Below are positions 1-64,000 of a stretch of DNA of 64,000 nt, in pieces. Each line of letters starts with the position of its first letter. Position 1 is the first letter of the stretch. Location of the stretch: NCBI RefSeq assembly GCF_003590945.1, contig NZ_QYUK01000008.1, positions 620,001-684,000 on the forward strand, given 5' to 3'. The notes below the pieces were generated by a model. It was not told the origin of the DNA. It did not search any database and was given only the letters and a program-made list of their open reading frames with translations. The stretch is from Oleomonas cavernae. GTDB lineage: Bacteria; Pseudomonadota; Alphaproteobacteria; Zavarziniales; Zavarziniaceae. The translations under genes and the position numbers were made by a program.

Positions 1-937
1 GGCGGGCCATCAGGGTGGTAGCCCGCACCAGATCGTCCTCGGTCTGCTCGCGGTCTTCCATGCAGCGGCGCCAGAACGCCTGCTCTTCCGCATCGGCGCG
101 GGCAAAGGCCAGTACCACCGGCAGGGTGATCTTGCCTTCGCGGAAATCGTCGCCCACCGACTTGCCCAGGGTCTTCTCGTCCGCCTGATAGTCGAGCGCA
201 TCGTCGACCAGTTGGAAGGCGATGCCCAGGTTGTCGCCATAGGCTTGAAGCGCTGCTTCCTCGCGCTCGTCCCGGTCGGCCACCACGGCGCCCACCCGCG
301 TCGCCGCGGCGAACAGGGCGGCGGTCTTGGCCGCGATCACCTTGAGGTAGGACTCTTCGGTGGTGGCGAGGTTGTTGGCGGTGGTGAGCTGCATCACCTC
401 GCCCTCGGCGATCACGGCGGCGGCCTCGCACAGGATCGAGAGCACCTTGAGCGAGCCGTCCTCGGTCATGATCTGGAACGAACGGGTGAACAGGAAGTCG
501 CCCACCAGCACGCTGGCCTGGTTACCCCAGACCACATTGGCGGTGGCCTTGCCCCGGCGCAGGGCCGATTCGTCGACCACGTCGTCATGGAGCAGGGTCG
601 CGGTATGAATGAATTCGACGCAGGCGGCGAGGCGAATATGGCGGATCCCGCCGCCATAGCCGCACATCCGGGCCGCCGCCAGCAGCAGCACCGGGCGCAG
701 GCGCTTGCCGCCCGAGGCGATGATATGGCCCGCCAATTCGGGGATCAGCGCCACTTCCGAGACCATGCGGGTGCGGATCTCGTGATCCACCGCGGCAAAA
801 TCGGCGGCGACCAGGGCAAGCAAGGTGTCGAGCGCGTTGGCAGATGGCGCATTGGCAGACGACGCCGCCGCCGGCCGGGCTGCCTGCCCGTCCTTGTTGC
901 GCCCGTCTTCGAGTGTTACGACCACGGCCAAGCCCAT
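1..937 (-). CDS. ispB: Octaprenyl-diphosphate synthase (polyprenyl synthetase), 3' end cut by the window edge
   Basis: Long-chain trans-prenyl transferase that makes the side chain of ubiquinone by adding isopentenyl diphosphate units to an allylic diphosphate. Visible motifs are GGKRLRP near residue 75, the first aspartate-rich motif LLHDDVVDES near residue 118, and the second motif QLVDDALDYQAD near residue 244. About 312 residues are present and the C-terminus runs off the left edge. The ATG at 937 is chosen because GCAGGAG lies just upstream, although the spacing to the ATG is short. It is divergent from the DUF2007/methyltransferase pair, an order common in alphaproteobacteria. The family assignment is secure. 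The exact chain length is inferred from the family and cannot be read from the sequence. Confidence 0.93.
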   Translation of the reverse strand, partial: MGLAVVVTLEDGRNKDGQAARPAAASSANAPSANALDTLLALVAADFAAVDHEIRTRMVSEVALIPELAGHIIASGGKRLRPVLLLAAARMCGYGGGIRHIRLAACVEFIHTATLLHDDVVDESALRRGKATANVVWGNQASVLVGDFLFTRSFQIMTEDGSLKVLSILCEAAAVIAEGEVMQLTTANNLATTEESYLKVIAAKTAALFAAATRVGAVVADRDEREEAALQAYGDNLGIAFQLVDDALDYQADEKTLGKSVGDDFREGKITLPVVLAFARADAEEQAFWRRCMEDREQTEDDLVRATTLMAR

Positions 938-1048
938 ACTCCTGCCGGCATAGAGTTGCGCGCAGCATATTGGCCCGGTCCAAGGCCGGTCAACCTAACC
1001 GATTGCGGCTCTCCGCCGCGTCACCGGCGCAACTGGGAGAATACCGAC

Positions 1049-1270
1049 GTGGAAGAACTGATCCGGACCAACGATCTCGTGCTGATTTCCTTCGTCGAAT
1101 CGATGCTGAAGGCCGAGGGAATCGTGGTCGCGGTGCTGGACGGCCACACCAGCGCCGTGGACGGGTCGCTGGGCCTGCTGCCCCGGCGGATCATGGTCGA
1201 TGTCGACGACAAGGACCGGGCCCGCTGGCTGCTGGCCCAGGCCGGCGTCGGCCACGAACTGCGGCCATGA
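1049..1270 (+). CDS. DUF2007 small protein
   Basis: A 73-residue protein that reads as a DUF2007 (putative signal-transducing) domain: an N-terminal acidic VEELIRTND segment, FVESMLKAEGI, a Gly/Leu-rich turn, PRRIMVDVDDKDRARWLL and a C-terminal tail. The GTG at 1049 is preceded by GGGAG at 1035. The reading frame stays open further upstream, but that part is the antisense of ispB and is not protein-like. Its stop overlaps the ATG of the next methyltransferase gene (ATGA), so the two are probably translationally coupled. The biochemical role of the family is not established. Confidence 0.8.
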   Translation: MEELIRTNDLVLISFVESMLKAEGIVVAVLDGHTSAVDGSLGLLPRRIMVDVDDKDRARWLLAQAGVGHELRP

Positions 1271-2001
1271 GCGATTTCAGCGTCACCGAGAATACCCTGC
1301 TGGGCGGCCGCGTCCGCCTGCTGCAGCCCGCCCAGGGCTATCGCGCCGCGATCGACCCGATCCTGCTGGCCGCCTTCGTCGCCGCGCCCAAGGGCGCCAA
1401 GGTGCTGGACATGGGCTGCGGCACCGGCGCCGCCCTGTTCTGCCTGGCCGCCCGCCGGCCCGACCTGCGCCTGACAGGTCTCGACGCCAATCCCGCCGCG
1501 CTGGAACTCGCCGCCCGCTCCACCGCCCTGAACGGCATGGCGGAGCGGGTGCAGTGGCAGCAGCGCGCGATCGAGGACGGCGTCCCCCGCCAGGGCTTCG
1601 ACGCGGTCATGACCAACCCGCCCTATCTGGAGGCCGGCCGCGGCACCGTGCCGGCCGAGGACCTGCGCGACGCCCATATGGAAGGTGGTGCCGACTTGGG
1701 CACCTGGATCGACGAGGCGATCAAGGCGCTGAAGCCCAAGGGTCGCCTGCACCTGATCCACCGGGCCGACCGCCTGCCCGAAATCCTCTACCGCATCGAA
1801 GGCCGCCTGGGCGCCATCACCATCCTGCCCCTGTGGCCCAAGGCGGGTGCCGAGGCCAAGCGGGTGCTGGTGGCCGGCACCATGGGCCGCAACACCCCGG
1901 CCAGCCTCCTGCCCGGCCTGGTCCTGCACCAGGCCGACGGCGCCTTCACCGCCGCCGCCCAGGCTGTGCTGCGCGACGGCGGCCCCTTGCCGGCTCAATA
2001 G
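1267..2001 (+). CDS. Class I SAM-dependent methyltransferase of the TrmN6/YfiC type
   Basis: A 244-residue Rossmann-fold methyltransferase. The SAM-binding loop is VLDMGCGTGAAL near residues 45-56, an acidic GLDANP follows, and the amino-methylating signature NPPY lies near residue 118. NPPY marks N6-adenine or glutamine methylation, and in this compact architecture the usual assignment is modification of A37 in tRNA1(Val). The substrate is inferred from family membership only. The start codon overlaps the stop of the DUF2007 gene, and the stop overlaps tail-to-tail with the DUF1127 gene. Confidence 0.82.
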   Translation: MSDFSVTENTLLGGRVRLLQPAQGYRAAIDPILLAAFVAAPKGAKVLDMGCGTGAALFCLAARRPDLRLTGLDANPAALELAARSTALNGMAERVQWQQRAIEDGVPRQGFDAVMTNPPYLEAGRGTVPAEDLRDAHMEGGADLGTWIDEAIKALKPKGRLHLIHRADRLPEILYRIEGRLGAITILPLWPKAGAEAKRVLVAGTMGRNTPASLLPGLVLHQADGAFTAAAQAVLRDGGPLPAQ

Positions 2002-2198
2002 GGCTGGTCGCCCCGCACCGCCGCCTCGATCTGCGAGCGGTGCAACCCGATGTCGCGCAGCAGGTGGGCATCCATGTTCTGGAGGGCCCGCCGCGCCCGG
2101 CGCCGCTCCAGGAAAGCGGCCAGGGCAGGCCACAGGTGCTGCAACACCCCCGCGCGGGGCAGAGACGGCGACGAGACGGTACTCGACGGCGAACGCAT
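1995..2198 (-). CDS. DUF1127 (YjiS-like) small basic protein
   Basis: A 67-residue Arg-rich protein whose C-terminal half carries the DUF1127 signature: RRRARRALQNMDAHLLRDIG followed by LHRSQIE. Such proteins are common in alphaproteobacteria, and some have been linked to phosphate, carbon or RNA metabolism. No function is claimed here. The start at 2198 is supported by a strong GAAGGAGGAATC ribosome site directly upstream, so the longer reading frame back to 2282 is not used. It is divergent from the LysR gene, and the last seven bases overlap the methyltransferase gene on the other strand. Confidence 0.82.
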   Translation of the reverse strand: MRSPSSTVSSPSLPRAGVLQHLWPALAAFLERRRARRALQNMDAHLLRDIGLHRSQIEAAVRGDQPY

Positions 2199-2269
2199 GA
2201 TTCCTCCTTCAGGCCCGCCTGAGCGCGCCCGCTGAACAGCACTGTCATGTCGATGAGTTCGACAAGGCG

Positions 2270-2338
2270 CAGTGAACCACATCCTGATTAATTGAAAAAT
2301 TTTATTGTTTTTATGAAAACCATATTCAATTTTTATAT
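2270..2338. promoter_or_regulatory. AT-rich divergent control region between the DUF1127 and LysR genes
   Basis: A sharply AT-rich stretch in a GC-rich surround, with repeated ATTGAAAAA / AATTTTTAT-like segments, ends immediately before the LysR start codon. LysR genes commonly bind and repress their own divergent promoter, so this is the likely operator and promoter. No confident -35/-10 pair was chosen, and there is almost no room for a 5' leader. Confidence 0.45.
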
Positions 2339-3247
2339 ATGCGAGATTTCAACCTGGACCAGCTCCGCAGCTTCCTTGCCGTAATCGAGCTGGGCAATTT
2401 CTCGGCCGCGGCCCGGCAGTTGAACCTCAGCCAGCCGGCGGTCAGCATCCAGGTCCGCGAACTCGAATCCCGGGTCGGCCTGCGCCTGATCGAGCGCCTG
2501 GGCAAGCGGGCCTTCCCCACCGCTGCCGGCACCGATCTCGCCGCCCACGCCCGCCGCATCCAGGCGGAGGTCGAACAGGCCGACCTGACCATGCACCGCC
2601 ATCGCGACGGCTACCTGGGCAAGGTGCGCATCGGCAGCGGGGCGGCGACCTTGACCTACCTGCTGCCGCCGGTGTTGCGGCGCCTGCGCGACAGCCACCC
2701 CAACGTCGAGGTTTCGGTGGTCACCGGCACCACCTCAGGCATCGTCGAACAATTGCTGGCCAACCGGCTGGACCTGGGGGTGGTCACCCTGCCGGCCCAG
2801 CATCCGCTGATCGAGATCACCCCGATCAATACCAAGCAACTCGTTGCCATCCTCCCCGGCGACCGGCCGAACCTGCCCGACCGCCCGCGCCCGGCCGACC
2901 TGGCCAACATGCCCCTGGTGATCGAGGAACGCGGTTCCAACCTCACCGCCCTGATCCTGGAATGGCTGGCGGCCGGCGGCGTCCGCCCCCAGCCGATCCT
3001 GGAATACAACGGCCTGGAGGCGGTGAAGGCGATCGTCGGCGCCGGCCTGGGCTACACCATCATCCAGACCGAGGCGGCGATGGACGGCGTCGCCCGCGAC
3101 CGCTTCGTGGTCCGCCCGCTCGACCCGCCGCTCAGCCGCGTCATCGCCCTGGCCCAGCGCCGCGACAAGCCCGACAGCCTGGCCCTGCGCCTGGTGCGCG
3201 ACGCGGTGATGACGCTCGGCGCCGCCCCGCCGACGCTTAAGGCTTGA
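2339..3247 (+). CDS. LysR-family transcriptional regulator
   Basis: A 302-residue protein of normal LTTR length. The N-terminal winged helix-turn-helix spans residues 1-60 and includes LRSFLAVIELGNFSAAARQL and LSQPAVSIQVRELE. The effector-binding PBP2-like domain covers about residues 90-295, with GIVEQLLANRLDLGVVTLP typical of its first lobe. The ATG at 2339 lies directly after AT-rich DNA. It sits between the divergent DUF1127 gene and the downstream S49 peptidase gene. The effector and targets cannot be read from the sequence. Confidence 0.9.
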   Translation: MRDFNLDQLRSFLAVIELGNFSAAARQLNLSQPAVSIQVRELESRVGLRLIERLGKRAFPTAAGTDLAAHARRIQAEVEQADLTMHRHRDGYLGKVRIGSGAATLTYLLPPVLRRLRDSHPNVEVSVVTGTTSGIVEQLLANRLDLGVVTLPAQHPLIEITPINTKQLVAILPGDRPNLPDRPRPADLANMPLVIEERGSNLTALILEWLAAGGVRPQPILEYNGLEAVKAIVGAGLGYTIIQTEAAMDGVARDRFVVRPLDPPLSRVIALAQRRDKPDSLALRLVRDAVMTLGAAPPTLKA

Positions 3248-3282
3248 GACGCGGCCACCGCTACCCCATCTTGTGCCTCATC

Positions 3283-4152
3283 ATGTCCTTCATCGATCGT
3301 CTTCGCCGCCTGCTGCCCGCCGCCCTCGGCGGCCAGCGTCCCCCTGTCGTCGCGGTGCTGCGCCTGGAAGGCGTGATCGGGGGGCTGGGCGGGTTGCGCC
3401 AGGGCCTGACTATTTCCAGCACCGCCGAACTGATCGAGCGCGCCTTCAGGGTGAAGCCGCTGTCGGCCGTGGCCCTGGTGATCAACTCGCCCGGCGGCGC
3501 CGCGGCCCAATCGGCCCTGATCTACCAGCGCATCCGGGCGCTGGCCGAGGAGAAGAACATCCCCGTCTTCGCCTTCTGCGAGGATGTGGCGGCCTCGGGC
3601 GGCTATATGCTGGCGATCGCAGCCGACCGCATCTATGCCCATCCCATGTCGATCGTCGGCTCGATCGGCGTGGTCTCGGGCGGTTTCGGCTTCGAGAAGG
3701 CGATCGAGAAGCTAGGGATAGAGCGCCGCCTCTATACCGCCGGCGAGAACAAGCGGCGCCTCGACCCGTTCCTGCCGGAAAAGGCAGAAGACATCGAGCG
3801 GCTGAAGGAATTGCAGGCCGACGTGCATACCGGCTTCAAGGACATGGTCACCGGCCGGCGCGGCGGCAAGCTGACCGCCGGGGCCGACGTCCTGTTCAAC
3901 GGCGATGTCTGGATCGGCCAGCGCGCTGTGGACCTGGGGCTGATCGACGGTGTCGGCGAAATCCGCACCACGCTCAAGGCCGAATACGGCCCCAAGGTGC
4001 GCCTGGTGCCGATCGCCCATCGCGGCCGCCGGCTGTTCCCCTTCGGGCCTCGCATCGGTGCCGAAAGCGCCCCCGGCCTGGGCGAAGGCCTGGCCGGCGG
4101 CCTGATCGCCACGGTCGAAGCGCGCGGCCTGTGGTCGCGTTTCGGCCTCTGA
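3283..4152 (+). CDS. S49-family signal-peptide-peptidase-like protease (SohB/SppA type)
   Basis: A 289-residue single-domain S49 serine protease. The nucleophile serine is in AASGGYML near residue 105, and the general-base lysine is expected in AGENKRRLDPF near residue 157. The ISPxGxV-like turn appears as VINSPGGAAAQSA, and SIVGSIGVVSGG follows the nucleophile. A short hydrophobic N-terminus (LRRLLPAAL) may associate with the membrane, but no long signal peptide is seen. The ATG at 3283 is preferred over a TTG at 3244 because the extra 13 residues do not look conserved. The family normally degrades cleaved signal peptides or membrane fragments. Confidence 0.87.
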   Translation: MSFIDRLRRLLPAALGGQRPPVVAVLRLEGVIGGLGGLRQGLTISSTAELIERAFRVKPLSAVALVINSPGGAAAQSALIYQRIRALAEEKNIPVFAFCEDVAASGGYMLAIAADRIYAHPMSIVGSIGVVSGGFGFEKAIEKLGIERRLYTAGENKRRLDPFLPEKAEDIERLKELQADVHTGFKDMVTGRRGGKLTAGADVLFNGDVWIGQRAVDLGLIDGVGEIRTTLKAEYGPKVRLVPIAHRGRRLFPFGPRIGAESAPGLGEGLAGGLIATVEARGLWSRFGL

Positions 4153-4162
4153 GGAACCGGCG

Positions 4163-4375
4163 GTGGGCCTGCTCCTCAAAATCGCGGCGATCCTGATCGG
4201 CCTGGGCCTGCTCTATGTCTCGATCAAGCGGCTGATCCTGGGCAACGCCCCCAGGAAGCCCGAAGTGCCGCCGGCCAAGCCCAGCCGCCCGGAAAGCCTG
4301 ACCGCCGAGGACCTGGAACGCTGCCCCCGCTGCGGCGCCTACGTGCCCAAGAACCACGTCTGCGAGCGGTCCTGA
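4163..4375 (+). CDS. Small membrane protein with a C-terminal zinc-ribbon-like motif
   Basis: A 70-residue protein. Residues 3-26 form one transmembrane helix (LLLKIAAILIGLGLLYVSI). A proline-rich linker follows, then a short CPRCGAYVPKNHVC knuckle that could bind a metal. The layout resembles the PP0621 family of small proteins, but the match is from memory and the function is unknown. The GTG start has GAGGAA upstream. It is 10 bases downstream of the S49 peptidase stop and is probably co-transcribed with it. Confidence 0.72.
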   Translation: MGLLLKIAAILIGLGLLYVSIKRLILGNAPRKPEVPPAKPSRPESLTAEDLERCPRCGAYVPKNHVCERS

Positions 4376-4380
4376 CCAAA

Positions 4381-4520
4381 CCCCTCTCCGCCGCTTGCGG
4401 GGGAGAGGGCGAGGCCCGACGCGCAAGCGGCGGGAGGGTGAGGTGGTGGACCGGGCGAAAGCCTGCTTTACGCCGTCAACCCACCTCACCCAACCCTCTC
4501 CCCCTGAAGGGCGGAGAGGG
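4381..4520. repeat. Intergenic palindromic repeat, CCCCTCTCC type (family D)
   Basis: The two ends are inverted copies (CCCCTCTCCGCC at 4381 and GGCGGAGAGGG at 4510), with nested inverted segments GGGAGGGTGAGGTGG and CCACCTCACCCAACCCTC. It lies between two convergent genes and could act as a bidirectional transcription end or mRNA-stabilising fold. Only one copy is seen in this window. Confidence 0.75.
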
Positions 4521-4531
4521 CTCTTAGCGAC

Positions 4532-5002
4532 TCAAAGCGCCGGAATGCGCAGGTTCTGGCCGGGATAGATCTTGTCGGGATCCTTCAGCATCGGCTTGTT
4601 GGCCTCGAAGATCACCGTGTACTTGCCGCCCTTGCCCTTGCCGTAGTGGCTCTCGGCGATCTTCCACAGGGTGTCGCCCTTGACCACGGTATAGAAGGTC
4701 GACGCCGCCTCGCCGTCGGGCGTCGTGATGCTTTCGCTGACCCGGGCCACCCCGGCGATGTTGCCGGCGGCCAGAATCGCCTTCTCCCGCGCCTCGTTGG
4801 ACGCGGCCGTGCCGGACACCTCGACCGTGTCGCCGTTCAGCTTCACCTGAATGTCGTCGACCGCCAGGTTCAGCTTGGCCACCAGCGCCTGGACCTGTTC
4901 GGCCGTCGGCGGCGGGGTCACTTCCTTGCTTTCCGAGGTCGCCGGCGCCCCGCCGATCCCCAAACGCTCGCCCGCGGCCTTGATGAAGTCGAAAACGCCC
5001 AT
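4532..5002 (-). CDS. kbp: BON + LysM domain protein, Kbp (YgaU)-like
   Basis: A 156-residue soluble protein with no signal peptide. It begins MGVFDFIKAAGERLG, which closely resembles the start of the E. coli potassium-binding protein Kbp. A BON domain (about residues 45-97, VDDIQVKLNGDTVEVSGTA) is followed by a LysM domain (about 103-155, YTVVKGDTLWKIAESHYGKG to YPGQNLRIPAL). In E. coli the protein binds potassium in the cytoplasm, and the same role is inferred here from the shared two-domain layout. The ATG at 5002 is chosen because of a good CAGGAGAG site. The frame extends upstream to 5086 without protein character. Confidence 0.85.
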   Translation of the reverse strand: MGVFDFIKAAGERLGIGGAPATSESKEVTPPPTAEQVQALVAKLNLAVDDIQVKLNGDTVEVSGTAASNEAREKAILAAGNIAGVARVSESITTPDGEAASTFYTVVKGDTLWKIAESHYGKGKGGKYTVIFEANKPMLKDPDKIYPGQNLRIPAL

Positions 5003-5109
5003 TGCTGCTCTCCTGAACCAGTTGCGAATCCCGGTAAGCCATACAGGGCCCACTCTAGCCACCGGCGGTGACAGCACAAAGTCCAATGACCCTGCGGCAG
5101 GCGGCGGGG

Positions 5110-5138
5110 TTGACCCGACCGGGGCCGGCTTCTACTTT
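5110..5138 (+). promoter_or_regulatory. Possible promoter for glyQS
   Basis: TTGACC at 5110 and TACTTT at 5133 are separated by 17 bases and lie about 40 bases before the glyQ start. The -35 is good and the -10 is weak. This is a pattern match only. Confidence 0.35.
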
Positions 5139-5178
5139 CGCGGCCACCTTCACGCCTTGGCCCAGGTAGTACAGTCTC

Positions 5179-6060
5179 ATGTCGGCGCAATCGGCGGCGA
5201 AAGCCCCGCCCTTCCAAGAACTGATCCTCACGCTTCAAACCTATTGGGCTCGCCAGGGCTGCGTGCTGATGCAGCCCTATGACATGGAAGTGGGCGCCGG
5301 CACCTTCCACCCCGCCACCACCCTGCGCTCGCTGGGCCCCAAGCCGTGGAACGCGGCCTATGTCCAGCCGTCGCGCCGGCCCAAGGACGGCCGCTATGGC
5401 GAGAACCCCAACCGCCTCCAGCACTACTACCAGTTCCAGGTGATCCTGAAGCCCAGCCCGGCCGACGTGCTGGACCTCTACCTGGGCAGCCTGAAGGCCT
5501 TAGGGATCGATATCGACAACCACGACATCCGCTTCGTCGAGGACGACTGGGAAAGCCCGACTCTGGGCGCCTGGGGCCTGGGCTGGGAAGTCTGGTGCGA
5601 CGGCATGGAGGTGAGCCAGTTCACCTATTTCCAGCAGGTCGGCGGCATCGATTGCGATCCGGTCAGCGCCGAGATCACCTATGGCCTGGAGCGCCTGGCC
5701 ATGTATGTCCAGGGCGTGGACAGCATCTACGACATCGAGTGGAACGGCAAAGGCGTCAAATACCGCGACGTCTACCACCAGGCCGAACGCGAATTCTCCG
5801 CCTTCAATTTCGAACACGCCAACACCGATCGCCTGTTCCAGCACTTCAAGGACGCGGAGGCGGAGTGTCAGTCGCTCCTCGCCGTGCCGCTGGCCCTGCC
5901 CGCCTATGACCAGTGCATGAAGGCCAGCCACCTGTTCAACCTGCTCGATGCCCGCGGCGTCATCTCGGTGACCGAGCGCGCCGCCTATATCGGCCGCGTG
6001 CGCACGCTGGCCAAGGGCTGCTGCGAAGCCTGGGTTGCCTCTCAAGTGGAGGCCCAGTGA
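5179..6060 (+). CDS. glyQ: Glycine--tRNA ligase alpha subunit
   Basis: A 293-residue catalytic subunit of the tetrameric bacterial glycyl-tRNA synthetase. Family-specific stretches are clear: [75 protein letters not shown] and [20 protein letters not shown]. The alpha subunit activates glycine with ATP and transfers it to tRNA(Gly) together with GlyS. The stop overlaps the glyS start by one base (TGATG), so the two are coupled. The length is normal for the family. Confidence 0.97.
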
Positions 6061-8285
6061 TGCCCGAGTTGCTGATCGAGATCCGCTGCGAGGAAATTCC
6101 GGCCCGCATGCAGCCCCGCGCCGTCGAAGACTTCAAGCGTCTCATCACCGACGGCCTCAAGGCCGTGGGCCTGAACTTCACCCAGGCCCGCGCCTTCGTC
6201 ACCCCGCGCCGCCTGGCCCTGGTGATCGACGGCCTGGACGCCGCCCAGGCGGATCTCAAGGAAGAACGCCGCGGCCCGCGCGTCGGCGCGCCCGAGCAGG
6301 CGATTGCCGGCTTCTGCACCTCGGCGGGTATCGCCCGCGAGGCGCTGGAAGTGCGCGAGACCGACAAGGGCAGCTTCTATATGGCGACGATCGAGCGGCG
6401 CGGCCGCCCGACCACCGATGTGATCGCCGAGCTGCTGCCCCAGGTCATGTGGAGCTTCCCATGGCCTAAGTCGCTTCGTTGGGGCGGCTCGGAGAACGGT
6501 TTGAGTTCGAAATTTAAGTGGGTCCGCCCCATCCATTCGATGATCGTCCTTTTCGATGGATCAGCGGTGCCTGTGAAGACCTCGCCAGGGATCGGTCAAG
6601 CGGCCATTGGATCTTCCATGGTGGTGGGCGATACCGGTCACAATATATCCTCGGGCAGTGTCACGGCCGGCCACCGCTTCATGGGCGGCGCGCCGTTCGA
6701 GGTCTCGTCCTTCGCCGATTACGAGGCCAAGCTTCGCCGCGCCTATGTCATGCTGGACCCGGAGGAGCGCAAGCGCGCGATCTGGCAGGACGCGGCCCTG
6801 ATCGCGGGTCAAGCGGGCCTTGAAGTGACGCCCGATCCGGACCTGCTGGACGAGGTCGCCGGCCTGGTCGAATGGCCGGTGCCCCTGATGGGCAGGATCG
6901 ACGACGAATTCATGACCGTCCCGGCCGAGGTCCTGACCTCGACCATGCGCGCCAACCAGAAATACTTCGCCCTGCGCGACCCGCAGACGGGCAAGATGGC
7001 CCCGCGCTTCCTGACCGTCGCCAACCTGCTGGCCAAGGACGGCGGCACCGCCATCGTGGCTGGTAACGAGCGCGTGCTCCGCGCCAGGCTGTCGGACGCC
7101 AAGTTCTTCTGGGACAACGACCTGAAGGTGCGCCTGGAAGACCGTGTGGCGTCGCTCGATGGCATCGTGTTCCACGCCAAGCTTGGCACCGTAGGCGCCA
7201 AGGTCGCCCGTGTCCGCAACTTGGCACATGCAATTGCCCGTGAGATCGAGGCCGATCTCGCCTTGACCGATCGCGCGGCCCTCCTCGCCAAGGCGGATCT
7301 GGTTTCGGGTGTCGTCGGCGAATTCCCCGAAGTCCAGGGTGTCATGGGTCGTTACCTGGCCGAGAACGACGGCGAACCCGGTGAGGTCGCTGCCGCCATC
7401 GCCGACCATTGGAAGCCGCAAGGTCCAGGCGACGATTGCCCGGTGGCGCTGGTCTCCATCGCGGTAGCGCTTGCAGACAAGATCGACACGTTGACGGGCT
7501 TCTATTTTATCGGGGAAAGGCCAACCGGATCTAAAGATCCATTTGCACTCCGCCGCGCGGCCCTTGGCGTTATTCGGTTAGTGCTCGAGAACAAAATTCG
7601 AATCAATCTTGGGACAGTGATCAGAGAGGCATTTGTGCCTTTCAATGAAACAATGGTTTCCCCAGATACGCGGTCATCGGAGACATTCACCCTGAGTCAG
7701 AGTGGGGCAACCGGTTCGCAACACATTACCGTTCCACCAGCTTCAATAGTCGCAATCAGATCTCAACTCCTGCAGTTCTTAACTGACAGGCTGAAGGTTT
7801 CCTTGAAAGAACAGGGCACTGCGCACGACCTTATCAACGCTGCCTTGGGCGACGGCACGGAAGATGACCTGACGCGCCTAGTGGCGAAGGTCGAGGCGCT
7901 GAAATCCTTCCTCGACACCGAGGACGGCAAGAACGTGCTGGCCGCCTATCGTCGGGCGTCCAACATCCTCCGCATCGAGGAGAAGAAGGACGGCACCGCT
8001 TACGCCGGACCGGCTGATCGCGCCCTGTTCGCCGCCGATGAGGAGCGCGCTCTGGGCGCCCGGCTGGACGAGGTGCTGCCACTGGCCCGTGCCGCCCTGG
8101 CCAAGGAAGGCTTTGCCGAGACGATGCAGGCACTGGCCCTGCTGCGCAAGCCGGTCGATGCCTTCTTCGAGAAGGTCACCGTCAATGCCGACGATGCGGC
8201 CCTCAGGGTCAATCGTCTGAAACTTTTGGCCGAGATCCGCGCAACCTTGAGCGAAGTCGCGGATTTCTCGCGTATCGAGGGATAG
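6060..8285 (+). CDS. glyS: Glycine--tRNA ligase beta subunit
   Basis: A 741-residue beta subunit beginning [20 protein letters not shown]. It recognises tRNA(Gly) and includes an HD-like domain and a C-terminal anticodon-binding region. Conserved parts include WVRPIHSM, TAGHRFMG, DFPEV-like GEFPEVQGVMGRYLA, and DKIDTLTGFYFIGERPTGSKDPFALRRAALG. It is somewhat longer than many GlyS proteins because of a polar stretch near residues 525-565 (VSPDTRSSETFTL onward). Two internal stretches, about 6465-6660 and 7490-7830, are much less GC-rich and use different codons from the rest of the gene while keeping the frame open. That suggests recombination within the gene. ppdK follows after 10 bases. Confidence 0.95.
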   Translation: MPELLIEIRCEEIPARMQPRAVEDFKRLITDGLKAVGLNFTQARAFVTPRRLALVIDGLDAAQADLKEERRGPRVGAPEQAIAGFCTSAGIAREALEVRETDKGSFYMATIERRGRPTTDVIAELLPQVMWSFPWPKSLRWGGSENGLSSKFKWVRPIHSMIVLFDGSAVPVKTSPGIGQAAIGSSMVVGDTGHNISSGSVTAGHRFMGGAPFEVSSFADYEAKLRRAYVMLDPEERKRAIWQDAALIAGQAGLEVTPDPDLLDEVAGLVEWPVPLMGRIDDEFMTVPAEVLTSTMRANQKYFALRDPQTGKMAPRFLTVANLLAKDGGTAIVAGNERVLRARLSDAKFFWDNDLKVRLEDRVASLDGIVFHAKLGTVGAKVARVRNLAHAIAREIEADLALTDRAALLAKADLVSGVVGEFPEVQGVMGRYLAENDGEPGEVAAAIADHWKPQGPGDDCPVALVSIAVALADKIDTLTGFYFIGERPTGSKDPFALRRAALGVIRLVLENKIRINLGTVIREAFVPFNETMVSPDTRSSETFTLSQSGATGSQHITVPPASIVAIRSQLLQFLTDRLKVSLKEQGTAHDLINAALGDGTEDDLTRLVAKVEALKSFLDTEDGKNVLAAYRRASNILRIEEKKDGTAYAGPADRALFAADEERALGARLDEVLPLARAALAKEGFAETMQALALLRKPVDAFFEKVTVNADDAALRVNRLKLLAEIRATLSEVADFSRIEG

Positions 8286-8295
8286 GAGTGGCGTC

Positions 8296-10959
8296 ATGAC
8301 CAAGTGGGTCTACACCTTCGGCGACGGCAAGGCCGACGGCCGCGCCGACATGAAGAACCTGCTGGGGGGCAAAGGCGCCAACCTGGCCGAGATGAGCCAC
8401 CTGGGCCTGCCGGTGCCGCCGGGCTTCACGATCACGACCGAACTCTGCACCCATTACTACGACCACGGCAAAACTTACCCTCAGGAACTGGCCGGCGACG
8501 TGGCCCAGGCGGTGGCCGACATCGGCACCAAGGTCGGCGCCAGCTTCGGCGATGCCGCCAATCCGCTGCTGGTCTCCGTCCGTTCCGGCGCCCGTGCCTC
8601 CATGCCCGGCATGATGGACACGGTGCTGAACCTCGGCCTCAACGACGAGACCGTGGTGGGCCTCGCGGCCCAGGCCGGCGACGAGCGCTTCGCCTATGAC
8701 AGCTATCGCCGCTTCATCCAGATGTATTCCGACGTGGTGCTCGACGTCGGCCATCACCATTTCGAGGAAATCCTCGAGATCCAGAAGGAAGAAAAAGGTT
8801 ACACCCTCGACACCCAACTGACCCCCGACGACCTGAAAGCCCTGATCGCCGCCTACAAGGCGCGTGTCGAGGAGGAACTGGGCCGTCCCTTCCCGGCCGA
8901 TGTGAACGAGCAGTTGTGGGGCGCCATCGGCGCCGTCTTCGGCTCGTGGCGCAACGCCCGGGCCGAGACCTATCGCCGCCTGAACGACATCCCCGAGAGC
9001 TGGGGCACCGCGGTCAATGTCCAGGCCATGGTCTTCGGCAACATGGGCGAGACCAGTGCCACCGGTGTGGCCTTCACCCGCAACCCGTCGACCGGCGAGG
9101 CCGAGATCTACGGCGAATACCTGATCAACGCCCAGGGCGAGGATGTGGTCGCCGGCATCCGCACGCCGCAATATCTCTCCAAGGTGGCGCGGGTCGCTGC
9201 GGGCGACGACAAGCCGTCGATGGAAGAGTCGCTTCCCGAGGTTTACGGGCAACTGGTCGAGGTCTTCGGCAAGCTCGAGACCCACTACCGCGACATGCAG
9301 GATATCGAATTCACGGTCCAGCGCGGCAAGCTGTGGATGCTGCAGACCCGCTCGGGCAAGCGCACCGCCAAGGCCGCCCTGAAGATCGCGGTCGAACTGG
9401 CGGCGGAAGGCCTGATCGACCGCGAGACCGCGATCGGCCGCGTCGACCCCGCCATGCTGGACCAGTTGCTGCACCCCACGCTGGACCCCAAGGCCAGGCG
9501 CGAGATCCTCACCCGCGGCCTGCCCGCCTCGCCGGGTGCCGCCAGCGGCATGATCTGCTTCACCGCCGACGATGCCGAGCAGATGGCCGGTGAAGGCCGC
9601 AAGGTGATCCTGGTCCGCGCCGAAACCTCGCCGGAAGACATCCACGGCATGCACGCGGCCCAGGGCGTGCTCACCTCGCGCGGCGGCATGACCAGCCACG
9701 CGGCGGTGGTCGCCCGCGGCATGGGCCGGCCCTGCGTCTCGGGTGCCGGCGCCCTGAAGATCGATGCGGCGGCGCAGACGCTGAGCGTGATGGGCACCAA
9801 GCTGAAACGCGGCGACATCATCACCATCGACGGCTCCAACGGCGAGGTGATGCTGGGTGCCGTGCCCACGGTGCAGCCGGAACTCTCGGGCGACTTCTCC
9901 ACCCTGATGGGCTGGGCCGACGCGGTGCGACGCCTGAAGGTGCGCACCAATGCCGAAACCCCGCTGGACGCCGAAACCGCCCGGCGCTTCGGTGCCGAGG
10001 GCATCGGCCTGTGCCGGACCGAGCACATGTTCTTCGAGGCCGACCGGATCCTGGCCGTGCGCGAGATGATCCTGGCGGGTGACGAGAAGGGTCGCAAGGT
10101 GGCGCTGGCCAAGCTCCTGCCCGTTCAGCGCGGCGACTTCGTCCGCCTGTTCGAGATCATGGCCGGCCTGCCCGTCACCATCCGCCTGCTCGATCCGCCC
10201 TTGCACGAATTCCTGCCCCACACCGATGCCGAGCTGGCGGACGTGGCGGCGGCAGCCGGCGTGCCGGCCAGCGTGATCAAGACCCGCGCCCATGAACTGG
10301 CCGAGTCCAACCCCATGCTGGGCCATCGCGGCTGCCGCTTGGGGATAACCTATCCCGAGATCTACGAGATGCAGGCCCGGGCGATCTTCGAGGCGGCGGT
10401 CGAGGCGGGCACCAAGGCGGGCTCCACGGTGGTGCCCGAGATCATGATCCCGCTGGTCGCGACCAAGGCCGAGCTGGATATCCTGAAAGCCAAGATCGCC
10501 AATATCGCCGCCGCGGTGACCAGGGAGAAGGGCCGCGCGATCCCCTACCTGGTCGGCACCATGATCGAACTGCCCCGCGCCGCCCTGCGCGCGGCCGAGA
10601 TCGCGGAATCGGCGGAATTCTTCTCCTTCGGCACCAACGACCTGACCCAGACCACCTTCGGCATCAGCCGCGACGACGCCGCCCACTTCCTCGACGCCTA
10701 CCTGCGCGCCGGCATCTTCCAGAAGGACCCCTTCGTTTCGATCGACGAGGAAGGCGTGGGCGAGTTGGTCACCATCGCAGTGGAACGCGGCCGCAAGACC
10801 CGGCCGGCCCTGAAGCTCGGCATCTGCGGCGAACACGGCGGCGACCCCGCCTCGATCGCCTTCTGCGAAAAGGTCGGGCTCGATTACGTCTCCTGCTCGC
10901 CCTACCGCGTGCCGATCGCCAAGCTGGCCGCGGCCCAGGCAGCGCTGAAGAAGGGGTAA
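8296..10959 (+). CDS. ppdK: Pyruvate, phosphate dikinase
   Basis: An 887-residue enzyme that interconverts pyruvate, ATP and Pi with PEP, AMP and PPi. The N-terminal ATP-grasp domain begins with LLGGKGANLAEM and has the substrate loop SVRSGARASMPGMMDTVLNL. The central phosphohistidine domain carries GGMTSHAAVVARGMGRPC near residue 460, with the phosphorylated His in TSH. The C-terminal PEP/pyruvate TIM barrel shows GLCRTEHMFF, EFFSFGTNDLTQTTFG and the catalytic-cysteine loop KLGICGEHGGDP near residue 840. The length is typical. The ATG at 8296 follows a GGAG site. Placement after glyQS is common in alphaproteobacteria, and the enzyme would supply PEP during growth on organic acids. Confidence 0.97.
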   Translation: MTKWVYTFGDGKADGRADMKNLLGGKGANLAEMSHLGLPVPPGFTITTELCTHYYDHGKTYPQELAGDVAQAVADIGTKVGASFGDAANPLLVSVRSGARASMPGMMDTVLNLGLNDETVVGLAAQAGDERFAYDSYRRFIQMYSDVVLDVGHHHFEEILEIQKEEKGYTLDTQLTPDDLKALIAAYKARVEEELGRPFPADVNEQLWGAIGAVFGSWRNARAETYRRLNDIPESWGTAVNVQAMVFGNMGETSATGVAFTRNPSTGEAEIYGEYLINAQGEDVVAGIRTPQYLSKVARVAAGDDKPSMEESLPEVYGQLVEVFGKLETHYRDMQDIEFTVQRGKLWMLQTRSGKRTAKAALKIAVELAAEGLIDRETAIGRVDPAMLDQLLHPTLDPKARREILTRGLPASPGAASGMICFTADDAEQMAGEGRKVILVRAETSPEDIHGMHAAQGVLTSRGGMTSHAAVVARGMGRPCVSGAGALKIDAAAQTLSVMGTKLKRGDIITIDGSNGEVMLGAVPTVQPELSGDFSTLMGWADAVRRLKVRTNAETPLDAETARRFGAEGIGLCRTEHMFFEADRILAVREMILAGDEKGRKVALAKLLPVQRGDFVRLFEIMAGLPVTIRLLDPPLHEFLPHTDAELADVAAAAGVPASVIKTRAHELAESNPMLGHRGCRLGITYPEIYEMQARAIFEAAVEAGTKAGSTVVPEIMIPLVATKAELDILKAKIANIAAAVTREKGRAIPYLVGTMIELPRAALRAAEIAESAEFFSFGTNDLTQTTFGISRDDAAHFLDAYLRAGIFQKDPFVSIDEEGVGELVTIAVERGRKTRPALKLGICGEHGGDPASIAFCEKVGLDYVSCSPYRVPIAKLAAAQAALKKG

Positions 10960-10971
10960 TCCCACCACGGC

Positions 10972-11080
10972 CGTCATCCCGGCGCAGGCCGGGATCCATC
11001 GTGGTGGCACGCATGGTGTGGCAAACGGGGCAAGATCTCGCCCCGCGGCGCAATGGATCCCGGCCTTCGCCGGGATGACG
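10972..11080. repeat. Intergenic inverted repeat, family A (copy 1)
   Basis: The left arm CGTCATCCCGGCGCAGGCCG and the right arm CGGCCTTCGCCGGGATGACG are near-perfect inverted copies around a variable centre. The same element recurs at 19845 and 34221. It sits between ppdK and the DsbA-like gene and could end ppdK transcription. The downstream reading frame is open through the right arm, which could mislead start-site calling. Confidence 0.85.
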
Positions 11081-11091
11081 AGGTGGCAGGC

Positions 11092-11697
11092 ATGACCCAG
11101 ATCGATTTCATCTTCGCCATCGGCAGCCGCTATTCCTACCTGGCGCATCGCCAGCTCGACGGCATCGCCCGCGACCACGGCGTCAGCTTCCGCTGGCGGC
11201 CCGTCACCTCGATCGCGCTGATGCGCCAGGCCCGCGGCGGCACCTCGCCCTTCGATGGCCCGCCGCCGGCCAAGCAGTATGATTTCACCTGGCGCAAGCA
11301 GGATGCGGAAGCCTGGGCCGAGCTCTACGGCATTCCCTTCCGCGACCCCCACCACCGCCTGAAATACGACAGCGCCAAGGCGAACCACGCCTGCGTCGCG
11401 GCCGACCGCCTGGGCAGGGGCGAGGCCTATGCCCGTGCCCTGTTTCCGGAAATCTTCGTGGCCGACAACCCCTCGCTGGACCGCGACGATTACATCGCCT
11501 TGGGCGAAAAGCTCGGCATCGACGGCTTCGCCGCCGCGCTCGACGACCCGCAGACCGCCGCGACGGCCCAGGCGATCCAGGACGAGGCCGTGGCGCGCGG
11601 CAGCTTCGGCGTACCCACCTTCCTGATCGACGACCGCATCTTCTGGGGCAACGACCGGCTGGTCCTGCTCCGCCACTATCTCGCGGGCCGCGCCTGA
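11092..11697 (+). CDS. 2-hydroxychromene-2-carboxylate isomerase / DsbA-family protein
   Basis: A 201-residue thioredoxin-fold protein of the glutathione-S-transferase kappa group. It starts TQIDFIFAIGSRYSYLAHRQ, which replaces the CxxC active site of true DsbA with a Ser/Tyr motif, as in 2-hydroxychromene-2-carboxylate isomerases. The end GSFGVPTFLIDDRIFWGNDR is the family's cis-proline and substrate region. These enzymes use glutathione in aromatic degradation, but many homologues have unknown substrates and no aromatic pathway is nearby. The ATG at 11092 excludes the upstream residues encoded by the family A repeat. The stop overlaps the next start by one base. Confidence 0.82.
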   Translation: MTQIDFIFAIGSRYSYLAHRQLDGIARDHGVSFRWRPVTSIALMRQARGGTSPFDGPPPAKQYDFTWRKQDAEAWAELYGIPFRDPHHRLKYDSAKANHACVAADRLGRGEAYARALFPEIFVADNPSLDRDDYIALGEKLGIDGFAAALDDPQTAATAQAIQDEAVARGSFGVPTFLIDDRIFWGNDRLVLLRHYLAGRA

Positions 11698-12610
11698 TGG
11701 ACCTCGCGGCCCTGCGCAGCGGCGGCAAGGCGGCCATGGCACGCGCGCTCGCCCGGATCGAGCGCGATCCCCATGGTGCCCAGACCATCGCCCTGCTCGA
11801 TGCCGCCTGGAATGACCCGCGCGCCCAGGTCATCGGCCTGACCGGCCCGCCGGGGGTGGGCAAATCCACCCTGACCTCGGCCCTGCTGGCCCGCTGGCGC
11901 GCGGCTGGCCTGAGCGTGGGGGTGATCGCGGTCGATCCGTCGTCCCGGCGTACCGGCGGTGCCCTGCTGGGCGACCGCACCCGCCTGGTGCTCGACCCGG
12001 AAGACCAAGGCATCTTCGTGCGTTCCATGGCAGCGCGTGATCGGCTGGGTGGCCTCGCCGCCCTGACCTTCCCCGCCATGGTGCTGATGCGCGCGGCCTA
12101 TGACCGGGTGCTGATCGAGACCGTGGGCGTCGGCCAGTCCGAGACGGATGTAACCCAGGTCGCCGATACGGTGGTGTTCTGTGTCCAGCCGGCGTCGGGC
12201 GACTCGCTGCAGTTCATGAAGGCCGGCATCGTCGAGATCCCCCACATCGCCGTGGTCACCAAGGCGGACCTCGGCATGCCCGCGATCCGCGCCCGTGCCG
12301 ACCTTGCCGGCGCCTTGAGCCTGGCCGAGGATCACACCGGCTGGAAAGTGCCCGTCATCCTGGTCTCCTCCACCGCCGGCGACGGCATGGACAGGCTGAT
12401 GGAAGCGCTCGACTCTCACGCCGCCCACCTGGCGACCGGCGCCGGCACCGCCCAGCGCGCCGAACAGGGCAGCGCCTGGCTGGCCGAGGCGGTGCGCGAC
12501 GAATTCGGCAAGCAGGGCTTCGCCCGCGCCGGCAACGCCATCCTCCTGCCCCCGGCACCTCCCCCTTCGGCCACGCCGCCGGCGTGCTGGAGATGCTCAG
12601 CAGGCCTTGA
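11697..12610 (+). CDS. meaB: MeaB/ArgK-type G3E GTPase, frameshifted near its end
   Basis: A GTPase of the family that loads and protects B12-dependent acyl-CoA mutases. The P-loop is GLTGPPGVGKSTL near residues 46-58. The switch region includes VDPSSRRTGGALLGDRTRL, and the Walker-B-like segment is VLIETVGVGQSETDVTQVAD. The guanine-specificity TKAD motif follows. The frame breaks at a run of five C at 12549-12553. Adding one C restores a tail GTSPFGHAAGVLEMLSRP that ends at 12610, for 304 residues. Without it the frame runs on into unrelated AT-rich sequence to 12650. No methylmalonyl-CoA mutase gene lies nearby. Confidence 0.8.
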
Positions 12611-12634
12611 CGATTATACATCTAAAGATATAAT
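12607..12634 (+). promoter_or_regulatory. Strong sigma-70-like promoter upstream of the XRE gene
   Basis: TTGACG at 12607 and TATAAT at 12629 are separated by 16 bases in an AT-rich patch that starts within the last codons of meaB. It points toward the XRE-family gene but lies almost 190 bases before it. A degenerate repeat sits between, so a small RNA or a lost gene may once have started here. Confidence 0.5.
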
Positions 12635-12664
12635 TTTTAGCGATGCCTGAGACCAGCTTGGTTG

Positions 12665-12742
12665 CGTGGTTCGACAGGCTCACCATGAGGAAAGTCTTTT
12701 TGCTACAAAGATTCTCCTCATCCTGTGCCTGTCGAAGGACGC
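12665..12742. repeat. Degenerate copy of inverted repeat family B
   Basis: Arms GGTTCGACAGGCTCACCATG and CATCCTGTGCCTGTCGAAGG flank a centre (GTCTTTTTG / CAAAGATTCTCC) shared with the two full copies at 25205 and 39557. The outer arms have diverged. Confidence 0.6.
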
Positions 12743-12817
12743 AGGATGGCTCTGCCAGCATCGCCGCTTGGCATAGGCCCGCGGTGAGGGCGTGGGGATG
12801 ACACAGACATGCGCGAT

Positions 12818-13167
12818 ATGACGAAAGGTGAAGCAGGGCTGCTCGGCGAGCGTTTCGGCAATGTGTGGGATGCCATCTGCAAAACCCCGAGGAAGCCGCC
12901 GTGATGACCCTGCGCAGCAATCTCATGACCGCCCTGCGCCATGAGGTGAAGCGTTGGAATGTAACCCAGGCCGAAGCGGCTGCCCGGCTGGGCATTTCGC
13001 AGCCGCGCCTGAACAAGCTGGTCAAGGGGCGCTTCAACGAATTCCGCCTCGACACGCTGGCGGAACTTGCCAGCAAGGCAGGGCTGACCCTGCGCATGAC
13101 GATCGCCGCGCCGAAACCGCCGCCGAAAAAGAAGCGGGCTGCCGAGAAGACCCCGGTTGCAGCGTAA
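12818..13167 (+). CDS. XRE-family HTH regulator (HTH_37, antitoxin-like), frameshifted
   Basis: A small helix-turn-helix protein of the type found as antitoxin beside RelE/Gp49 toxins. The core is LRSNLMTALRHEV followed by NVTQAEAAARLGISQPRLNK, with a Lys/Pro-rich tail PPPKKKRAAEKTPV. The expected N-terminus (MTKGEAGLLGERFGNVWDAI) is one frame away. The two join as ...ICKTPEEAAV... if one base is added in the AAAACCCC run at 12881-12888, giving 116 residues. An in-frame ATG also occurs at 12809. No toxin gene is recognisable upstream; that stretch holds a repeat B remnant. Confidence 0.68.
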
Positions 13168-13173
13168 CCCTGT

Positions 13174-13923
13174 TCAGCGCAGGGCGTTGATCACCGCGCC
13201 GACGCCGATCGCGGCCAGGACAAACAGCGCGACGCGGCGATAGTGGGCGGAGCCGTGGCGCTCGAACAGGCCAAAGCCGATCCAGTCGCCCAGCAGCAGG
13301 CAGGGCAGCGCCCAGACGAACAGGACCAGGGAGGTTCCGTCGACCAGCCCGGCCACGACATAGCCGGCGATCGACAGGAGCGAGGTCAGGGTGAAGAAGG
13401 CCATCAAGGTCGCCCGCGCCCGCTTGGGGTCGCGTTCCGTGCCCAGCAGGAAGACAATGATCGGCGGCCCGGGGATCGCCAGCGCACCGCCCAGCAGGCC
13501 GGCAGAGAAGCCCACCGGCAGGGCATAGAGGCGCCGCACCCCTTCCATGATGCCGGTCCGCCACAGCAGCACGGCCGAGCCCAGCACGCCGAAGCCGATC
13601 AGGAATTTCATGGTATCGGCGGGCAGGTGATCGAGCAGGGCGATGCCGATCGGGGTCCCGATCAGGCTGCCGATCAGCAGGGGCTTGAGCAGGCCGCGGT
13701 CGCAGTGGGCCATGGAATTGCGGGCCGAGCGCAGGCCGCCGGCGACCGACAGGAAGCCGCACAGCACCACCGCGTGCACCGGCTCGATCACCAGCACCAG
13801 CAGGGGCATGGCGGCCAAGGCAAAGCCGAAGCCTGAAAAGGCCCGCAGCACCGCCGCCGCCACGATGGTCGCGGCAAAGACACCAAGCCCGACCGCGTCG
13901 AGGCCGCCGGCCCAGATACTCAA
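13174..13923 (-). CDS. TauE/SafE-family sulfite/organosulfonate exporter-like membrane protein
   Basis: A 249-residue integral membrane protein with about eight hydrophobic helices in two similar halves, the TauE/SafE pattern. Characteristic pieces are LRAFSGFGFALAAMPLLVLV near the N-terminus, GTPIGIALLDHLP in the middle, and GFSAGLLGGALAIPGPPIIV in the second half. The substrate is unknown; relatives export sulfite or sulfoacetate. The only usable start is TTG at 13923, with no good ribosome site, so the start is uncertain. It lies 26 bases after the deacylase start-to-stop unit on the same strand and could be co-transcribed with it. Confidence 0.82.
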   Translation of the reverse strand: MSIWAGGLDAVGLGVFAATIVAAAVLRAFSGFGFALAAMPLLVLVIEPVHAVVLCGFLSVAGGLRSARNSMAHCDRGLLKPLLIGSLIGTPIGIALLDHLPADTMKFLIGFGVLGSAVLLWRTGIMEGVRRLYALPVGFSAGLLGGALAIPGPPIIVFLLGTERDPKRARATLMAFFTLTSLLSIAGYVVAGLVDGTSLVLFVWALPCLLLGDWIGFGLFERHGSAHYRRVALFVLAAIGVGAVINALR

Positions 13924-13949
13924 ACCACCGGTGTCGATGTCGGCCCCCT

Positions 13950-15716
13950 CTAAGCAGCCCGCGTGCCAAGCCTTACCAAACGGCCCGGGCGGGCGCCAGT
14001 GAGGCGATCGTCCTCGACCACCACCACGCCGGCTACGATGGTGGCGCGATAGCCCACCGCCTCCTGCAGCAGGCGCTGGCCGCCGGCCGGCAGGTCCTGG
14101 ACCATGTGCGGTGCCTTCAGGTGCAGATGATCGAAATCGATCACGTTGAGATCGGCCCGCTTGCCGACCGCAATGGTGCCGCGGTCATGGAAGCCGCCAT
14201 GACCGGCATTGGCCCCGGTCAGCATGTGCACCGCCTGCTCCAGTTGCAGGCGGTCGCCACGCGTGCGGTCGCGGCACCAATAGGTCAGCAGGAAGCTGGA
14301 GAAGCTGGCATCGCACACCGTGCCGACATGGGCGCCGCCGTCCGACAGGCCGGCCAGGGCCAGCGGGTGGCGCATCATGGTCAGCACATTGTCGAGCGAG
14401 AAGCCGACGTAGTTGGCAAAGGGGAAATAGAGCAGCGCCCGGCCCTCGTCCTCCAGCAGCGCATCATAGACCGCTTCCAGCGGGGTGACACCCTTCTCCT
14501 GGGCTTCCGCATAAAGCGAGCGCTCGAACGGCTGTTCGTAATCGGGTGCATCGCCCAGCCGGAACAGCATGGTCGAGACGAAATCGATCATGCCCAGGAA
14601 TTTGTCGACCATCGGCGGCACCGAGGAACCGTCGGCCGCCAGCTTGTCCGGCGTCTCGGCCAGCAGCCGCGCCTTCATCGCCGGATCGCGCAGCAGCGCC
14701 ACCCGCTCGCCCAGGCGCAGATGCGCGATCTTCTTGTAGCTGGGATGGCCCATGAACAGGTGGAAGGTGCATTGCAGGCCGACCATGACGCCCACCGCGC
14801 GCGGCGCCGTCTGCAGGCGGATGGTCAGGCCCTTGTGCTGCGCGGCTTCCGCCCGGGTCACGATGCGGCGCCATTGTTCGGGCGCCAGCGGCCGTTCCAT
14901 CAGGGTGATCGAGGTGGGATGGCCAGGGGCCGCGGCGGCATAGGCCTCGATCACGTCGAACTCGCGGTCGAATTCCTCCGGCCCCTGCTCCATGTCGAAA
15001 TCGGAGACGGCCTGCAACACGCCATGGTTCAGGCCCTGAAGGGCCTTGGCGATGCCGGTCAACTCCTCCACCGCCGCCTCGGCGGCCGGCGTGCGGTCGC
15101 CGTCGGCGGTGCGGTGGGTTTCGCTGCGCCCGGTGGCAAAGCCCATGGCACCCGCCTCCATCGCCTCGCGCACCAGGGCGCGCATGGCCGCGATATCCTC
15201 GGGCCTCGCCACCTCGCCCGCCGCCGCCCGCTCGCCCATGACATAGACGCGCACGGGGTCGTGGGGGATCTGCACGGCGAAATCGATCGCATGAGGGAAA
15301 TCGATCGCCTTCATGTAGTCGGGGAAACTCTCCCAGTTCCATTTCAGGCCCTCGGCCAGGGCGACGCCGGGAATGTCCTCGACCCCTTCCATCAGGCGGA
15401 TCAGCCGGTCGTGGTCGTGCAGGCGCACGGGGGCAAAGCCGACGCCGCAATTGCCCATGACCGCCGTGGTCACGCCGTGATCGACCGAGGGGCGCAGGTC
15501 GGCGTCCCAGCTCACCTGGCCGTCGTAATGGGTGTGCAGGTCGACAAAGCCCGGCGTCACGATGCAGCCCTGTGCATCGACGATGCGCAGGGCCCGGCCC
15601 GGGCAGGCGCCCACGGCGACGATCACCCCGCCCTTCACCGCGACATCGCCCTTGAAGACGGGCCGGCCGGTGCCGTCGACGATGGTGCCGCCGCTGATCT
15701 TCAGGTCGTATTCCAT
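13950..15716 (-). CDS. N-acyl-D-amino-acid deacylase / D-aminoacylase-like amidohydrolase
   Basis: A 588-residue zinc amidohydrolase. The N-terminal beta-sandwich begins [19 protein letters not shown], and the metal ligands are in [15 protein letters not shown] near residue 60. Further family landmarks are [29 protein letters not shown] and the C-terminal metal Asp in LSDGGAHVG. The tail [13 protein letters not shown] is the usual amidohydrolase end. These enzymes hydrolyse N-acylated D-amino acids, and homologues of this length often have unknown substrates. The start is supported by an AGAGGAGGGCGGCC site. The SDR gene lies 25 bases upstream on the same strand. Confidence 0.88.
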
Positions 15717-15741
15717 GGCCGCCCTCCTCTTTTGTTCTTGT

Positions 15742-16515
15742 TCAGTGCATTCCCTTCATCGGCGCCATCATTCGCCGCATCAGCCCAGGGAAGAGTCCGC
15801 CCAGGCGCAGGCCCCAGCGCACTTGGGCATTGCCCGGCCAATGGCGCCGGTCGCCGTTCGCCGCCTTCCACACGAGCCCCGCGATCTCGTCGGGCGTGTG
15901 CTCGATGCCACCCATCTTGGCGACCGCCTGCTCCGCGGCGGCCCCCTGTGTCTCGACCATGTTGGTGCTCACGAAGCCAGGCAGGACGTCGGAAACCTTG
16001 ATGCCCAGGGCTTCGAACTCCTGAGACAGCGCCTCCGTCAGTGCGCGCACGGCAAACTTGGTCGCCGAATAGACGGCAAGGCCCGGCGTGCCGTAGGTCG
16101 CCGAAGCGGAGCACAGCGACACGATATGGGCACTGGGCGTTTGCTTGAGATAGGGCAGTGCCGCGTGGATCCCGTTGACGACACCGTTGATGTTCACGTC
16201 CACAATCTTGGCATGCAGGGCCGGGCTGTTGCCCGTGAAGGGCCCGAATTTGGCGATGCCCGCATTGTTCACCAGGACGTCAAGCCGGCCGGCCGCAGCA
16301 ATGAAATCGGTCATCACCCGCTCGTAGGCCGCATAATCGGTCACGTCGAGGACGGCGGAGAAGACGCGGTTGGCGCCGATCTCCCCGGCCATCTTGGCCA
16401 GATTCGCCGTGTCCACGTCGGTGATGCCGACGAACCACCCCTCGGCCGCGAAACGCCTGGCGATACTGGCGCCGATGCCGCGCCCGGCACCGGTGACAAA
16501 GACTGCTTTGGTCAT
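15742..16515 (-). CDS. SDR-family oxidoreductase
   Basis: A 257-residue classical short-chain dehydrogenase. The nucleotide-binding motif is VTGAGRGIGASIA at residues 7-19, NNAG is near residue 84, and the catalytic Ser/Tyr/Lys follow as SLCSASATYGTPGLAVYSATK. A basic-hydrophobic C-terminus (GLFPGLMRRMMAPMKGMH) suggests membrane association. An Asp after beta-2 (GITDVD) favours NAD(H). The start overlaps the stop of the phosphatase gene (ATGA), so the two are coupled. The substrate is unknown. Confidence 0.88.
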   Translation of the reverse strand: MTKAVFVTGAGRGIGASIARRFAAEGWFVGITDVDTANLAKMAGEIGANRVFSAVLDVTDYAAYERVMTDFIAAAGRLDVLVNNAGIAKFGPFTGNSPALHAKIVDVNINGVVNGIHAALPYLKQTPSAHIVSLCSASATYGTPGLAVYSATKFAVRALTEALSQEFEALGIKVSDVLPGFVSTNMVETQGAAAEQAVAKMGGIEHTPDEIAGLVWKAANGDRRHWPGNAQVRWGLRLGGLFPGLMRRMMAPMKGMH

Positions 16516-17042
16516 AATGCCTTTTCCCCCCACAGGTTGACCGGCACCTCGAAGGGCTGATTGACCCAGGACGAGCGCGACGGCCCCATTTCGACGACCG
16601 CGTCGACCAGCCGCCCGTCCAGCCCCAGCAGCCCGTCGGCCAGTTGGATGATCCGCCGGTTGGGCGAGGCGACCGGCGATTGCAGGCGGATCGCGGCGGC
16701 GGCCTGGCGCTCGCGCCCGGGATTGTGCAGGCTGAGCGCGATCAGCGCCGTCGCGGTCGAGCGCGAGATCCCGGCCCAGCAATGGATCAGGATCGGCGTC
16801 CGGGCATCCCAGCCGCGCAGAAACTCGATCAGGCCGCGGACATGATCCTCCTCCGGCACCACCAGGCCCGGCACCCGTTCGGCATAGTCGTAGACGCCCA
16901 CCCGATGGTGGCGCTCCGCCGGCACGCCCGCGGGCGTTTCCGGCCAATCCTCGGGATCGAGCAGCGAGACCACATGGCTGGGCCGAACCCGCCCGGCGAC
17001 GGCCTTCAACTCGGCCCACGGGCATACATGGACGACCGGCAT
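16512..17042 (-). CDS. Dual-specificity/tyrosine phosphatase-like protein
   Basis: A 176-residue protein with the cysteine-phosphatase P-loop HCWAGISRS near residue 103 (C, then five residues, then R). An upstream aspartate-bearing segment VGVYDYAERVPGL may supply the general acid. Related alphaproteobacterial proteins are annotated as tyrosine phosphatase family. The ATG at 17042 follows GGGGGAAGT; a GTG three bases further upstream is also possible. It is the first gene of a unit with the SDR and is divergent from the gene at 17157. Confidence 0.84.
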   Translation of the reverse strand: MPVVHVCPWAELKAVAGRVRPSHVVSLLDPEDWPETPAGVPAERHHRVGVYDYAERVPGLVVPEEDHVRGLIEFLRGWDARTPILIHCWAGISRSTATALIALSLHNPGRERQAAAAIRLQSPVASPNRRIIQLADGLLGLDGRLVDAVVEMGPSRSSWVNQPFEVPVNLWGEKAL

Positions 17043-17156
17043 CACTTCCCCCTAAACGCCCTCTTGGCGGGCCTCCCGCGGCAATCTAAAAGCATGATGG
17101 ATAAGTAACAAGGTTTGCCCGATCAAAGGGCACAACGCCGGGTGGGGGAGAAAGCC

Positions 17157-17570
17157 ATGGACATGGTGCTGCAGTTCGGCTTGCCGATCGTCGCGACGGC
17201 CATCCTGATCGGGGCCATCTATCTGGTCGCCGGCAAGCGCGGTGCCCCGGCCCTGGACGAGGCCCTGGCCCGCCGGCGCCTGCTGGAAGACTGGCAGGAT
17301 TTCGAACCCGACGAAGTCTGGATCGCCGCCGACCGCCGGGCGGCCCTCGCCACCGACAAAGGCAGCGCGCGCCTGGGCCTCATCTTCGCCTTCGGCGACA
17401 AGCTGCCCTCGCGCATCCTGGGGCCAGGCGACGTGGTGCGCGCCGGCCTGGAAGGCGGGCGCCTGATGGTCGAGACCAGGGATTTCACCAGGCCGCGCTT
17501 CGCCATGACCTCCACCGGCGAGGTCACCGTGCGCCCCTGGGCCGAGCGATTGACCAAACTGGCCGCCTGA
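17157..17570 (+). CDS. Hypothetical membrane-anchored protein
   Basis: A 137-residue protein with one N-terminal transmembrane helix (residues 4-24, LQFGLPIVATAILIGAIYLV). A mixed soluble domain of about 105 residues follows, with a predicted beta-rich pattern and no motif recognised. The ATG at 17157 follows GGGGGAGAAAG. It is not obviously operonic with the next gene, which starts about 100 bases later. Function unknown. Confidence 0.7.
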   Translation: MDMVLQFGLPIVATAILIGAIYLVAGKRGAPALDEALARRRLLEDWQDFEPDEVWIAADRRAALATDKGSARLGLIFAFGDKLPSRILGPGDVVRAGLEGGRLMVETRDFTRPRFAMTSTGEVTVRPWAERLTKLAA

Positions 17571-17666
17571 CCGCCGCCAATGTGACGATCGGCACGGCGG
17601 CACGCGGCCGCCCGTGCCATGGTTTGACCGCCCGCTGCGTCGGGCCACCGCCTTGGGAGATTCGCC

Positions 17667-18365
17667 TTGCCCGGTCAAACCCGCATCACCTTCCGCAATT
17701 TCACCGGCCTCGACCTCAGCAGCGGCCGGCGGATCACCAGGCCGCGCTACAAGTCGCCGGGCTTCGGCGAAGAAACCCTGCTGCGCGGGGCGATCTCGGC
17801 CCTGGGGGCGGTGTCGAACGTCGGCAAGCTCCTGGGCGGGGCCGCCGGCATGGCGACCAGCCCGCCCGGCAGCCTCAGCCTGTCGGGCATCATCCCCGGC
17901 GTGCGCATCCGGGTGCCCAACCCGGACTTCACCATCACCTATGGCCTGACCGCCAGCGCCGGCGCCTCGGTCGCCGTGGGCGTGGGCGGCGGCGTCTATT
18001 TCTGGCGCAAGGCCAGCGGCGGCGAAATCGGCCTCTACGGCAGCGTGGCGGCCGGGCTGATCACCAATGCCGGCGTCGGCGCCGGCTATGCCCTGGGCTT
18101 CCTGTTCGACGCCGCGCCGACCGTGCTGGCCGGCGACTGCATCACCCTGTCGGTCGACGTCGGCATCGACATCATCACCGTCAGCGGCCAGTTGATCTTG
18201 AACGCGCCGCCCGTCTCGCTGGGCTGGCCGCCCAGCATCACCGGGGTCTGGAACCCCGAGATCGTCGGCATCGGCTTTGCCCTCACCGCGGGGATCAGCG
18301 CCCTGCCGGCCAATATCTCGGTCATGCCCAGCCGCACCTGGACCCACCCGGTCGCGACCTTCTAG
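17667..18365 (+). CDS. Unknown Gly/Ala-rich beta-type protein
   Basis: A 232-residue protein not matched to any family. A basic N-terminus (residues 1-45) is followed by a glycine- and alanine-rich region of alternating hydrophobic segments (SAGASVAVGVGGGVYF, GSVAAGLITNAGVGAGYALG) that could be amphipathic beta strands or glycine-zipper helices. A Pro/Trp-rich C-terminus follows (PPVSLGWPPSITGVWNP). The only start is TTG at 17667, but it has a good GGGAGA site six bases upstream. There is no classical signal peptide. Codon usage matches the neighbours. Confidence 0.62.
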   Translation: MPGQTRITFRNFTGLDLSSGRRITRPRYKSPGFGEETLLRGAISALGAVSNVGKLLGGAAGMATSPPGSLSLSGIIPGVRIRVPNPDFTITYGLTASAGASVAVGVGGGVYFWRKASGGEIGLYGSVAAGLITNAGVGAGYALGFLFDAAPTVLAGDCITLSVDVGIDIITVSGQLILNAPPVSLGWPPSITGVWNPEIVGIGFALTAGISALPANISVMPSRTWTHPVATF

Positions 18366-18430
18366 GTCGCTCGACAAAGACCGTTTCCCGCACTTACAAT
18401 GCAGGAAACGAGGAGGAGACGGGCGCGCCC

Positions 18431-19363
18431 ATGGAAATGCTCGAACTGCTGCAATTCGCCATTCCGGGCTTTGTCGTGGCGATCCTGGCGGAACTGGCCT
18501 GGATGAAGTGGCGCGGCGGCGTGGCCTATGACCTGCGCGACAGCACCGCCAGCCTGACCATGGGCCTGGGCAATCTGGTCGACGGCGCCCTGCTCGCCCT
18601 TGCCCTCTATGCCCTGTTCGGCTGGCTCTACGGCTTTCGCCTGGTCGACTGGGGCCCGGCCACCTGGTGGACCCTGCCGCTGGCCATCGTGATCCAGGAT
18701 TTCTGTTTCTACTGGAGCCACCGGCTCAGCCATGAATGGCGCCTGTGGTGGGCGGCCCATGTCAATCACCACTCGTCGCAGCACTACAATCTCTCGACCG
18801 CCCTGCGCCAGCCCTGGACCGGCTTCTTCGCCCTCTCGTGGCTGCCCTACGCCCTGATGCCCCTCGTGGGCATCCCGGTCGAGGTGATCGCGACCGCCCA
18901 CGGCGTCTCGCTGGCCTACCAGTTCTGGATCCACACCGAGGCGATCGACAAGCTGCCGCGCTGGTTCGAGGCAGTGTTCAACACGCCCTCGCAGCACCGG
19001 GTTCACCACGCCACCAACCCGCGCTATCTCGACCGCAACTATGCCGGCACCCTGATGATCTGGGACCGCCTGTTCGGCACCTACCAGGCCGAGCTGGCGG
19101 AAGACCCGCCGCGCTACGGCATCATCAAGAACCTGGGCACCTTCAATCCGGTCAAGATCGCCTTCCACGAATGGGTGGGGATCTTCAAGGACCTGCGCAC
19201 CGCCCGCACCTGGCGCGGCCGCTTCATGGCCCTGTTCGGCCCGCCCGGCTGGCGCGAAGACGGCACCGGTTCCACCTCCGCCACCATCCGCGCCGCCTGG
19301 CAAGCCCGGCAGGTGGGCGGCGCGATCCGCGACAAGGGCGCGCTGCCCCAAGCGGCGGAATAG
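18431..19363 (+). CDS. Sterol desaturase / fatty acid hydroxylase family protein (paralogue 1)
   Basis: A 310-residue membrane di-iron enzyme. Four to five hydrophobic helices surround the histidine clusters: HRLSH near residue 97, HVNHHSS near residue 112, HTEA near residue 172 and HRVHHATN near residue 195. This is the fatty-acid-hydroxylase superfamily pattern also seen in alkylglycerol monooxygenase. Such enzymes hydroxylate or desaturate lipids with molecular oxygen. The substrate is unknown. A close paralogue lies at 22777. The start has GAGGAGGAGA upstream but with long spacing, and an ATG two codons later is an alternative. Confidence 0.86.
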   Translation: MEMLELLQFAIPGFVVAILAELAWMKWRGGVAYDLRDSTASLTMGLGNLVDGALLALALYALFGWLYGFRLVDWGPATWWTLPLAIVIQDFCFYWSHRLSHEWRLWWAAHVNHHSSQHYNLSTALRQPWTGFFALSWLPYALMPLVGIPVEVIATAHGVSLAYQFWIHTEAIDKLPRWFEAVFNTPSQHRVHHATNPRYLDRNYAGTLMIWDRLFGTYQAELAEDPPRYGIIKNLGTFNPVKIAFHEWVGIFKDLRTARTWRGRFMALFGPPGWREDGTGSTSATIRAAWQARQVGGAIRDKGALPQAAE

Positions 19364-19365
19364 GC

Positions 19366-19764
19366 TTACCGCGTCCGGTCCTTCTGATACTGGATCAATT
19401 GGGCGGCGGTCTGGCGTGTTTCCTCGTTCTCGATCCAGGCAAGATCGTCCGCAGTCAGCGACAAGCCCTCCAGGACTTCCGCCACCAGTGCCTTGATGTC
19501 CGAAGCGACAATGTCGGCGCCATCCAGATGGATGTCGGGGCCTTGTGCCCCCAGGTATTTGCGCGCGTGCTCAAGCTCGCGGATCAGCACGATACGATGC
19601 GAGGCCAGTTCGAAGAGGCCGCCACGCGCGGTGCCCAGCCCTTCTTCTTCCCATTCATCGAGGTCGAACCCTCTCAGGCGCTCGATCTTCTCGAGCCCGA
19701 TCTTCAAACCAGCAATGGGAAGCTCAAAGCCGCTGGGGAATCTGTAGTGGCGTATTTGCCGCAT
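19366..19764 (-). CDS. Hypothetical acidic protein
   Basis: A 132-residue acidic protein (FDLDEWEEEGLGTARGGLFE, DADDLAWIENEETRQ-like segments). It is predicted mostly helical, with no signal peptide or membrane helix. No family recognised. The reading frame stays open upstream through the family A repeat, but the ATG at 19764 is where protein-like composition begins. It follows another unrecognised gene on the same strand across the repeat. Its stop is three bases from the sterol desaturase stop, tail to tail. Confidence 0.6.
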   Translation of the reverse strand: MRQIRHYRFPSGFELPIAGLKIGLEKIERLRGFDLDEWEEEGLGTARGGLFELASHRIVLIRELEHARKYLGAQGPDIHLDGADIVASDIKALVAEVLEGLSLTADDLAWIENEETRQTAAQLIQYQKDRTR

Positions 19765-19844
19765 TTCATCGCCTGCCCGCACGGTTAGCCACCGGATGCT
19801 AGCACAAGCCCTTACTGTTGCAGAACAACACCGATACCCCACGC

Positions 19845-19923
19845 CGTCATCCCGGCGCAGGCCGGGATCCATCGTCGGGCAGCGCGAGATGTCGCAATGG
19901 ATCCCGGCCTTCGCCGGGATGAT
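19845..19923. repeat. Intergenic inverted repeat, family A (copy 2)
   Basis: Same arms as copy 1 (CGTCATCCCGGCGCAGGCCG ... CGGCCTTCGCCGGGATGATG) around a shorter 25-base centre. It lies between two hypothetical genes of one strand. Confidence 0.85.
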
Positions 19924-19931
19924 GATAGTGG

Positions 19932-20417
19932 TTACGCGTGGCTTTCGCTCAATCGCTGCACACTGGCTCCAGCGTACTGTTGCGCCAGTCGCTCGAGGAG
20001 ATCGGCGCGGTCCGCGTAGACTTCGATCCAGGTCGTATCGAAGGCGTGCAACTCCAACACCGACCCGCCTACCAACTTTTCGGATACACCATCAGCAGTT
20101 ACATCTCCCATCTCGGGCAGTGCCGAACCGTCCGGCATCGCGATCACGACGCCGCCGAGCAACTGGTTCACTGACCGGATCCTCTCGACCAGATCGGCGA
20201 TAGCCTCGACAACGTGAAACCGAGGCGTATGCCAGGGCTCCAAGGGTGGGCCGAAAACATCGATCGCCGCGGCATACCAAGTCCAGGCAGCGGCTTCGGG
20301 CAGGGTGAGGAGGACGTCCAGCACTGCCGCTATCTGGGTTCCGGTGCACGAGAACCCACTGCCATCTATCTGATCGCCGCCTAATTGCAGCAGGTACACA
20401 GGCAAGTCACCGGACAT
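19932..20417 (-). CDS. Hypothetical protein
   Basis: A 161-residue acidic protein, LPVYLLQLGGDQIDGSGFSC near the start, no recognised domain. The ATG at 20417 has GGGGGA five bases upstream. Another ATG at 20429 directly follows the MFS stop. It probably belongs to the MFS transcript. The next gene on the same strand (19366-19764) is also acidic and unrecognised. The pair could be accessory or immunity-like proteins, but nothing in the sequence proves it. Confidence 0.6.
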   Translation of the reverse strand: MSGDLPVYLLQLGGDQIDGSGFSCTGTQIAAVLDVLLTLPEAAAWTWYAAAIDVFGPPLEPWHTPRFHVVEAIADLVERIRSVNQLLGGVVIAMPDGSALPEMGDVTADGVSEKLVGGSVLELHAFDTTWIEVYADRADLLERLAQQYAGASVQRLSESHA

Positions 20418-20429
20418 CGAATCCCCCAT

Positions 20430-21829
20430 TTACTCCCGGCTCAACCGCCAGGCCGCGGCGACGCCGATGGCGGCGATGGGCAGCATCAGGATGAACAGCC
20501 AGGTGCCGATGACCTGCGCCACCGCGGCCGTGGGGGCATCGCCCATGCCCAAACTGTTGGCGATGATGCCGGCCGCCGCCGCCCCCACGGCATAGCCCAT
20601 GAGCTGGGTGGTGGGGATCACGGCGGAGGCGAGCGGGCGCTCGGCCTCGCTCACCGCCTGCACCACCCGCCGGGCGATGAAGGCCCAGGACAGGCCGAAG
20701 CCCAGGCCCTGCATCACCGCGAAGATCACGATCAGCGCCATCGGGCCCGCCGGCACGGTGAAGGCGAGGCCGGCCACGCCCGTGGCAATGACCAGGGCAC
20801 CGCCCACGATCAGCCAGGGTTCGTGGCGCGGGCCAGCGCCGGCGACAGCCAGGGCCGCCACGGTCCAGGCGACCGACTCGGTGGCCATGATGTAACCCAC
20901 GGCGAGCGGCCCCACCCCGTGCAGCAATTCCATGATCAGCGGCGCATAGACCGTGAAGGGCATGGTGGCGATCGACAGGGTCAGCACCATCAGCAAGCCC
21001 GCGGCCACCGGCCCGCGCGCGAAGGCGGCGCTGGGCAGGATCGGCTGTGCTGCCCGAGTGTCGAGGCGGATCGCCAGGGCGATCACGCCCAGGCCCCCAG
21101 GCCCAGGGGCAGCGCCTGGGCCGCATCCTCGACCACGCCGGCGGCGGCAACGCCCAGCACGCCGAGCGAGACCAGCGCCAGCCGGCCCCAGGGAACCCGG
21201 GTGGTGGCCTCGTCGGCGCCGGCGCCATCGGCCTTGGGGAGGTACAGCGCGAAGGCGGCCGCCAGCACGGCCGCCTGTGCGGCAAAGGCCCAGAAGGCGC
21301 CGCGCCACAGGTCGGCCTGGGCGAACAGCCCGCCGATCAGCGGCCCGACCAGGGCGGAGGCGCCCCAGATCGCAGCCAGGCAGGCCAACAGCCGCGGCCA
21401 CAGTTCCGCCGGAAACAGGCGCGACATGGCGACATGGGCCAGCGCCACCAGGGCGCCGCCGCCCGCCCCCTGGAGGGTCCGGCCGACCAGCATCACGGCC
21501 ATGTCGGGGGCCAGCGCGCTCATGGCGCAGCCAGCGCCATAGACCGCCACGCCGATCAGGATCGATTGCTTCAGCCCCAGGCGCAGGGCGAAGACCCCGG
21601 CCCCCGCCCCGGCCACGATCGAGGCCAGAACATAGAGCGCGGTCGCCCAGGCGATATAGGCGACGCCGCCGACCTCGGCGACCACTGCCGGCATCACGGT
21701 GGCGGTCAGCAGCGAGTCGGCCGCGTGCAGCCAGATGCCGATGCCCAGCAGCACGAATTGCGGAAAATGCCGCGCCGCCCTGACCTGGGCCCAGCTTGCC
21801 GGTTCTGCCTGTTCGACCACGCTCGTCAT
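20430..21829 (-). CDS. MFS transporter, frameshifted
   Basis: A 466-residue major facilitator with about fourteen hydrophobic helices. N-terminal helix 1 reads FVLLGIGIWLHAADSLLTAT, and the family loop after helix 4 is GRTLQGAGGGALVALAHVAM, the DHA2-like drug-pump pattern. The frame breaks in a run of five C on the + strand at 21094-21098. Adding one base joins QALPLGLG to LGVIALAIRLDTRAAQP and restores the second half. A divergent HTH regulator with a cysteine cluster starts 102 bases away and probably controls it. The ATG at 21829 is chosen as the first methionine of the protein-like sequence. Confidence 0.82.
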
Positions 21830-21931
21830 CGCGACACCAGTTTTCCAAGATTTTTCTTGCAAAACCCTTTTACGATCGCGCCCCTAATTTTGCAATCCAA
21901 TACTTGCTTAATTCGCTCTATACTCTGCCCC

Positions 21932-22561
21932 ATGCGCACCGCCGCCGACGACATTCTTTTTCACCTGAAGACCCACGGCCCCACCACGACCGAGGGCCTG
22001 GCGGCCAAGCTGGGCATCAGCCGGGAGGGCGCCCGCCAGCACCTGGAAAAACTCGCCGCCGACAACCTGATTACCCACCGTGACGAGCGGGCGGGCATCG
22101 GCCGGCCCCGCCGCTCGTGGTCGCTGACCCAGGCCGGCCACAGCCGCTTCCCCGACACCCACGCCCAGTTCAGTGTCGAACTGATTGCCACCATCCGCGA
22201 GGAATTCGGCGAAGCCGGCCTCGACCGCCTGATCGCCAGGCGCGAGGCCGCGACCCGCAACGCCTATGCCAGTGCCCTGGCCCGGGTCATGGACTGGCGC
22301 GAGCGGGTCGAGGCGCTGGCCGCCCAGCGCACGCGCGAGGGCTATATGGCCGCGGTCGAAGCGGGCGAAGACGGCAGCCTGATCCTGATCGAGAATCATT
22401 GCCCGGTCTGCGCCGCTGCCCGCACCTGCCAAGGCCTGTGCCGGTCGGAGCTCGCCGTCTTCGAGGACGTCCTGGGGCCGGACTGCACCGTTGAGCGGGT
22501 CGAGCACCTGTTGTCCGGCGCCCGGCGCTGTGCCTACAAGATCACGCGCCGCAGCCATTGA
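21932..22561 (+). CDS. HTH regulator with C-terminal cysteine cluster (SufR/DeoR-like)
   Basis: A 209-residue regulator. The winged helix at residues 1-65 has DILFHLKTHGPTTTEGLAAK and GISREGARQHLEKL. The C-terminal domain holds HCPVCAAARTCQGLCRSE, four cysteines in a compact cluster like the iron-sulfur site of SufR-type repressors. An Fe-S cofactor is plausible but not proven. The gene is divergent from the MFS transporter and separated by an AT-rich 102 bases, so local control of the pump is the simplest idea. Confidence 0.82.
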   Translation: MRTAADDILFHLKTHGPTTTEGLAAKLGISREGARQHLEKLAADNLITHRDERAGIGRPRRSWSLTQAGHSRFPDTHAQFSVELIATIREEFGEAGLDRLIARREAATRNAYASALARVMDWRERVEALAAQRTREGYMAAVEAGEDGSLILIENHCPVCAAARTCQGLCRSELAVFEDVLGPDCTVERVEHLLSGARRCAYKITRRSH

Positions 22562-22574
22562 CCCCGCCCTAGAT

Positions 22575-22681
22575 CGTCATGCCCGGCCCTGTGCCGGGCA
22601 TCCACGTCGGGACGAGCCACATTCGTTGACGGAAGAGGCAGCTTGCCGACGTGGATGGCCGGGACAAGCCCGGCCATGACG
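22575..22681. repeat. Intergenic inverted repeat, family C (copy 1)
   Basis: Arms CGTCATGCCCGGCCCTGTGC and GGACAAGCCCGGCCATGACG with nested inner arms CATCCACGTCGG / CCGACGTGGATG. The inner segment (GGAAGAGGCAGCTTGCCG) is inverted in the copy at 52448. Confidence 0.85.
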
Positions 22682-22776
22682 ACAAGAAATGCGCTCTGTC
22701 ATGCAAGATCGAGAAGATGACACTTTGTCGGGTTTCTCGTAAATTCTCCGTCATAAACGGAGGAAACTGAGAGATC

Positions 22777-23688
22777 ATGGCGCTGCCCAACCCGGTCGAA
22801 TTCGCCATTCCCCTGTTCGGCGTGGCGATCGCCGCCGAACTGTGGTGGATGCGCGCCAAGGGCGGCATTGCCTACGAGCCGCGCGATGCTGCCGCCTCGC
22901 TGATCATGGGCCTGGGCAATTTCACCTTCGGCCTGCTCACGGTGGGCTTCGTCTACCTCACCTTCGAATGGGTGCGCCAGTTCGCCCTGTTCGACATCGG
23001 TTTCCAATGGTGGGCCTTCGCCCTGATCTTCTTCGCCGAAGACTTTTGCTACTACTGGTTCCACCGCCTGAGCCACGAGCACCGGGTCTGGTGGGCGGCC
23101 CATGTCAACCACCACTCGTCCCAGCACTACAATCTCTCGACCGCGCTGCGCCAGAACTGGACCGGCACCATCGCGTTCACCTGGATCTGCTGGCTGCCGC
23201 TGTCGCTGGCCGGCTTTCCCACCGAACTGATCTTCTTCCAGATGGGGGTGAGCCTCGTCTATCAGTTCTGGATCCACACCGAGGCGATCGGGCGCATGCC
23301 GGCCTGGTTCGAGTATGTTTTCAACACGCCCTCGCACCACCGGGTCCACCACGCGACCAACCCCAAATACCTCGATGCCAACTATGCCGGCATCCTGATC
23401 ATCTGGGACCGGATGCTGGGCACCCTGGTGCCCGAAGACGCCGCCGAACCCTGCCGCTACGGGATCGTGAAGAACCTGGGCAGCTTCAACCCGCTGAAAA
23501 TCGCCCTGCACGAATGGGCGGCGATCTTCAAGGACGTCGCCCGCGCCCGCACGGCCAGGGCCAGGTTCATGGCCTTCCTCGCCCCGCCCGGCTGGCGCGA
23601 GGATGGCAGGGGTTCGACCTCCGCCGACATCCGCCGGATGTGGCAGGAGAAGCAGGACAAGCCCGACCTGCCGATCGCCGCCGAGTAG
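22777..23688 (+). CDS. Sterol desaturase / fatty acid hydroxylase family protein (paralogue 2)
   Basis: A 303-residue paralogue of the gene at 18431, with the same helix pattern and histidine clusters: HRLSH, HVNHHSSQHYNLSTALRQNW, HTEA and HRVHHATNPKYLD. Both also share the C-terminal segment APPGWREDG...STS. The ATG has a strong GGAGGAAACTGAGAG site. The two paralogues bracket the MFS/regulator block on the same strand, pointing to an old duplication. The lipid substrate is unknown. Confidence 0.88.
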   Translation: MALPNPVEFAIPLFGVAIAAELWWMRAKGGIAYEPRDAAASLIMGLGNFTFGLLTVGFVYLTFEWVRQFALFDIGFQWWAFALIFFAEDFCYYWFHRLSHEHRVWWAAHVNHHSSQHYNLSTALRQNWTGTIAFTWICWLPLSLAGFPTELIFFQMGVSLVYQFWIHTEAIGRMPAWFEYVFNTPSHHRVHHATNPKYLDANYAGILIIWDRMLGTLVPEDAAEPCRYGIVKNLGSFNPLKIALHEWAAIFKDVARARTARARFMAFLAPPGWREDGRGSTSADIRRMWQEKQDKPDLPIAAE

Positions 23689-23801
23689 CGCATCCGCGAG
23701 AGGCGCGGATGGCAGCTATGTCCGCCACGCCCCTTTGCGTTTGTGACAGCGGCCGCCATGATGGCCTTACTTTTCGTGTGATTTCGGATCGGCCAACCCA
23801 A

Positions 23802-25187
23802 ATGCTTCAGGGCAACTCCCTCGCCGCGCGCGATGTGGCGAGCTTCATCCATCCCTATACCAATCTGGCGACGCACCTGGACAAGGGGCCGCTGGTGATC
23901 GAGCGCGGCCAGGGCGTGTTCGTCTATGACGACACCGGCCGCGACTATCTCGAAGGGATGGCCGGCCTGTGGTGCGCCAGCCTGGGCTTCTCCGAGCCGG
24001 AACTGGTCGAAGCGGCGATCCGCCAAATGCGCGCCCTGCCCTTTTACCACACCTTCACCGGCAAGGGTCACGAGCCCTCGATCCTGCTGGCGGAGAAGCT
24101 GAAGGCCATGATGCCCTTCCCGGCCTCGAAGGTGTTCTTTGCCAATTCAGGTTCCGAAGCCAACGACACCCAGGTGAAGCTGGCGTGGTACGTGATGAAT
24201 GCCAGGGGCGAGCCTCGTCGCAAGAAGATCATCTCGCGCAACAAGGCCTATCACGGCGTCACCGTGGCTGCCGCCTCGCTCACCGGCCTGCCCAACAATC
24301 ACCGCGATTTCGACCTGCCGATCGCCAATATCCTGCACACCGATTGCCCGCATCACTACCGCTTTGCGGAAGCGGGCGAGACCGAGGAGGCCTTCGCCAG
24401 CCGCCTGGCCGACAGCCTGGAAGCGATGATCCTGCGCGAAGGGCCCGAGACCATCGCCGCCTTCATCGCCGAGCCGGTGATGGGTGCCGGCGGTGTCCTC
24501 ACCCCGCCCGCGACCTATTTCGAGAAGGTCCAGAAGGTGCTGTCGAAATACGGCATCCTGCTGATCGACGACGAAGTCATCTGCGGCTTCGGGCGTACCG
24601 CCAACATGTTCGCCGCCGAAACCTATGGCATTACGCCCAATTCGATGTCGGTGGCCAAGGCCCTGTCGTCGGCCTATATGCCGATCTCGGCCGTGGTGGT
24701 CGACCAGCAGATGTTCGACGGCATGGTCGAGGAATCGCGCAAGATCGGCACCTTCGGCCACGGCTATACCTATTCCGGCCACCCGGTCGCCGCCGCCGTC
24801 GCCCTGCGCACCCTGGAACTTTATGAGGAGCGCAACATCCTGGGCCATGTCCGCGATGTGACGCCGCATTTCCAAAAGCGCCTGCGTGGCTTCGCCGATC
24901 ACCCGCTGGTGGGCGAAGTGCGCGGCGTCGGCCTGCTCGGCGCCATCGAACTGGTCGCCGACAAGAAGTCCAAGCGCAGCTTCGCGCCCGACAAGGGTGT
25001 GGGCACCGCCGCCGTCGCCCGGGCGCTGGATCACGGCCTGATCGTGCGCGGCATCGCCGATTCGATCGCCTTCTGCCCGCCGCTGATCATCACGCAAGCC
25101 GAGATCGACCTGATGTTCGACCGCTTCGCCATGGCGCTGAGCGACATCGAAGCCTGGGTCGCCAAGGGCAACCTGCGCGCGGCGTAA
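23802..25187 (+). CDS. Class III pyridoxal-phosphate aminotransferase (omega-aminotransferase type)
   Basis: A 461-residue fold-type I transaminase. The phosphate loop is FFANSGSEANDTQVKLAW near residue 110, the PLP-pyridine Asp is in LLIDDEVICGFGRT, and the Schiff-base lysine is in SVAKALSSAYMPISA near residue 287. The N-terminus (SFIHPYTNLATHLDKGPLVI) is typical of omega-amino-acid or putrescine:pyruvate-type enzymes. The ATG at 23802 is chosen as the conserved family start. In-frame ATGs at 23709 and 23718 would add about 30 poorly conserved residues. The amino donor cannot be named from sequence. Confidence 0.88.
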   Translation: MLQGNSLAARDVASFIHPYTNLATHLDKGPLVIERGQGVFVYDDTGRDYLEGMAGLWCASLGFSEPELVEAAIRQMRALPFYHTFTGKGHEPSILLAEKLKAMMPFPASKVFFANSGSEANDTQVKLAWYVMNARGEPRRKKIISRNKAYHGVTVAAASLTGLPNNHRDFDLPIANILHTDCPHHYRFAEAGETEEAFASRLADSLEAMILREGPETIAAFIAEPVMGAGGVLTPPATYFEKVQKVLSKYGILLIDDEVICGFGRTANMFAAETYGITPNSMSVAKALSSAYMPISAVVVDQQMFDGMVEESRKIGTFGHGYTYSGHPVAAAVALRTLELYEERNILGHVRDVTPHFQKRLRGFADHPLVGEVRGVGLLGAIELVADKKSKRSFAPDKGVGTAAVARALDHGLIVRGIADSIAFCPPLIITQAEIDLMFDRFAMALSDIEAWVAKGNLRAA

Positions 25188-25204
25188 CGGGCCGGCACCG
25201 GCAT

Positions 25205-25320
25205 GGTGCGTCCTTCGAGACGCCACGTGCCGTGGCTCCTCAGGATGAGGAGAATCTTTGTGGCAAAAAAGACTCTCCTCATCCTGAGGAGGCCCGCAGG
25301 GCCGTCTCGAAGGACGCACC
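25205..25320. repeat. Intergenic inverted repeat, family B (copy 1)
   Basis: The outer arms GGTGCGTCCTTCGAGACG and CGTCTCGAAGGACGCACC are perfect inverted copies. Inner arms CTCCTCAGGATGAGGAGA and TCTCCTCATCCTGAGGAG form a second stem around TTTGTGGCAAAAAAGA. Shared with 39557 and, in decayed form, 12665. Confidence 0.9.
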
Positions 25321-25341
25321 ACGGCGATGCAATCCTGTCCG

Positions 25342-25949
25342 TTACCTGCCGTAACGGCTGAGGAACATGGCGATCGCCTCCTCGATCACCTCCTCGGCCG
25401 GCGGCAGGGCGGCCGCTGCGGGGCCGATGGCCATGACATGGGCCAGATCATGAACTCCTGGATCAGGCCCAGAAACTGGTGCGCCGCCAGGACCGGCTTG
25501 GGGCAATCGATCGAGCCGGCCGCGTGCATCTGGCGCAGGCAATCGACGAAGGCATCGACCGCGGGGGCCTTGCCCAGGGCGTAGAAATCCTCGGCGATCC
25601 AGGGCAGGCGGCGGGATTCGGCGACCACCAGCCGGGTGAAGGCGACCTGATCGGCATGGACGACGAAGGAGCGCACCTTCTCGGCGATCCGCCGTAGGAT
25701 GACCGCCGGCGTGTCGGTGCGGGGATCGATGCCCGGCCCGGGCAGGAAGGCCCCCTCCTTCAGCAAGGTCCAATGCCGTTCCACCACGGCGCGGAACAAC
25801 GCCTCCTTGCCGCCGAAACGATTATAGACCGTCTGCCGCGAGACCCCCGCCCGCGCGGCCACGCTGTCCAGGTTGACCCCGTCGAAACCGGCCTCGAGAA
25901 ACAGCGTCCGGGCGGCAACCAGGATTGCGTCGACCTTGGACGATGCCAT
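25342..25949 (-). CDS. TetR-family regulator, frameshifted near its end
   Basis: A 202-residue TetR regulator. The HTH covers residues 8-55, with DGVNLDSVAARAGVSRQTVY and NRFGGKEALFRAVVE. The ligand domain follows. The frame breaks at GGG 25440-25442 on the + strand. One added base continues FLGLIQEFMIWP into HVMAIGPAAAALPPAEEVIE and the end MFLSRYGR. It is divergent from the MBL/DUF2817 operon with an operator-like inverted repeat between, so it probably represses that operon and itself. Confidence 0.82.
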
Positions 25950-25971
25950 CAGATTCTCCTTGCACCCTGAA

Positions 25972-25998
25972 TTTTGGACTGTACTGTAAAGTCAAAAT
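25972..25998. promoter_or_regulatory. TetR operator-like inverted repeat
   Basis: TTTTGGACT and AGTCAAAAT face each other across GTACTGTAA in the 78-base gap between the divergent tetR and MBL genes. This is the size and position expected for a TetR dimer site. Confidence 0.55.
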
Positions 25999-26027
25999 AG
26001 CACGAGATCACGGGAAAGGAAACCTCC

Positions 26028-26899
26028 ATGGCCCACTTGAGCTGGCGTGTCGGCGACGTGACCATCACCAAGATCGTCGAATTCGAGGGGCTTTCCCGGG
26101 CGGCGGCCCCGGCTCGGCCGTGCCGGAGGGGACACCCGACGCGATCAAACAGATCCCCTGGCTGATCCCCCACTTCGCCACGGAAGACGGCTTCATCCGC
26201 ATGAGCGTCCACGCCCTGCTGGTGGAGACGCCGACGATGCGCATCGTGGTCGATACCTGCATCGGCAACGACAAGGTGCGCACCTCGCCCCTGTTCAACA
26301 TGATCAAGACCAACTTCCTGGCCGACCTGGCCGCGGCGGGCTGGTCGCGCGACAGCGTGGACGGCGTGCTGTGCACCCATCTGCATGTCGACCATGTCGG
26401 CTGGAACACCATGCTGGAAGACGGCGCCTGGCAGCCGACCTTCCCCAAGGCCCGCTACTATTTTGCCAAGCGCGAATTCGATCATTGGTCGACCGAGGCG
26501 ACCCGCCCCGAAACCAAGGTGATCTTCGATGATTCCGTGCAGCCGATCATGGACGCCGGCCTCGCCACCCTGGTCGAGATGGACGCGGTGATCGCGCCCG
26601 AGATCCGCCTGATCCCCACGCCCGGCCACACCCCGGGCCATGTCAGCGTGGTGATCGAATCCAGGGGCGAACGGGCGGTGATCACGGGTGACATCATGCA
26701 TCACCCCTGCCAGGTCGCCCATCCCCACTGGTCGTCCGATTTCGACAGCGACAAGGATACCTCGCGCATCACGCGCAAGGCTTTCCTGTGCGACTATGCC
26801 GACAACGGCACCCTGGTCATCGGCACCCACTTCGCCGGCCCCACCGCCGGCCGCGTGGTCCGCGACGGCGACGCCTATCGGCTCGAGGTCCAAGCATGA
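26028..26899 (+). CDS. MBL-fold metallo-hydrolase, frameshifted near its start
   Basis: A 290-residue metallo-beta-lactamase-fold hydrolase. The metal motif is CTHLHVDHVGWNT (HxHxDH), followed by a His in TPGHTPGHVSVV and a bridging Asp in AVITGDIMHHP. The first 20 residues (MAHLSWRVGDVTITKIVEFE) are one frame away from the rest. Adding one G at 26087-26090 joins them to GAFPGGGPGSAVPEGTPDA. Relatives include quorum-quenching lactonases and alkyl-sulfatase-like enzymes; the substrate is unknown. The start has a GGGAAAGGAAACC site. It overlaps the DUF2817 gene by ATGA. Confidence 0.84.
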
Positions 26900-27981
26900 G
26901 CAGCCCGTTCCTGCCCGACTATGCCGAGGCCCGCGCCCGCTTCCTCGACCGGGCCCAAGCGGCCAATGCCGCCATCGCCTCGCACCAGCACCCACTGCGC
27001 GGGCCCAAGGGCGAGAAGCTGTTCATGGATGCCGCGGTGATCGGCCCGGCGGACGCCCGCAATGCCCTGGTCCTGCTCAGCGCCACCCATGGGGTCGAGG
27101 GTATCTGCGGCTCGGGCATCCAGTCGCAATTCCTGGCCGACCGTGTGGCCCTGCCGCCCGACACGCTGCTGCTGTTGGTCCATGCGGTGAACCCCCATGG
27201 CTTCGCCTGGAGCCGGCGGGTGACCGAAGACGGTGTCGACCTCAACCGCAACTTCATCGATTTCACCAGGCCCCTGCCGGAAAATCCCGACTACGACCGG
27301 GCGGTGGCCGATGCCCTGGTCCCGCCCGACTGGTTCGGCGAGGCCAAGGGCCAGGCGGATACCTGGCTGCTGAACTGGGCCATGGAACGCGGCGGGATTC
27401 AGGCCCTGGCGACCGCCGTGCCGCGCGGCCAGTATGTCCATCCCTTCGCCCCCTTCTTCGGCGGCCATGGGGCGGGGTGGTCGAACCGCACGGTGCGGCA
27501 GGTCCTGAAGGAAACGCTGGCGGGCTGCAGCGGGCTGGTCGCCATGATCGACTATCACACCGGCCTGGGCGAGAACGGCACGGGCCAGTTGATCGGCGCC
27601 GGCCGCGCCGGCAGTTCACTGGCGATGCTGGGCCGGCAAGCCTGGGGCGAGGCCTTCGTGCTGCCGTCCGATGCCGGCACCGTATCCTACGAAATGACCG
27701 GCGCCCTGCTCGATGCCGCCGCGGACTCGCTGCCCGCCGGCGCCCGCATGATCGGCGGCGCCCACGAATTCGGCACCCTGTCCGGCCCGGAAGTGCTGGA
27801 AGCCCTGCGCGCCGACCATTGGCTGCACACCCACGGCGATTTCGCAGCCGACTATGCCGCCGGCATCAAGCACCAGATGCGCACCGCCTTCTTCGACGAC
27901 AGCGCGGCATGGCGCGACAGCATCCTGGAGCGGGCGCGGGCGATTCAGGCGCAGGCGATCACGGCGCTTCGTAACGCCTAG
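26896..27981 (+). CDS. DUF2817 / M14-like metallopeptidase
   Basis: A 361-residue protein of the DUF2817 family, related to zinc carboxypeptidases. Visible signatures are LLSATHGVEGICGSGIQSQF, with a His/Glu pair as the likely first zinc ligands (near residue 62), HAVNPHGFAWSRRV, GVDLNRNFIDF and MIDYHTGLGENGTGQ, with the third ligand His. No signal peptide, so probably cytoplasmic. Its start overlaps the MBL stop, so it is translated with that gene and is likely under the same TetR control. Confidence 0.83.
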   Translation: MSSPFLPDYAEARARFLDRAQAANAAIASHQHPLRGPKGEKLFMDAAVIGPADARNALVLLSATHGVEGICGSGIQSQFLADRVALPPDTLLLLVHAVNPHGFAWSRRVTEDGVDLNRNFIDFTRPLPENPDYDRAVADALVPPDWFGEAKGQADTWLLNWAMERGGIQALATAVPRGQYVHPFAPFFGGHGAGWSNRTVRQVLKETLAGCSGLVAMIDYHTGLGENGTGQLIGAGRAGSSLAMLGRQAWGEAFVLPSDAGTVSYEMTGALLDAAADSLPAGARMIGGAHEFGTLSGPEVLEALRADHWLHTHGDFAADYAAGIKHQMRTAFFDDSAAWRDSILERARAIQAQAITALRNA

Positions 27982-28000
27982 AGTTCTCTTTCCTCAATTC

Positions 28001-28036
28001 CCGACGTGGATGGCCGGGACTTCGCCCGGCCATGAC
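28001..28036. repeat. Half copy of repeat family C, hairpin
   Basis: ATGGCCGGG at 28010 and CCCGGCCAT at 28025 form a nine-pair stem with an ACTTCG loop, preceded by CGACGTGG as in the full family C elements. It lies between convergent genes and may stop transcription from both sides, though there is no T tract. Confidence 0.65.
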
Positions 28037-28050
28037 GCAAGGGGGCACGT

Positions 28051-28797
28051 TCAGACGTGCTGGCCGCCGTTGATGTGGAGTTCGGCACCGGAGATGTAGG
28101 ACGAGGTCTCGGTGCACAGGAAATAGATCGCCTTGGCCACTTCGGCCGTGGTGCCCAGCCGGCGCAACGGAATCTGGTCGACCAGCTTCTCGGTCCCCGG
28201 CGACAGGATCGCGGTTTCGATCTCGCCCGGCGAAATCGCATTCACGCGAATGCCCAGCGGCCCGAAGTCCGCCGCCATTTCGCGCGTCAGGGCCGCCAGC
28301 GCCGCCTTGGAGGTGGCATAGGCCGAGCCGGCGAAGGGATGCACGCGCACGCCCGCAATCGAGGTCACGTTGACGATCGAGCCCTGCGCCGCCTTCAGCT
28401 CGTGCATGAGGCCGCGGGCCAGCAGCACGGGGGCGAAGAAATTCACGCGGAACACCCGGTCCCAGGTCTCGTAATCGGTCTCGATGGTGCCCAGGCGGCT
28501 ACCGCCGGGGCCCTTGGGCGAAATCCCGGCATTGTTCACCAGGGCGTCGAGCCGGCCGTCGGGCAGGCGGCTGCGCATCTCGTCCAACACCCGCGGCAGG
28601 GCGTCGACATCGGCCAGGTCGATCTGCACATGGTCCTCGGGCCCGGCGGCCCAGGGGCAGTTTTCCGGAAAGGCGTGGCGCGAGCAGGTGATGACGCGCC
28701 AGCCGGCGGAAGAAAAGCGTTTCACGGTCGCATGGCCGATGCCACGGCTGGCACCGGTCAGGATCAGGGTACGGCGGTCATTTTCGATTACGGGCAT
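28051..28797 (-). CDS. SDR-family oxidoreductase
   Basis: A 248-residue classical short-chain dehydrogenase: LILTGASRGIGHATVKRF at the start, NNAGISPKGPGG near residue 88, the catalytic Ser in NVTSIAG, YATSK near residue 154, and the end GAELHINGGQHV. The extended insert EDHVQIDLADVDALPRVLDE is normal for the class. The ATG at 28797 is preferred; an ATG at 28821 would add eight residues. Substrate unknown. It lies downstream of the CDF/pdxH pair on the same strand. Confidence 0.87.
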   Translation of the reverse strand: MPVIENDRRTLILTGASRGIGHATVKRFSSAGWRVITCSRHAFPENCPWAAGPEDHVQIDLADVDALPRVLDEMRSRLPDGRLDALVNNAGISPKGPGGSRLGTIETDYETWDRVFRVNFFAPVLLARGLMHELKAAQGSIVNVTSIAGVRVHPFAGSAYATSKAALAALTREMAADFGPLGIRVNAISPGEIETAILSPGTEKLVDQIPLRRLGTTAEVAKAIYFLCTETSSYISGAELHINGGQHV

Positions 28798-28839
28798 GGC
28801 GGGCACGTTAGTGGAAAGCACTGCAAACCGGAAGGGCGG

Positions 28840-29784
28840 TCACACCGGCAATGACGCCGCGCGGCCATCGTTTTCCACGATATCGTCGGGATCCTCGTGA
28901 ATGATCACCTCGGCGCCCGGAAAGGCCTGCATGATCGCAAGTTCAACGGCATCGGCGATGACATGGGCCTCGCGCAGCTTCATGTCACCGTCCAGTTCCA
29001 GGTGAAGCTGGATGAAGGTTGCCAAACCCGACCGGCGGGTACGCAAATCGTGCATGGCTTTGACCCGCGGCTCGGCCAGGACGATCGCCTTGATCTGCTC
29101 GCGCTCCTCGTCCGGCAATTCCCGGTCCATCAGCATGTCGTAGGCGCCGCTGCCGATGCCCCAGGCACCCCACAGCAGGATCACCGCGACCCCGAAGGCG
29201 ATCACGCCGTCGGCCTCGACCAGGCCGAACTGCCCGGCCAGCACCAGGGCGACGATCACGCCGGCGTTGGACAGGAGGTCGCTGAGATAGTGCAACCGAT
29301 CGCCGGCCACGGCGAGCGAGTCCGCCCGCGCCAGGACATGGCGCTGGAACAGCACCAGCAGGATGGTCAGCAGGATCGAGACGATCATGACCGCGATGCC
29401 GACCAGGCCCTGCTCGACGGCGACCGGATCGATCACCCGGCGCACCGACTCAAACAGCAGAAACAGCCCGGAACCGGCAACGATCGCCGCCTGCAGCAGC
29501 CCGGCCAGGGCTTCCGCCTTGCCGTGGCCGAAGCGGTGCTCGCGGTCGGCCGGGGTCGTGGCCTGGCGTACCGCCAGCAGGGTGACCAGCGAGGCCGCGG
29601 CATCCAGGCCCGAATCGACCAGGCTGGCCAGCATCGAGACCGACCCGGTCATGATCCAGGCCACCGCCTTGATGCCGATCAGCACCACCGCCACCGCGAC
29701 CGAGGCCATGGTCGCCCGGCGCATCAGCCGGGCGGCATCGGCAAGCTCTGACGCCTGGGCATTGGCTGTCGTCTGCGCGGTCAT
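28840..29784 (-). CDS. Cation diffusion facilitator transporter (FieF-like)
   Basis: A 314-residue CDF transporter with six transmembrane helices, exporting Zn, Fe or similar divalent metal by proton exchange. Metal-site residues are in [13 protein letters not shown] (helix 2) and [14 protein letters not shown] (helix 5), and [19 protein letters not shown] is the signature loop. The C-terminal cytoplasmic domain carries HDLRTRRSG and [18 protein letters not shown]. The start overlaps the pdxH stop (ATGA), so the two are coupled. The metal cannot be assigned with certainty; the D/D plus H/D pattern favours Fe/Zn. Confidence 0.9.
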
Positions 29785-30398
29785 GGATAGAGCCGGTGAA
29801 CCTTCCATACGTCACCGCCGGCGGGCGTGAACACCACGCGGTCGTGCAGGCGGAACGCCCTATCCTGCCAGAATTCCATGACAGATGGGGTAAGACGAAA
29901 GCCCGACCAGTGCGGCGGCCGGGGCACGGGGCCGCCCTCGAAGCGGGCCGAGACCTCGGCCACCGCCTGGTCGAAGGTGGCGCGGGCATCCAGCGGGCGG
30001 GACTGGGCGCTGGCCCAGGCCCCGATCTGCGAATCGCGCGGGCGCGAGGCGAAATAGGCATCGGCCTCGGCGTCGCTGACCACCGAAATCACCCCTTCGG
30101 CCCGCACCTGGCGCTTCAGGCTCTTCCAGTGAAAATCGATCGCCGCATAGGGATTTTCCAACAATTCCAAGCCCTTGCGGCTTTCGAAATTGGTGTAGAA
30201 GACGAAGCCGCGCGAATCGTAGCCCTTCATCAGCAAGATCCGCACCGAGGGCCGGCCGGCCGTCGTGGTGGCCACCGACATCGCATTGGCGTCATTGGGC
30301 TCGGCTGCCTCCGCTTCCGCGAACCAGGCAGCGAACAGGGCATAGGGGCCACGCTGCGCCAGAATCGCGTCGCTGGACGACGACAAGAGATCAGACAT
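29781..30398 (-). CDS. pdxH: Pyridoxamine 5'-phosphate oxidase
   Basis: A 205-residue FMN enzyme that oxidises pyridoxine or pyridoxamine phosphate to PLP. Diagnostic stretches are [59 protein letters not shown] and [16 protein letters not shown], with HDRVVF and the end WKVHRLYP. The length is standard. The ATG at 30398 is the family start. It is divergent from fabI and leads the CDF gene. Confidence 0.95.
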
Positions 30399-30501
30399 GA
30401 AGAAAACCTCGATTATCGGGAGACAACGGACCACAGGGTGGGCTAAGAGGCAAGGCGGGCGCATGCCCCCGTGATCATGGCAGCCGATCGGCAGCCATGG
30501 C

Positions 30502-30529
30502 TTGAGGGGCAGACGCAGACCGCTATAAT
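30502..30529 (+). promoter_or_regulatory. Promoter for fabI (and aroC)
   Basis: TTGAGG at 30502 and TATAAT at 30524 with a 16-base spacer. The predicted transcript would start near 30536 and carry a leader of about 34 bases including the GAGGGGGATC ribosome site before the fabI ATG. Confidence 0.6.
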
Positions 30530-30569
30530 CCGCGCGCTTTGCATGATCGACCTTGAGGGGGATCAACGT

Positions 30570-31388
30570 ATGTCGACTGGCGCCGGCCTGATGGCCGGAA
30601 AACGTGGTGTGGTGATGGGCGTCGCCAACGACCGTTCCATCGCCTGGGGCATTGCCCAGGCCATCCATGCCCAGGGCGGGCAGCTTGCGTTCACCTATCT
30701 GGGCGAGGCGCTGGAGAAGCGCGTGCGCCCGCTGGCGGCCGAAGTGGGCACGCCGGATGCCCTGATCCTGCCGTGCGATGTCGCAGACCTCGCTTCGATC
30801 GATTCGGTGTTCGAGGCCGTGAAGGCGCAATGGGGCACGATCGATTTCGTGATCCATGCCATCGCCTATTCCGACAAGGACGAGCTCAAGGGCCGCTACG
30901 TCGACACCTCCCCTGAGAACTTCAAGCAGAGCCTCTATATCTCCTGCTATTCCTTCACCTATATCGCCAAGGTCGCCGAGCCGCTGATGCCCGACGGCGG
31001 CTCGCTGCTCACCCTGTCCTACTACGGGGCGGAAAAGGTGATGCCGCACTACAACGTCATGGGCGTCGCCAAGGCGGCGCTCGAGGCCTCGGTGCGCTAC
31101 CTGGCGGAAGACCTGGGCAAGAACCGCATCCGGGTCAACGCGATCTCGGCCGGGCCGATCAAGACGCTCGCCGCCTCGGCGATCGGCGACTTCCGCCTGA
31201 TCTTGAAGTGGAACGAGTACAACTCGCCCCTGCGCCGCAACGTCTCGACCGAGGATGTCGGCGGCGCCGGGCTCTACCTGGTGTCCGACCTCTCGCGCGG
31301 CGTGACCGGCGAGGTGCACCATGTCGACTCCGGCTATCATGTCGTGGGCATGAAGGCGGCCGACGCGCCCGACATCGCGGTGGTGTGA
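30570..31388 (+). CDS. fabI: Enoyl-[acyl-carrier-protein] reductase (NADH)
   Basis: A 272-residue FabI, the last step of each fatty-acid elongation cycle. The divergent SDR motif [16 protein letters not shown] binds NAD. The catalytic YxxxxxxK is in [20 protein letters not shown], with the Tyr and Lys visible, and [17 protein letters not shown] forms the substrate loop. The start is preceded by GAGGGGGAT. aroC begins one base after the stop, so the two genes form a unit, a common alphaproteobacterial neighbour pair. Confidence 0.95.
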
Positions 31389-31389
31389 T

Positions 31390-32459
31390 TTGTCCCATAA
31401 CAGCTTCGGTCATCTCTTCCGCGTCACCACCTGGGGCGAAAGCCACGGGCCGGCGCTGGGCTGCGTCGTCGATGGCGTGCCCCCCGCCTGCCCCTGACCG
31501 AGGCTGACATCCAGGGTTTTCTCGACAAGCGCAAGCCGGGTCAAAGCCGCTTCACCACCCAGCGGCGCGAAGACGACGCGGTGAAGATCCTCTCCGGCAC
31601 CTACGAGGGCCAGACGACGGGCACGCCGATCAGCCTGCTGATCGAGAACACCGACCAGCGCTCGAAGGATTACACCGAGATCGCGCAGAAATTCCGCCCC
31701 GGCCATGCCGACTTCACCTATCAGGTGAAATACGGCATCCGCGACCCGCGCGGCGGCGGCCGTTCGTCGGCGCGCGAAACCGCGGCCCGGGTCGCTGCCG
31801 GCGCCGTCGCCCGCAAGGTCCTGGGGCCGAACATCATGGTGCGCGGCGCCCTGATCCAGGTCGGCAGCCGGCTCATCGACCGGGCGCGCTGGGATTGGGA
31901 CGAAGTCGATCGCAATCCCTTCTTCTGCCCTGATGCGCAGACCGCGGCACTGTGGGCCGAGGATCTGGACGCGGTGCGCAAGGCCGGTTCCTCGGTCGGC
32001 GCCGTGATCGAGGTGATCGCCTCGGGCGTGCCGGCCGGGCTCGGCGCGCCGCTCTACGGCAAGCTCGATTCAGATCTCGCCGGTGCCTTGATGTCGATCA
32101 ACGCGGTCAAGGGTGTCGAGATCGGTGCGGGCTTCGGCGCCGCCGCCCTCACCGGCGAGGAGAACGCCGACGAGATGCGCATGGAGAACGGCCGCGTTAC
32201 CTTCAAGTCGAACAAGGCCGGCGGCGTCCTGGGCGGCATTTCGACCGGGCAGGAGGTGATCGCCCGCTTCGCGGTGAAGCCGACTTCCTCGATTCTCACG
32301 TCCCGCGAAAGCGTCACCGTATCGGGCGACAACACCGATGTCTCGACCAAGGGCCGCCACGACCCCTGCGTCGGCATCCGCGCCGTACCGGTGGGCGAGG
32401 CCATGGTCGCCTGCGTCCTGGCCGACCACCTGCTGCGCCACCGCGCCCAGGTGGGGTGA
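31390..32459 (+). CDS. aroC: Chorismate synthase, frameshifted near its start
   Basis: The last enzyme of the shikimate pathway, converting EPSP to chorismate with reduced FMN. The N-terminus [20 protein letters not shown] is complete. The frame breaks in a run of six C at 31480-31485, and one added C gives [20 protein letters not shown] and the rest: [40 protein letters not shown] and the C-terminal [18 protein letters not shown]. The repaired length is 356 residues, normal for AroC. The start is TTG one base after fabI. An essential gene broken only by a homopolymer argues for a sequence error. Confidence 0.93.
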
Positions 32460-32461
32460 TC

Positions 32462-32809
32462 TCAGGCCGCCAGTTCGACGAGCCGGATCGCCTTCTCAGG
32501 ACAGGCGACGACGCATAAGCCGCAAGCCTGGCAGGCATCGGCGCGCGGGGTGAAGGCCGTCTTGCGGCCGTGCGCGGTCATTTTCAGGCGGATGAAGAAC
32601 GACATGGCGCGGAATTCGTCATCGGGAATGCGGCCGATCTCGAAGACGTCATGGGGGCACACCGCGATGCAGTCCGATTTGCCCTCGCATTTGTTGCGAT
32701 CGACCACGGGCTTGTAGCTGGCCGGTTCGGCCCGGCACAGCTTGCCCGGCCGCTTGGGATCGGCGGCCGCCTTGCGCGCCTTCTCAAGGTCCCTGCTCGC
32801 TCCAGCCAT
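32462..32809 (-). CDS. Ferredoxin-like 4Fe-4S dicluster protein
   Basis: A 115-residue protein. The first cluster site is CEGKSDCIAVCPHDVFEIG and the second is CQACGLCVVACPEKAI near residue 92, each with spacing close to the bacterial ferredoxin CxxCxxCxxxCP rule. The first site has four residues rather than two between its first cysteines, and its fourth cysteine is not obvious, so it may hold a 3Fe cluster or take a ligand from the second site. The partner oxidoreductase is not in the window. The ATG at 32809 is preferred. Confidence 0.8.
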   Translation of the reverse strand: MAGASRDLEKARKAAADPKRPGKLCRAEPASYKPVVDRNKCEGKSDCIAVCPHDVFEIGRIPDDEFRAMSFFIRLKMTAHGRKTAFTPRADACQACGLCVVACPEKAIRLVELAA

Positions 32810-32841
32810 CGACGCCCCCTCTGCGGTTCGCCTGGACGCTA

Positions 32842-34140
32842 TCACTCGCCCAGGGTGATCGTCTCGGCGATTTCGATGCCGAAGCCAGAGAGCCCGACAT
32901 AGGCGAAGGCCGAAGCGGAGGCGGAGGCCGAGATCAGGTTGCGGATCGAGACCACGCCCAGGTCCTTCAGGATCTGGGCGCCCAGACCGATCTCCCGCCA
33001 CTGATGGGTGCGCTGCGCTTCCGAGCCGCCTTCGGCCGATGCCAGGGCGGTCGCCGGGACGCCGGCGGTGCCATCGCGCAGATAGAGCAGGACGCCGCGC
33101 CCTTCCTTGGCGAAGTGTTCCAGCGCCTGGTTCAGCAGCGGGGCGCCGCCGAAGATGTCGGCGATGACATTGGCCCGGTGCAGGCGCGCCGGCACGCCCC
33201 GGCCGTCACCCAGGTCGCCGCGGACGAAGGCGAAGTGCTGTACCGGGTCGAAGGGCGTCACATAGGCATAGCCGGTCAGGGCGCCATGGGGATTGGCGAC
33301 GGGGAAGGTTGCCACCCGCTCGACCAGTTTCTCGCGCGACTGGCGATAGGCGATGAGGTCGGCGACCGAGATGCGTTTCAGCTTGTGTTTCTCGGCGAAG
33401 GCCTCGATCTGCTTGCCCTTCATCACCGTGCCGTCGTCATTGGCCAGCTCGCAGATGACGCCCACCGGCGGCAGGCCCGCCAGCCGGCACAGGTCGACCG
33501 CGGCTTCCGTGTGGCCCGAGCGCATCAGCACGCCGCCGTCACGCGCGATCAGCGGGAAGACATGGCCGGGACGGACGAAATCGCCCGGCCCCATGTTGTT
33601 GTTGGCCAAGGCGCGGACCGTGTTGGCGCGCTGCTCGGCCGAAATGCCGGTGGTGAGGCCGTGGCGGGTGTCGACGGTGATGGTGAAATTGGTCCCCAGC
33701 GGCGCATCGTTGGCCGAGACCATGGGATCGAGCCGCAAGCGTCGCGCCTCGCCCGCGGGCAGGGGCGCGCAGACGATGCCGCAGGTATTGCGAATGATGA
33801 AGGCCATCTTCTCCGGCGTGCACAGGGAGGCGGCACAGATCAGGTCGCCCTCGTTCTCGCGGTCGTCGTCGTCGGTCACGATGACGATCTCGCCCCGGGC
33901 GATCGCCGCGATGGCCTCGGTCACGGTGTGCGCCATGAAGATCTCCTGCGCGGCGCCGATGAAATCGTTCGGCGTCACGGCCCCGTTGGTGACGCGGAGG
34001 ATCAGCGCCGCGGTCTCCCGCGACATCCAGGCCGCCTCGTTGTTGCATAGCTGCGTCACCGCCGCCGGCGAAACGCCCAGGCGCCGCGCCAGTTCGACCC
34101 GTGTCAGTCCCTCACGGTCCAGCCATTCCGTCAGCTTCAT
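32842..34140 (-). CDS. ribB: HTH-domain fusion of 3,4-dihydroxy-2-butanone-4-phosphate synthase with a RibA-like domain
   Basis: A 432-residue protein in three parts. Residues 1-66 are a Cro/XRE-type HTH (RVELARRLGVSPAAVTQLC). Residues 69-275 are RibB, with IVTDDDDRENEGDLI and RSGHTEAAVDLCRLAGL binding ribulose 5-phosphate and Mg. Residues 280-432 resemble GTP cyclohydrolase II but lack its zinc cysteines (HRANVIADIFGGAPL where active enzymes have Cys-rich GDxFGSxRCDC), like the RibBX proteins described in alphaproteobacteria. An internal ATG at 33936 has an AGGAG site at good spacing, so RibB-RibX could also be made without the HTH. The fusion is unusual. Confidence 0.85.
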   Translation of the reverse strand: MKLTEWLDREGLTRVELARRLGVSPAAVTQLCNNEAAWMSRETAALILRVTNGAVTPNDFIGAAQEIFMAHTVTEAIAAIARGEIVIVTDDDDRENEGDLICAASLCTPEKMAFIIRNTCGIVCAPLPAGEARRLRLDPMVSANDAPLGTNFTITVDTRHGLTTGISAEQRANTVRALANNNMGPGDFVRPGHVFPLIARDGGVLMRSGHTEAAVDLCRLAGLPPVGVICELANDDGTVMKGKQIEAFAEKHKLKRISVADLIAYRQSREKLVERVATFPVANPHGALTGYAYVTPFDPVQHFAFVRGDLGDGRGVPARLHRANVIADIFGGAPLLNQALEHFAKEGRGVLLYLRDGTAGVPATALASAEGGSEAQRTHQWREIGLGAQILKDLGVVSIRNLISASASASAFAYVGLSGFGIEIAETITLGE

Positions 34141-34146
34141 GATCGC

Positions 34147-34176
34147 ATCATAGCAAAGAAGAATTTAAGTTAAACT
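34147..34176 (-). promoter_or_regulatory. Promoter with overlapping palindrome upstream of the HTH-ribB gene
   Basis: On the minus strand TTTAAC (34174-34169) and TATGAT (34152-34147) are 16 bases apart. The predicted start site falls on the A of the ATG at 34140, which would give a leaderless mRNA. The -35 lies inside the palindrome AGTTTAACT (34176-34168), a possible operator. Confidence 0.45.
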
Positions 34177-34220
34177 AAAATCTATAAGACAATGCGCGGG
34201 ATTTTTCTCTGCTCGAATTT

Positions 34221-34322
34221 GTCATCCCGGCGAAGGCCGGGATCCATGCCGATATAGATCGAGCTGTTCAGACGAAAGCACGCCCGCGCCGCCAATGGAT
34301 CCCGGCCTTCGCCGGGATGACG
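34221..34322. repeat. Intergenic inverted repeat, family A (copy 3)
   Basis: Arms GTCATCCCGGCGAAGGCCGG and CCGGCCTTCGCCGGGATGAC are exact inverted copies around a centre of about 60 bases. It ends eight bases from the rhomboid stop. Confidence 0.88.
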
Positions 34323-34330
34323 ACAGAAGA

Positions 34331-35014
34331 CTACCCCCACGGGCCGCGCACCGGCCGTAGCCGGGCGCGGAAGGGGCGGATCAGCAGGGCGCCGACCAGG
34401 AAGCCGCCGACATGGGCCGCCCAGGCGATGCTGTCGGCCGCCGCCGCCCCCGAAATCCCGTCGAGGATCTGGATGGCGAACCACAGGCCGATCACCAGGA
34501 AGGCCGGCAAGGGCAGCGGGAAGAAGCCGACCAGCACCACCACCCGCTGGTGCGGATAGAGCATGAGATAGGCGCCCAGCACGCCGGAAATCGCGCCCGA
34601 CGCGCCGATCACCGGCGCCAGCGAGGTGGGATCGATCAGCCCCTCGGCCAGGGCCGCCGCGGCGGCGCAGAACAGGTAGAAGCCGAGGTAGAGCACCGGC
34701 CCCAGGGCATCCTCGACATTGTTGCCGAAGATCCACAGGAACAGCATGTTGCCGGCCAGATGCCAGAAGTCGCCATGCAGGAAGGCATAGGTCAGCAGCG
34801 AGGCGCCCGCCGGCACGGCACCGATGTCATAGCTGGCCGGCACCTCCTGGAACAGGAAGAACGGCACGAAGCCGTAACGCACGGCGTCCACCTCGACATG
34901 CCCCAGCACCTGCTGCAGGGCCCAGACCGCGATGCAGGCGATCATCAGGCCGTAGTTGACGATGGGCGCCTTGCGCGTCGGCAGGCCGTCATAGACCGGG
35001 AAAACCAAGCTCAA
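34331..35014 (-). CDS. Rhomboid-family intramembrane serine protease
   Basis: A 227-residue protein with six or seven transmembrane helices. The catalytic serine is in GASGAISGVLGAYLML near residue 140, and the partner histidine is in AAHVGGFLVGALL near residue 205. An upstream HGDFWHLAGNMLFLWIFGNN carries the conserved His and Asn of the oxyanion region. The family cleaves membrane protein segments, and the substrate is unknown. The start is taken as TTG at 35014, overlapping the methyltransferase stop (TTGA). A second TTG two codons later is possible. No ATG occurs before the conserved region. Confidence 0.88.
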   Translation of the reverse strand: MSLVFPVYDGLPTRKAPIVNYGLMIACIAVWALQQVLGHVEVDAVRYGFVPFFLFQEVPASYDIGAVPAGASLLTYAFLHGDFWHLAGNMLFLWIFGNNVEDALGPVLYLGFYLFCAAAAALAEGLIDPTSLAPVIGASGAISGVLGAYLMLYPHQRVVVLVGFFPLPLPAFLVIGLWFAIQILDGISGAAAADSIAWAAHVGGFLVGALLIRPFRARLRPVRGPWG

Positions 35015-36051
35015 TCCCTCGTGAAGCGCATGGCCTTGGACAGGAAGGCCGGCGCCGCCGCCGCCAGCCGCAGGCCGGCCGCGGCGAAGAGTGCGCCCAG
35101 GTCGGCCTGGGCGTAGGTGCTGAAGTAGGGCTCGTGAAAGGCGCGGGGAAAGAAGTCGAGCAGCCCGTCGAATGGCGGCACGTCGCCCGCCTGCAAGGCA
35201 TCGACCAGGACGACGCCGCCGCCCGGCTTCACCACCCGGGCGAATTCCGCGGCGACACCCTCGCGGATTTTCGGCGGCAGTTCGTGGAACAGGTAGACGC
35301 AGGTGATCGCATCCAGGCTCGCATCGGCAAAGGGCAGCGCCTCCGCCTTGGCCTGCACGAAGTGCATCCGGCCCCGGCCCTCGAGGCGGCGCTGGGCCTT
35401 GCGCAGGTAGGCGGGGCTGAGATCGACGGCGGTTACATCCAGCCGCGGCCAGGTCGCCTTCATGTCGGCGATCAGGCCGCCGGTGCCGCAGGCGACATCG
35501 GCCACCCGGACGGCGCGAAGATCGCGCCCGGCCAGGATCGTGCGCAGGTGCGGCAGGGCCTGGCGGCGCATCGCCCCGCCGGTGCCGGTGAACAGCACCT
35601 CCACCTGGTGGTCGTAGAGCGCGGCGGAACGGTCGCTGAGCCAGCCATCGGTCTGGAAATGGAAATTCTGCAGATAGTAACGCGGATAGATGCGCCGGAT
35701 CTCGTCGTCCAGAACTTCCGCATGGGCGCCCTCGCGGCGCCGGCGCGCCACCTGGGGCAGATCCTGGAAAAAGCGCACGGCGTTGCGCAGGGCCGGTCCC
35801 GGCCGCAGCGCCAGATCGTCGGGCATGGCATAGAGCCCGGCCTCGATATTGGCGAGGTCGCGGGCGAACAGGTCCTCGATCGCCGCCAGCAAGGGGCGCC
35901 AGCCGGTGCCCTGGCCCTTGTTGCTGCGGTCGATTGCCCCGCGCGAGGCCCGGGTCAACCGCTCCGCCGCCAGGTACTGCCCGGCGAACCACGCGACGCG
36001 CATGGCCCGGGCGGTGCCGTAAGCCAGCCGTCTGCCGCGCGATGCCGCCAT
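35011..36051 (-). CDS. Class I SAM-dependent methyltransferase
   Basis: A 346-residue protein. The C-terminal half is a Rossmann methyltransferase with VRVADVACGTGGLIADM near residue 180, DVTAVDLSPAYLRKAQ, and FVQAKAEALPFADASLDAIT followed by HELPPKIREGVAAEFARVVK, the pattern of UbiE-like methyltransferases. The N-terminal half (about 150 residues) is helical and basic and has no recognised domain. The ATG at 36051 follows GAGGTAGGG in the end of the upstream gene. It is coupled to the rhomboid gene by TTGA overlap. The substrate is unknown, possibly a lipid or quinone. Confidence 0.84.
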   Translation of the reverse strand: MAASRGRRLAYGTARAMRVAWFAGQYLAAERLTRASRGAIDRSNKGQGTGWRPLLAAIEDLFARDLANIEAGLYAMPDDLALRPGPALRNAVRFFQDLPQVARRRREGAHAEVLDDEIRRIYPRYYLQNFHFQTDGWLSDRSAALYDHQVEVLFTGTGGAMRRQALPHLRTILAGRDLRAVRVADVACGTGGLIADMKATWPRLDVTAVDLSPAYLRKAQRRLEGRGRMHFVQAKAEALPFADASLDAITCVYLFHELPPKIREGVAAEFARVVKPGGGVVLVDALQAGDVPPFDGLLDFFPRAFHEPYFSTYAQADLGALFAAAGLRLAAAAPAFLSKAMRFTRD

Positions 36052-36055
36052 GACC

Positions 36056-37271
36056 CTACCTCTCGAAGCTCGCCACCAGTTCGATATGGGACGACCAGGC
36101 AAACTGGTCCACCGGCTGAACGTCGCTCAAATGGAAACCGGCGTCGACCAGGATACGCGCATCCCGCGCAAAGGTCGCGGGGTTGCAGGAGACGGCGACG
36201 ATGCGGCGGACGGGCGAGTCGGCCAGGGTCCGGCTCTGCGCCTCCGCCCCGTCGCGCGGCGGGTCGATCACCACCGTGTCGCCGGCATCGAATTCCACCG
36301 CTTCCACCGGCCGGCGATAGAGGTCGCGGCGCAGGGCGGTGATGGCCTTCAGGCCCTTGGCACCGCGCGCGCCCCGGGACAGGGCATCGATCGCCGGCTG
36401 GTCGCCCTCGATCGCCCAGACCGGCGCCAGCTTCGCCAGGGGGAAGGTGAAGGTGCCGCAACCGGCAAACAGGTCGACCACGCGTTTAGGGCTGCCGATC
36501 CGCGCCAGCACCTGCTCGCGCAGGGCCGCCTCGCCGGCGGCGCTGGGCTGCAGGAAGCCGGCCGGCGGCGGGGTGACCAGGGTGCCGCCGAAATCCAGGC
36601 TGGGCGCTGCCCGCTCCAGGATGGTCTCGCCCGCCGCCGTCAGGCGGGCGATATTATGCGTCCCGGCGAAATCGGCCAGCGCCTCGCGTATCCCTAAATC
36701 GATGCGCAGCTTGCCGTCCAGCACCAGGTCCATGCCGCCGGTCGCCACCGTCACCGTCGCCGCCTCGAACCGCACCTGCTTCGCCAGTTCGCGCAGGGGC
36801 GCGATCAGGCGGCCGATGGCCGCCAGCACGGCGGGGCAAGCCGCCAGATCGACCAGCCGGTGATTGCGCCGCTCGTGAAAGCCCAGCAGCACCCGCTTGC
36901 CGATGCGCAGCACAGCAAAGCGCGCGCGCCGCCGCTCGCCCGGCGGCAGCATGATGGTGGGCAGCACGGCCGCCGCGTCGAAGCCGCGATGGGCCAGTGC
37001 CACGGCGACCTGCTCGCGCTTGAACGCGGCCACGGCCTCGGGCGCCAGGTGCTGCATCTGGCAGCCGCCGCAGGTACCGAAATGATTACAGGCGGGCTCG
37101 ATCCGCTGGGGCGAAGGGACGAGGATCGCATCCAAGCTCGCACTCTTGCCGTCGACCGCCAGGCGCACCCGTTCGCCCGCCAGGGTGAAGGGGACATGGA
37201 ACTGCGCTCGTTCCGTCTGCGCAACGCCATCGCCCTGGGCGCCGATGCGGGCGATGGTGGCCTCGACCAAT

Positions 37272-37279
<8 letters not shown>
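36056..37279 (-). CDS. RlmD/TrmA-family 23S rRNA or tRNA uracil-5 methyltransferase
   Basis: A 407-residue enzyme. The iron-sulfur cysteines are in CNHFGTCGGCQMQHL near residue 63, with a fourth in AACPAV. The TRAM-like N-terminus starts VEATIARIGAQGDGVA. The methyltransferase domain has VVDLFAGCGTFTFPLAK, DTVVIDPPRDGAE and the nucleophile cysteine in VAVSCNPATFARD near residue 365. The family methylates C5 of uridine in rRNA or tRNA, and the exact site is not resolvable by sequence. It overlaps tlyA by eight bases. Confidence 0.9.
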
Positions 37280-38012
<733 letters not shown>

Positions 38013-38022
38013 GACCGGCCGA

Positions 38023-39444
38023 TCATGCCGCAAGGCCGAAGGCGGCGCGATAGGCAGGGATCGCCCGCCGCCCGGCAAAACGCCGGACCATCAGCCCGGC
38101 GACAAGGCCCAGTGCCAGCACGAAGCCCCACCAGACGCCGATGCCGCCCATCTTTAACGGGAAGGCCAGGGCCCACGAGGTCGTGAAGCCGATCACCCAA
38201 TAACCGACCAGGGCATAGATCATGGGGACGCGCGTATCCTTGATCCCGCGCAGCAGGTTGGCACCCACCACCTGGCCCGCGTCGACCACCTGGAACAGCG
38301 CGGCCAGCATCATGAAATCCCGCGCATAGGCGAAGACCACCGACGTCTCCGGCCCGGTGATGTCGGTCAGGAAGATGCCGACCAGCGTCTGCGGGAACAG
38401 CACGAAGCTCAGGCCCAACAGGCCCATCACGCTGCAGCCCAGGGCCAGGGCGGTCCACCCGGTGAGTGCGACGCCCGACTGGTCGCGCGCACCCGCGGCG
38501 ATGCCGATGCGGATGCCCGCCGCCTGGGCGATACCCAGCGCAAACATGAAGGTGATGGCGCAGAACTGGATCGACAATTGATGCGCCGCCAGCGCCAGCG
38601 GGCTGATCAGGCCCATCAACTGTGCGGCACCGGCAAACAGCAGCACCTCGAAGGTCAGGGTCAGGCCGATCGGCGTGCCCAGCCGCAGCACCTCGACAAA
38701 ACGGCGCCGGTCGGCCCGCCAGAACCGGCCGAACAGGTGGAAGCGGCGGAAGTGGCCGAAGACGATCACCAGGGCCAGTGCAATCAAGCCCATCAGGCCG
38801 GTCACGCTGGAACCGATGCCGGCCCCGACCAGCCCTAGGGGCGGGGCGCCCCAGTTGCCGAAGATCAGGGCATAGTTGATCAGGCCGTTCACCGGCACCT
38901 GGGCCAGCGCAATGACCAGGGCCGCCCGCGGCCGGTCATAGGTTGCCATGAAGCTGCGCAGCACGATGAACCAGGTGCCGGTCAGCAAGGTGGGCAACAG
39001 CGAGCGGACATAGTCCGCCGCCTGGGCGGCCAGCCGGGGCTCGTGCCCGATCAGGGAAAACAGCGCATCGCTGTGCCACAGCCCCGCGAACACGGGCACG
39101 CAGACCAGGCCCGTCACCCACAGGGCCTGGCGCACCGTGCGGCGCACCTCGCGCACATGATGGCGCCGGGCGCCGACAGCGAAGGCCATCATCGGCGTCG
39201 CCCCTTGCGCCACGCCCATCAGGTACATCATCGGCACGATCAGCACGGAAAAGCCCAGCGAGGCCGCGGCCAGCGCCTCCGGCCCGACATGGCCCAGCAG
39301 GATGGTGTCGGTGGTCAGCATGGCAATGCCGGCCAGCTGCCCGAAGGCCAGCGGCACGCCCAGCGTGGACAAGGCGCGGGCCTCGCCGGCCCAAGCCCGC
39401 CATCCACCGCCCGTCGCCCGGGTCATCTCCACCGCCGCGGTCAT
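38023..39444 (-). CDS. MATE-family multidrug efflux transporter
   Basis: A 473-residue Na+ or H+ coupled exporter with twelve transmembrane helices in two related halves (LGVPLAFGQLAGIAMLTTDT and LRLGTPIGLTLTFEVLLFAG). The MATE repeat signatures GHVGPEALAAASLGFS and PLALAAHQLSIQF are clear. It exports cationic drugs or dyes; the substrate is unknown. The ATG at 39444 has GGGAGGCG upstream; the frame remains open further upstream through a family B repeat and is not used. It lies 10 bases from tlyA on the same strand. Confidence 0.9.
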   Translation of the reverse strand: MTAAVEMTRATGGGWRAWAGEARALSTLGVPLAFGQLAGIAMLTTDTILLGHVGPEALAAASLGFSVLIVPMMYLMGVAQGATPMMAFAVGARRHHVREVRRTVRQALWVTGLVCVPVFAGLWHSDALFSLIGHEPRLAAQAADYVRSLLPTLLTGTWFIVLRSFMATYDRPRAALVIALAQVPVNGLINYALIFGNWGAPPLGLVGAGIGSSVTGLMGLIALALVIVFGHFRRFHLFGRFWRADRRRFVEVLRLGTPIGLTLTFEVLLFAGAAQLMGLISPLALAAHQLSIQFCAITFMFALGIAQAAGIRIGIAAGARDQSGVALTGWTALALGCSVMGLLGLSFVLFPQTLVGIFLTDITGPETSVVFAYARDFMMLAALFQVVDAGQVVGANLLRGIKDTRVPMIYALVGYWVIGFTTSWALAFPLKMGGIGVWWGFVLALGLVAGLMVRRFAGRRAIPAYRAAFGLAA

Positions 39445-39556
39445 CGCGAACGCCTCCCAAAACAGCCGGCCAATATGGCGGCGGTCGCCGGCGATGGAAA
39501 GGGCCAGGGTGGCAGGGCAGCCCTGCACCCGTCCGCGCCGCGCTTGGACAGCCACT

Positions 39557-39671
39557 GTGCGTCCTTCGAGACGCCACGCTGCGCGCGGCTCCTCAGGATG
39601 AGGCAAGTCTTTTTGCCATAAAGATTTTCCTCATCCTGAGGAGGCCCGCAGGGCCGTCTCGAAGGACGCAC
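39557..39671. repeat. Intergenic inverted repeat, family B (copy 2)
   Basis: GTGCGTCCTTCGAGACG and CGTCTCGAAGGACGCAC bound a centre with GCTCCTCAGGATGAGG and CCTCATCCTGAGGAGG arms. It lies between the divergent MATE and glutamine-synthetase-like genes. Confidence 0.9.
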
Positions 39672-39791
39672 AATGTCGATGCCGCGAAGTACAATCCGAA
39701 AGGCGCCATTGTCGCCGCCTTCGCACTTGCGCCAACATGGGCTTCTGCGCGGCCAAGTGGCGTTGCCGCGAACCCGAGGAGACCCAGGCCC

Positions 39792-41102
39792 GTGAAGCGC
39801 ACCCCTTTCGTCATGGTGGTCTATAGCGATTTTGCCGGCCAGGTCCGGGGCAAGGGCTTTCCCGCCGCCGAACTGCCCGGCCGCTGGCATCAGGGTGTCG
39901 GCTGGACGCCGACCAACATCATGATCAACTGCTTCGGCGCCATCCCCGCCACCCCTTTCGGCCCGCGCGGCGACCTCCTGCTGGTGCCCGACCCGGAGGG
40001 CCAGGTCCTGGTCGATTTCGCGGACGGCAGCGTTCCCGAACACTTCATCCTGGGCGACGTGCTGGAAATGGACCGCACGCCCTGGGCCTGCTGCCCGCGC
40101 AACTATCTCAAACAGGCGATCGACCGGCTGCGCGACGACCACGGCCTGCACCTGCGCGTGGCCTTCGAACACGAGCTTTATCACGGCGGGGTGCAGGCGC
40201 GGCCGGGCGGCGCCTATGGCCTCGACGCGGTGCGCCGCGCCGGCGACTTTCCCCACGCCCTGCTCGCCGCCCTCGATGCGGCCAAGCTGGAACCCGAGAC
40301 ATTCCTGCCCGAATACGGCCCCTGCCAGCTCGAGGTGACGGTGCGCCCGGCCCTGGCGCTGGAGGCGGCCGACCGGGCGGTGAAACTGCGCCAGATTGCG
40401 CAGGGCCTGGCCTGGCGCCAGGGCAGTTGGGTCAGCTTCTCGCCGGTGGTCACCCCCGGCATCGTCGGCAACGGCGTGCACATTCATTTCAGCCTGGAGA
40501 CGGTGGCGGGACAGCCCCTGTCCCACGATCCCGCCGCCCCCGACGGCATCGGCGACATCGCCTCCCGGTTTCTCGCCGGCATCATCGCCCATGGGCCGGC
40601 CTTGAGCGCCTTGACCGCGCCCAGCGTGCTGTCCTACGAGCGGCTGAAGCCCAATTCCTGGAGCACCCACGTCACCAACATCGGCCGGCGCGACCGCGAG
40701 GCCTTCATCCGCATCTGCCCGGTTTCGGATGTGCCCGGCGCCGATGTCGCCAAGAGCTTCAATTTCGAGTATCGCGCGGCCGACGGCGCCGCCAGCCCTT
40801 ACCTCGCCTTAGGGGGATTGATCCGTGCCGGGCTCGACGGCCTTACCCGCGGCGAACGCGCCCCGGCCGCGACGCAGGAGGGGCCGGGCGCCCTGTCACC
40901 GCAGGAGTGGCAGCAACGGCAGATCCGGCCCCTGCCGGCCAGCCTGGCCGCCGCCCTCGACGCGCTGGAACAGGAGGGCGACGTGCTCATGGAAAACACC
41001 GTGATGCGCGGCGCCTACGTCCTGCACAAGCGCGGCGAGATCGCCCATGTGCGGGACCTGGACGTGCCCGCCCTCGCCGCCCTCTATGCCCGCGTCTATT
41101 GA
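39792..41102 (+). CDS. Glutamine synthetase family protein (GlnT/PuuA-like)
   Basis: A 436-residue protein. The N-terminal beta-grasp part reads FVMVVYSDFAGQVRGKGFPA. Catalytic-domain signs are VAFEHELY, the ammonia-site GNGVHIHFSL near residue 225 with its metal His, LTAPSVLSYERLKPNSW, and the C-terminal NFEYRAADGAASPYLALGGL that binds glutamate. It lacks the adenylylation loop of GlnA, so it is a gamma-glutamyl-ligase-type enzyme for amines rather than the main glutamine synthetase. The GTG at 39792 has GAGGAGA upstream. The isochorismatase gene follows 16 bases later. Confidence 0.85.
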   Translation: MKRTPFVMVVYSDFAGQVRGKGFPAAELPGRWHQGVGWTPTNIMINCFGAIPATPFGPRGDLLLVPDPEGQVLVDFADGSVPEHFILGDVLEMDRTPWACCPRNYLKQAIDRLRDDHGLHLRVAFEHELYHGGVQARPGGAYGLDAVRRAGDFPHALLAALDAAKLEPETFLPEYGPCQLEVTVRPALALEAADRAVKLRQIAQGLAWRQGSWVSFSPVVTPGIVGNGVHIHFSLETVAGQPLSHDPAAPDGIGDIASRFLAGIIAHGPALSALTAPSVLSYERLKPNSWSTHVTNIGRRDREAFIRICPVSDVPGADVAKSFNFEYRAADGAASPYLALGGLIRAGLDGLTRGERAPAATQEGPGALSPQEWQQRQIRPLPASLAAALDALEQEGDVLMENTVMRGAYVLHKRGEIAHVRDLDVPALAALYARVY

Positions 41103-41118
41103 AGTGAAGGCTTGATCG

Positions 41119-41739
41119 ATGGCCAAACCCTACCGCACCCGCGACCTGCCCCTGGTGCCCGAACGCACCGCCATCATCGTGATCGACGCGCAGAACAGCC
41201 TGATCACGCAAGACACGCCCAGGACCCAGCCCTATCTCTACGACCAGGTCACCCGCATCGCCCTGCCCAACATCGCCCGGCTGATCGCTGCCGGCCGCCA
41301 GGCGGGTGTCGAGGTCATGTACACGGTGATCGAAAGCCTGACGCTCGACGGGCGCGACCGCAGCCTCGACTACAAGGTCAGCAACTTCAACTACCCCAAG
41401 GGCGGCTGGCAATCCAAGGTGCTGGAGGCGATCGCACCGGTGGGCGACGAGATCGTCCTGCCCAAGACCTCGTCCAGCCTGTTCAATTCGACCATCTTCG
41501 ACTATCTGCTGCGGAACTTGAGTGTCGACGCGGTGATCGCCGTGGGCTTCCTGACCGACCAGTGCGTGGACACGGCGGTGCGCGACGGCGCCGACCGCGG
41601 CTATGAGATGATCTGCGCCGTGGACGCCTGCGCCACCGAAAGCCAGGACCGCCACGACTGGGCCCTGCGCCTCAACAAGGGCTATTGCCGCCAGGCCACG
41701 ACCGACGCCTTGATCGCGGAGATGGGGGGAGGGGTTTAA
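41119..41739 (+). CDS. Isochorismatase-family cysteine hydrolase
   Basis: A 206-residue hydrolase with the Asp-Lys-Cys triad: Asp in IIVIDAQNSLI near residue 22, Lys in LPKTSSSLFNST near residue 116, and Cys in FLTDQCVDTAVRDGADRGYE near residue 153. Family members hydrolyse amides or ureides such as N-carbamoyl compounds. The close pairing with a glutamine-synthetase-like gene suggests catabolism of an amine or amide as nitrogen source. This is inferred from context only. Confidence 0.87.
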   Translation: MAKPYRTRDLPLVPERTAIIVIDAQNSLITQDTPRTQPYLYDQVTRIALPNIARLIAAGRQAGVEVMYTVIESLTLDGRDRSLDYKVSNFNYPKGGWQSKVLEAIAPVGDEIVLPKTSSSLFNSTIFDYLLRNLSVDAVIAVGFLTDQCVDTAVRDGADRGYEMICAVDACATESQDRHDWALRLNKGYCRQATTDALIAEMGGGV

Positions 41740-41744
41740 GGTAG

Positions 41745-41784
41745 TTCCCGAAACGGGAAAACCCTCTTGTTCCCAATACGGGAA
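41745..41784 (+). promoter_or_regulatory. Tandem palindromic operators before higBA
   Basis: TTCCCGAAACGGGAA at 41745 and TTCCCAATACGGGAA at 41770 are two 15-base inverted repeats of one form, 25 bases apart centre to centre. They end 16 bases before the higB ATG and are the expected autoregulatory sites for the HigA antitoxin complex. Confidence 0.7.
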
Positions 41785-41800
41785 TGGCGTATAAGTGCCC

Positions 41801-42103
41801 ATGAGGATCATCGCCACCAGCAACCTCGCCAAATACGCGGAAAAGCATCCCGAGACGCTGACCGCGCTGGTTCATTGGCAGACGGTGGCGAAGGCGGCGA
41901 ATTGGAAGTCGACGCAGGAAGTCCTCGGCTTCTTCACCAAGGCCAAGGTTCTGAATGCCGAGCGCGTGCGCTTCGAGATCGCCGGCGGCAATTACCGACT
42001 GATCGTTTCGTTCAATTTCGTGGTCGGCATCGCCTTCATCAAGTTCATCGGCACTCATGCCGAATACGACAAGATCAACGCGCTGACCGTCTCGCAGTTT
42101 TAG
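41801..42103 (+). CDS. higB: HigB-family type II toxin (mRNA interferase)
   Basis: A 100-residue RelE-superfamily toxin of the HigB type: IIATSNLAKYAEKHPETLTA, a Trp-rich HWQTVAKAANWKSTQEVLGF, then RVRFEIAGGNYRLIVSFNF and the end FIKFIGTHAEYDKINALTV. HigB cuts mRNA on the ribosome. The ATG at 41801 is used; a GTG two codons upstream is possible. The gene is followed nine bases later by higA, the reversed (toxin-first) order typical of HigBA. Confidence 0.9.
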   Translation: MRIIATSNLAKYAEKHPETLTALVHWQTVAKAANWKSTQEVLGFFTKAKVLNAERVRFEIAGGNYRLIVSFNFVVGIAFIKFIGTHAEYDKINALTVSQF

Positions 42104-42112
42104 GAGGCCGCC

Positions 42113-42481
42113 GTGAAAATCCGCCCCATCCGTACCGACGCCGATCATGAAGCCGCCCTCAGGGAGGTAGAGCGCCTGTGGAACGCGGCCCCCGGTTCGC
42201 CGGACGCCGACAAGCTCGATATCCTCGCCACCCTGATCGAGGCCTACGAGGCCAAGCGTTACCCCCTTCCCGCGGTCGACCCGATCGACTTCCTCAAGGC
42301 CCACATGGAAGCGACGGGGCGCCAGCAAAGCGACCTCGCCGCGCTCCTGGGCTCCAAGCCCCGCGCCTCCGAGATCCTCAACCGCAAGCGTGTGCTCACC
42401 GTCGAGATGATCTACAAGCTCCACTCGGCCTGGGACATTCCGGCGGAAGCGCTGGTGCGCCCGTATCACGACGCGGCCTGA
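42113..42481 (+). CDS. higA: HigA-family antitoxin
   Basis: A 122-residue antitoxin. The N-terminal part (RPIRTDADHEAALREVERL, IEAYEAKRYPL) binds the toxin. The XRE-like HTH at residues 70-110 reads RQQSDLAALLGSKPRASEIL with NRKRVLTVEMIYKLHSAW. The GTG at 42113 follows AGGAGG. It neutralises HigB and represses the operon through the palindromes upstream. The HD-domain gene starts two bases after its stop. Confidence 0.9.
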   Translation: MKIRPIRTDADHEAALREVERLWNAAPGSPDADKLDILATLIEAYEAKRYPLPAVDPIDFLKAHMEATGRQQSDLAALLGSKPRASEILNRKRVLTVEMIYKLHSAWDIPAEALVRPYHDAA

Positions 42482-42483
42482 AG

Positions 42484-43140
42484 ATGCTGACCGACCGTTT
42501 CGACGAAGCCCTGGCCTATGCCAGCCGACTGCACCGCGCCCAGGTGCGCAAGGGTACGAGCATCCCCTACGTCTCGCACCTGATGTCGGTCTGCGCCCTG
42601 GTGCTGGAGCATGGCGGCACCGAGGACCAGGCCATCGCCGCCCTGCTGCACGACGCGGCGGAGGACCAGGGCGGCGCGCAGACCCTGGCCGAAATCGAAG
42701 GGCGCTTCGGCAAGGCCGTCGCCGCCATCGTCGCCGACTGCACCGACTCCTGGGTCGAGCCCAAGCCGCCCTGGCGCGCCCGCAAGGAAGCCTATCTCGC
42801 TGCCCTGCCCCACAAGCCGCCCGCCTCGCTCCTGGTCTCGCTCGCCGACAAGACCCACAACGCCCGGGCGATCCTGGCCGACTACCGCACCATCGGCCCG
42901 GCGATCTGGGACCGCTTCACCGGCGGCCGCGACGGCACACTTTGGTACTATGGGGCGCTGCGGGATGTTTTTGGGGTCGCCTGCCCGGGGCCGCTGGCGG
43001 CGGAACTGGGGCGGACAATCGGCGCGCTAGGCTCGTCGTTTGCCACCGCTGACCTGCCGCACGAGAAAGGTGAAGCGATCGCCAAGGGACGAATGGCGCC
43101 TGAGCATGATCATCTGAATGCCCTGCTGGAAGACGAATAA
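42484..43140 (+). CDS. HD-domain phosphohydrolase (SpoT/MESH1-like) with an extra C-terminal tail
   Basis: A 218-residue protein. The HD metal motif is seen as PYVSHLMSVCALVLEHGG and AIAALLHDAAEDQGG near residues 33-60, then LVSLADKTHNARAILADYR, the pattern of alarmone-type or nucleotide HD hydrolases. The fold would hydrolyse ppGpp or another nucleotide, but this is not proven. From about residue 180 (43020 on) base composition and character change (GSSFATADLPHEKGEAIAKG to LNALLEDE), as if the native 3' end was replaced by foreign sequence or an antitoxin-like tail. It lies two bases from higA and 11 from the next gene. Confidence 0.82.
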   Translation: MLTDRFDEALAYASRLHRAQVRKGTSIPYVSHLMSVCALVLEHGGTEDQAIAALLHDAAEDQGGAQTLAEIEGRFGKAVAAIVADCTDSWVEPKPPWRARKEAYLAALPHKPPASLLVSLADKTHNARAILADYRTIGPAIWDRFTGGRDGTLWYYGALRDVFGVACPGPLAAELGRTIGALGSSFATADLPHEKGEAIAKGRMAPEHDHLNALLEDE

Positions 43141-43151
43141 CCTGACGTGCC

Positions 43152-43544
43152 ATGCCCATCCCCTTGCCACAGTTGGGCCTGGTCATTTCCTACACCTATC
43201 TGTGGCACCATGAGCATCAGGTGGGACGCGAAGAGGGACGGGAGAATCGCCCTTGCGTTATCGTCCTGGCCCTCGAACACACTGACGATGGAACCACGAT
43301 GGTGGCGGTGCTCCCCATCACCCATGCAGCACCGCGAGATCCGGCACTAGCCGTCGAGTTGCCTCGTCTCGTCAAGCAGCACCTTGGCCTTGATGGCGAA
43401 CGCTCCTGGGTTCTGCTGCATGAAGGCAACGAATTCACTTGGCCGGGATACGACCTGAAGCCTCTGCCCGGCGCCAGGGACCGCTTCGATTGCGAAGGGG
43501 GTCTGCCGCCGTTTCGCAGTGACCCCGCAATATTCTGTCAGTAG
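43152..43544 (+). CDS. PemK/MazF-like growth-inhibitor family protein
   Basis: A 130-residue protein starting with LPQLGLVISYTYLWHHEHQV and containing GRENRPCVIVLALEHTDDG, MVAVLPITHAAPRDPALAVE and GLDGERSWVLLHEGNEFTWP. The RPCVIVL and LPITH segments and the length resemble the divergent PemK/MazF-type proteins of rhizobia. No classical antitoxin gene precedes it; the HD protein's odd tail does. Whether it is toxic is unknown. Confidence 0.65.
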   Translation: MPIPLPQLGLVISYTYLWHHEHQVGREEGRENRPCVIVLALEHTDDGTTMVAVLPITHAAPRDPALAVELPRLVKQHLGLDGERSWVLLHEGNEFTWPGYDLKPLPGARDRFDCEGGLPPFRSDPAIFCQ

Positions 43545-43637
43545 AGCGGCACGCCGCAGCACTTTGACGCGAAAGTACTTATAGTGCTTTGATAAGGGCT
43601 CCTGCCCCTTGGCACGGTCAGGCTGGCGAGGTGGGGG

Positions 43638-45737
43638 ATGTGCATCAGAAGACTAACCACGATTCTCTGGCTGACCGTGGCCACGGCACTGCTCCCCACT
43701 TCAGGTGCCAAGGCAGACCTCGTTAAGACGCTCGGACCAGTCTCCATACAGGGCAAATTCGGAAATTTTCAGATTCTGGTGAACGGTCAGGTGGTCGCAA
43801 CCGACAGGGAAGTATCCACCCTGTTCATCGACGACGCCTTTCCCAGCCATGACCATCCCGAATGGGTATTACTTAGTTATGGTAGGGGCGGGAATTTTTG
43901 CGACGCCGCCTACAAGATATTGAATCTCCGAACCTCGCCACCGGCGCTCAGTTCAGCGGCCGATAACTGCCGTGCCTTGACCTATATGGTCACCCCAACA
44001 CAACTCATCATCACTGATGGTGCAGGTGATATCTGGTTCTATACAGACAGCGGCGGTATGGAGAAGGCGCCCAAGCTAACGATCGAAGACGACGTCCGGC
44101 GTGGTACCGATGCCTATAAGTCTGGTGATTTCGATTTGGCACTCCGCTACCTATGGCCTTCCGCCGCCAGCAAAGACCCCCAGGCACCTTATCTGCTGGG
44201 TTTGATGTGGCACCTTGGTAAGGGGGTCGATCGAGACTACAAGCGCGCCAAAGAATTCTACGAGGCGGCAGCTGCACTTGGATATGCGCCCGCCATGTTC
44301 CGTGTCGGCACCCTTTACGCCAATGGTCGCGGGGTAGCCGTTGATTTTGTCACCGCGAACAGTTGGTATCGGAGAGCGGCCGACCTCGGCGATGGTAGCG
44401 CCCAATACAACCTGGGCCTCAACATTCTTGCTGGGCGAGGGGCAGCGAAGAGCGCGAAAGAAGCCTGTTTCTGGTTTCTCCTAGCAACCGAGAGGCTTGT
44501 GGATCCACATGACCTTGAGGCCGTCAAAAAAAATCTCGAAAGGACCCTGCCACAACTGAGCGATACGGAACTCGCAGAGGTGCGAAGGCAGGCACTCGAG
44601 TGGCAACCCGGCACGTTCTCCTTGTTCACCAAAGCCGCAGATTTGAAGGCGTGGATTGGAAAGCATCCGTTCAGCAAAGTGAATGGCTTCCAAATGTCGG
44701 AGGTGCCGGAGTTGGCCGTTCGACTCAAACTGGTCTTTGGTGACAAGGCAGCCCAGAGCTTTCCGATGATGGACGGGCCGGGTAGTGTCGCGGAGCAAGA
44801 CGGATGGCTCGTCGTAAATACCTGCCAAGCTCATTTTTGCGACAAAGTACATTTCGATTTTGCGGTGGAGCTTCAGTCCTACGAGATTGTTGGATGTATC
44901 AGGTATGGGGATTTTGATAGGCAGACCGAAGTCTGGAGTGGCACTAACTTTACGCCGGTGTCACGTGAGCTGGTAACGCTGAATGAAGATCAGTGCGATA
45001 TCCATAGGCTTGGCCCAGAAGGAATACTCGCTACGCTTGAGCGCCTTGCTCTTCGCGATAACGCCCCTTCCGTGACGAAACCGCCTAAGCCTGTCCCGCC
45101 GCCTCAGGGTGAGAGAACCGTTGGCACTGGGTATGTCATAGATCACATGACATCAATAGTTACCAATGCCCACGTGGTAAAGGAGTGTAGGGCGATTTCT
45201 GTTCGCCGCAGCCAAACGGCCGCAAAGGGAACGATCATTGCGTCGGATACCCGCAATGACCTAGCCCTCATTCGCGCAGACCTGCCGGATCTTACGCCGA
45301 TCTATTTTCGCGAGGGACGCGGGATACGGCCTGCCGAGAGCGTTGTCGCTCTGGGATATCCCTATGCTGGCCTCCTCTCGACAATGCCGCAATCATCAAC
45401 AGGCACGGTGACAGCCCTTGCGGGAATTGGCGATGACACAAGGCTTATGCAGATCAGCGCACCAATACAACCTGGCAATTCGGGTGGCCCGATCTTTGAT
45501 CTTTCGGGCAACGTCGTCGGGACGGTCGTATCGACTCTTGATGCGATAGCAATCGCGGAGCTTACGGGCTCGGTTCCACAGAATGTGAACTTTGGTATCA
45601 AGGCATCTGTCGTTCGAGATTTTCTCGATTCCAATGGCGTGATCTACGCGACACGCGCCTCCACCGAAAAACTCGATCCCGCTGACGTCAGCGAACAGGG
45701 AATGCGGTCGGTCGTCATGATCGAGTGTACAAAATAG
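43638..45737 (+). CDS. Secreted Sel1-repeat protein with a C-terminal trypsin-like serine protease
   Basis: A 699-residue protein. A signal peptide (residues 1-27, RRLTTILWLTVATALLPTSG to AKA) is followed by a beta-rich N-domain, then three Sel1/TPR-like repeats (about residues 170-275, APYLLGLMWHLGKGV, APAMFRVGTLYANGRGVAV, SAQYNLGLNILAGRGA). A lysozyme-inhibitor-like middle section with paired cysteines comes next, then a protease domain from about 490 with the triad His in TNAHVV, Asp in NDLALI and Ser in QPGNSGGPIFD. GC content is clearly lower than its neighbours. It is probably periplasmic or exported and is a HtrA/trypsin relative of novel layout. Confidence 0.85.
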   Translation: MCIRRLTTILWLTVATALLPTSGAKADLVKTLGPVSIQGKFGNFQILVNGQVVATDREVSTLFIDDAFPSHDHPEWVLLSYGRGGNFCDAAYKILNLRTSPPALSSAADNCRALTYMVTPTQLIITDGAGDIWFYTDSGGMEKAPKLTIEDDVRRGTDAYKSGDFDLALRYLWPSAASKDPQAPYLLGLMWHLGKGVDRDYKRAKEFYEAAAALGYAPAMFRVGTLYANGRGVAVDFVTANSWYRRAADLGDGSAQYNLGLNILAGRGAAKSAKEACFWFLLATERLVDPHDLEAVKKNLERTLPQLSDTELAEVRRQALEWQPGTFSLFTKAADLKAWIGKHPFSKVNGFQMSEVPELAVRLKLVFGDKAAQSFPMMDGPGSVAEQDGWLVVNTCQAHFCDKVHFDFAVELQSYEIVGCIRYGDFDRQTEVWSGTNFTPVSRELVTLNEDQCDIHRLGPEGILATLERLALRDNAPSVTKPPKPVPPPQGERTVGTGYVIDHMTSIVTNAHVVKECRAISVRRSQTAAKGTIIASDTRNDLALIRADLPDLTPIYFREGRGIRPAESVVALGYPYAGLLSTMPQSSTGTVTALAGIGDDTRLMQISAPIQPGNSGGPIFDLSGNVVGTVVSTLDAIAIAELTGSVPQNVNFGIKASVVRDFLDSNGVIYATRASTEKLDPADVSEQGMRSVVMIECTK

Positions 45738-45842
45738 GTATCGCTCTTCGCGGCAAGGCTTGACGGCACAAGCTAGCAGCCGCGGCCCCGGACAGCTCCG
45801 GGGACACAACCTTGCACTTGCGGAGCGACAGCACCCGACAGC

Positions 45843-47777
45843 TCAGGCCCGCAGCACCTTCGCTGCCGCCGCGTCGCCCAGCGCGGCCAGCACTTCCGCC
45901 ACGATGTGCCGCGCGTTCAGCCCGGCCGCGTCGTACATGGCGCCCGGCGCATCCTGGTCGAGGAACACGTCGGGTAGCACCATCGGGCGAACCTTGAGGC
46001 CGCGGTCGAGCAGGCCGCTCTTGGCGAGGTAATGCAGGACGTGGCTGCCGAAACCGCCGATCGAGCCTTCCTCGATGGTGATCAGGATCTCGTGCTCGGT
46101 CGCCAGGCGGCGGATCAGGGCTTCGTCCAGGGGCTTGGCGAAGCGGGCATCGGCGACCGTCGCGGGGAAGCCGCGGCCGGCCAGCTCGTCGGCGGCTTTC
46201 AGGGCCTCGGCGAGGCGGGTGCCGAGCGAGAGGATGGCGACGCGGCCGCCCTCCCGCAGGATACGGCCCTTGCCGATCTCCAGCGGTTGCAGGTCGTCGG
46301 GGATCTCGACACCCACGCCCTCGCCGCGCGGGAAGCGGAAGGCCGAGGGGCGATCGTCGATCGCCATGGAGGTTGCGACCATGCGCGCCAACTCGGCCTC
46401 GTCGGCGGCCGCCATCAGCACGAAATCGGGCAGGCAGCCCAGGTAGGCCAGGTCGAAGGAGCCGGCATGGGTGGCACCGTCGGCGCCCACCAGGCCGGCC
46501 CGGTCGAGGGCGAAGCGCACGGGCAGGCGCTGGATCGCCACGTCGTGCACCACCTGGTCATAGCCGCGCTGCAGGAAGGTCGAATAGATGGCGCAGACCG
46601 GCTTCAGCCCCTCGGTGGCGAGGCCGGCGGCAAAGGTCACCGCGTGCTGCTCGGCGATGCCGACATCGAAGCAGCGCTTGGGGAAGCGTTCGCCGAAGCG
46701 GTCGAGGCCGGTGCCGGACGGCATGGCGCCGGTGATGGCGACGATGCGCTCGTCCTTCTCGGCCAGCTTGATCAGGGCGTCGGAGAAGACGCGGGTATAC
46801 TGCGGGGCATTGGGCTTGCTCTTGACCTGGGCGCCGGTGGTTACGTCGAAGCGGGCGACGCCGTGGTACTTGTCGGCCGCGGCCTCGGCCGGCGGGTAGC
46901 CCTTGCCCTTCTGGGTCATGACGTGAACCAGGATCGGGCCGTTGCCGGCATCGCGCACGTTGCGCAGGATGGGCAGCAGGTGTTCGAGATTGTGGCCGTC
47001 GATCGGGCCCACGTAGTAGAAGCCCAGTTCCTCGAACAGGGTGCCGCCGCCCGAGGCCATGCCGCGGGCGTATTCCTCCGCCCGCCTGGCGGTGCGCTCG
47101 AAGCTCTTGGGGAAGCGCTGGATCATCTGCTTGGCCATATGCCGGAAATTGACATAGGAGCGGGATGACATCAGGCGGGCGAGATAGGCGCTCATCGCGC
47201 CCACGGGCGGCGCGATCGACATGTCGTTGTCGTTGAGGATGACGATCAGCCGGCTGTCCATGGAACCGGCGTTGTTCATCGCCTCATAGGCCATGCCGGC
47301 CGACATGGCGCCGTCGCCGATTACCGCGATGACGTTGTTGTTGTCCCCCTTGAGATCCCGCGCCACGGCCATGCCGAGGCCGGCCGAGATCGAGGTCGAG
47401 GAGTGGGCGGCGCCGAAGGGGTCGTATTCGCTCTCGGCCCGCTTGGTAAAGCCCGAGAGGCCGCCGCCCTGGCGCAGCGTCCGGATGCGGTCGCGGCGAT
47501 GGGTCAGGATCTTGTGGGGATAGGCCTGGTGGCCGACGTCCCAGATCAGGCGGTCGCGCGGCGTATCGAACACGTAATGCAGGGCGATCGTCAGCTCGAT
47601 GACGCCCAGGCCCGCCCCCAGATGCCCGCCGGTGATCGAGACGGCCTCGATCGTCTCGGCCCGCAGTTCGGCGGCCAGGGCCGGCAATTGCTCCTCGGTC
47701 AGGGTCCGCAGATCCTCAGGCCCGGCAACCTGGTCGAGCAGAGGGGTATGCGGTGGGCTGATGGTCACAGTCGTCAT
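45843..47777 (-). CDS. dxs: 1-deoxy-D-xylulose-5-phosphate synthase
   Basis: A 644-residue TPP enzyme that condenses pyruvate with glyceraldehyde 3-phosphate, the entry step of the MEP isoprenoid pathway. The N-terminus has [20 protein letters not shown] and [14 protein letters not shown]. The TPP motif is [20 protein letters not shown], and the transketolase-type C-half has the catalytic Glu region [18 protein letters not shown] and [20 protein letters not shown]. Typical length. It is downstream of ispA by ten bases and part of the xseB-ispA-dxs unit. Confidence 0.97.
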
Positions 47778-47787
47778 GTCCCAGACT

Positions 47788-48684
47788 TCAAGACTTGCGC
47801 TCGATGACGTAACGCGCCAGCGCGACCAGAAGGTCGGCGCGCGTCCCGAACATCGCCAGATGGCGGATCGCCTGCTCGGTCAGCAGTTCCGCCTGGGCCC
47901 GGGCACGCTCCAGCCCCAGGATGGAAACAAAGGTGGCCTTGCCGCGGGCCTCGTCCTTGCCCACGGCCTTGCCGGTCTCCTCGACCCGGCCTTCGACGTC
48001 GAGCAGGTCGTCGGCGATCTGGAAGGCCAGGCCCATGTCATGGGCATAGCCCTTCAGTGCCGTCCGCGCCTCGGCGCTGGCCTTGCCCAGAATCGCCCCG
48101 GCCTCGGCCGCGGCGGTGATCAGGGCGCCGGTCTTCATCTTCTGCAGGCGGGTGATGGTGTGCAGGTCGAGCTCGCCCTCGCTCTTCTCGGCGGCGAGGT
48201 CGGCCATCTGCCCGCCGACCATGCCATGAGCGCCGGAGGCCAGGGCCAGGGTGGCGACCAGTTCCAGGCGCACGCGGGGATCGGGGTGGGTGTCCTGGCC
48301 GGCCAGCAGCTCGAAGCCGAAGGTCAGCAGGGCATCGCCCGCCAGGATCGCGGTCGCCTCGTCGAAGGCCTTGTGCACCGTGGGCTTGCCCCGGCGCAGG
48401 TCGTCGTCGTCCATCGCCGGCAGATCGTCATGGATCAGGCTGTAGCAATGGATGGCCTCGATCGCGGCGGCGGCGCGATAGGCGCAGGACGGCGTCACGT
48501 CGAACAATTGCGCCACTTCGAGCGTCAGGAACGGGCGCAGCCGCTTGCCGCCCGACAGGCAGGCATAGCGCATGGCCTCGGCCAGGCGCGCCTCGGGCCC
48601 GCTCGCCGGCGGCAGGACACGGTCCAGGGTCTTCTCGATATCGCTGGCGGCTTTCGCCAGCGCGGCGTTCAGCGCATCGGTCAT
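47788..48684 (-). CDS. ispA: Geranyl/farnesyl diphosphate synthase
   Basis: A 298-residue short-chain prenyl transferase. [20 protein letters not shown] is near residue 42. The first Asp-rich motif is [20 protein letters not shown] near residue 80, with the two-residue insert of type II farnesyl synthases, and the second motif is [12 protein letters not shown] near residue 220. The product feeds ispB-type long-chain synthesis elsewhere in the window. The ATG at 48684 is preferred over in-frame ATGs upstream (48705). xseB is 10 bases upstream. Confidence 0.94.
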
Positions 48685-48694
48685 GGCAGCCCCA

Positions 48695-48952
48695 TCAGCC
48701 GGCATCGAAAGCTCGTGTCGCAATCTCGCCGTCGGGACCGGTCACGATCGCCTCGATCTTGGCCTTGGCCTGGGCCAGCTTGGCCTCGCAATGGCGCTTG
48801 AGCAGGGCGCCGCGGCCGTAGATGTCGATCGAGGCTTCGAGATCGACACGGCCGTCCTCGAGTTGGCGCACGATCCCCTCGAGCTCCTTCAAGGCAGCTT
48901 CGAAGCTCAAGGACGTGATATCGGCCGGCAGCGGCGCGGGGGAAGCAGGCAT
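48695..48952 (-). CDS. xseB: Exodeoxyribonuclease VII small subunit
   Basis: An 85-residue XseB, the small coiled subunit of exonuclease VII that degrades single-stranded DNA. The family core is [20 protein letters not shown] and [20 protein letters not shown], with [16 protein letters not shown]. The ATG at 48952 begins [14 protein letters not shown]; a longer frame upstream is not protein-like. xseA is not in the window. Confidence 0.93.
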
Positions 48953-49297
48953 CTTTCGGCCTTCGATTATTTTGCGCGAGATCAAATCTAGTCCAACGGC
49001 CGGGCCGCCACCATGCGGCACCCTGGCCCTGCCCAACGGGGCTGCCAACAGGTGGTAAACGGCTTCATCAGGCAAGACAAGCCGGAATGACCCAGCCCTG
49101 CCGGCGGGGCAAAACCGAGGAAAACAACTATCCCGGCCCTTTGCACGGCCGATGCGCCGAGCGTGGCCATTTCATGCAGGAATCGGCTCGATCTCAATCT
49201 ATGGTTAACGGCGCGGTAGTAACAAGGTCCCAGAACACTTCCTCACCCGAACATTTCACGTCTGCCAGCATGGCACAGCATTTACGGGACCGGCCGC
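48953..49297. other. Intergenic region between xseB and the GT2 gene
   Basis: About 345 bases with no gene, repeat family member or clear promoter. It contains moderately GC-rich unremarkable sequence. Confidence 0.5.
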
Positions 49298-50485
49298 ATG
49301 GGCAGTGAACATCCAACCAGCCAGCCAATCGAGCTCACCATCCTGATGCCCTGCCTGAACGAGGCGGAAACTCTGGCGGTCTGCATCGCCAAGGCGACGA
49401 ACTTCCTGAAGCGCAGCGGGATCGCGGGCGAAGTGCTGATCGCCGACAACGGCTCGAGCGACGGCAGCCAGGCGATCGCCCGGGAACACGGCGCGCGCGT
49501 CGTGGCCGTGACCAGCCGCGGCTATGGTGCTGCCCTGATCGGCGGCATCGAGGCCGCGCGCGGCCGCTTCGTGATCATGGGCGATGCCGACGATTCCTAC
49601 GATTTCAGCCGCCTCGACGGCTTCGTCGAGGCCTTGCGCGGCGGTGCCGACCTGGTCATGGGCAACCGCTTCAAGGGCGGCATCGGCACCGGTGCCATGC
49701 CCTTCCTGCACCGCTACCTGGGCAACCCGGTGCTGAGTTTCCTGGGCCGGCTGTTCTTTTCGATCGACGCTGGCGATTTCCATTGCGGCCTGCGCGGGTT
49801 CCGCCGCGACGCGGTCGCCGGCCTGCACCTGCAAACCCTGGGCATGGAATTCGCCAGCGAGATGGTGGTGCGTGCCGCCCTCGCCGGCCTGAGGATCGCC
49901 GAGGTGCCCACCACCCTGCGCAAGGACGGGCGCTCGCGCCCGCCGCACCTGCGTACCTGGCGCGACGGCTGGCGCCACCTGCGCTTCCTCCTGCTCTACA
50001 GCCCGCGCTGGCTGTTCATGTATCCAGGCCTGGCGCTGATCGGGCTGGGCATCCTGGGGGCCGCGCTGTTGCTGCCCGGGCCGCTGAAGCTGGCCGACGG
50101 CCTGACCATCGACGTCCACACCTTCTATGTCGCCTGCATGGGCATCCTGGTCGGCACCCAGAGCCTGACCTTCGGCCTGCTGGCCCGGCGCTTTGGCGCG
50201 GCACAAGGCTTCCTGCCGGCCTCGCCCCGGCTGGAAAGCGCGCTGAGCCGGCTGACCCTGGAACGGCTGCTGCTGGTCGCCCTGGCCCTGCTGGCCGGCG
50301 GCCTGGCCGGCGCGGTTTCAGCGATGGTGGAATGGGGCGGGCTGGACTTCGGCCCGGTCCACTATTCCAGCCTGCTGCGGCGCCTGATCCTGTCGCTGAC
50401 CGCGCTCGCCGCCGGCACCCAACTGGGCCTGGCCGGCTTCCTGGGCAGCGTCATGGAGATCAAGCACCGCCAGCCCGAGGGCTGA
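49298..50485 (+). CDS. Family 2 glycosyltransferase with C-terminal membrane domain
   Basis: A 395-residue GT2 enzyme of the dolichol-phosphate-mannose-synthase type. The GT-A domain occupies residues 1-235: ELTILMPCLNEAETLAVCIA, EVLIADNGSSDGSQAIA, the DxD-like FVIMGDADDSYDFS near residue 92, and GDFHCGLRGFRRDAV. Three or four transmembrane helices follow (LFMYPGLALIGLGILGAALL onward). It would transfer a sugar from a nucleotide donor to a lipid carrier. It sits in opposite orientation between xseB and the HDAC-family gene, which are often adjacent. Confidence 0.87.
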   Translation: MGSEHPTSQPIELTILMPCLNEAETLAVCIAKATNFLKRSGIAGEVLIADNGSSDGSQAIAREHGARVVAVTSRGYGAALIGGIEAARGRFVIMGDADDSYDFSRLDGFVEALRGGADLVMGNRFKGGIGTGAMPFLHRYLGNPVLSFLGRLFFSIDAGDFHCGLRGFRRDAVAGLHLQTLGMEFASEMVVRAALAGLRIAEVPTTLRKDGRSRPPHLRTWRDGWRHLRFLLLYSPRWLFMYPGLALIGLGILGAALLLPGPLKLADGLTIDVHTFYVACMGILVGTQSLTFGLLARRFGAAQGFLPASPRLESALSRLTLERLLLVALALLAGGLAGAVSAMVEWGGLDFGPVHYSSLLRRLILSLTALAAGTQLGLAGFLGSVMEIKHRQPEG

Positions 50486-50492
50486 CGCCGCC

Positions 50493-51431
50493 TCAATGCA
50501 CCATCAAGGTCGCGACATGGGCCGCGACCGACGAGGCCAGGGCATAGAGGTCGTAGCCGCCTTCCAGGGTCGAGACCAGGCCGCCCTTGCAATGGCGCCT
50601 GGACAGCGCGGCCAATTCCGCGGTCACCCAGCGGTAGTCGGCCTCGATCAGGCGCAGGTTGGCCAGCGGGTCCAGCGCGTGGCCGTCGAAGCCCGCCGAA
50701 ATCAGGATCAGTTCCGGCGCGAACCGGTCCAGCGCGGGCAGGATGTGCTCGGCAAAGGCGCGGCGGAAAGCCGGCCCGTCGGCGCCCGGCGGCAGCGGCG
50801 CGTTCAGGATGTTGTCGGCGCAGCCGGTCTCGCCCACGGCCCCGGTGCCGGGATAGAGCGGCGCCTGATGGGTCGAGGCGTAGAACAGGTCGGGATCACC
50901 CTGGAAGGCCGCCTGGGTGCCGTTGCCGTGGTGGACATCGAAATCGACCACCGCGACGCGGCTGAGGCCGTGGACCGCCCGGGCATGCTGGGCCCCGACG
51001 GCGACATTGTTGAAGATGCAGAAGCCCATAGCATGGTCGGGTTCGGCGTGATGGCCGGGCGGCCGCACGGCGCAGAAGGCGGACCGCGCTGCCCCGGTCA
51101 GCACCGCGTCGACGGCGGCGACCACCGCGCCGGCGGCATGCAGCGCCGCCTGGCCCGAGCCGGCCGAGACGATGGTATCGGCATCGAGATGCACCGCCTG
51201 GTGCCCGGTCGCGGTCGGCACCTTGGCCAGGACCCAGTCGACATAATCGGGGGTGTGGACGCGGGTCAGTTGCTCGCGGGTCGCGGCCGGCGCTTCCACC
51301 CGTTCGAGGTAGTGGAAATCTTCCGCCTCAAGCGCGCGCATGACCGCGCGCAGGCGATCGGCACATTCCGGGTGGCCCCAGCCGGTATCGTGATCGAGGC
51401 AACTGGGGTGCGAAAACAGGATGGTGGACAT
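50493..51431 (-). CDS. Histone deacetylase family protein (acetoin-utilisation/AcuC-like)
   Basis: A 312-residue zinc hydrolase. Class II HDAC motifs are present: GHPECADRLRAV near residue 19, FCAVRPPGHHAEPDHAMGFC near residue 118, VVDFDVHHGNGTQAAF with zinc ligands near residue 160, YPGTGAVGETG and LISAGFDGHALDP near residue 243. It deacetylates lysine, polyamines or similar. In many alphaproteobacteria it sits immediately upstream of xseB-ispA-dxs. Confidence 0.92.
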   Translation of the reverse strand: MSTILFSHPSCLDHDTGWGHPECADRLRAVMRALEAEDFHYLERVEAPAATREQLTRVHTPDYVDWVLAKVPTATGHQAVHLDADTIVSAGSGQAALHAAGAVVAAVDAVLTGAARSAFCAVRPPGHHAEPDHAMGFCIFNNVAVGAQHARAVHGLSRVAVVDFDVHHGNGTQAAFQGDPDLFYASTHQAPLYPGTGAVGETGCADNILNAPLPPGADGPAFRRAFAEHILPALDRFAPELILISAGFDGHALDPLANLRLIEADYRWVTAELAALSRRHCKGGLVSTLEGGYDLYALASSVAAHVATLMVH

Positions 51432-51512
51432 GAATGAGGGCGCTTCCGGGCAACTTGTTCTTTTAGGTTACCTTACTGTTGCGCCGGAATGCGCCGCTGG
51501 GGAAGCCCCCCG

Positions 51513-52331
51513 TTAAATGAAGAAATCCGGCGCCAGCTGCGCGCTGGGGTCAACCGCATATTGATCGAGATCAATGACACCGGCCGCCGTCAGCACCTCG
51601 TCGTCGATACAGAAGTTGCCGGTGAAGCCGCGGCTGGGCTTGGTCAGGATCAGATAGGCGGCATCGGCCATGATTTCCGGCTTGCGGCTGGCGCGCACCA
51701 TGGCGTCGCCGCCCAGCATGCTGACCGCGGCGGTGGCGATCGCCGTGCGCGGCCACAGGGCGTTGAAGGCGATGCCGTCATCGGCGAATTCCTCCGCCAT
51801 GCCCAGCACGCACATGGACATGCCGAACTTGGCCATGGTGTAGGCGACGTGCGGGCTGAACCAGCGGGTTTCCATGTTGAGCGGCGGCGAGAGGTTCAGC
51901 ACATGCGGGTTGACCGCTTTTTTCAGGTGCGGCACCGCCAGCTTGGAACACAGGAAGGTGCCCCTGGTATTGATCTGGTGCATCAGGTCGTAGCGGCGCA
52001 TGTCGGTCGACAGGGTGCCGGTCAACTGGATGGCGCTGGCATTGTTCACCAGCACGTCGATGCCGCCGAAGGTCTCGACCGTCTTGGCGATGGCGGCACG
52101 GACCTGGTCTTCCTCGCGCACGTCGACGGTCAGCGGCAGCGCCTCGCCGCCGGCCGCCCGGATCTCGGCCGCGGCGGTGTGGATCGTGCCTTCCAGCTTG
52201 GGGTGGGGATCGACGGTCTTGGCCGCGATCGCGATATTGGCCCCGTCCCGCGCCGCCCGCTTGGCGATCGCGAGGCCAATGCCGCGCGAGGCGCCGGTGA
52301 TGAACAGGGTCTTGCCCTTGAGGTTGCTCAT
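51513..52331 (-). CDS. SDR-family oxidoreductase, HSDL2-like
   Basis: A 272-residue dehydrogenase: LFITGASRGIGLAIAKRAAR at the start, VNNASAIQL near residue 92, the active-site YTMAK and the region LNLSPPLNMETRWFSPHVAY. The usual SxxY is present but the sequence around it is Pro-rich as in hydroxysteroid-dehydrogenase-like protein 2. The end has CIDDEVLTAAGVIDLDQY. The start has GAGGAGGGGAC upstream. It is near fatty-acid genes; substrate unknown. Confidence 0.88.
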   Translation of the reverse strand: MSNLKGKTLFITGASRGIGLAIAKRAARDGANIAIAAKTVDPHPKLEGTIHTAAAEIRAAGGEALPLTVDVREEDQVRAAIAKTVETFGGIDVLVNNASAIQLTGTLSTDMRRYDLMHQINTRGTFLCSKLAVPHLKKAVNPHVLNLSPPLNMETRWFSPHVAYTMAKFGMSMCVLGMAEEFADDGIAFNALWPRTAIATAAVSMLGGDAMVRASRKPEIMADAAYLILTKPSRGFTGNFCIDDEVLTAAGVIDLDQYAVDPSAQLAPDFFI

Positions 52332-52447
52332 GTCCCCTCCTCTTTTTTGTGGGCTGCACGAGACCAGAGGCGACGCCGACACGCAAGCCCCCGGCTTTTC
52401 CCCCGCGTCATCCTGGACAAGGCCCTGGGCCTGAACACTTCCCTTGC

Positions 52448-52555
52448 CGTCATGGCCGGGCGAAGTCCCGGCCATCCACGTCGGCAAGCTGCCTCTTCCG
52501 TCAACGGACTTGCAATGTCCCGACGTGGATGACCGGGACAAGCCCGGTCATGACG
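52448..52555. repeat. Intergenic inverted repeat, family C (copy 2)
   Basis: CGTCATGGCCGGGCGAAGTC ... GACAAGCCCGGTCATGACG. The inner segment CGGCAAGCTGCCTCTTCCG is the inverse of that in copy 1 at 22575, so the element can lie in either orientation. Confidence 0.85.
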
Positions 52556-52570
52556 ATCAGGGTTTGAGTT

Positions 52571-53341
52571 TCAAGCCGCGAACTGCTGGAAATCCGGCTT
52601 GCGCTTGGCGAAGAAGGCGGCGACGGCTTCGGCGAATTCGGGGCCGCGCAACTGCTCGCCGAAGAGGGCGCCTTCGTCCTTCATGCGCTGGGCGATGTCG
52701 GCAATGGCCGGCTTCATCAACTGCTTGGTCAACCGCAGGGCCGTGGGCGCGGCGGCGGCCAGGCGGCGGGCCTTGGCGGCGACGTGATCGGCCAGGGCGG
52801 CCGCCGGCACCACCTCGTTGACGAAGCCGAGCTGGGCCGCCCGGGCGGCGTCGACGGTATCGCCGAACAGGAACAGCTCGGCCGCCTTGCGATGGCCGAT
52901 CATGGCCGGGACCAGCAGGCTGGACGCCGCTTCCGGCACCAGGCCCAGTTGCGTGAACGGCATCGAGAGCCTGGCCGTGTCGGCGGCATAGACCAGGTCG
53001 CAGTGCAGCAGCATGGTCATGCCGACACCGACGCCCAGGCCGTTGACCGCGGCCACCAGGATCTTGGGGAAGCTCGAAATCGCCGCCAGGAAGCGCGAGA
53101 CCGGCGATTCACCGGCGATATCGGGCGGGTTCCGCATGAAATCGATCAGGTCGTTGCCCGACGTGAAGGCATCGCCCGCCCCGGTGAGCACCACCACCCG
53201 CACGGCCGGATCGGCCGCGGCGGCATTCAATGCGTCGACGATGGCATCGTACATGGCAAGCGTCAGGGCATTCTTCTTGTCGGGGCGATTGAAGGTGATG
53301 GTGGTGACCCCATCGAGGGTCGAAGTCAGGATCTCGCTCAT
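52571..53341 (-). CDS. Enoyl-CoA hydratase/isomerase family protein
   Basis: A 256-residue crotonase. The oxyanion-hole segments are AFTSGNDLIDFM near residue 62 and AVNGLGVGVGMTMLLHCDLV near residue 103. The usual catalytic Glu positions read GLVPEAASSLLVPAM (one Glu present). The tail ELRGPEFAEAVAAFFAKRKP is typical of enoyl-CoA isomerase/hydratase types. The start overlaps the marR stop by ATGA, so it is translated with marR. Confidence 0.9.
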   Translation of the reverse strand: MSEILTSTLDGVTTITFNRPDKKNALTLAMYDAIVDALNAAAADPAVRVVVLTGAGDAFTSGNDLIDFMRNPPDIAGESPVSRFLAAISSFPKILVAAVNGLGVGVGMTMLLHCDLVYAADTARLSMPFTQLGLVPEAASSLLVPAMIGHRKAAELFLFGDTVDAARAAQLGFVNEVVPAAALADHVAAKARRLAAAAPTALRLTKQLMKPAIADIAQRMKDEGALFGEQLRGPEFAEAVAAFFAKRKPDFQQFAA

Positions 53342-53778
53342 GGTTTTGAACTCCTCGCAAAACGGTGGACGACGGTATCGAGAAAACGGGCGACGACAGC
53401 GATCTCGTCTGGGGTGAAGCCGTCGGTGAGCTGGTCGTTCACCGCCGCCATCAGCGGCTTGGACGCGCGCACGCGCTCGGCCCCCGCAGCGGTCAGGAAC
53501 AGGTTGGTGATGCGCCGGTCGCTCTCGCCGAGCTTGCGCTCGATGAACCCGGCGCGTTCCAGCCGGTCGGCCAGGCCGGTGACCGCCGAGGCATTGAGCT
53601 CCAGCCGCTCGGCGAGATCGCCCAGGGTACAGCCCGGCGACTCGCCCAGCACGAACAGGGCGCCCAGTTGCGCGCCGGTGATGTCCAGCTGATCGAGCAG
53701 GACCACGTCCGCCGCCTTGAACAAGGCATGGCGGGCGCGGTTCAACAGATAGAACAGGCGGGGAGGACGCGGCTTCAT
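53338..53778 (-). CDS. MarR-family transcriptional regulator
   Basis: A 146-residue MarR. The wHTH spans about residues 48-105: GCTLGDLAERLELNASAVTG, LADRLERAGFIERK, SDRRITNLFLTAAG. It leads the enoyl-CoA hydratase gene in a two-gene unit and has a perfect palindrome upstream, so autoregulation is likely. The effector may be an acyl-CoA or aromatic ligand, inferred from the neighbour. Confidence 0.9.
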   Translation of the reverse strand: MKPRPPRLFYLLNRARHALFKAADVVLLDQLDITGAQLGALFVLGESPGCTLGDLAERLELNASAVTGLADRLERAGFIERKLGESDRRITNLFLTAAGAERVRASKPLMAAVNDQLTDGFTPDEIAVVARFLDTVVHRFARSSKP

Positions 53779-53799
53779 GGCCCGCAACCTACCCGCAGT

Positions 53800-53817
53800 T
53801 ACTTCACATGTGAAGTA
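53800..53817. promoter_or_regulatory. Perfect palindromic operator upstream of marR
   Basis: TACTTCACATGTGAAGTA is an 18-base perfect palindrome 22 bases before the marR ATG and just after the stop of the MBL gene. It fits a MarR dimer site. Confidence 0.75.
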
Positions 53818-53822
53818 TTATT

Positions 53823-54899
53823 TCAGGCCGCGTCGCGCGCCGCCACCAACCGGCGCCAGTAGTGGATGCCGTCGGCGCCCTCGTCCCGGGCGATCATGCC
53901 GCGCTGGCGCAGGCAATGGAGGTGGGCCAGGCCCTCGCCCAGGGCCAGGATCAGGTCGTGGCCCTCCAGCGGGCGGCGGAACATCGGGCCCAGCAGGTCG
54001 ACCGCGTGACGCGGCGCCTCCAGCGCCTCGATAATGGTGTCGAGCCGGCGCTGATGGCCGATGGCCAGCCGGGTCAGGCGATGGTGCAGGCCGTAGAACG
54101 GCTCGTTGTGCGAGGGCAGCACCATCACGTCGTCGGGCACCCGGCGCGCGATGAGTTCCAGCGAGTCGAGCCAGTCGGTCAGCGGGTCGCCTTCCGGGTC
54201 CGACAGATTGACCGAGACATTGGAAGAAATGCGCGGCAGCACCTGGTCGCCCGAGATCAGCAGGCCCAGCTCCGCGCACCAGAGGCTGGCATGTTCCGGC
54301 GAGTGGCCGCGCCCGACCACCACTTCCCAGGCCTTGCCGCCGATCTCGATCGTGCCGCCGTCGTTGAGCCGGCAATGCCCCAGCGGCAAGTCGGTGACGC
54401 CTTGGGCGAAGCTGCCGAAGCCCCGCGCCATGTAGGTTTGCATCATGGTGTCGGTAAAGCCGGCACGGCGATAGAAATCGACCGCTTCGGGCGGCGGCTC
54501 GTCGCGGACATCGAGGCACAGCAGCCGGGCGGTGAGGAATTCCTCGCGCGTCATCCACAAGGGTGCGCCGAAATGGCGGCACAGCCAGCCGGCCTGGCCG
54601 ACGTGATCGGGATGCAGGTGGGTGACCACCACCTTGGTCACCGGCCGGCCGGCCATCGGCCCGGTGAACAATTGCTGCCACAGCGCTTCCGTATTGTGGC
54701 CCCGCAGGCCGGTATCGACCACGGCCCAGCCGTCGCCGTCCTCGACCAGCCAGATATTGATGTGGTCCAGGCTGAAGGGCAGCGGCAGGCGCGCCCACAG
54801 CACCCCGGGCGCAACCTCGATCGCCTCGCCCGGACCTGGCTTGGCCTCGAACGGAAAAGTCAGTCCGGACACGGGGTCGCCTCGTTGCTGCAATGCCAT
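53823..54899 (-). CDS. MBL-fold metallo-hydrolase (LACTB2-like)
   Basis: A 358-residue hydrolase. INIWLVEDGDGWAVVDTGL precedes the metal motif VVTHLHPDHVGQAGWL (HxHxDH) near residue 96. Further metal ligands are in GRGHSPEHASLWCAELGLLI and GDQVLPRISSNVSVNL. A C-terminal helical domain (residues 240-358) has VMVLPSHNEPFYGLHHRL. Such proteins hydrolyse nucleic-acid or acyl-thioester bonds; the neighbours suggest acyl-CoA metabolism. The start is ATG 54899. Confidence 0.86.
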   Translation of the reverse strand: MALQQRGDPVSGLTFPFEAKPGPGEAIEVAPGVLWARLPLPFSLDHINIWLVEDGDGWAVVDTGLRGHNTEALWQQLFTGPMAGRPVTKVVVTHLHPDHVGQAGWLCRHFGAPLWMTREEFLTARLLCLDVRDEPPPEAVDFYRRAGFTDTMMQTYMARGFGSFAQGVTDLPLGHCRLNDGGTIEIGGKAWEVVVGRGHSPEHASLWCAELGLLISGDQVLPRISSNVSVNLSDPEGDPLTDWLDSLELIARRVPDDVMVLPSHNEPFYGLHHRLTRLAIGHQRRLDTIIEALEAPRHAVDLLGPMFRRPLEGHDLILALGEGLAHLHCLRQRGMIARDEGADGIHYWRRLVAARDAA

Positions 54900-54917
54900 G
54901 ACCCCAGTGTAGGAGCC

Positions 54918-54933
54918 TTGACGTGCACGTCAA
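54918..54933. promoter_or_regulatory. Perfect palindrome upstream of the MBL gene (LiuR/TetR-like site)
   Basis: TTGACGTGCACGTCAA is a 16-base perfect palindrome beginning 19 bases before the MBL start. It resembles sites described for LiuR-type regulators of branched-chain acyl-CoA catabolism. A second half-site TTACGTCAAC follows at 54951. No such regulator gene is in the window. Confidence 0.6.
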
Positions 54934-54955
54934 CCGAGGGTGATTTTCCCTTACG

Positions 54956-55195
54956 TCAACCGACCGCGCACAGACTGGGCCGACGCGCAGCCAGGGCCTC
55001 GATCTCCTCGACCAGCGGCGATTGCGCGATTTCCCGGGCCATGGCGGTGCCGAGCCGGCGGGCAGATTCCGAGAAGCCCGGTTCGTCCAGCAAGCGCCCC
55101 AGGGCAGCGCCGATCGCGGCCGGGTCGGTGCCGGCATCGAGCACCAGGCCAGCCCCGCGCACCACCCGGGCGGTTCCTCGGCGGGCCGCCCGGTC
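54956..55195 (-). pseudogene. Truncated MGT/UGT-family glycosyltransferase, C-terminal fragment
   Basis: Only about 75 residues remain: ARVVRGAGLVLDAGTDPAAI, then GAALGRLLDEPGFSESARRL and the end ARRPSLCAVG. The RGAGLVLD and LLDEPGFSESARRLG segments match the C-terminal acceptor/donor part of macrolide-type UDP-glycosyltransferases. The remaining 300 or so residues are absent. A stop codon and the end of the HEPN gene lie directly upstream, so the gene was cut off where the toxin-antitoxin island begins. Confidence 0.7.
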
Positions 55196-55573
55196 TCATG
55201 CGCCTCGCAGGAAACCGTCGCGCAAGGCGGCGATGAAGGTCGTCGCCTGGCCGATCATTTCGCGCGCGTCCGCCGCCTTCACCGAATCGCCGTCATAGTC
55301 GGCCACATAGCGGCGAGTCTCGGCCTGCTTGAGAAGCCGCCCCAGTTCTTTGGGCAAGGGGCCATCCTTGATCAGATGATTGCTGAACGCATTGAGCACG
55401 CCCTTGTGCGTCTTGCCCACATCGTGGCCTGCGGCGAGCAGGGCGGCGCGGGCCGCGTCGAACATGGCGAAATAGGCGCGATTGCACGCCCCGTCGGCAT
55501 CTCCGATCTCGAGCAAGACAAGCGCCGATGCCGCCGCCTGCTCCGCCTTTGCCAGCAGGCTCTGCACCGTCAC
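55196..55573 (-). CDS. HEPN-domain protein (toxin partner of MNT nucleotidyltransferase)
   Basis: A 125-residue helical protein of the HEPN (PF05168-like) class: VQSLLAKAEQAAASALVLLE, GACNRAYFAMFDAARAALLA and GKTHKGVLNAFSNHLIKDGP. The RX4-6H ribonuclease motif of HEPN toxins is not visible, so catalytic activity is doubtful. The GTG at 55573 overlaps the stop of the MNT gene (GTGA), the standard HEPN/MNT arrangement. Confidence 0.78.
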   Translation of the reverse strand: MTVQSLLAKAEQAAASALVLLEIGDADGACNRAYFAMFDAARAALLAAGHDVGKTHKGVLNAFSNHLIKDGPLPKELGRLLKQAETRRYVADYDGDSVKAADAREMIGQATTFIAALRDGFLRGA

Positions 55574-55908
55574 AGCATGATCCCCTCGCGGGCGATAGTG
55601 CGAAGCAGGGCGGGATTGGAAAAGCGTTCCGGATTCTCCCATTCGTCGAGCCAGACCGGCATGGGCGAAATATTGACCCCGGTCTCGAGCAAGACGTCAT
55701 AGGCGACATCCGCCATGGCCAGGGTGGTCGTCAACACCCGCTGGTGCTCGCCTTTTAGAAGCACGGCGACATCGGCATCGCTGTCGGGGCGGTGCGTCCC
55801 CCGCGCGCGGCTGCCATAGAGAATCGCCCCCGCCGGCTCGTATCGGCCGGCGACCAGGGAGAGAAAGCGGCGAACCGCAGCCTCCGTATCGGGGTCTACA
55901 TGCTTCAT
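55570..55908 (-). CDS. mntA: MNT-type minimal nucleotidyltransferase (MntA antitoxin-like)
   Basis: A 112-residue nucleotidyltransferase. The polymerase-beta motif GAILYGSRARGTHRPDSDAD is near residue 27 (GSxxxG and DSDxD), and the third acidic residue follows in VAYDVLL. In HEPN/MNT pairs this enzyme AMPylates and inactivates the HEPN partner. The ATG at 55908 is the family-like start. Directly upstream begins a 56-base direct repeat. Confidence 0.84.
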   Translation of the reverse strand: MKHVDPDTEAAVRRFLSLVAGRYEPAGAILYGSRARGTHRPDSDADVAVLLKGEHQRVLTTTLAMADVAYDVLLETGVNISPMPVWLDEWENPERFSNPALLRTIAREGIML

Positions 55909-55964
55909 GGCGCGATCATAACAACCGGACGACGAGCGGGCATCGTTTTCGTTTCGATCTTCTC
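55909..55964. repeat. Direct repeat copy 1 flanking hipBA
   Basis: GGCGCGATCATAACAACCGG followed by GCGGGCATCGTTTTCGTTTC is repeated almost exactly at 57790-57845 in the same orientation, 1881 bases away. It lies just upstream of the MNT start. Confidence 0.85.
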
Positions 55965-56066
55965 TGCCCATTGAACAAGGTCCGTCCGCTGGGGCCTGGA
56001 TCATTTCGGCATCCCGACAACGGCCGGATGACAAAACCCCGAGTACCTGGTGTCAGATTTTAACCA

Positions 56067-57326
56067 CTAGCGAATGGTCTCAGCGCACCGTTCCGCGCGG
56101 CTGCCGACCATCAGGGCGAAATCCGAAAGGGCGGCATCGTCGAGGCCGTCATTCGTCATGGCCGCCGCCACGGCCGGCGCCTGGATGATGACGCTTTGGC
56201 TGAGTTCCAAAATCCGCCGCCGCACCAGCGGCATGCCAAGGCCCGCGTCGGCGGCGAAGGCAGCCCATCCCTTCGCATCCAATTCGGCCAGGGTCGCCTT
56301 TCTCCCGATCCTCATGGCGAATTTCGGCGACAGCCCCGGATAGGCAACCGTCGCCAGGAGATCATAGAGCGGTGCCAGCCGCGGCCCCTGGCCGTCATAG
56401 AGAATCGAGAAATTCTTGCCATGGGCGTCGGCATTTCCGGCAATGACGTTGAAGATCACGGCATCCAGCAGCTTGATGACTTCGACAGCGGGACGCGCGG
56501 CGATACGGCGCAGAAGACCGAAGCATTCCTTGAATCCGGGGCCGCCTTCGCTGGCGTATTTGGTTTCCGGCGGCACGCCCAGCGCCTGGCAGAAGTCCTC
56601 CTGGTGAATACGCTGAACCAGGCCGTCGACAGTCTTCGTCCGATCGTAGCGCCCGACGAGCAGGAACGGGCGCCCCAGCACGATGCGAGGCTCAGCCGGT
56701 GCGGCGTCGAGCCCGACGGCACCGGCAAGGCGCATGACAAAGGCTTCGTTCTCGGTCGTGGCGGGAAAGCGCGCAATCGGAGGCTTGAGGATATGAGTGG
56801 TCGGTTGCCCGGGCGCCGGCAAAGCCACGGCGCCATCCACGAGCACCACGGGGACTTTCGCCTGCACGCCGGCCAACGACAGCCGTATCCCCTCCCCGCC
56901 GGCCAGCAAGGGACGCGTCGGCAGCGCCTCCAGCACGCCGAGCAATGCGGCATCGTCGAGCGGTGCCGCTCTGTCCTGTGGCGAGGGCACGGCCAGTGTC
57001 TCGCCGGGCGGCAGAAGCTGCAGCGCGCCGGCAACATCCCCACCGAGGCGATCGAGCAGGGCAAAATCATTGGCGCGCGAGACGCCAAGCGCCTGCGCAA
57101 CCGCGTCCCGCTGGCCCTCTTCGGGCAGAAGACCGCCGAAGAACGGCCGGCATTCGCGGCGCGAGAAAGCTTCTGCCCGCTTCGGCAAGGAGACCGACAA
57201 CGGCGGCGCCCTTTCGTCGTCAAGCCAGGCAGGCGAATAGGTGAAGCTCAAGTCGCCGTGCCGGTCCTGCGCGAGCTTGCCGACGACGCGGCCGTTCCAC
57301 CAGACGTCGAGTTCCCGCATCGTCAC
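56067..57326 (-). CDS. hipA: HipA-family toxin kinase
   Basis: A 419-residue serine/threonine kinase of the HipA type. The N-terminal domain (residues 1-100) carries FFGGLLPEEGQRDAVAQALG. Kinase motifs are IRLSLAGVQAKVP near residue 150 (nucleotide loop), THILKPPIARFP (ATP-lysine), RIHQEDFCQALGVPPETKY (HxxDxxQ), the catalytic NVIAGNADAHGKNFSILYD near residue 297, and metal Asp in APLYDLLATVAYP. E. coli HipA phosphorylates GltX and induces persistence. The GTG at 57326 overlaps the hipB stop (GTGA). Confidence 0.92.
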   Translation of the reverse strand: MTMRELDVWWNGRVVGKLAQDRHGDLSFTYSPAWLDDERAPPLSVSLPKRAEAFSRRECRPFFGGLLPEEGQRDAVAQALGVSRANDFALLDRLGGDVAGALQLLPPGETLAVPSPQDRAAPLDDAALLGVLEALPTRPLLAGGEGIRLSLAGVQAKVPVVLVDGAVALPAPGQPTTHILKPPIARFPATTENEAFVMRLAGAVGLDAAPAEPRIVLGRPFLLVGRYDRTKTVDGLVQRIHQEDFCQALGVPPETKYASEGGPGFKECFGLLRRIAARPAVEVIKLLDAVIFNVIAGNADAHGKNFSILYDGQGPRLAPLYDLLATVAYPGLSPKFAMRIGRKATLAELDAKGWAAFAADAGLGMPLVRRRILELSQSVIIQAPAVAAAMTNDGLDDAALSDFALMVGSRAERCAETIR

Positions 57327-57565
57327 GCCCCGCCCTCTCCCTTAGGATCTGGCGGCGGGATGATCTCGAAAGAACAGCCCAATGCACTGAGGACCTGCAG
57401 CGCCTTGCCAAGCTGCGCCGTCGCCTTGCCGGCTTCCAGATCCACGACAAAGCGCAGGCCGACACCGGCGGCCCCCGCCAGTTCGTCCTGGCGCAAACCG
57501 GCCGCTTTCCTGGCCTGGCGGACAAGGCGGCCAATATCGGCCGGCGTGAGTATACGGTTCATCAT
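57323..57565 (-). CDS. hipB: HipB-like XRE antitoxin
   Basis: An 80-residue HTH repressor: LTPADIGRLVRQARKAAGLR, QDELAGAAGVGLRFVVDLE, KATAQLGKALQVLSALG, with a disordered tail PPPDPKGEGGA. It binds HipA and represses the operon at the palindromes just upstream. An ATG three bases downstream is an alternative start. Confidence 0.9.
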   Translation of the reverse strand: MMNRILTPADIGRLVRQARKAAGLRQDELAGAAGVGLRFVVDLEAGKATAQLGKALQVLSALGCSFEIIPPPDPKGEGGA

Positions 57566-57570
57566 GATAC

Positions 57571-57684
57571 TTTCCCGATCGGGAAAATATCATGATCCTC
57601 TACCTCTTGTCGCGAGAAATTTACCGCTCGGGAAAATAGCACCCAATTCTCGTAGACTCGGGCGATACTTTCCCGATCGGGATA
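57571..57684 (-). promoter_or_regulatory. Three HipB-type operators
   Basis: TTTCCCGATCGGGAAA (57571), TTTACCGCTCGGGAAA (57620) and TTTCCCGATCGGGATA (57669) are three related 16-base palindromes spaced exactly 49 bases apart upstream of hipB. The first and third are near-perfect and the middle one is weaker. This fits cooperative, looped repression. Confidence 0.78.
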
Positions 57685-57691
57685 ACCATTC

Positions 57692-57788
57692 GACTCGCCA
57701 GCAGCATCGGCAGGGTCTTACAGCAGGTCGCTGCCGCAGGTGGCGGGGCCGGGCAGGCTGGCCGCCACAGGCAGGCGGTGTCGCGAGG
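57692..57788 (-). pseudogene. Decayed 3' end of an acyl-CoA dehydrogenase gene
   Basis: On the minus strand RLPVAASLPGPATCGSDLL, then a frame change, and LPMLLAS align with RLPVAAALLGPVTRGNALL and LPALLAS, the last residues of the acyl-CoA dehydrogenase at 59015-60808. On the + strand ACTCGCCAGCAGC is identical in both. The stop codon is lost. It is a broken duplicate of about 97 bases. Confidence 0.72.
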
Positions 57789-57789
57789 C

Positions 57790-57845
57790 GGCGCGATCAT
57801 AACAACCGGACGGCGCGCGGGCATCGTTTTCGTTTCGATCCTCTG
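57790..57845. repeat. Direct repeat copy 2 flanking hipBA
   Basis: Same 56-base sequence as at 55909 with a few mismatches. It lies between the dehydrogenase remnant and the parE stop. Confidence 0.85.
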
Positions 57846-57851
57846 CGTGCC

Positions 57852-58163
57852 CTAGCTGGAAAGATCATCCTTGAACCGGTCGATCTGGTGCATCCGTTCA
57901 TGAAGGATGGTGACGATGCCGATATCGCCGTTTTCCAGCCGTTTCCAGTATACGAAATGGCGTTCGTAGCGGAAGAAATAGCCATCTACCCCGAACGCCG
58001 CCGGAACGGGCTTCGACAGGACGCCGCGCGCCTCGATCCGCTCGAAGGCGGCGAACAGGCCGGTGAGGTAACGATCGGCCTGCTCCTGCCCCCAGCGATC
58101 GCGCGTGTATCGGTAGATCTCGTCGAGGCGGAGCGAGGCCGCCTCCTGGACACGGACCGCCAC
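57852..58163 (-). CDS. parE: ParE/RelE-family toxin
   Basis: A 103-residue toxin: VRVQEAASLRLDEIYRYTRD, RWGQEQADRYLTGLFAAFER, then FRYERHFVYWKRLENGDIGI and the end HERMHQIDRFKDDL. This is the ParE pattern (gyrase poisoning in studied members). The start is GTG at 58163, five bases from the parD stop. The order antitoxin-toxin is normal for ParDE. Confidence 0.88.
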   Translation of the reverse strand: MAVRVQEAASLRLDEIYRYTRDRWGQEQADRYLTGLFAAFERIEARGVLSKPVPAAFGVDGYFFRYERHFVYWKRLENGDIGIVTILHERMHQIDRFKDDLSS

Positions 58164-58168
58164 GAGGG

Positions 58169-58423
58169 TCAGGCCCGGTTGCGGGCGATCACTTCGGCGG
58201 CGGTGAGTTCCTTGTAGCTGTTGTCTGGCGCGGCGAAGGCGAGGGTCAACTCGGCCCTCAGGTGGTCGAAGGCTTCACGCTCGACTCGTTCCTTGTCGCG
58301 CCGGATCAGGTCGCGGACATATTCGCTGATATTCTCGTAGGCGCCGTTCTCGCCGACATTCGCCGCGACGAAATCGCTGAGCGCGCCGCTAAGGCGGACG
58401 GTCATGGTCGTGGTGCGAGACAT
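58169..58423 (-). CDS. parD: ParD-family antitoxin
   Basis: An 84-residue ribbon-helix-helix protein: TTTMTVRLSGALSDFVAANV, GAYENISEYVRDLIRRDKER, and a C-terminal toxin-binding tail LTAAEVIARNRA. The ATG at 58423 has AAGGAGGCGCC directly upstream. An inverted repeat 18 bases upstream is its probable operator. Confidence 0.9.
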   Translation of the reverse strand: MSRTTTMTVRLSGALSDFVAANVGENGAYENISEYVRDLIRRDKERVEREAFDHLRAELTLAFAAPDNSYKELTAAEVIARNRA

Positions 58424-58440
58424 GGCGCCTCCTTGAGTCT

Positions 58441-58469
58441 TCGTATTCAATATAATCAAAGTTGAATAC
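58441..58469 (-). promoter_or_regulatory. parDE operator
   Basis: CGTATTCAA at 58441 and TTGAATACG at 58461 form a perfect nine-base inverted repeat around an AT-rich 11-base centre (TATAATCAAAG), which also looks like promoter DNA. Confidence 0.68.
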
Positions 58470-58521
58470 GGGGCAAGGGATGCGAGTGGCCTCTCCTCAT
58501 GTCACGGCGGCTCTTCCCCAC

Positions 58522-58881
58522 CTACTTCCAGACAGAGGGAAAGGCGAACCATATTCCATCGAGGCCAGGGTCCGATTTGGATTCCTGCCACTCGCCGATA
58601 AGGGAATCTGCGACCTTTGCCGGTTCACCGCCATACCTTGGCACCGGACTCCAGCCAAAGGGTGCCTTCTTATCCCCCTTGATTGGAACCGCACCAGCTG
58701 TGATCATTTCGACGACAAACCGGCGAACAAAATCTTCGAGTTCACCGCCGTTTAAAGCAAAACCCTCGCGGCCCGCCCTGATCATGCTCCACATACCTAC
58801 AGGATCAGATTGGGCCTCATTAACCGTGGCGCGGAACCATTCGAAGTCGGAGATGCCGTGTTTGGAGAGCAGGTGACTCAT
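58522..58881 (-). CDS. Hypothetical protein
   Basis: A 119-residue acidic protein: LLSKHGISDFEWFRATVNEA, GMWSMIRAGREGFALNGGEL and EWQESKSDPGLDGIWFAFPS. No family recognised; size and acidity would suit an immunity-type or orphan accessory protein. It lies between the parDE operator and the dehydrogenase, and base composition is less GC-rich than the surroundings. Confidence 0.6.
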   Translation of the reverse strand: MSHLLSKHGISDFEWFRATVNEAQSDPVGMWSMIRAGREGFALNGGELEDFVRRFVVEMITAGAVPIKGDKKAPFGWSPVPRYGGEPAKVADSLIGEWQESKSDPGLDGIWFAFPSVWK

Positions 58882-58969
58882 GGTTCTTAGCCCGCCTCAG
58901 TTACATCAGGAATTCCAGTGACACAGTACTTGCTACAGAACCTACTGCAGACATTTACCTGTACTGCCA

Positions 58970-58997
58970 GGAAGCGCCGGCCCCAACCGGCGCTTCC
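58970..58997. terminator. Hairpin after the acyl-CoA dehydrogenase gene
   Basis: GGAAGCGCCGG and CCGGCGCTTCC form an eleven-pair stem with a six-base loop, 18 bases from the dehydrogenase stop. There is no T tract, so it may act with Rho or as an mRNA end barrier. Confidence 0.5.
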
Positions 58998-59014
58998 TGC
59001 GAATTTCCAGTCTC

Positions 59015-60808
59015 TTAACTCGCCAGCAGCGCCGGCAGATCCTCCAGCAGCGCATTGCCGCGGGTGACCGGGCCCAGCAGGGCGGCGGCGACGGGCAGGC
59101 GCTGTTCGGCGAAGTAGCGAGCCGAGGCGATGCGGGCCTTCAGGAATTTCTGGTCGGCGCCGGCCTCGTTCAGGCGCTCGTGCGCGACCAGAGCCTGGCG
59201 GGCCAGGAGCCAGCCGCCGACCACGGCGCCGGCCATGTCGAGATAGGTTGCGGCATTGGCCAGCACGTCGTTGGGACGGCTGCCCACGTTCTCCAGCACC
59301 CACTGGGTTGCCTCTGTCAGGGCGACGGTGGCGGCGCCCAGCTCGCGGGCGATGACGTTGAAGTCCTCGTCGCCGATGCTTTGCAGGCGCGGCGTGAGCG
59401 AGCGGATCTGCGCCAGCAGGCCCTTCACCGTGTCGCCGCCGTTGAGCGTCACCTTGCGGGTGACGAGGTCGATCGCCTGGATGCCGTTGGTGCCCTCGTA
59501 GATCGGGGCGATGCGGCTGTCACGCCAGTGCTGGGCAGCGCCGGTTTCCTCGATGAAGCCCATGCCGCCGTGGACCTGGATGTTCAGCGAGGTCAGTTCC
59601 ACGCCGCGGTCGGTGCACCAGGACTTGGTGATCGGGGTCAGCAGGTCGGCCATTGCCCGCTCGGCCGCGCGTTCTTCCGGGGTTGCCGCGACCTTGGAGA
59701 GGTCGAGCGCCAGGGCATTGCGGCAGACCATGGCACGCATGGCGTCGACCGTCGACTTCATGGTCATCAGCATGCGGCGGATGTCGGGATGGTCGATGAT
59801 CGGGCTGGCGGCCGCGGCACCGATGGCCCTGCCCTGCTTGCGTTCCTGGGCGAAGGCCAGGGCCTGCTGATAGGCGCGCTCCGCCAGCCCTAAGCCCTGC
59901 CCGCCGACCGAGACGCGGGCATTGTTCATCATGGTGAACATGGCATTGAGGCCGCGGTTCTCCTGGCCGATCATGTAACCGATACAGTCATCGTTGTCGC
60001 CATAGGCCATGACGCAGGTCGGGCTGGCATGGATGCCGATCTTGTGTTCGAGCGAGACGCAGCGCAGGTCGTTGCGCCGGCCCAGCGTGCCATCGGCATT
60101 GACCAGATACTTCGGCACGATGAAGCAGGAAATGCCGCGGCTGCCCTCGGGCGCGCCCGGCGTCTTGGCCAGCACCAGGTGGATAATGTTCTCGGCCAGC
60201 TCGTGCTCGCCGAAGGTGATGAAGATCTTGGTGCCCTTGACGCGCCAGGAACCGTCGCCCACCGGGGTCGCCCGGCTCTTGATGTCGCCCAGGTCCGAGC
60301 CGGCATGGGGTTCGGTCAGGTTCATGGTGCCGGTCCATTCGCCGGCGATCATCTTGTGGAGGTAGGTTTCCTTCTGCTCGGGCGTGCCGTGGGCATTGAT
60401 CGCCTCGGTCGCGCCCTGGTTCAGCAGCATGATCAGGCCGAAGGCCATGTTGGCCGAGGTCCAGATCTCCTGCACCGCGCAGGTCAGGGTCCAGGGCAGG
60501 CTCTGCCCGCCGAATTCGGCCTCGAAGGGCACGCCGGGCCAGCCGCCCTCGACATAGGCCTTCCAGGCCGCCTCGAAGGCCTTGGGCACGGTCACGACAC
60601 CGTTTTCAAGGCTGACACCCTCGCGGTCGCCGACCTGGTTGGTCGGGGCGATCACGTCGCGGGCGAGCTTGCCCGCCTCTTCCAGCACCTGTTCGACGAT
60701 CTCGGGCGAGGCATGCTCATAGGCCTCGAAGCCCGAGATTTCTTCGAGCTGGCCGATCGTCTCCAGCGTAAACATCAGCTCGCGCAGGGGGGCGGCATAG
60801 ACGGTCAT
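59015..60808 (-). CDS. Acyl-CoA dehydrogenase (DmdC/FadE-like, C-terminal extended)
   Basis: A 597-residue FAD enzyme of the long acyl-CoA dehydrogenase type that includes DmdC. MNLTEPHAGSDLGDIKSRAT near residue 165 binds FAD/substrate. The VTHKIG-like VSLEHKIGIHASPTC, MNNARVSVGGQGLGLAERAY and IAPIYEGTNGIQAIDL (with the catalytic Glu) are the core. A C-terminal acyl-CoA-dehydrogenase-extension domain (residues 460-597) follows. It catalyses alpha,beta-dehydrogenation of acyl-CoAs, and the chain preference is unknown. Confidence 0.92.
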   Translation of the reverse strand: MTVYAAPLRELMFTLETIGQLEEISGFEAYEHASPEIVEQVLEEAGKLARDVIAPTNQVGDREGVSLENGVVTVPKAFEAAWKAYVEGGWPGVPFEAEFGGQSLPWTLTCAVQEIWTSANMAFGLIMLLNQGATEAINAHGTPEQKETYLHKMIAGEWTGTMNLTEPHAGSDLGDIKSRATPVGDGSWRVKGTKIFITFGEHELAENIIHLVLAKTPGAPEGSRGISCFIVPKYLVNADGTLGRRNDLRCVSLEHKIGIHASPTCVMAYGDNDDCIGYMIGQENRGLNAMFTMMNNARVSVGGQGLGLAERAYQQALAFAQERKQGRAIGAAAASPIIDHPDIRRMLMTMKSTVDAMRAMVCRNALALDLSKVAATPEERAAERAMADLLTPITKSWCTDRGVELTSLNIQVHGGMGFIEETGAAQHWRDSRIAPIYEGTNGIQAIDLVTRKVTLNGGDTVKGLLAQIRSLTPRLQSIGDEDFNVIARELGAATVALTEATQWVLENVGSRPNDVLANAATYLDMAGAVVGGWLLARQALVAHERLNEAGADQKFLKARIASARYFAEQRLPVAAALLGPVTRGNALLEDLPALLAS

Positions 60809-60905
60809 CGGTCAGGCTCTCCGGTTTTGGGCCGTGCGTTATAGGCACTGGCGGCGCGATATGCTAAGGCGGACACGAATTTGGAAAGCCGACACGACGC
60901 CGCAC

Positions 60906-61876
60906 ATGACGGTGCCCATCAAGCCCTCTGGCCCGCAGACCATTGCCCAAGCCGCCCGCGCACTCAAGCACGGCCTGCTGGTCGGCCTGCCCACCGAGAC
61001 CGTTTACGGCCTCGCCGGTGATGCCACGTCCGACGCGGCGGTGGCGCGGATCTATGCCGCCAAGGGCCGGCCGCAGTTCAACCCGCTGATCATTCATGTC
61101 GCCGATGTGGCCGGGGCGGAAGCCCTGGCCGTGGTTTCGCCCCTGGCCCGGCGCCTGATGGCGGCCTTCTGGCCCGGGCCGCTGACCCTGGTGCTGCCCC
61201 GGGGCGAGAATTGCCCGATCTCGCTGCTGGCCTCGGCCGGGCTCGACACGCTGGCCCTGCGCTGCCCCGCCCACGCGGTGGCCCGGGCGGTGATCGCGGC
61301 CGCCGGGGTGCCCCTGGCCGCGCCCAGCGCCAATCCTTCCGGCCGGCTCAGCCCGACCGCCGCCCTTGATGTCGCCGAAGCCTTCACCCCCGACCAGGTC
61401 GCCCTGGTCGTCGACGGCGGCGCGACCCCTGTCGGGGTCGAGTCGACCATCGTCGGCTTGTTCGAGGACGGTCCCGTCATGCTGCGCCCGGGGGCCTGGC
61501 CCGCGCGTCGATCGAGGCGATCACCGGCCCCCTGCGCGAGGCCGGCCACGATGATGGCGAGGCGCCGCAAAGCCCGGGCCGCCTGCTCTCCCATTACGCC
61601 CCGCACCTGCCGGTGCGCCTCGAGGCGACCAGCGTCGCCGGGAACGAGGCCCTGCTCGCCTTCGGGCCGGCGGCGCTGCTGGGTGCGCGGACAGTGCTGA
61701 ACCTGTCGCCCGGCGGCGACCTGACCGAGGCGGCCGCCAACCTGTTCCGCATGCTGCGCCAGCTCGACCGTTCCGGGGCGGCGGGCATCGCCGTGATGCC
61801 GATCCCGGCCGAGGGCCTGGGCGAGGCGATCCGCGACCGGCTGATCCGCGCCGCCGCCCCGCGCGAGGCGGCCTGA
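60906..61876 (+). CDS. sua5: L-threonylcarbamoyladenylate synthase with Sua5 C-domain, frameshifted
   Basis: A 323-residue YrdC/Sua5 protein. It makes threonylcarbamoyl-AMP for the t6A37 modification of tRNA. The YrdC domain has LPTETVYGLAGDATSDAAVA near residue 38, KGRPQFNPLIIHV and PLAAPSANPSGRLSPTAALD, then ESTIVGLFEDGPVMLRPG. A run of five G at 61490-61494 breaks the frame; one added G gives GLARASIEAITGPLREAG and the Sua5 domain (LLSHYAPHLPVRLEATS onward) to 61876. The gene is essential in most bacteria, so an error in the sequence is likely. It is coupled to the FAD oxidase by TGATG overlap. Confidence 0.88.
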
Positions 61877-63301
61877 TGGCGATCGCCCCGGACCTCGTCG
61901 CCCGCCTGCGCGACATCCTCGGCCCCGGCGGCCTGGTGGAGGACCAGGACGACCTGGCACCCCGCCTCACCGACATGCGCGGCCGCTATACCGGCAAAAC
62001 GCCCTTCGCCCTGCGCCCCGCCACCGTCGATGCCCTGTCTCAAGCCATGGCCCTGCTCTATGCGGCGGGCATCCCCATGGTGCCCCAGGGCGGCAATACC
62101 GGATTGGTCGGCGGCGCGACCCCCGACGAACGGGGGGGCGAGGTGCTGATCCTGACCGACCGCCTCAAGGCCGTGCGCGCGGTCGATCCCGCCGGCGACA
62201 CGATCACGGTCGAGGCCGGCTGCACGCTGGCGCAGGTTCAGGCCGCCGCCGCGGCGGCCGACCGGCTCTACCCGGTCTCGCTGGCGTCCGAGGGCACCTG
62301 CACCATCGGCGGCAACCTGGCGACCAATGCCGGCGGCATCCATGTCCTGCGCTATGGCAATACCCGCGAGCAGGTCCTGGGCCTGGAAGTGGTGCTGCCG
62401 GACGGGCGGCTCTGGGACGGCCTGCGCGCTTTGCGCAAGGACAATACCGGCTACGACCTCAAGCACCTGTTCATCGGCGCCGAGGGCACGCTGGGCATCA
62501 TCACCGCCGCGACCTTGCGCCTGTGGCAGCGCCCCCGCGTCCAGGGCGTCGGCTTCGCCGCCCTGCCCGATGTGACCGGCGCCATCACCCTGCTGGGCCG
62601 CCTGCGCCAGGCCGCGGGCGAAGGCCTGACCGCCTTCGAACTGCTGCCCGAGATCGGCATCGGGTTCGTGCTGGACCATTTGCCCGGCGCCAAGCGCCCC
62701 TGGCGACGGTCGCGCCCTGGTATGTCCTGATGGAGATCGGCGGCCAGGACGAGGGCCGGCAGGCCCTGCTGGAAGCGACCCTGGCCCAGGCCATGGAAGA
62801 CGGCCTGGTGCTGGACGCCACCATCGCCGCCTCGCAAGCCCAGGCCCAGGCCCTGTGGCACCTGCGCGAAGACATGTCCGACGCGCAGAAACCCCAGGGC
62901 GCCAGCCTGAAGCACGATATCTCGGTCCCGGTCCAGCGCCTGGACCGGTTCGTTGCCGCGCCAACGCCGCCATCACGGCGCGCGACGCCCAGGTGCGCAT
63001 CGTCTGCTTCGGCCACCTGGGCGACGGCAACCTGCACTTCAACCTCAGCCAGCCGGTGGGGGTGGATCCGGCCGCCTTCATGGCCCGCACGCAGGAGTTT
63101 GCGGAAATCGTCCACGACCTGACCCATCAGTTCGGCGGCTCGATCTCGGCCGAGCACGGCCTGGGCCGCCTGAAGGTCGACGAGATCACCCGCTATCACT
63201 CGACGGTGGAACTGGACCTGAAACGCCGGATCAAGCAGGCTTTCGACCCCAAGGGCCTGATGAATCCCGGCAAGGTCATCACCGGGCAACAGACAAGTTG
63301 A
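61876..63301 (+). CDS. FAD-linked oxidase (D-2-hydroxyacid dehydrogenase type), two frameshifts
   Basis: A 475-residue flavoenzyme related to glycolate/D-lactate oxidases. The FAD-binding PCMH domain has VPQGGNTGLVGGATPDERGG near residue 73 and SEGTCTIGGNLATNAGGIHV near residue 140, then GYDLKHLFIGAEGTLGIITA. The C-terminal catalytic domain has VCFGHLGDGNLHFNLSQP and GSISAEHGLGRLKVDEI. The frame breaks at CCCC 62697-62700 (needs one C) and near 62955-62962 (needs one base, in GCCGCGCC). With both fixed it reads to the TGA at 63301. The substrate may be D-lactate or 2-hydroxyglutarate. Confidence 0.86.
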
Positions 63302-63352
63302 ACAATGGGGCCCCCGCGGCCGATCCCGACCGCTTGCAGGGAGGCGGAGAGG

Positions 63353-64000
63353 ATGAGAATCGTTCTGGTTTCCGACAGCCACCTCAGCCCCGTCGTCGGC
63401 GCGTTCGGCGACAACTGGCTGGCCATCAAGGCCTGGATCGCCAGCATGCGGCCCGACATGGTCGTGCACCTGGGCGACATCACGGCTTATGGCGATGAAG
63501 ATCCCGCCGAGCTGGCCCAGGCCTTCCAGGCCCTCAACAGCGGCGACTGGGAGAAACGCTTCCTGCCCGGCAATCACGACATGGGTGACAACCCGCCGGG
63601 GCCCGGCGTGGCCTCGGAACAGCAACTGGTCGACCTCGAGCATCTGCAGCGCTACCGGGGTCTTCGGCCCCGATCGCTGGTCCTTCCGGGCCGGTGCCTG
63701 GCAGATCCTGGGCCTCAACGCCCAGCTTTTCGGCACCGGCCTCGACGAGGAGGAGGCGCAGTTTGCCTGGATCGAGGCGGCGCTTGGAACATCCGCGGGC
63801 CCGTTGGGCGTGATGCTGCACAAGCCGCTGTTCCGCAACGGGCCGGCGGACGACGAGATCCACGGGCGCTATGTCCCGGCGGCACCGCGGCGGCGGTTGC
63901 TGGAGCTGCTGGCCCGCCGGGATTTGCGCTTCGTCGTCGCCGGCCACACCCATCAGACACGGCAGATCGAGGTGGACGGCGTCGAGCATGTCTGGGCGCC
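63353..64000 (+). CDS. Calcineurin-like metallophosphoesterase, frameshifted and cut by the window edge
   Basis: A metal-dependent phosphoesterase. LVSDSHLSPV (D, H), VVHLGDITAYGDED (D) and LPGNHDMGDNP (N, H) are the first metal motifs. After a break at GGGG 63657-63660 (one added G) the frame continues as VFGPDRWSFRAGAWQILGLN, LGVMLHKPLFRNGPADDE and VVAGHTHQTRQIEVDG, the last metal histidines. The C-terminus runs past the right edge. The start at 63353 follows GGGAGGCGGAGAGG. Confidence 0.85.
   Translation, partial: MRIVLVSDSHLSPVVGAFGDNWLAIKAWIASMRPDMVVHLGDITAYGDEDPAELAQAFQALNSGDWEKRFLPGNHDMGDNPPGPGVASEQQLVDLEHLQRYRGLRPRSLVLPGRCLADPGPQRPAFRHRPRRGGGAVCLDRGGAWNIRGPVGRDAAQAAVPQRAGGRRDPRALCPGGTAAAVAGAAGPPGFALRRRRPHPSDTADRGGRRRACLGA

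Follow-up and report, generated by a model that had tools for sequence, protein, structure and literature searches.

An in-frame fusion of an HTH domain to RibBX in alphaproteobacteria: a putative self-repressing enzyme with an apparent second start

Introduction

A gene in the 64,000-nucleotide stretch of Oleomonas cavernae DNA analysed here (hereafter the window) raises the question of why an enzyme of riboflavin synthesis should begin with a DNA-binding domain. Its predicted product, HTH-RibBX, carries a helix-turn-helix (HTH) domain of the Cro/XRE type ahead of a complete RibBX protein. How riboflavin synthesis is controlled in those alphaproteobacteria whose ribB has no FMN riboswitch is an open question, and the locus bears on it. 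Enzymes that regulate genes are not without precedent: BirA, PutA and NadR are enzyme-repressors, and RbkR is an archaeal regulator that joins a winged HTH to riboflavin kinase. We found no account of the HTH-RibBX fusion in the open-access literature; subscription papers, including the founding RibBX paper, lay outside the search. The accessible part of a paper on riboflavin in Rhizobiales (PMC9478397) does not mention the HTH. We consider it probable that the gene encodes a bifunctional enzyme-repressor that represses itself and is made in two forms, HTH-RibBX and RibBX alone, with DNA binding, the 5' ends and both products inferred.

Results

The fused gene and its product

The HTH had been read from the sequence as continuous with RibB-RibX, and it is: the gene is a single open reading frame (Table 1), and a survey of relatives returned 85 fused loci. 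The span then given to the feature, 32842-34176, contains this gene, but the frame starts at 34140 on the minus strand and 36 upstream bases had been included. From its N terminus the protein consists of the HTH, a linker, RibB and RibX, a half that resembles RibA but lacks the zinc cysteines. The Pfam match to HTH_3 (residues 7-51) was barely above threshold at 23.9 bits (cut-off 23); DHBP_synthase matched residues 75-265 with 275 bits, GTP_cyclohydro2 matched residues 275-428 with 74.5 bits, and TIGR00506 matched the protein with 236 bits (cut-off 177). No riboflavin kinase domain was found in the window protein, these three Pfam families being its only matches. AlphaFold, given 68 relatives, predicted a five-helix HTH (helices at residues 3-10, 14-21, 25-33, 41-50 and 57-60; pLDDT 74-92 across the block) and, with confidence, RibB, joined by a linker of low confidence (pLDDT 50 around residues 61-70); the model reached a pLDDT of 80.5 with these 68 sequences, compared with a poor 67 with 13 sequences. 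A search of the PDB with the HTH returned no convincing or close solved relative.

Table 1. Predicted features of the HTH-RibBX locus, in window coordinates
Feature	Coordinates	Strand	Basis
HTH-RibBX gene, start ATG, full-length product of 432 aa	32842..34140	-	ORF, Pfam, orthologues
Cro/XRE-type HTH, residues 1-62, recognition helix ~25-33	33955..34140	-	HTH_3, predicted five helices, pN/pS 0.21 in Zavarzinia
RibB (DHBP synthase), residues 72-265, conserved motifs present	33346..33927	-	Pfam 275 bits; motifs
RibX, RibA-like half without zinc cysteines, residues 275-428	32857..33318	-	Pfam, 4i14 alignment, motif scan
-10-like TATGAT, 6 nt before first ATG	34147..34152	-	conserved box in relatives
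-35-like TTAACT inside dyad	34168..34173	-	weak, spacer 15 nt; missed by consensus scan
Operator-like dyad TTTTAGTTTAACTTAAA	34164..34180	-	relatives; only exact site in window genome
Putative internal in-frame start ATG for RibBX alone	33934..33936	-	conserved in relatives
Shine-Dalgarno AGGAG of internal start	33943..33947	-	sequence

The REsEGD, TGISA and GHTEA motifs of RibB were present in 84 of 84 fused proteins. Alignment with RibBA of M. tuberculosis (4i14) confirmed that the zinc cysteines are missing from the RibX half of the window protein, and the zinc motif C-x(8-12)-C-x-C was absent from all 84 fused proteins. Judged by these predicted proteins, HTH-RibBX is not a bifunctional RibBA, its GTP cyclohydrolase II half failing the zinc-cysteine criterion. 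The motif was present in separate RibA-type matches of eight genomes, including the window genome (G000), which also encodes a second RibBX without the HTH (39% identical). The window genome is itself a Zavarzinia, with Z. marina among the nearest genomes. Because the fusion was the sole DHBP synthase in six of the seven fused genomes tested outside Zavarzinia (G075, G193 and G388-G391), DHBP synthase activity of HTH-RibBX is likely, in the absence of any assay.

Two observations concern the genomic setting. In seven of 15 genomes searched (G075, G286, G388, G391, G457, G586 and G688) the RibX half was the sole PF00925 match and an ordinary RibA was not found; such genomes may possibly use the BrbF route, as described for Sinorhizobium in the portion of PMC9478397 available to us. 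In Chelatococcus and Alsobacter (L035-L037), as in the window (30471-34140), HTH-ribBX has aroC nearby, and in L036 also fabI; neither was found near HTH-ribBX in Z. marina within the stretch examined (L033).

An apparently leaderless first start

With a box close before it and no Shine-Dalgarno (SD) sequence, the first ATG appears to be leaderless, the 5' end itself being inferred. Only 4/84 fused loci had an SD sequence at the first ATG (≤ -4.5 kcal/mol), and 51/84 had a YAnnnT box 6-7 nt ahead of it, compared with 4.8% in the control; in 40 of those 51, a TT[GA]-type -35 lay exactly 17 nt upstream. The spacers in Zavarzinia are 15-16 nt, and a sigma-70 consensus scan of 33900-34400 detected no promoter. 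The leaderless start of the sequence-only reading is supported: its TATGAT box is in place and the box is conserved, although the -35/-10 pair of the window, with its 15-nt spacer, is weak. A transcript start far upstream would have counted against that reading; the conserved -10 box directly before the first ATG gives no sign of one. The -35 was also correctly placed inside the palindrome, and in relatives, too, it often lies inside the operator.

Just upstream of the window promoter is a perfect 27-nt inverted pair (34221-34247 and 34295-34321), REP-like, each arm of which forms a small hairpin; the upstream regions of the other three Zavarzinia differ at this site.

An operator-like dyad at the gene's own promoter

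The palindrome in the window is unremarkable when taken alone, so the case for an operator rests on relatives. All four Zavarzinia carry TTTWAGTTTRAYTTAAA directly ahead of the start. The dyad has the consensus TTTYAGTnnnACTRAAA; a second form, TATTAGCnnnGCTAATA, accompanies a different recognition helix. Either form was found with at most 0, 1, 2 or 3 mismatches in 35, 64, 76 or 82, respectively, of the 84 fused 100-nt upstream regions, compared with 0, 0, 0.19% and 1.5% of shuffles (none of 4200 at the one-mismatch level). The eight regions beyond two mismatches belong to G748, G723, G003, G388, G389, G390, G193 and G075. The self-operator-like palindrome first noticed in the window is thereby conserved in most relatives, as a sequence.

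Both operator patterns were derived from the same upstream regions in which they were later scored, and many of the 84 rows are close relatives; the dyad count and uniqueness across the genome are freer of circularity. A search for a perfect 7+3+7 dyad, blind to sequence, succeeded in 43/84 upstream regions and in 0.8% of shuffles. Counted by genus, an operator within two mismatches was present in 25/28. Among unfused relatives it was present in 0/14, with best fits of 4-7 mismatches over 240 nt. The letters of the site track the recognition helix, the QGRVSQ type occurring with TATTAGCnnnGCTAATA and the SPAxVTxL type with TTTCAGTnnnACTGAAA, a pattern to be expected of a site read by the attached HTH.

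When 37 fused genomes were searched in full at no more than one mismatch, 29 had a site at their own promoter, and in 20 of those 29 it was the sole site. For the second operator form, in the Aestuariivirga-like group, 9/13 genomes had a single exact site, at their own promoter; of the remainder, G391 had only a one-mismatch site, which lay elsewhere, and three had none. In some AT-richer genomes a control pattern matched as often as the operator or more often (G716, 11 vs 6; G659, 5 vs 2; G431, 4 vs 3), and most of the extra sites there are therefore noise. A wider regulon in Zavarzinia was considered and rejected, the gene's own site being the sole exact one; at two mismatches G000 had fewer sites (8 forward, 4 reverse) than matches to the control pattern (16 and 19). 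An operator at its own promoter is one mark of an autoregulatory enzyme-repressor, and HTH-RibBX meets this criterion by sequence only, binding and repression being inferred.

The centres of the sites fall into clusters near -60, -33 and -17 relative to the ATG, and 19 regions contain two sites, spaced 27-29 bp apart in 17. In one branch the arrangement of two sites at this spacing, one centred near -60, could suit activation, and a role of the X domain in regulating RibB activity has been reported for Shewanella oneidensis (PMC10012899, available in part). The HTH might then bind the dyad as an activator, or sense a metabolite of the riboflavin pathway rather than the amount of enzyme. We regard this as unlikely, without being far-fetched, given that the promoter-proximal site overlaps the -35 or the -10 in most groups, a repressor-like position.

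A putative internal start for RibBX alone

The ATG and AGGAG pointed out within the gene are present, and their equivalents recur. An in-frame ATG, GTG or TTG lies between the HTH and RibB in 84/84 fused loci, and in 77/84 it is preceded by an SD sequence of ≤ -4.5 (48 ATG, 26 GTG, 3 TTG). The internal codon could be a leftover of the fusion, or chance, with full-length HTH-RibBX the only product. Fusion to an existing ribBX gene would at first have retained the old start, 7/84 fused loci miss the SD cut-off, and such a start occurs by chance in 21.5% of control windows (881/4089; 20.6% of 1803 control codons). Against this, exchanges among Met, Val and Leu at the position remain ATG, GTG and TTG: in the modal column Val is encoded by GTG in 18/19 cases, whereas GTG makes up 36.6% of the Val codons in these genes (binomial 2e-7, kinship ignored). 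The internal start has also been kept through changes in linker length, and none of seven fusions of the same HTH type to CoaBC has an internal SD start. A single full-length product is on this evidence quite unlikely; given the conserved NTG and SD, and their absence from the CoaBC fusions, the internal start seems from codon usage and conservation to belong to RibBX and to have been kept for use.

The opposite reading, that the internal start alone matters, would yield a plain RibBX protein with the HTH frame as a relic or an upstream cis-element. It draws on the frequency of the internal SD start and the lack of one at the first ATG. It is very improbable, however, and would, like a stop codon between HTH and RibB, have refuted the sequence-only reading. 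Purifying selection acts on the HTH amino acids in all six groups tested (pN/pS 0.13-0.36), as would not be expected if translation began at the internal codon alone. The frame is open, without a stop codon between HTH and RibB, in 85/85 fused loci, the position of the -10 box suits the first ATG, and changes in the recognition helix are matched by changes in the operator. That some other regulator binds the dyad, leaving the HTH with another role such as protein contacts, cannot be met with binding data, of which there are none, but is hardly credible when site and fusion co-occur, all 14 unfused relatives lack the site, and its letters change with the helix.

Distribution and history of the fusion

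In a sample of Hyphomicrobiales, the order of G193, 74 of 397 genomes carried the fusion, spread over 28 genera and eight families. The HTH itself was found in 99 of these 397, on RibBX in 74, on CoaBC in seven and on other frames in 18. No RibB was found downstream of a short-frame HTH in nine loci (eight genomes plus a second match in G765); ten further short-frame matches lay outside this check. A class-wide sample of 385 genomes, searched with the HTH profile, contained the RibBX fusion in five (G000, G001, G002, G075, G193); in six, an HTH of this type sat on other proteins. Within Zavarzinia the fusion is present in G001, G002 and G003 and absent from G004; G005, a 75% complete genome, gave no match. 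Hosts outside Zavarzinia include Pseudochelatococcus, Chelatococcus, Alsobacter (two), Aestuariivirga and two unplaced Rhizobiales. Of the 85 loci, one (L161, in G674) stands outside all counts over 84; L032 and L033 were excluded as duplicates of L005 and L003; and in L127 (G584), whose start is GTG, the match began one residue late and the upstream region is shifted by 3 nt.

A tree of 102 proteins, built by a quick search with long branches flagged, required three changes, and a predicted history of one gain and two losses (G286, G363) fits it. G286 has neither HTH nor operator, although its genus-mate G584 is fused. The Zavarzinia proteins are nested among those of Hyphomicrobiales, next to Pseudochelatococcus, and this placement suggests that Zavarzinia probably acquired HTH-RibBX by transfer.

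A possible second target in one family

An FMN riboswitch as the control of the window gene was rejected, none being present at 30000-37000 or in G000-G003. One search of 11 fused genomes found none in any; another, with stricter filters, covered 64 of the 74 fused survey genomes and found riboswitches in 14, leaving 50 without any (two more genomes fell in the other search and eight outside both). At the loci of fused and unfused relatives, Rfam matched suhB and a tRNA only.

In nine of the 14 genomes with a riboswitch, all of family f213 and belonging to three genera, an operator with no more than one mismatch starts 14-91 nt ahead of the riboswitch, which is followed by a gene for an EamA transporter (by Pfam in seven, by near-identical sequence in two). 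The operator thus precedes 9/9 FMN-riboswitch EamA genes in fused genomes and 0/5 ribH riboswitches; at these other five, G431 included, where Pfam identified ribH behind the riboswitch, the best operator fit had 5-7 mismatches, and at four riboswitches of unfused genomes it had 4-7. Nine genomes together had 15 extra operator-like sites, of which three (G688, G716, G659) stand ahead of a ribN-like gene with its FMN riboswitch; the other 12 had no riboswitch and, where inspected, no evident riboflavin gene, several not having been inspected gene by gene. Alphaproteobacterial EamA genes with an FMN riboswitch are of the ribN type, a known riboflavin importer, according to the part of PMC4418817 available. 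From this riboswitch arrangement we infer that the f213 EamA proteins are RibN.

The proposed link between riboflavin supply and transcription gains support from predicted operators at ribN-like genes, but in one family only, which is not Zavarzinia. In f213, at L210, L213 and L232 among other loci, one ribN-like gene has both an operator at its promoter and an FMN riboswitch, an arrangement that would place a single importer under double control.

Discussion

Proposed mechanism

We propose that transcription would start at or next to the first ATG, so that leaderless initiation would yield HTH-RibBX and internal SD-led initiation RibBX alone. RibB is a dimer in solved homologues. Dimers of HTH-RibBX, paired through RibB, would set two HTH heads on the 17-bp dyad and occlude the promoter; binding should repress, because the dyad covers promoter elements. 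Mixed dimers of headed and headless subunits would bind DNA poorly, and repression would consequently rise with headed dimers. The gene would in this way hold its own enzyme level steady and, in one family, that of a ribN-like importer as well; the RibX half may carry an effector signal. In Zavarzinia the regulator would be a horizontally acquired second RibBX, itself its only clear target.

A bolder version treats this self-repressing gene as a homeostat, in which a mixed dimer, having only one HTH, would be unable to hold the palindrome, and the ratio of leaderless repressor-enzyme to SD-led headless enzyme, together with flavin state, would set expression. The homeostat would in turn be one case of a Cro-like leaderless HTH cassette that, in other alphaproteobacteria, is carried by CoaBC, SucA, a glutamine synthetase and a NarJ/TorD-like protein and would provide each enzyme with an operator of its own. 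We advance this joint proposal only tentatively, thinking it slightly more apt to fail than to hold. One gene seems, in any case, to combine an enzyme, a repressor and a built-in headless isoform, and its operator, start sites and partner promoter are all predicted to the base.

Relation to known systems

By its domains, HTH-RibBX is best described as a RibBX protein with an added regulatory head, one that would work like RbkR, BirA, PutA and NadR and yet belong with none of them. The RibB motifs are intact and the X half lacks zinc cysteines, as in RibBX; unlike RibBX, it adds an N-terminal HTH, a putative operator of its own, an apparently leaderless start and a conserved internal start, none of which is mentioned in the RibBX passages available to us. 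RbkR likewise fuses a riboflavin enzyme to a DNA-binding domain controlling riboflavin genes, but its enzyme is riboflavin kinase, its HTH is winged, and it belongs to another domain of life. BirA, PutA and NadR are biosynthetic or catabolic enzymes with a DNA-binding part that represses their own pathway; their enzymes are unrelated, however, and HTH-RibBX appears in most cases to control one target and to have a headless form as a second product. For two proteins from one gene, the closest parallel is VirF30 and VirF21 of Shigella, with two in-frame starts, two products of which one is from a leaderless mRNA, and autoregulation; as far as the accessible part of that study goes, the leaderless VirF form is the short one, from an internal promoter, whereas in HTH-RibBX the long form would be leaderless and the short form SD-led (PMC5101355).

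The same type of HTH on other proteins

In family f204, seven loci (L170, L172, L173, L175, L176, L178, L179; G713, G639, G656, G556, G738, G750, G726) carry an HTH of the same type in frame on CoaBC, identified in L176 by TIGR00521 (401 bits). All seven have a TA-box 6 nt ahead of the ATG, the leaderless box, and a dyad like ATTACATnnnATGTAAT about 25 nt ahead of it, with 6-7 of 7 pairs in four and a weaker match in three. If CoaBC and other such fusions behave like HTH-RibBX, enzymes would have become self-regulating repeatedly, through leaderless genes that captured an HTH. The same HTH type was also seen at the N terminus of four further proteins, each in one genome: 2-oxoglutarate dehydrogenase E1 (L047, G326), a nitrate-reductase-delta/TorD-like protein (L048, G230), an unrecognised protein of 198 aa (L046, G293), and glutamine synthetase (L049) in G004, the Zavarzinia genome without HTH-RibBX.
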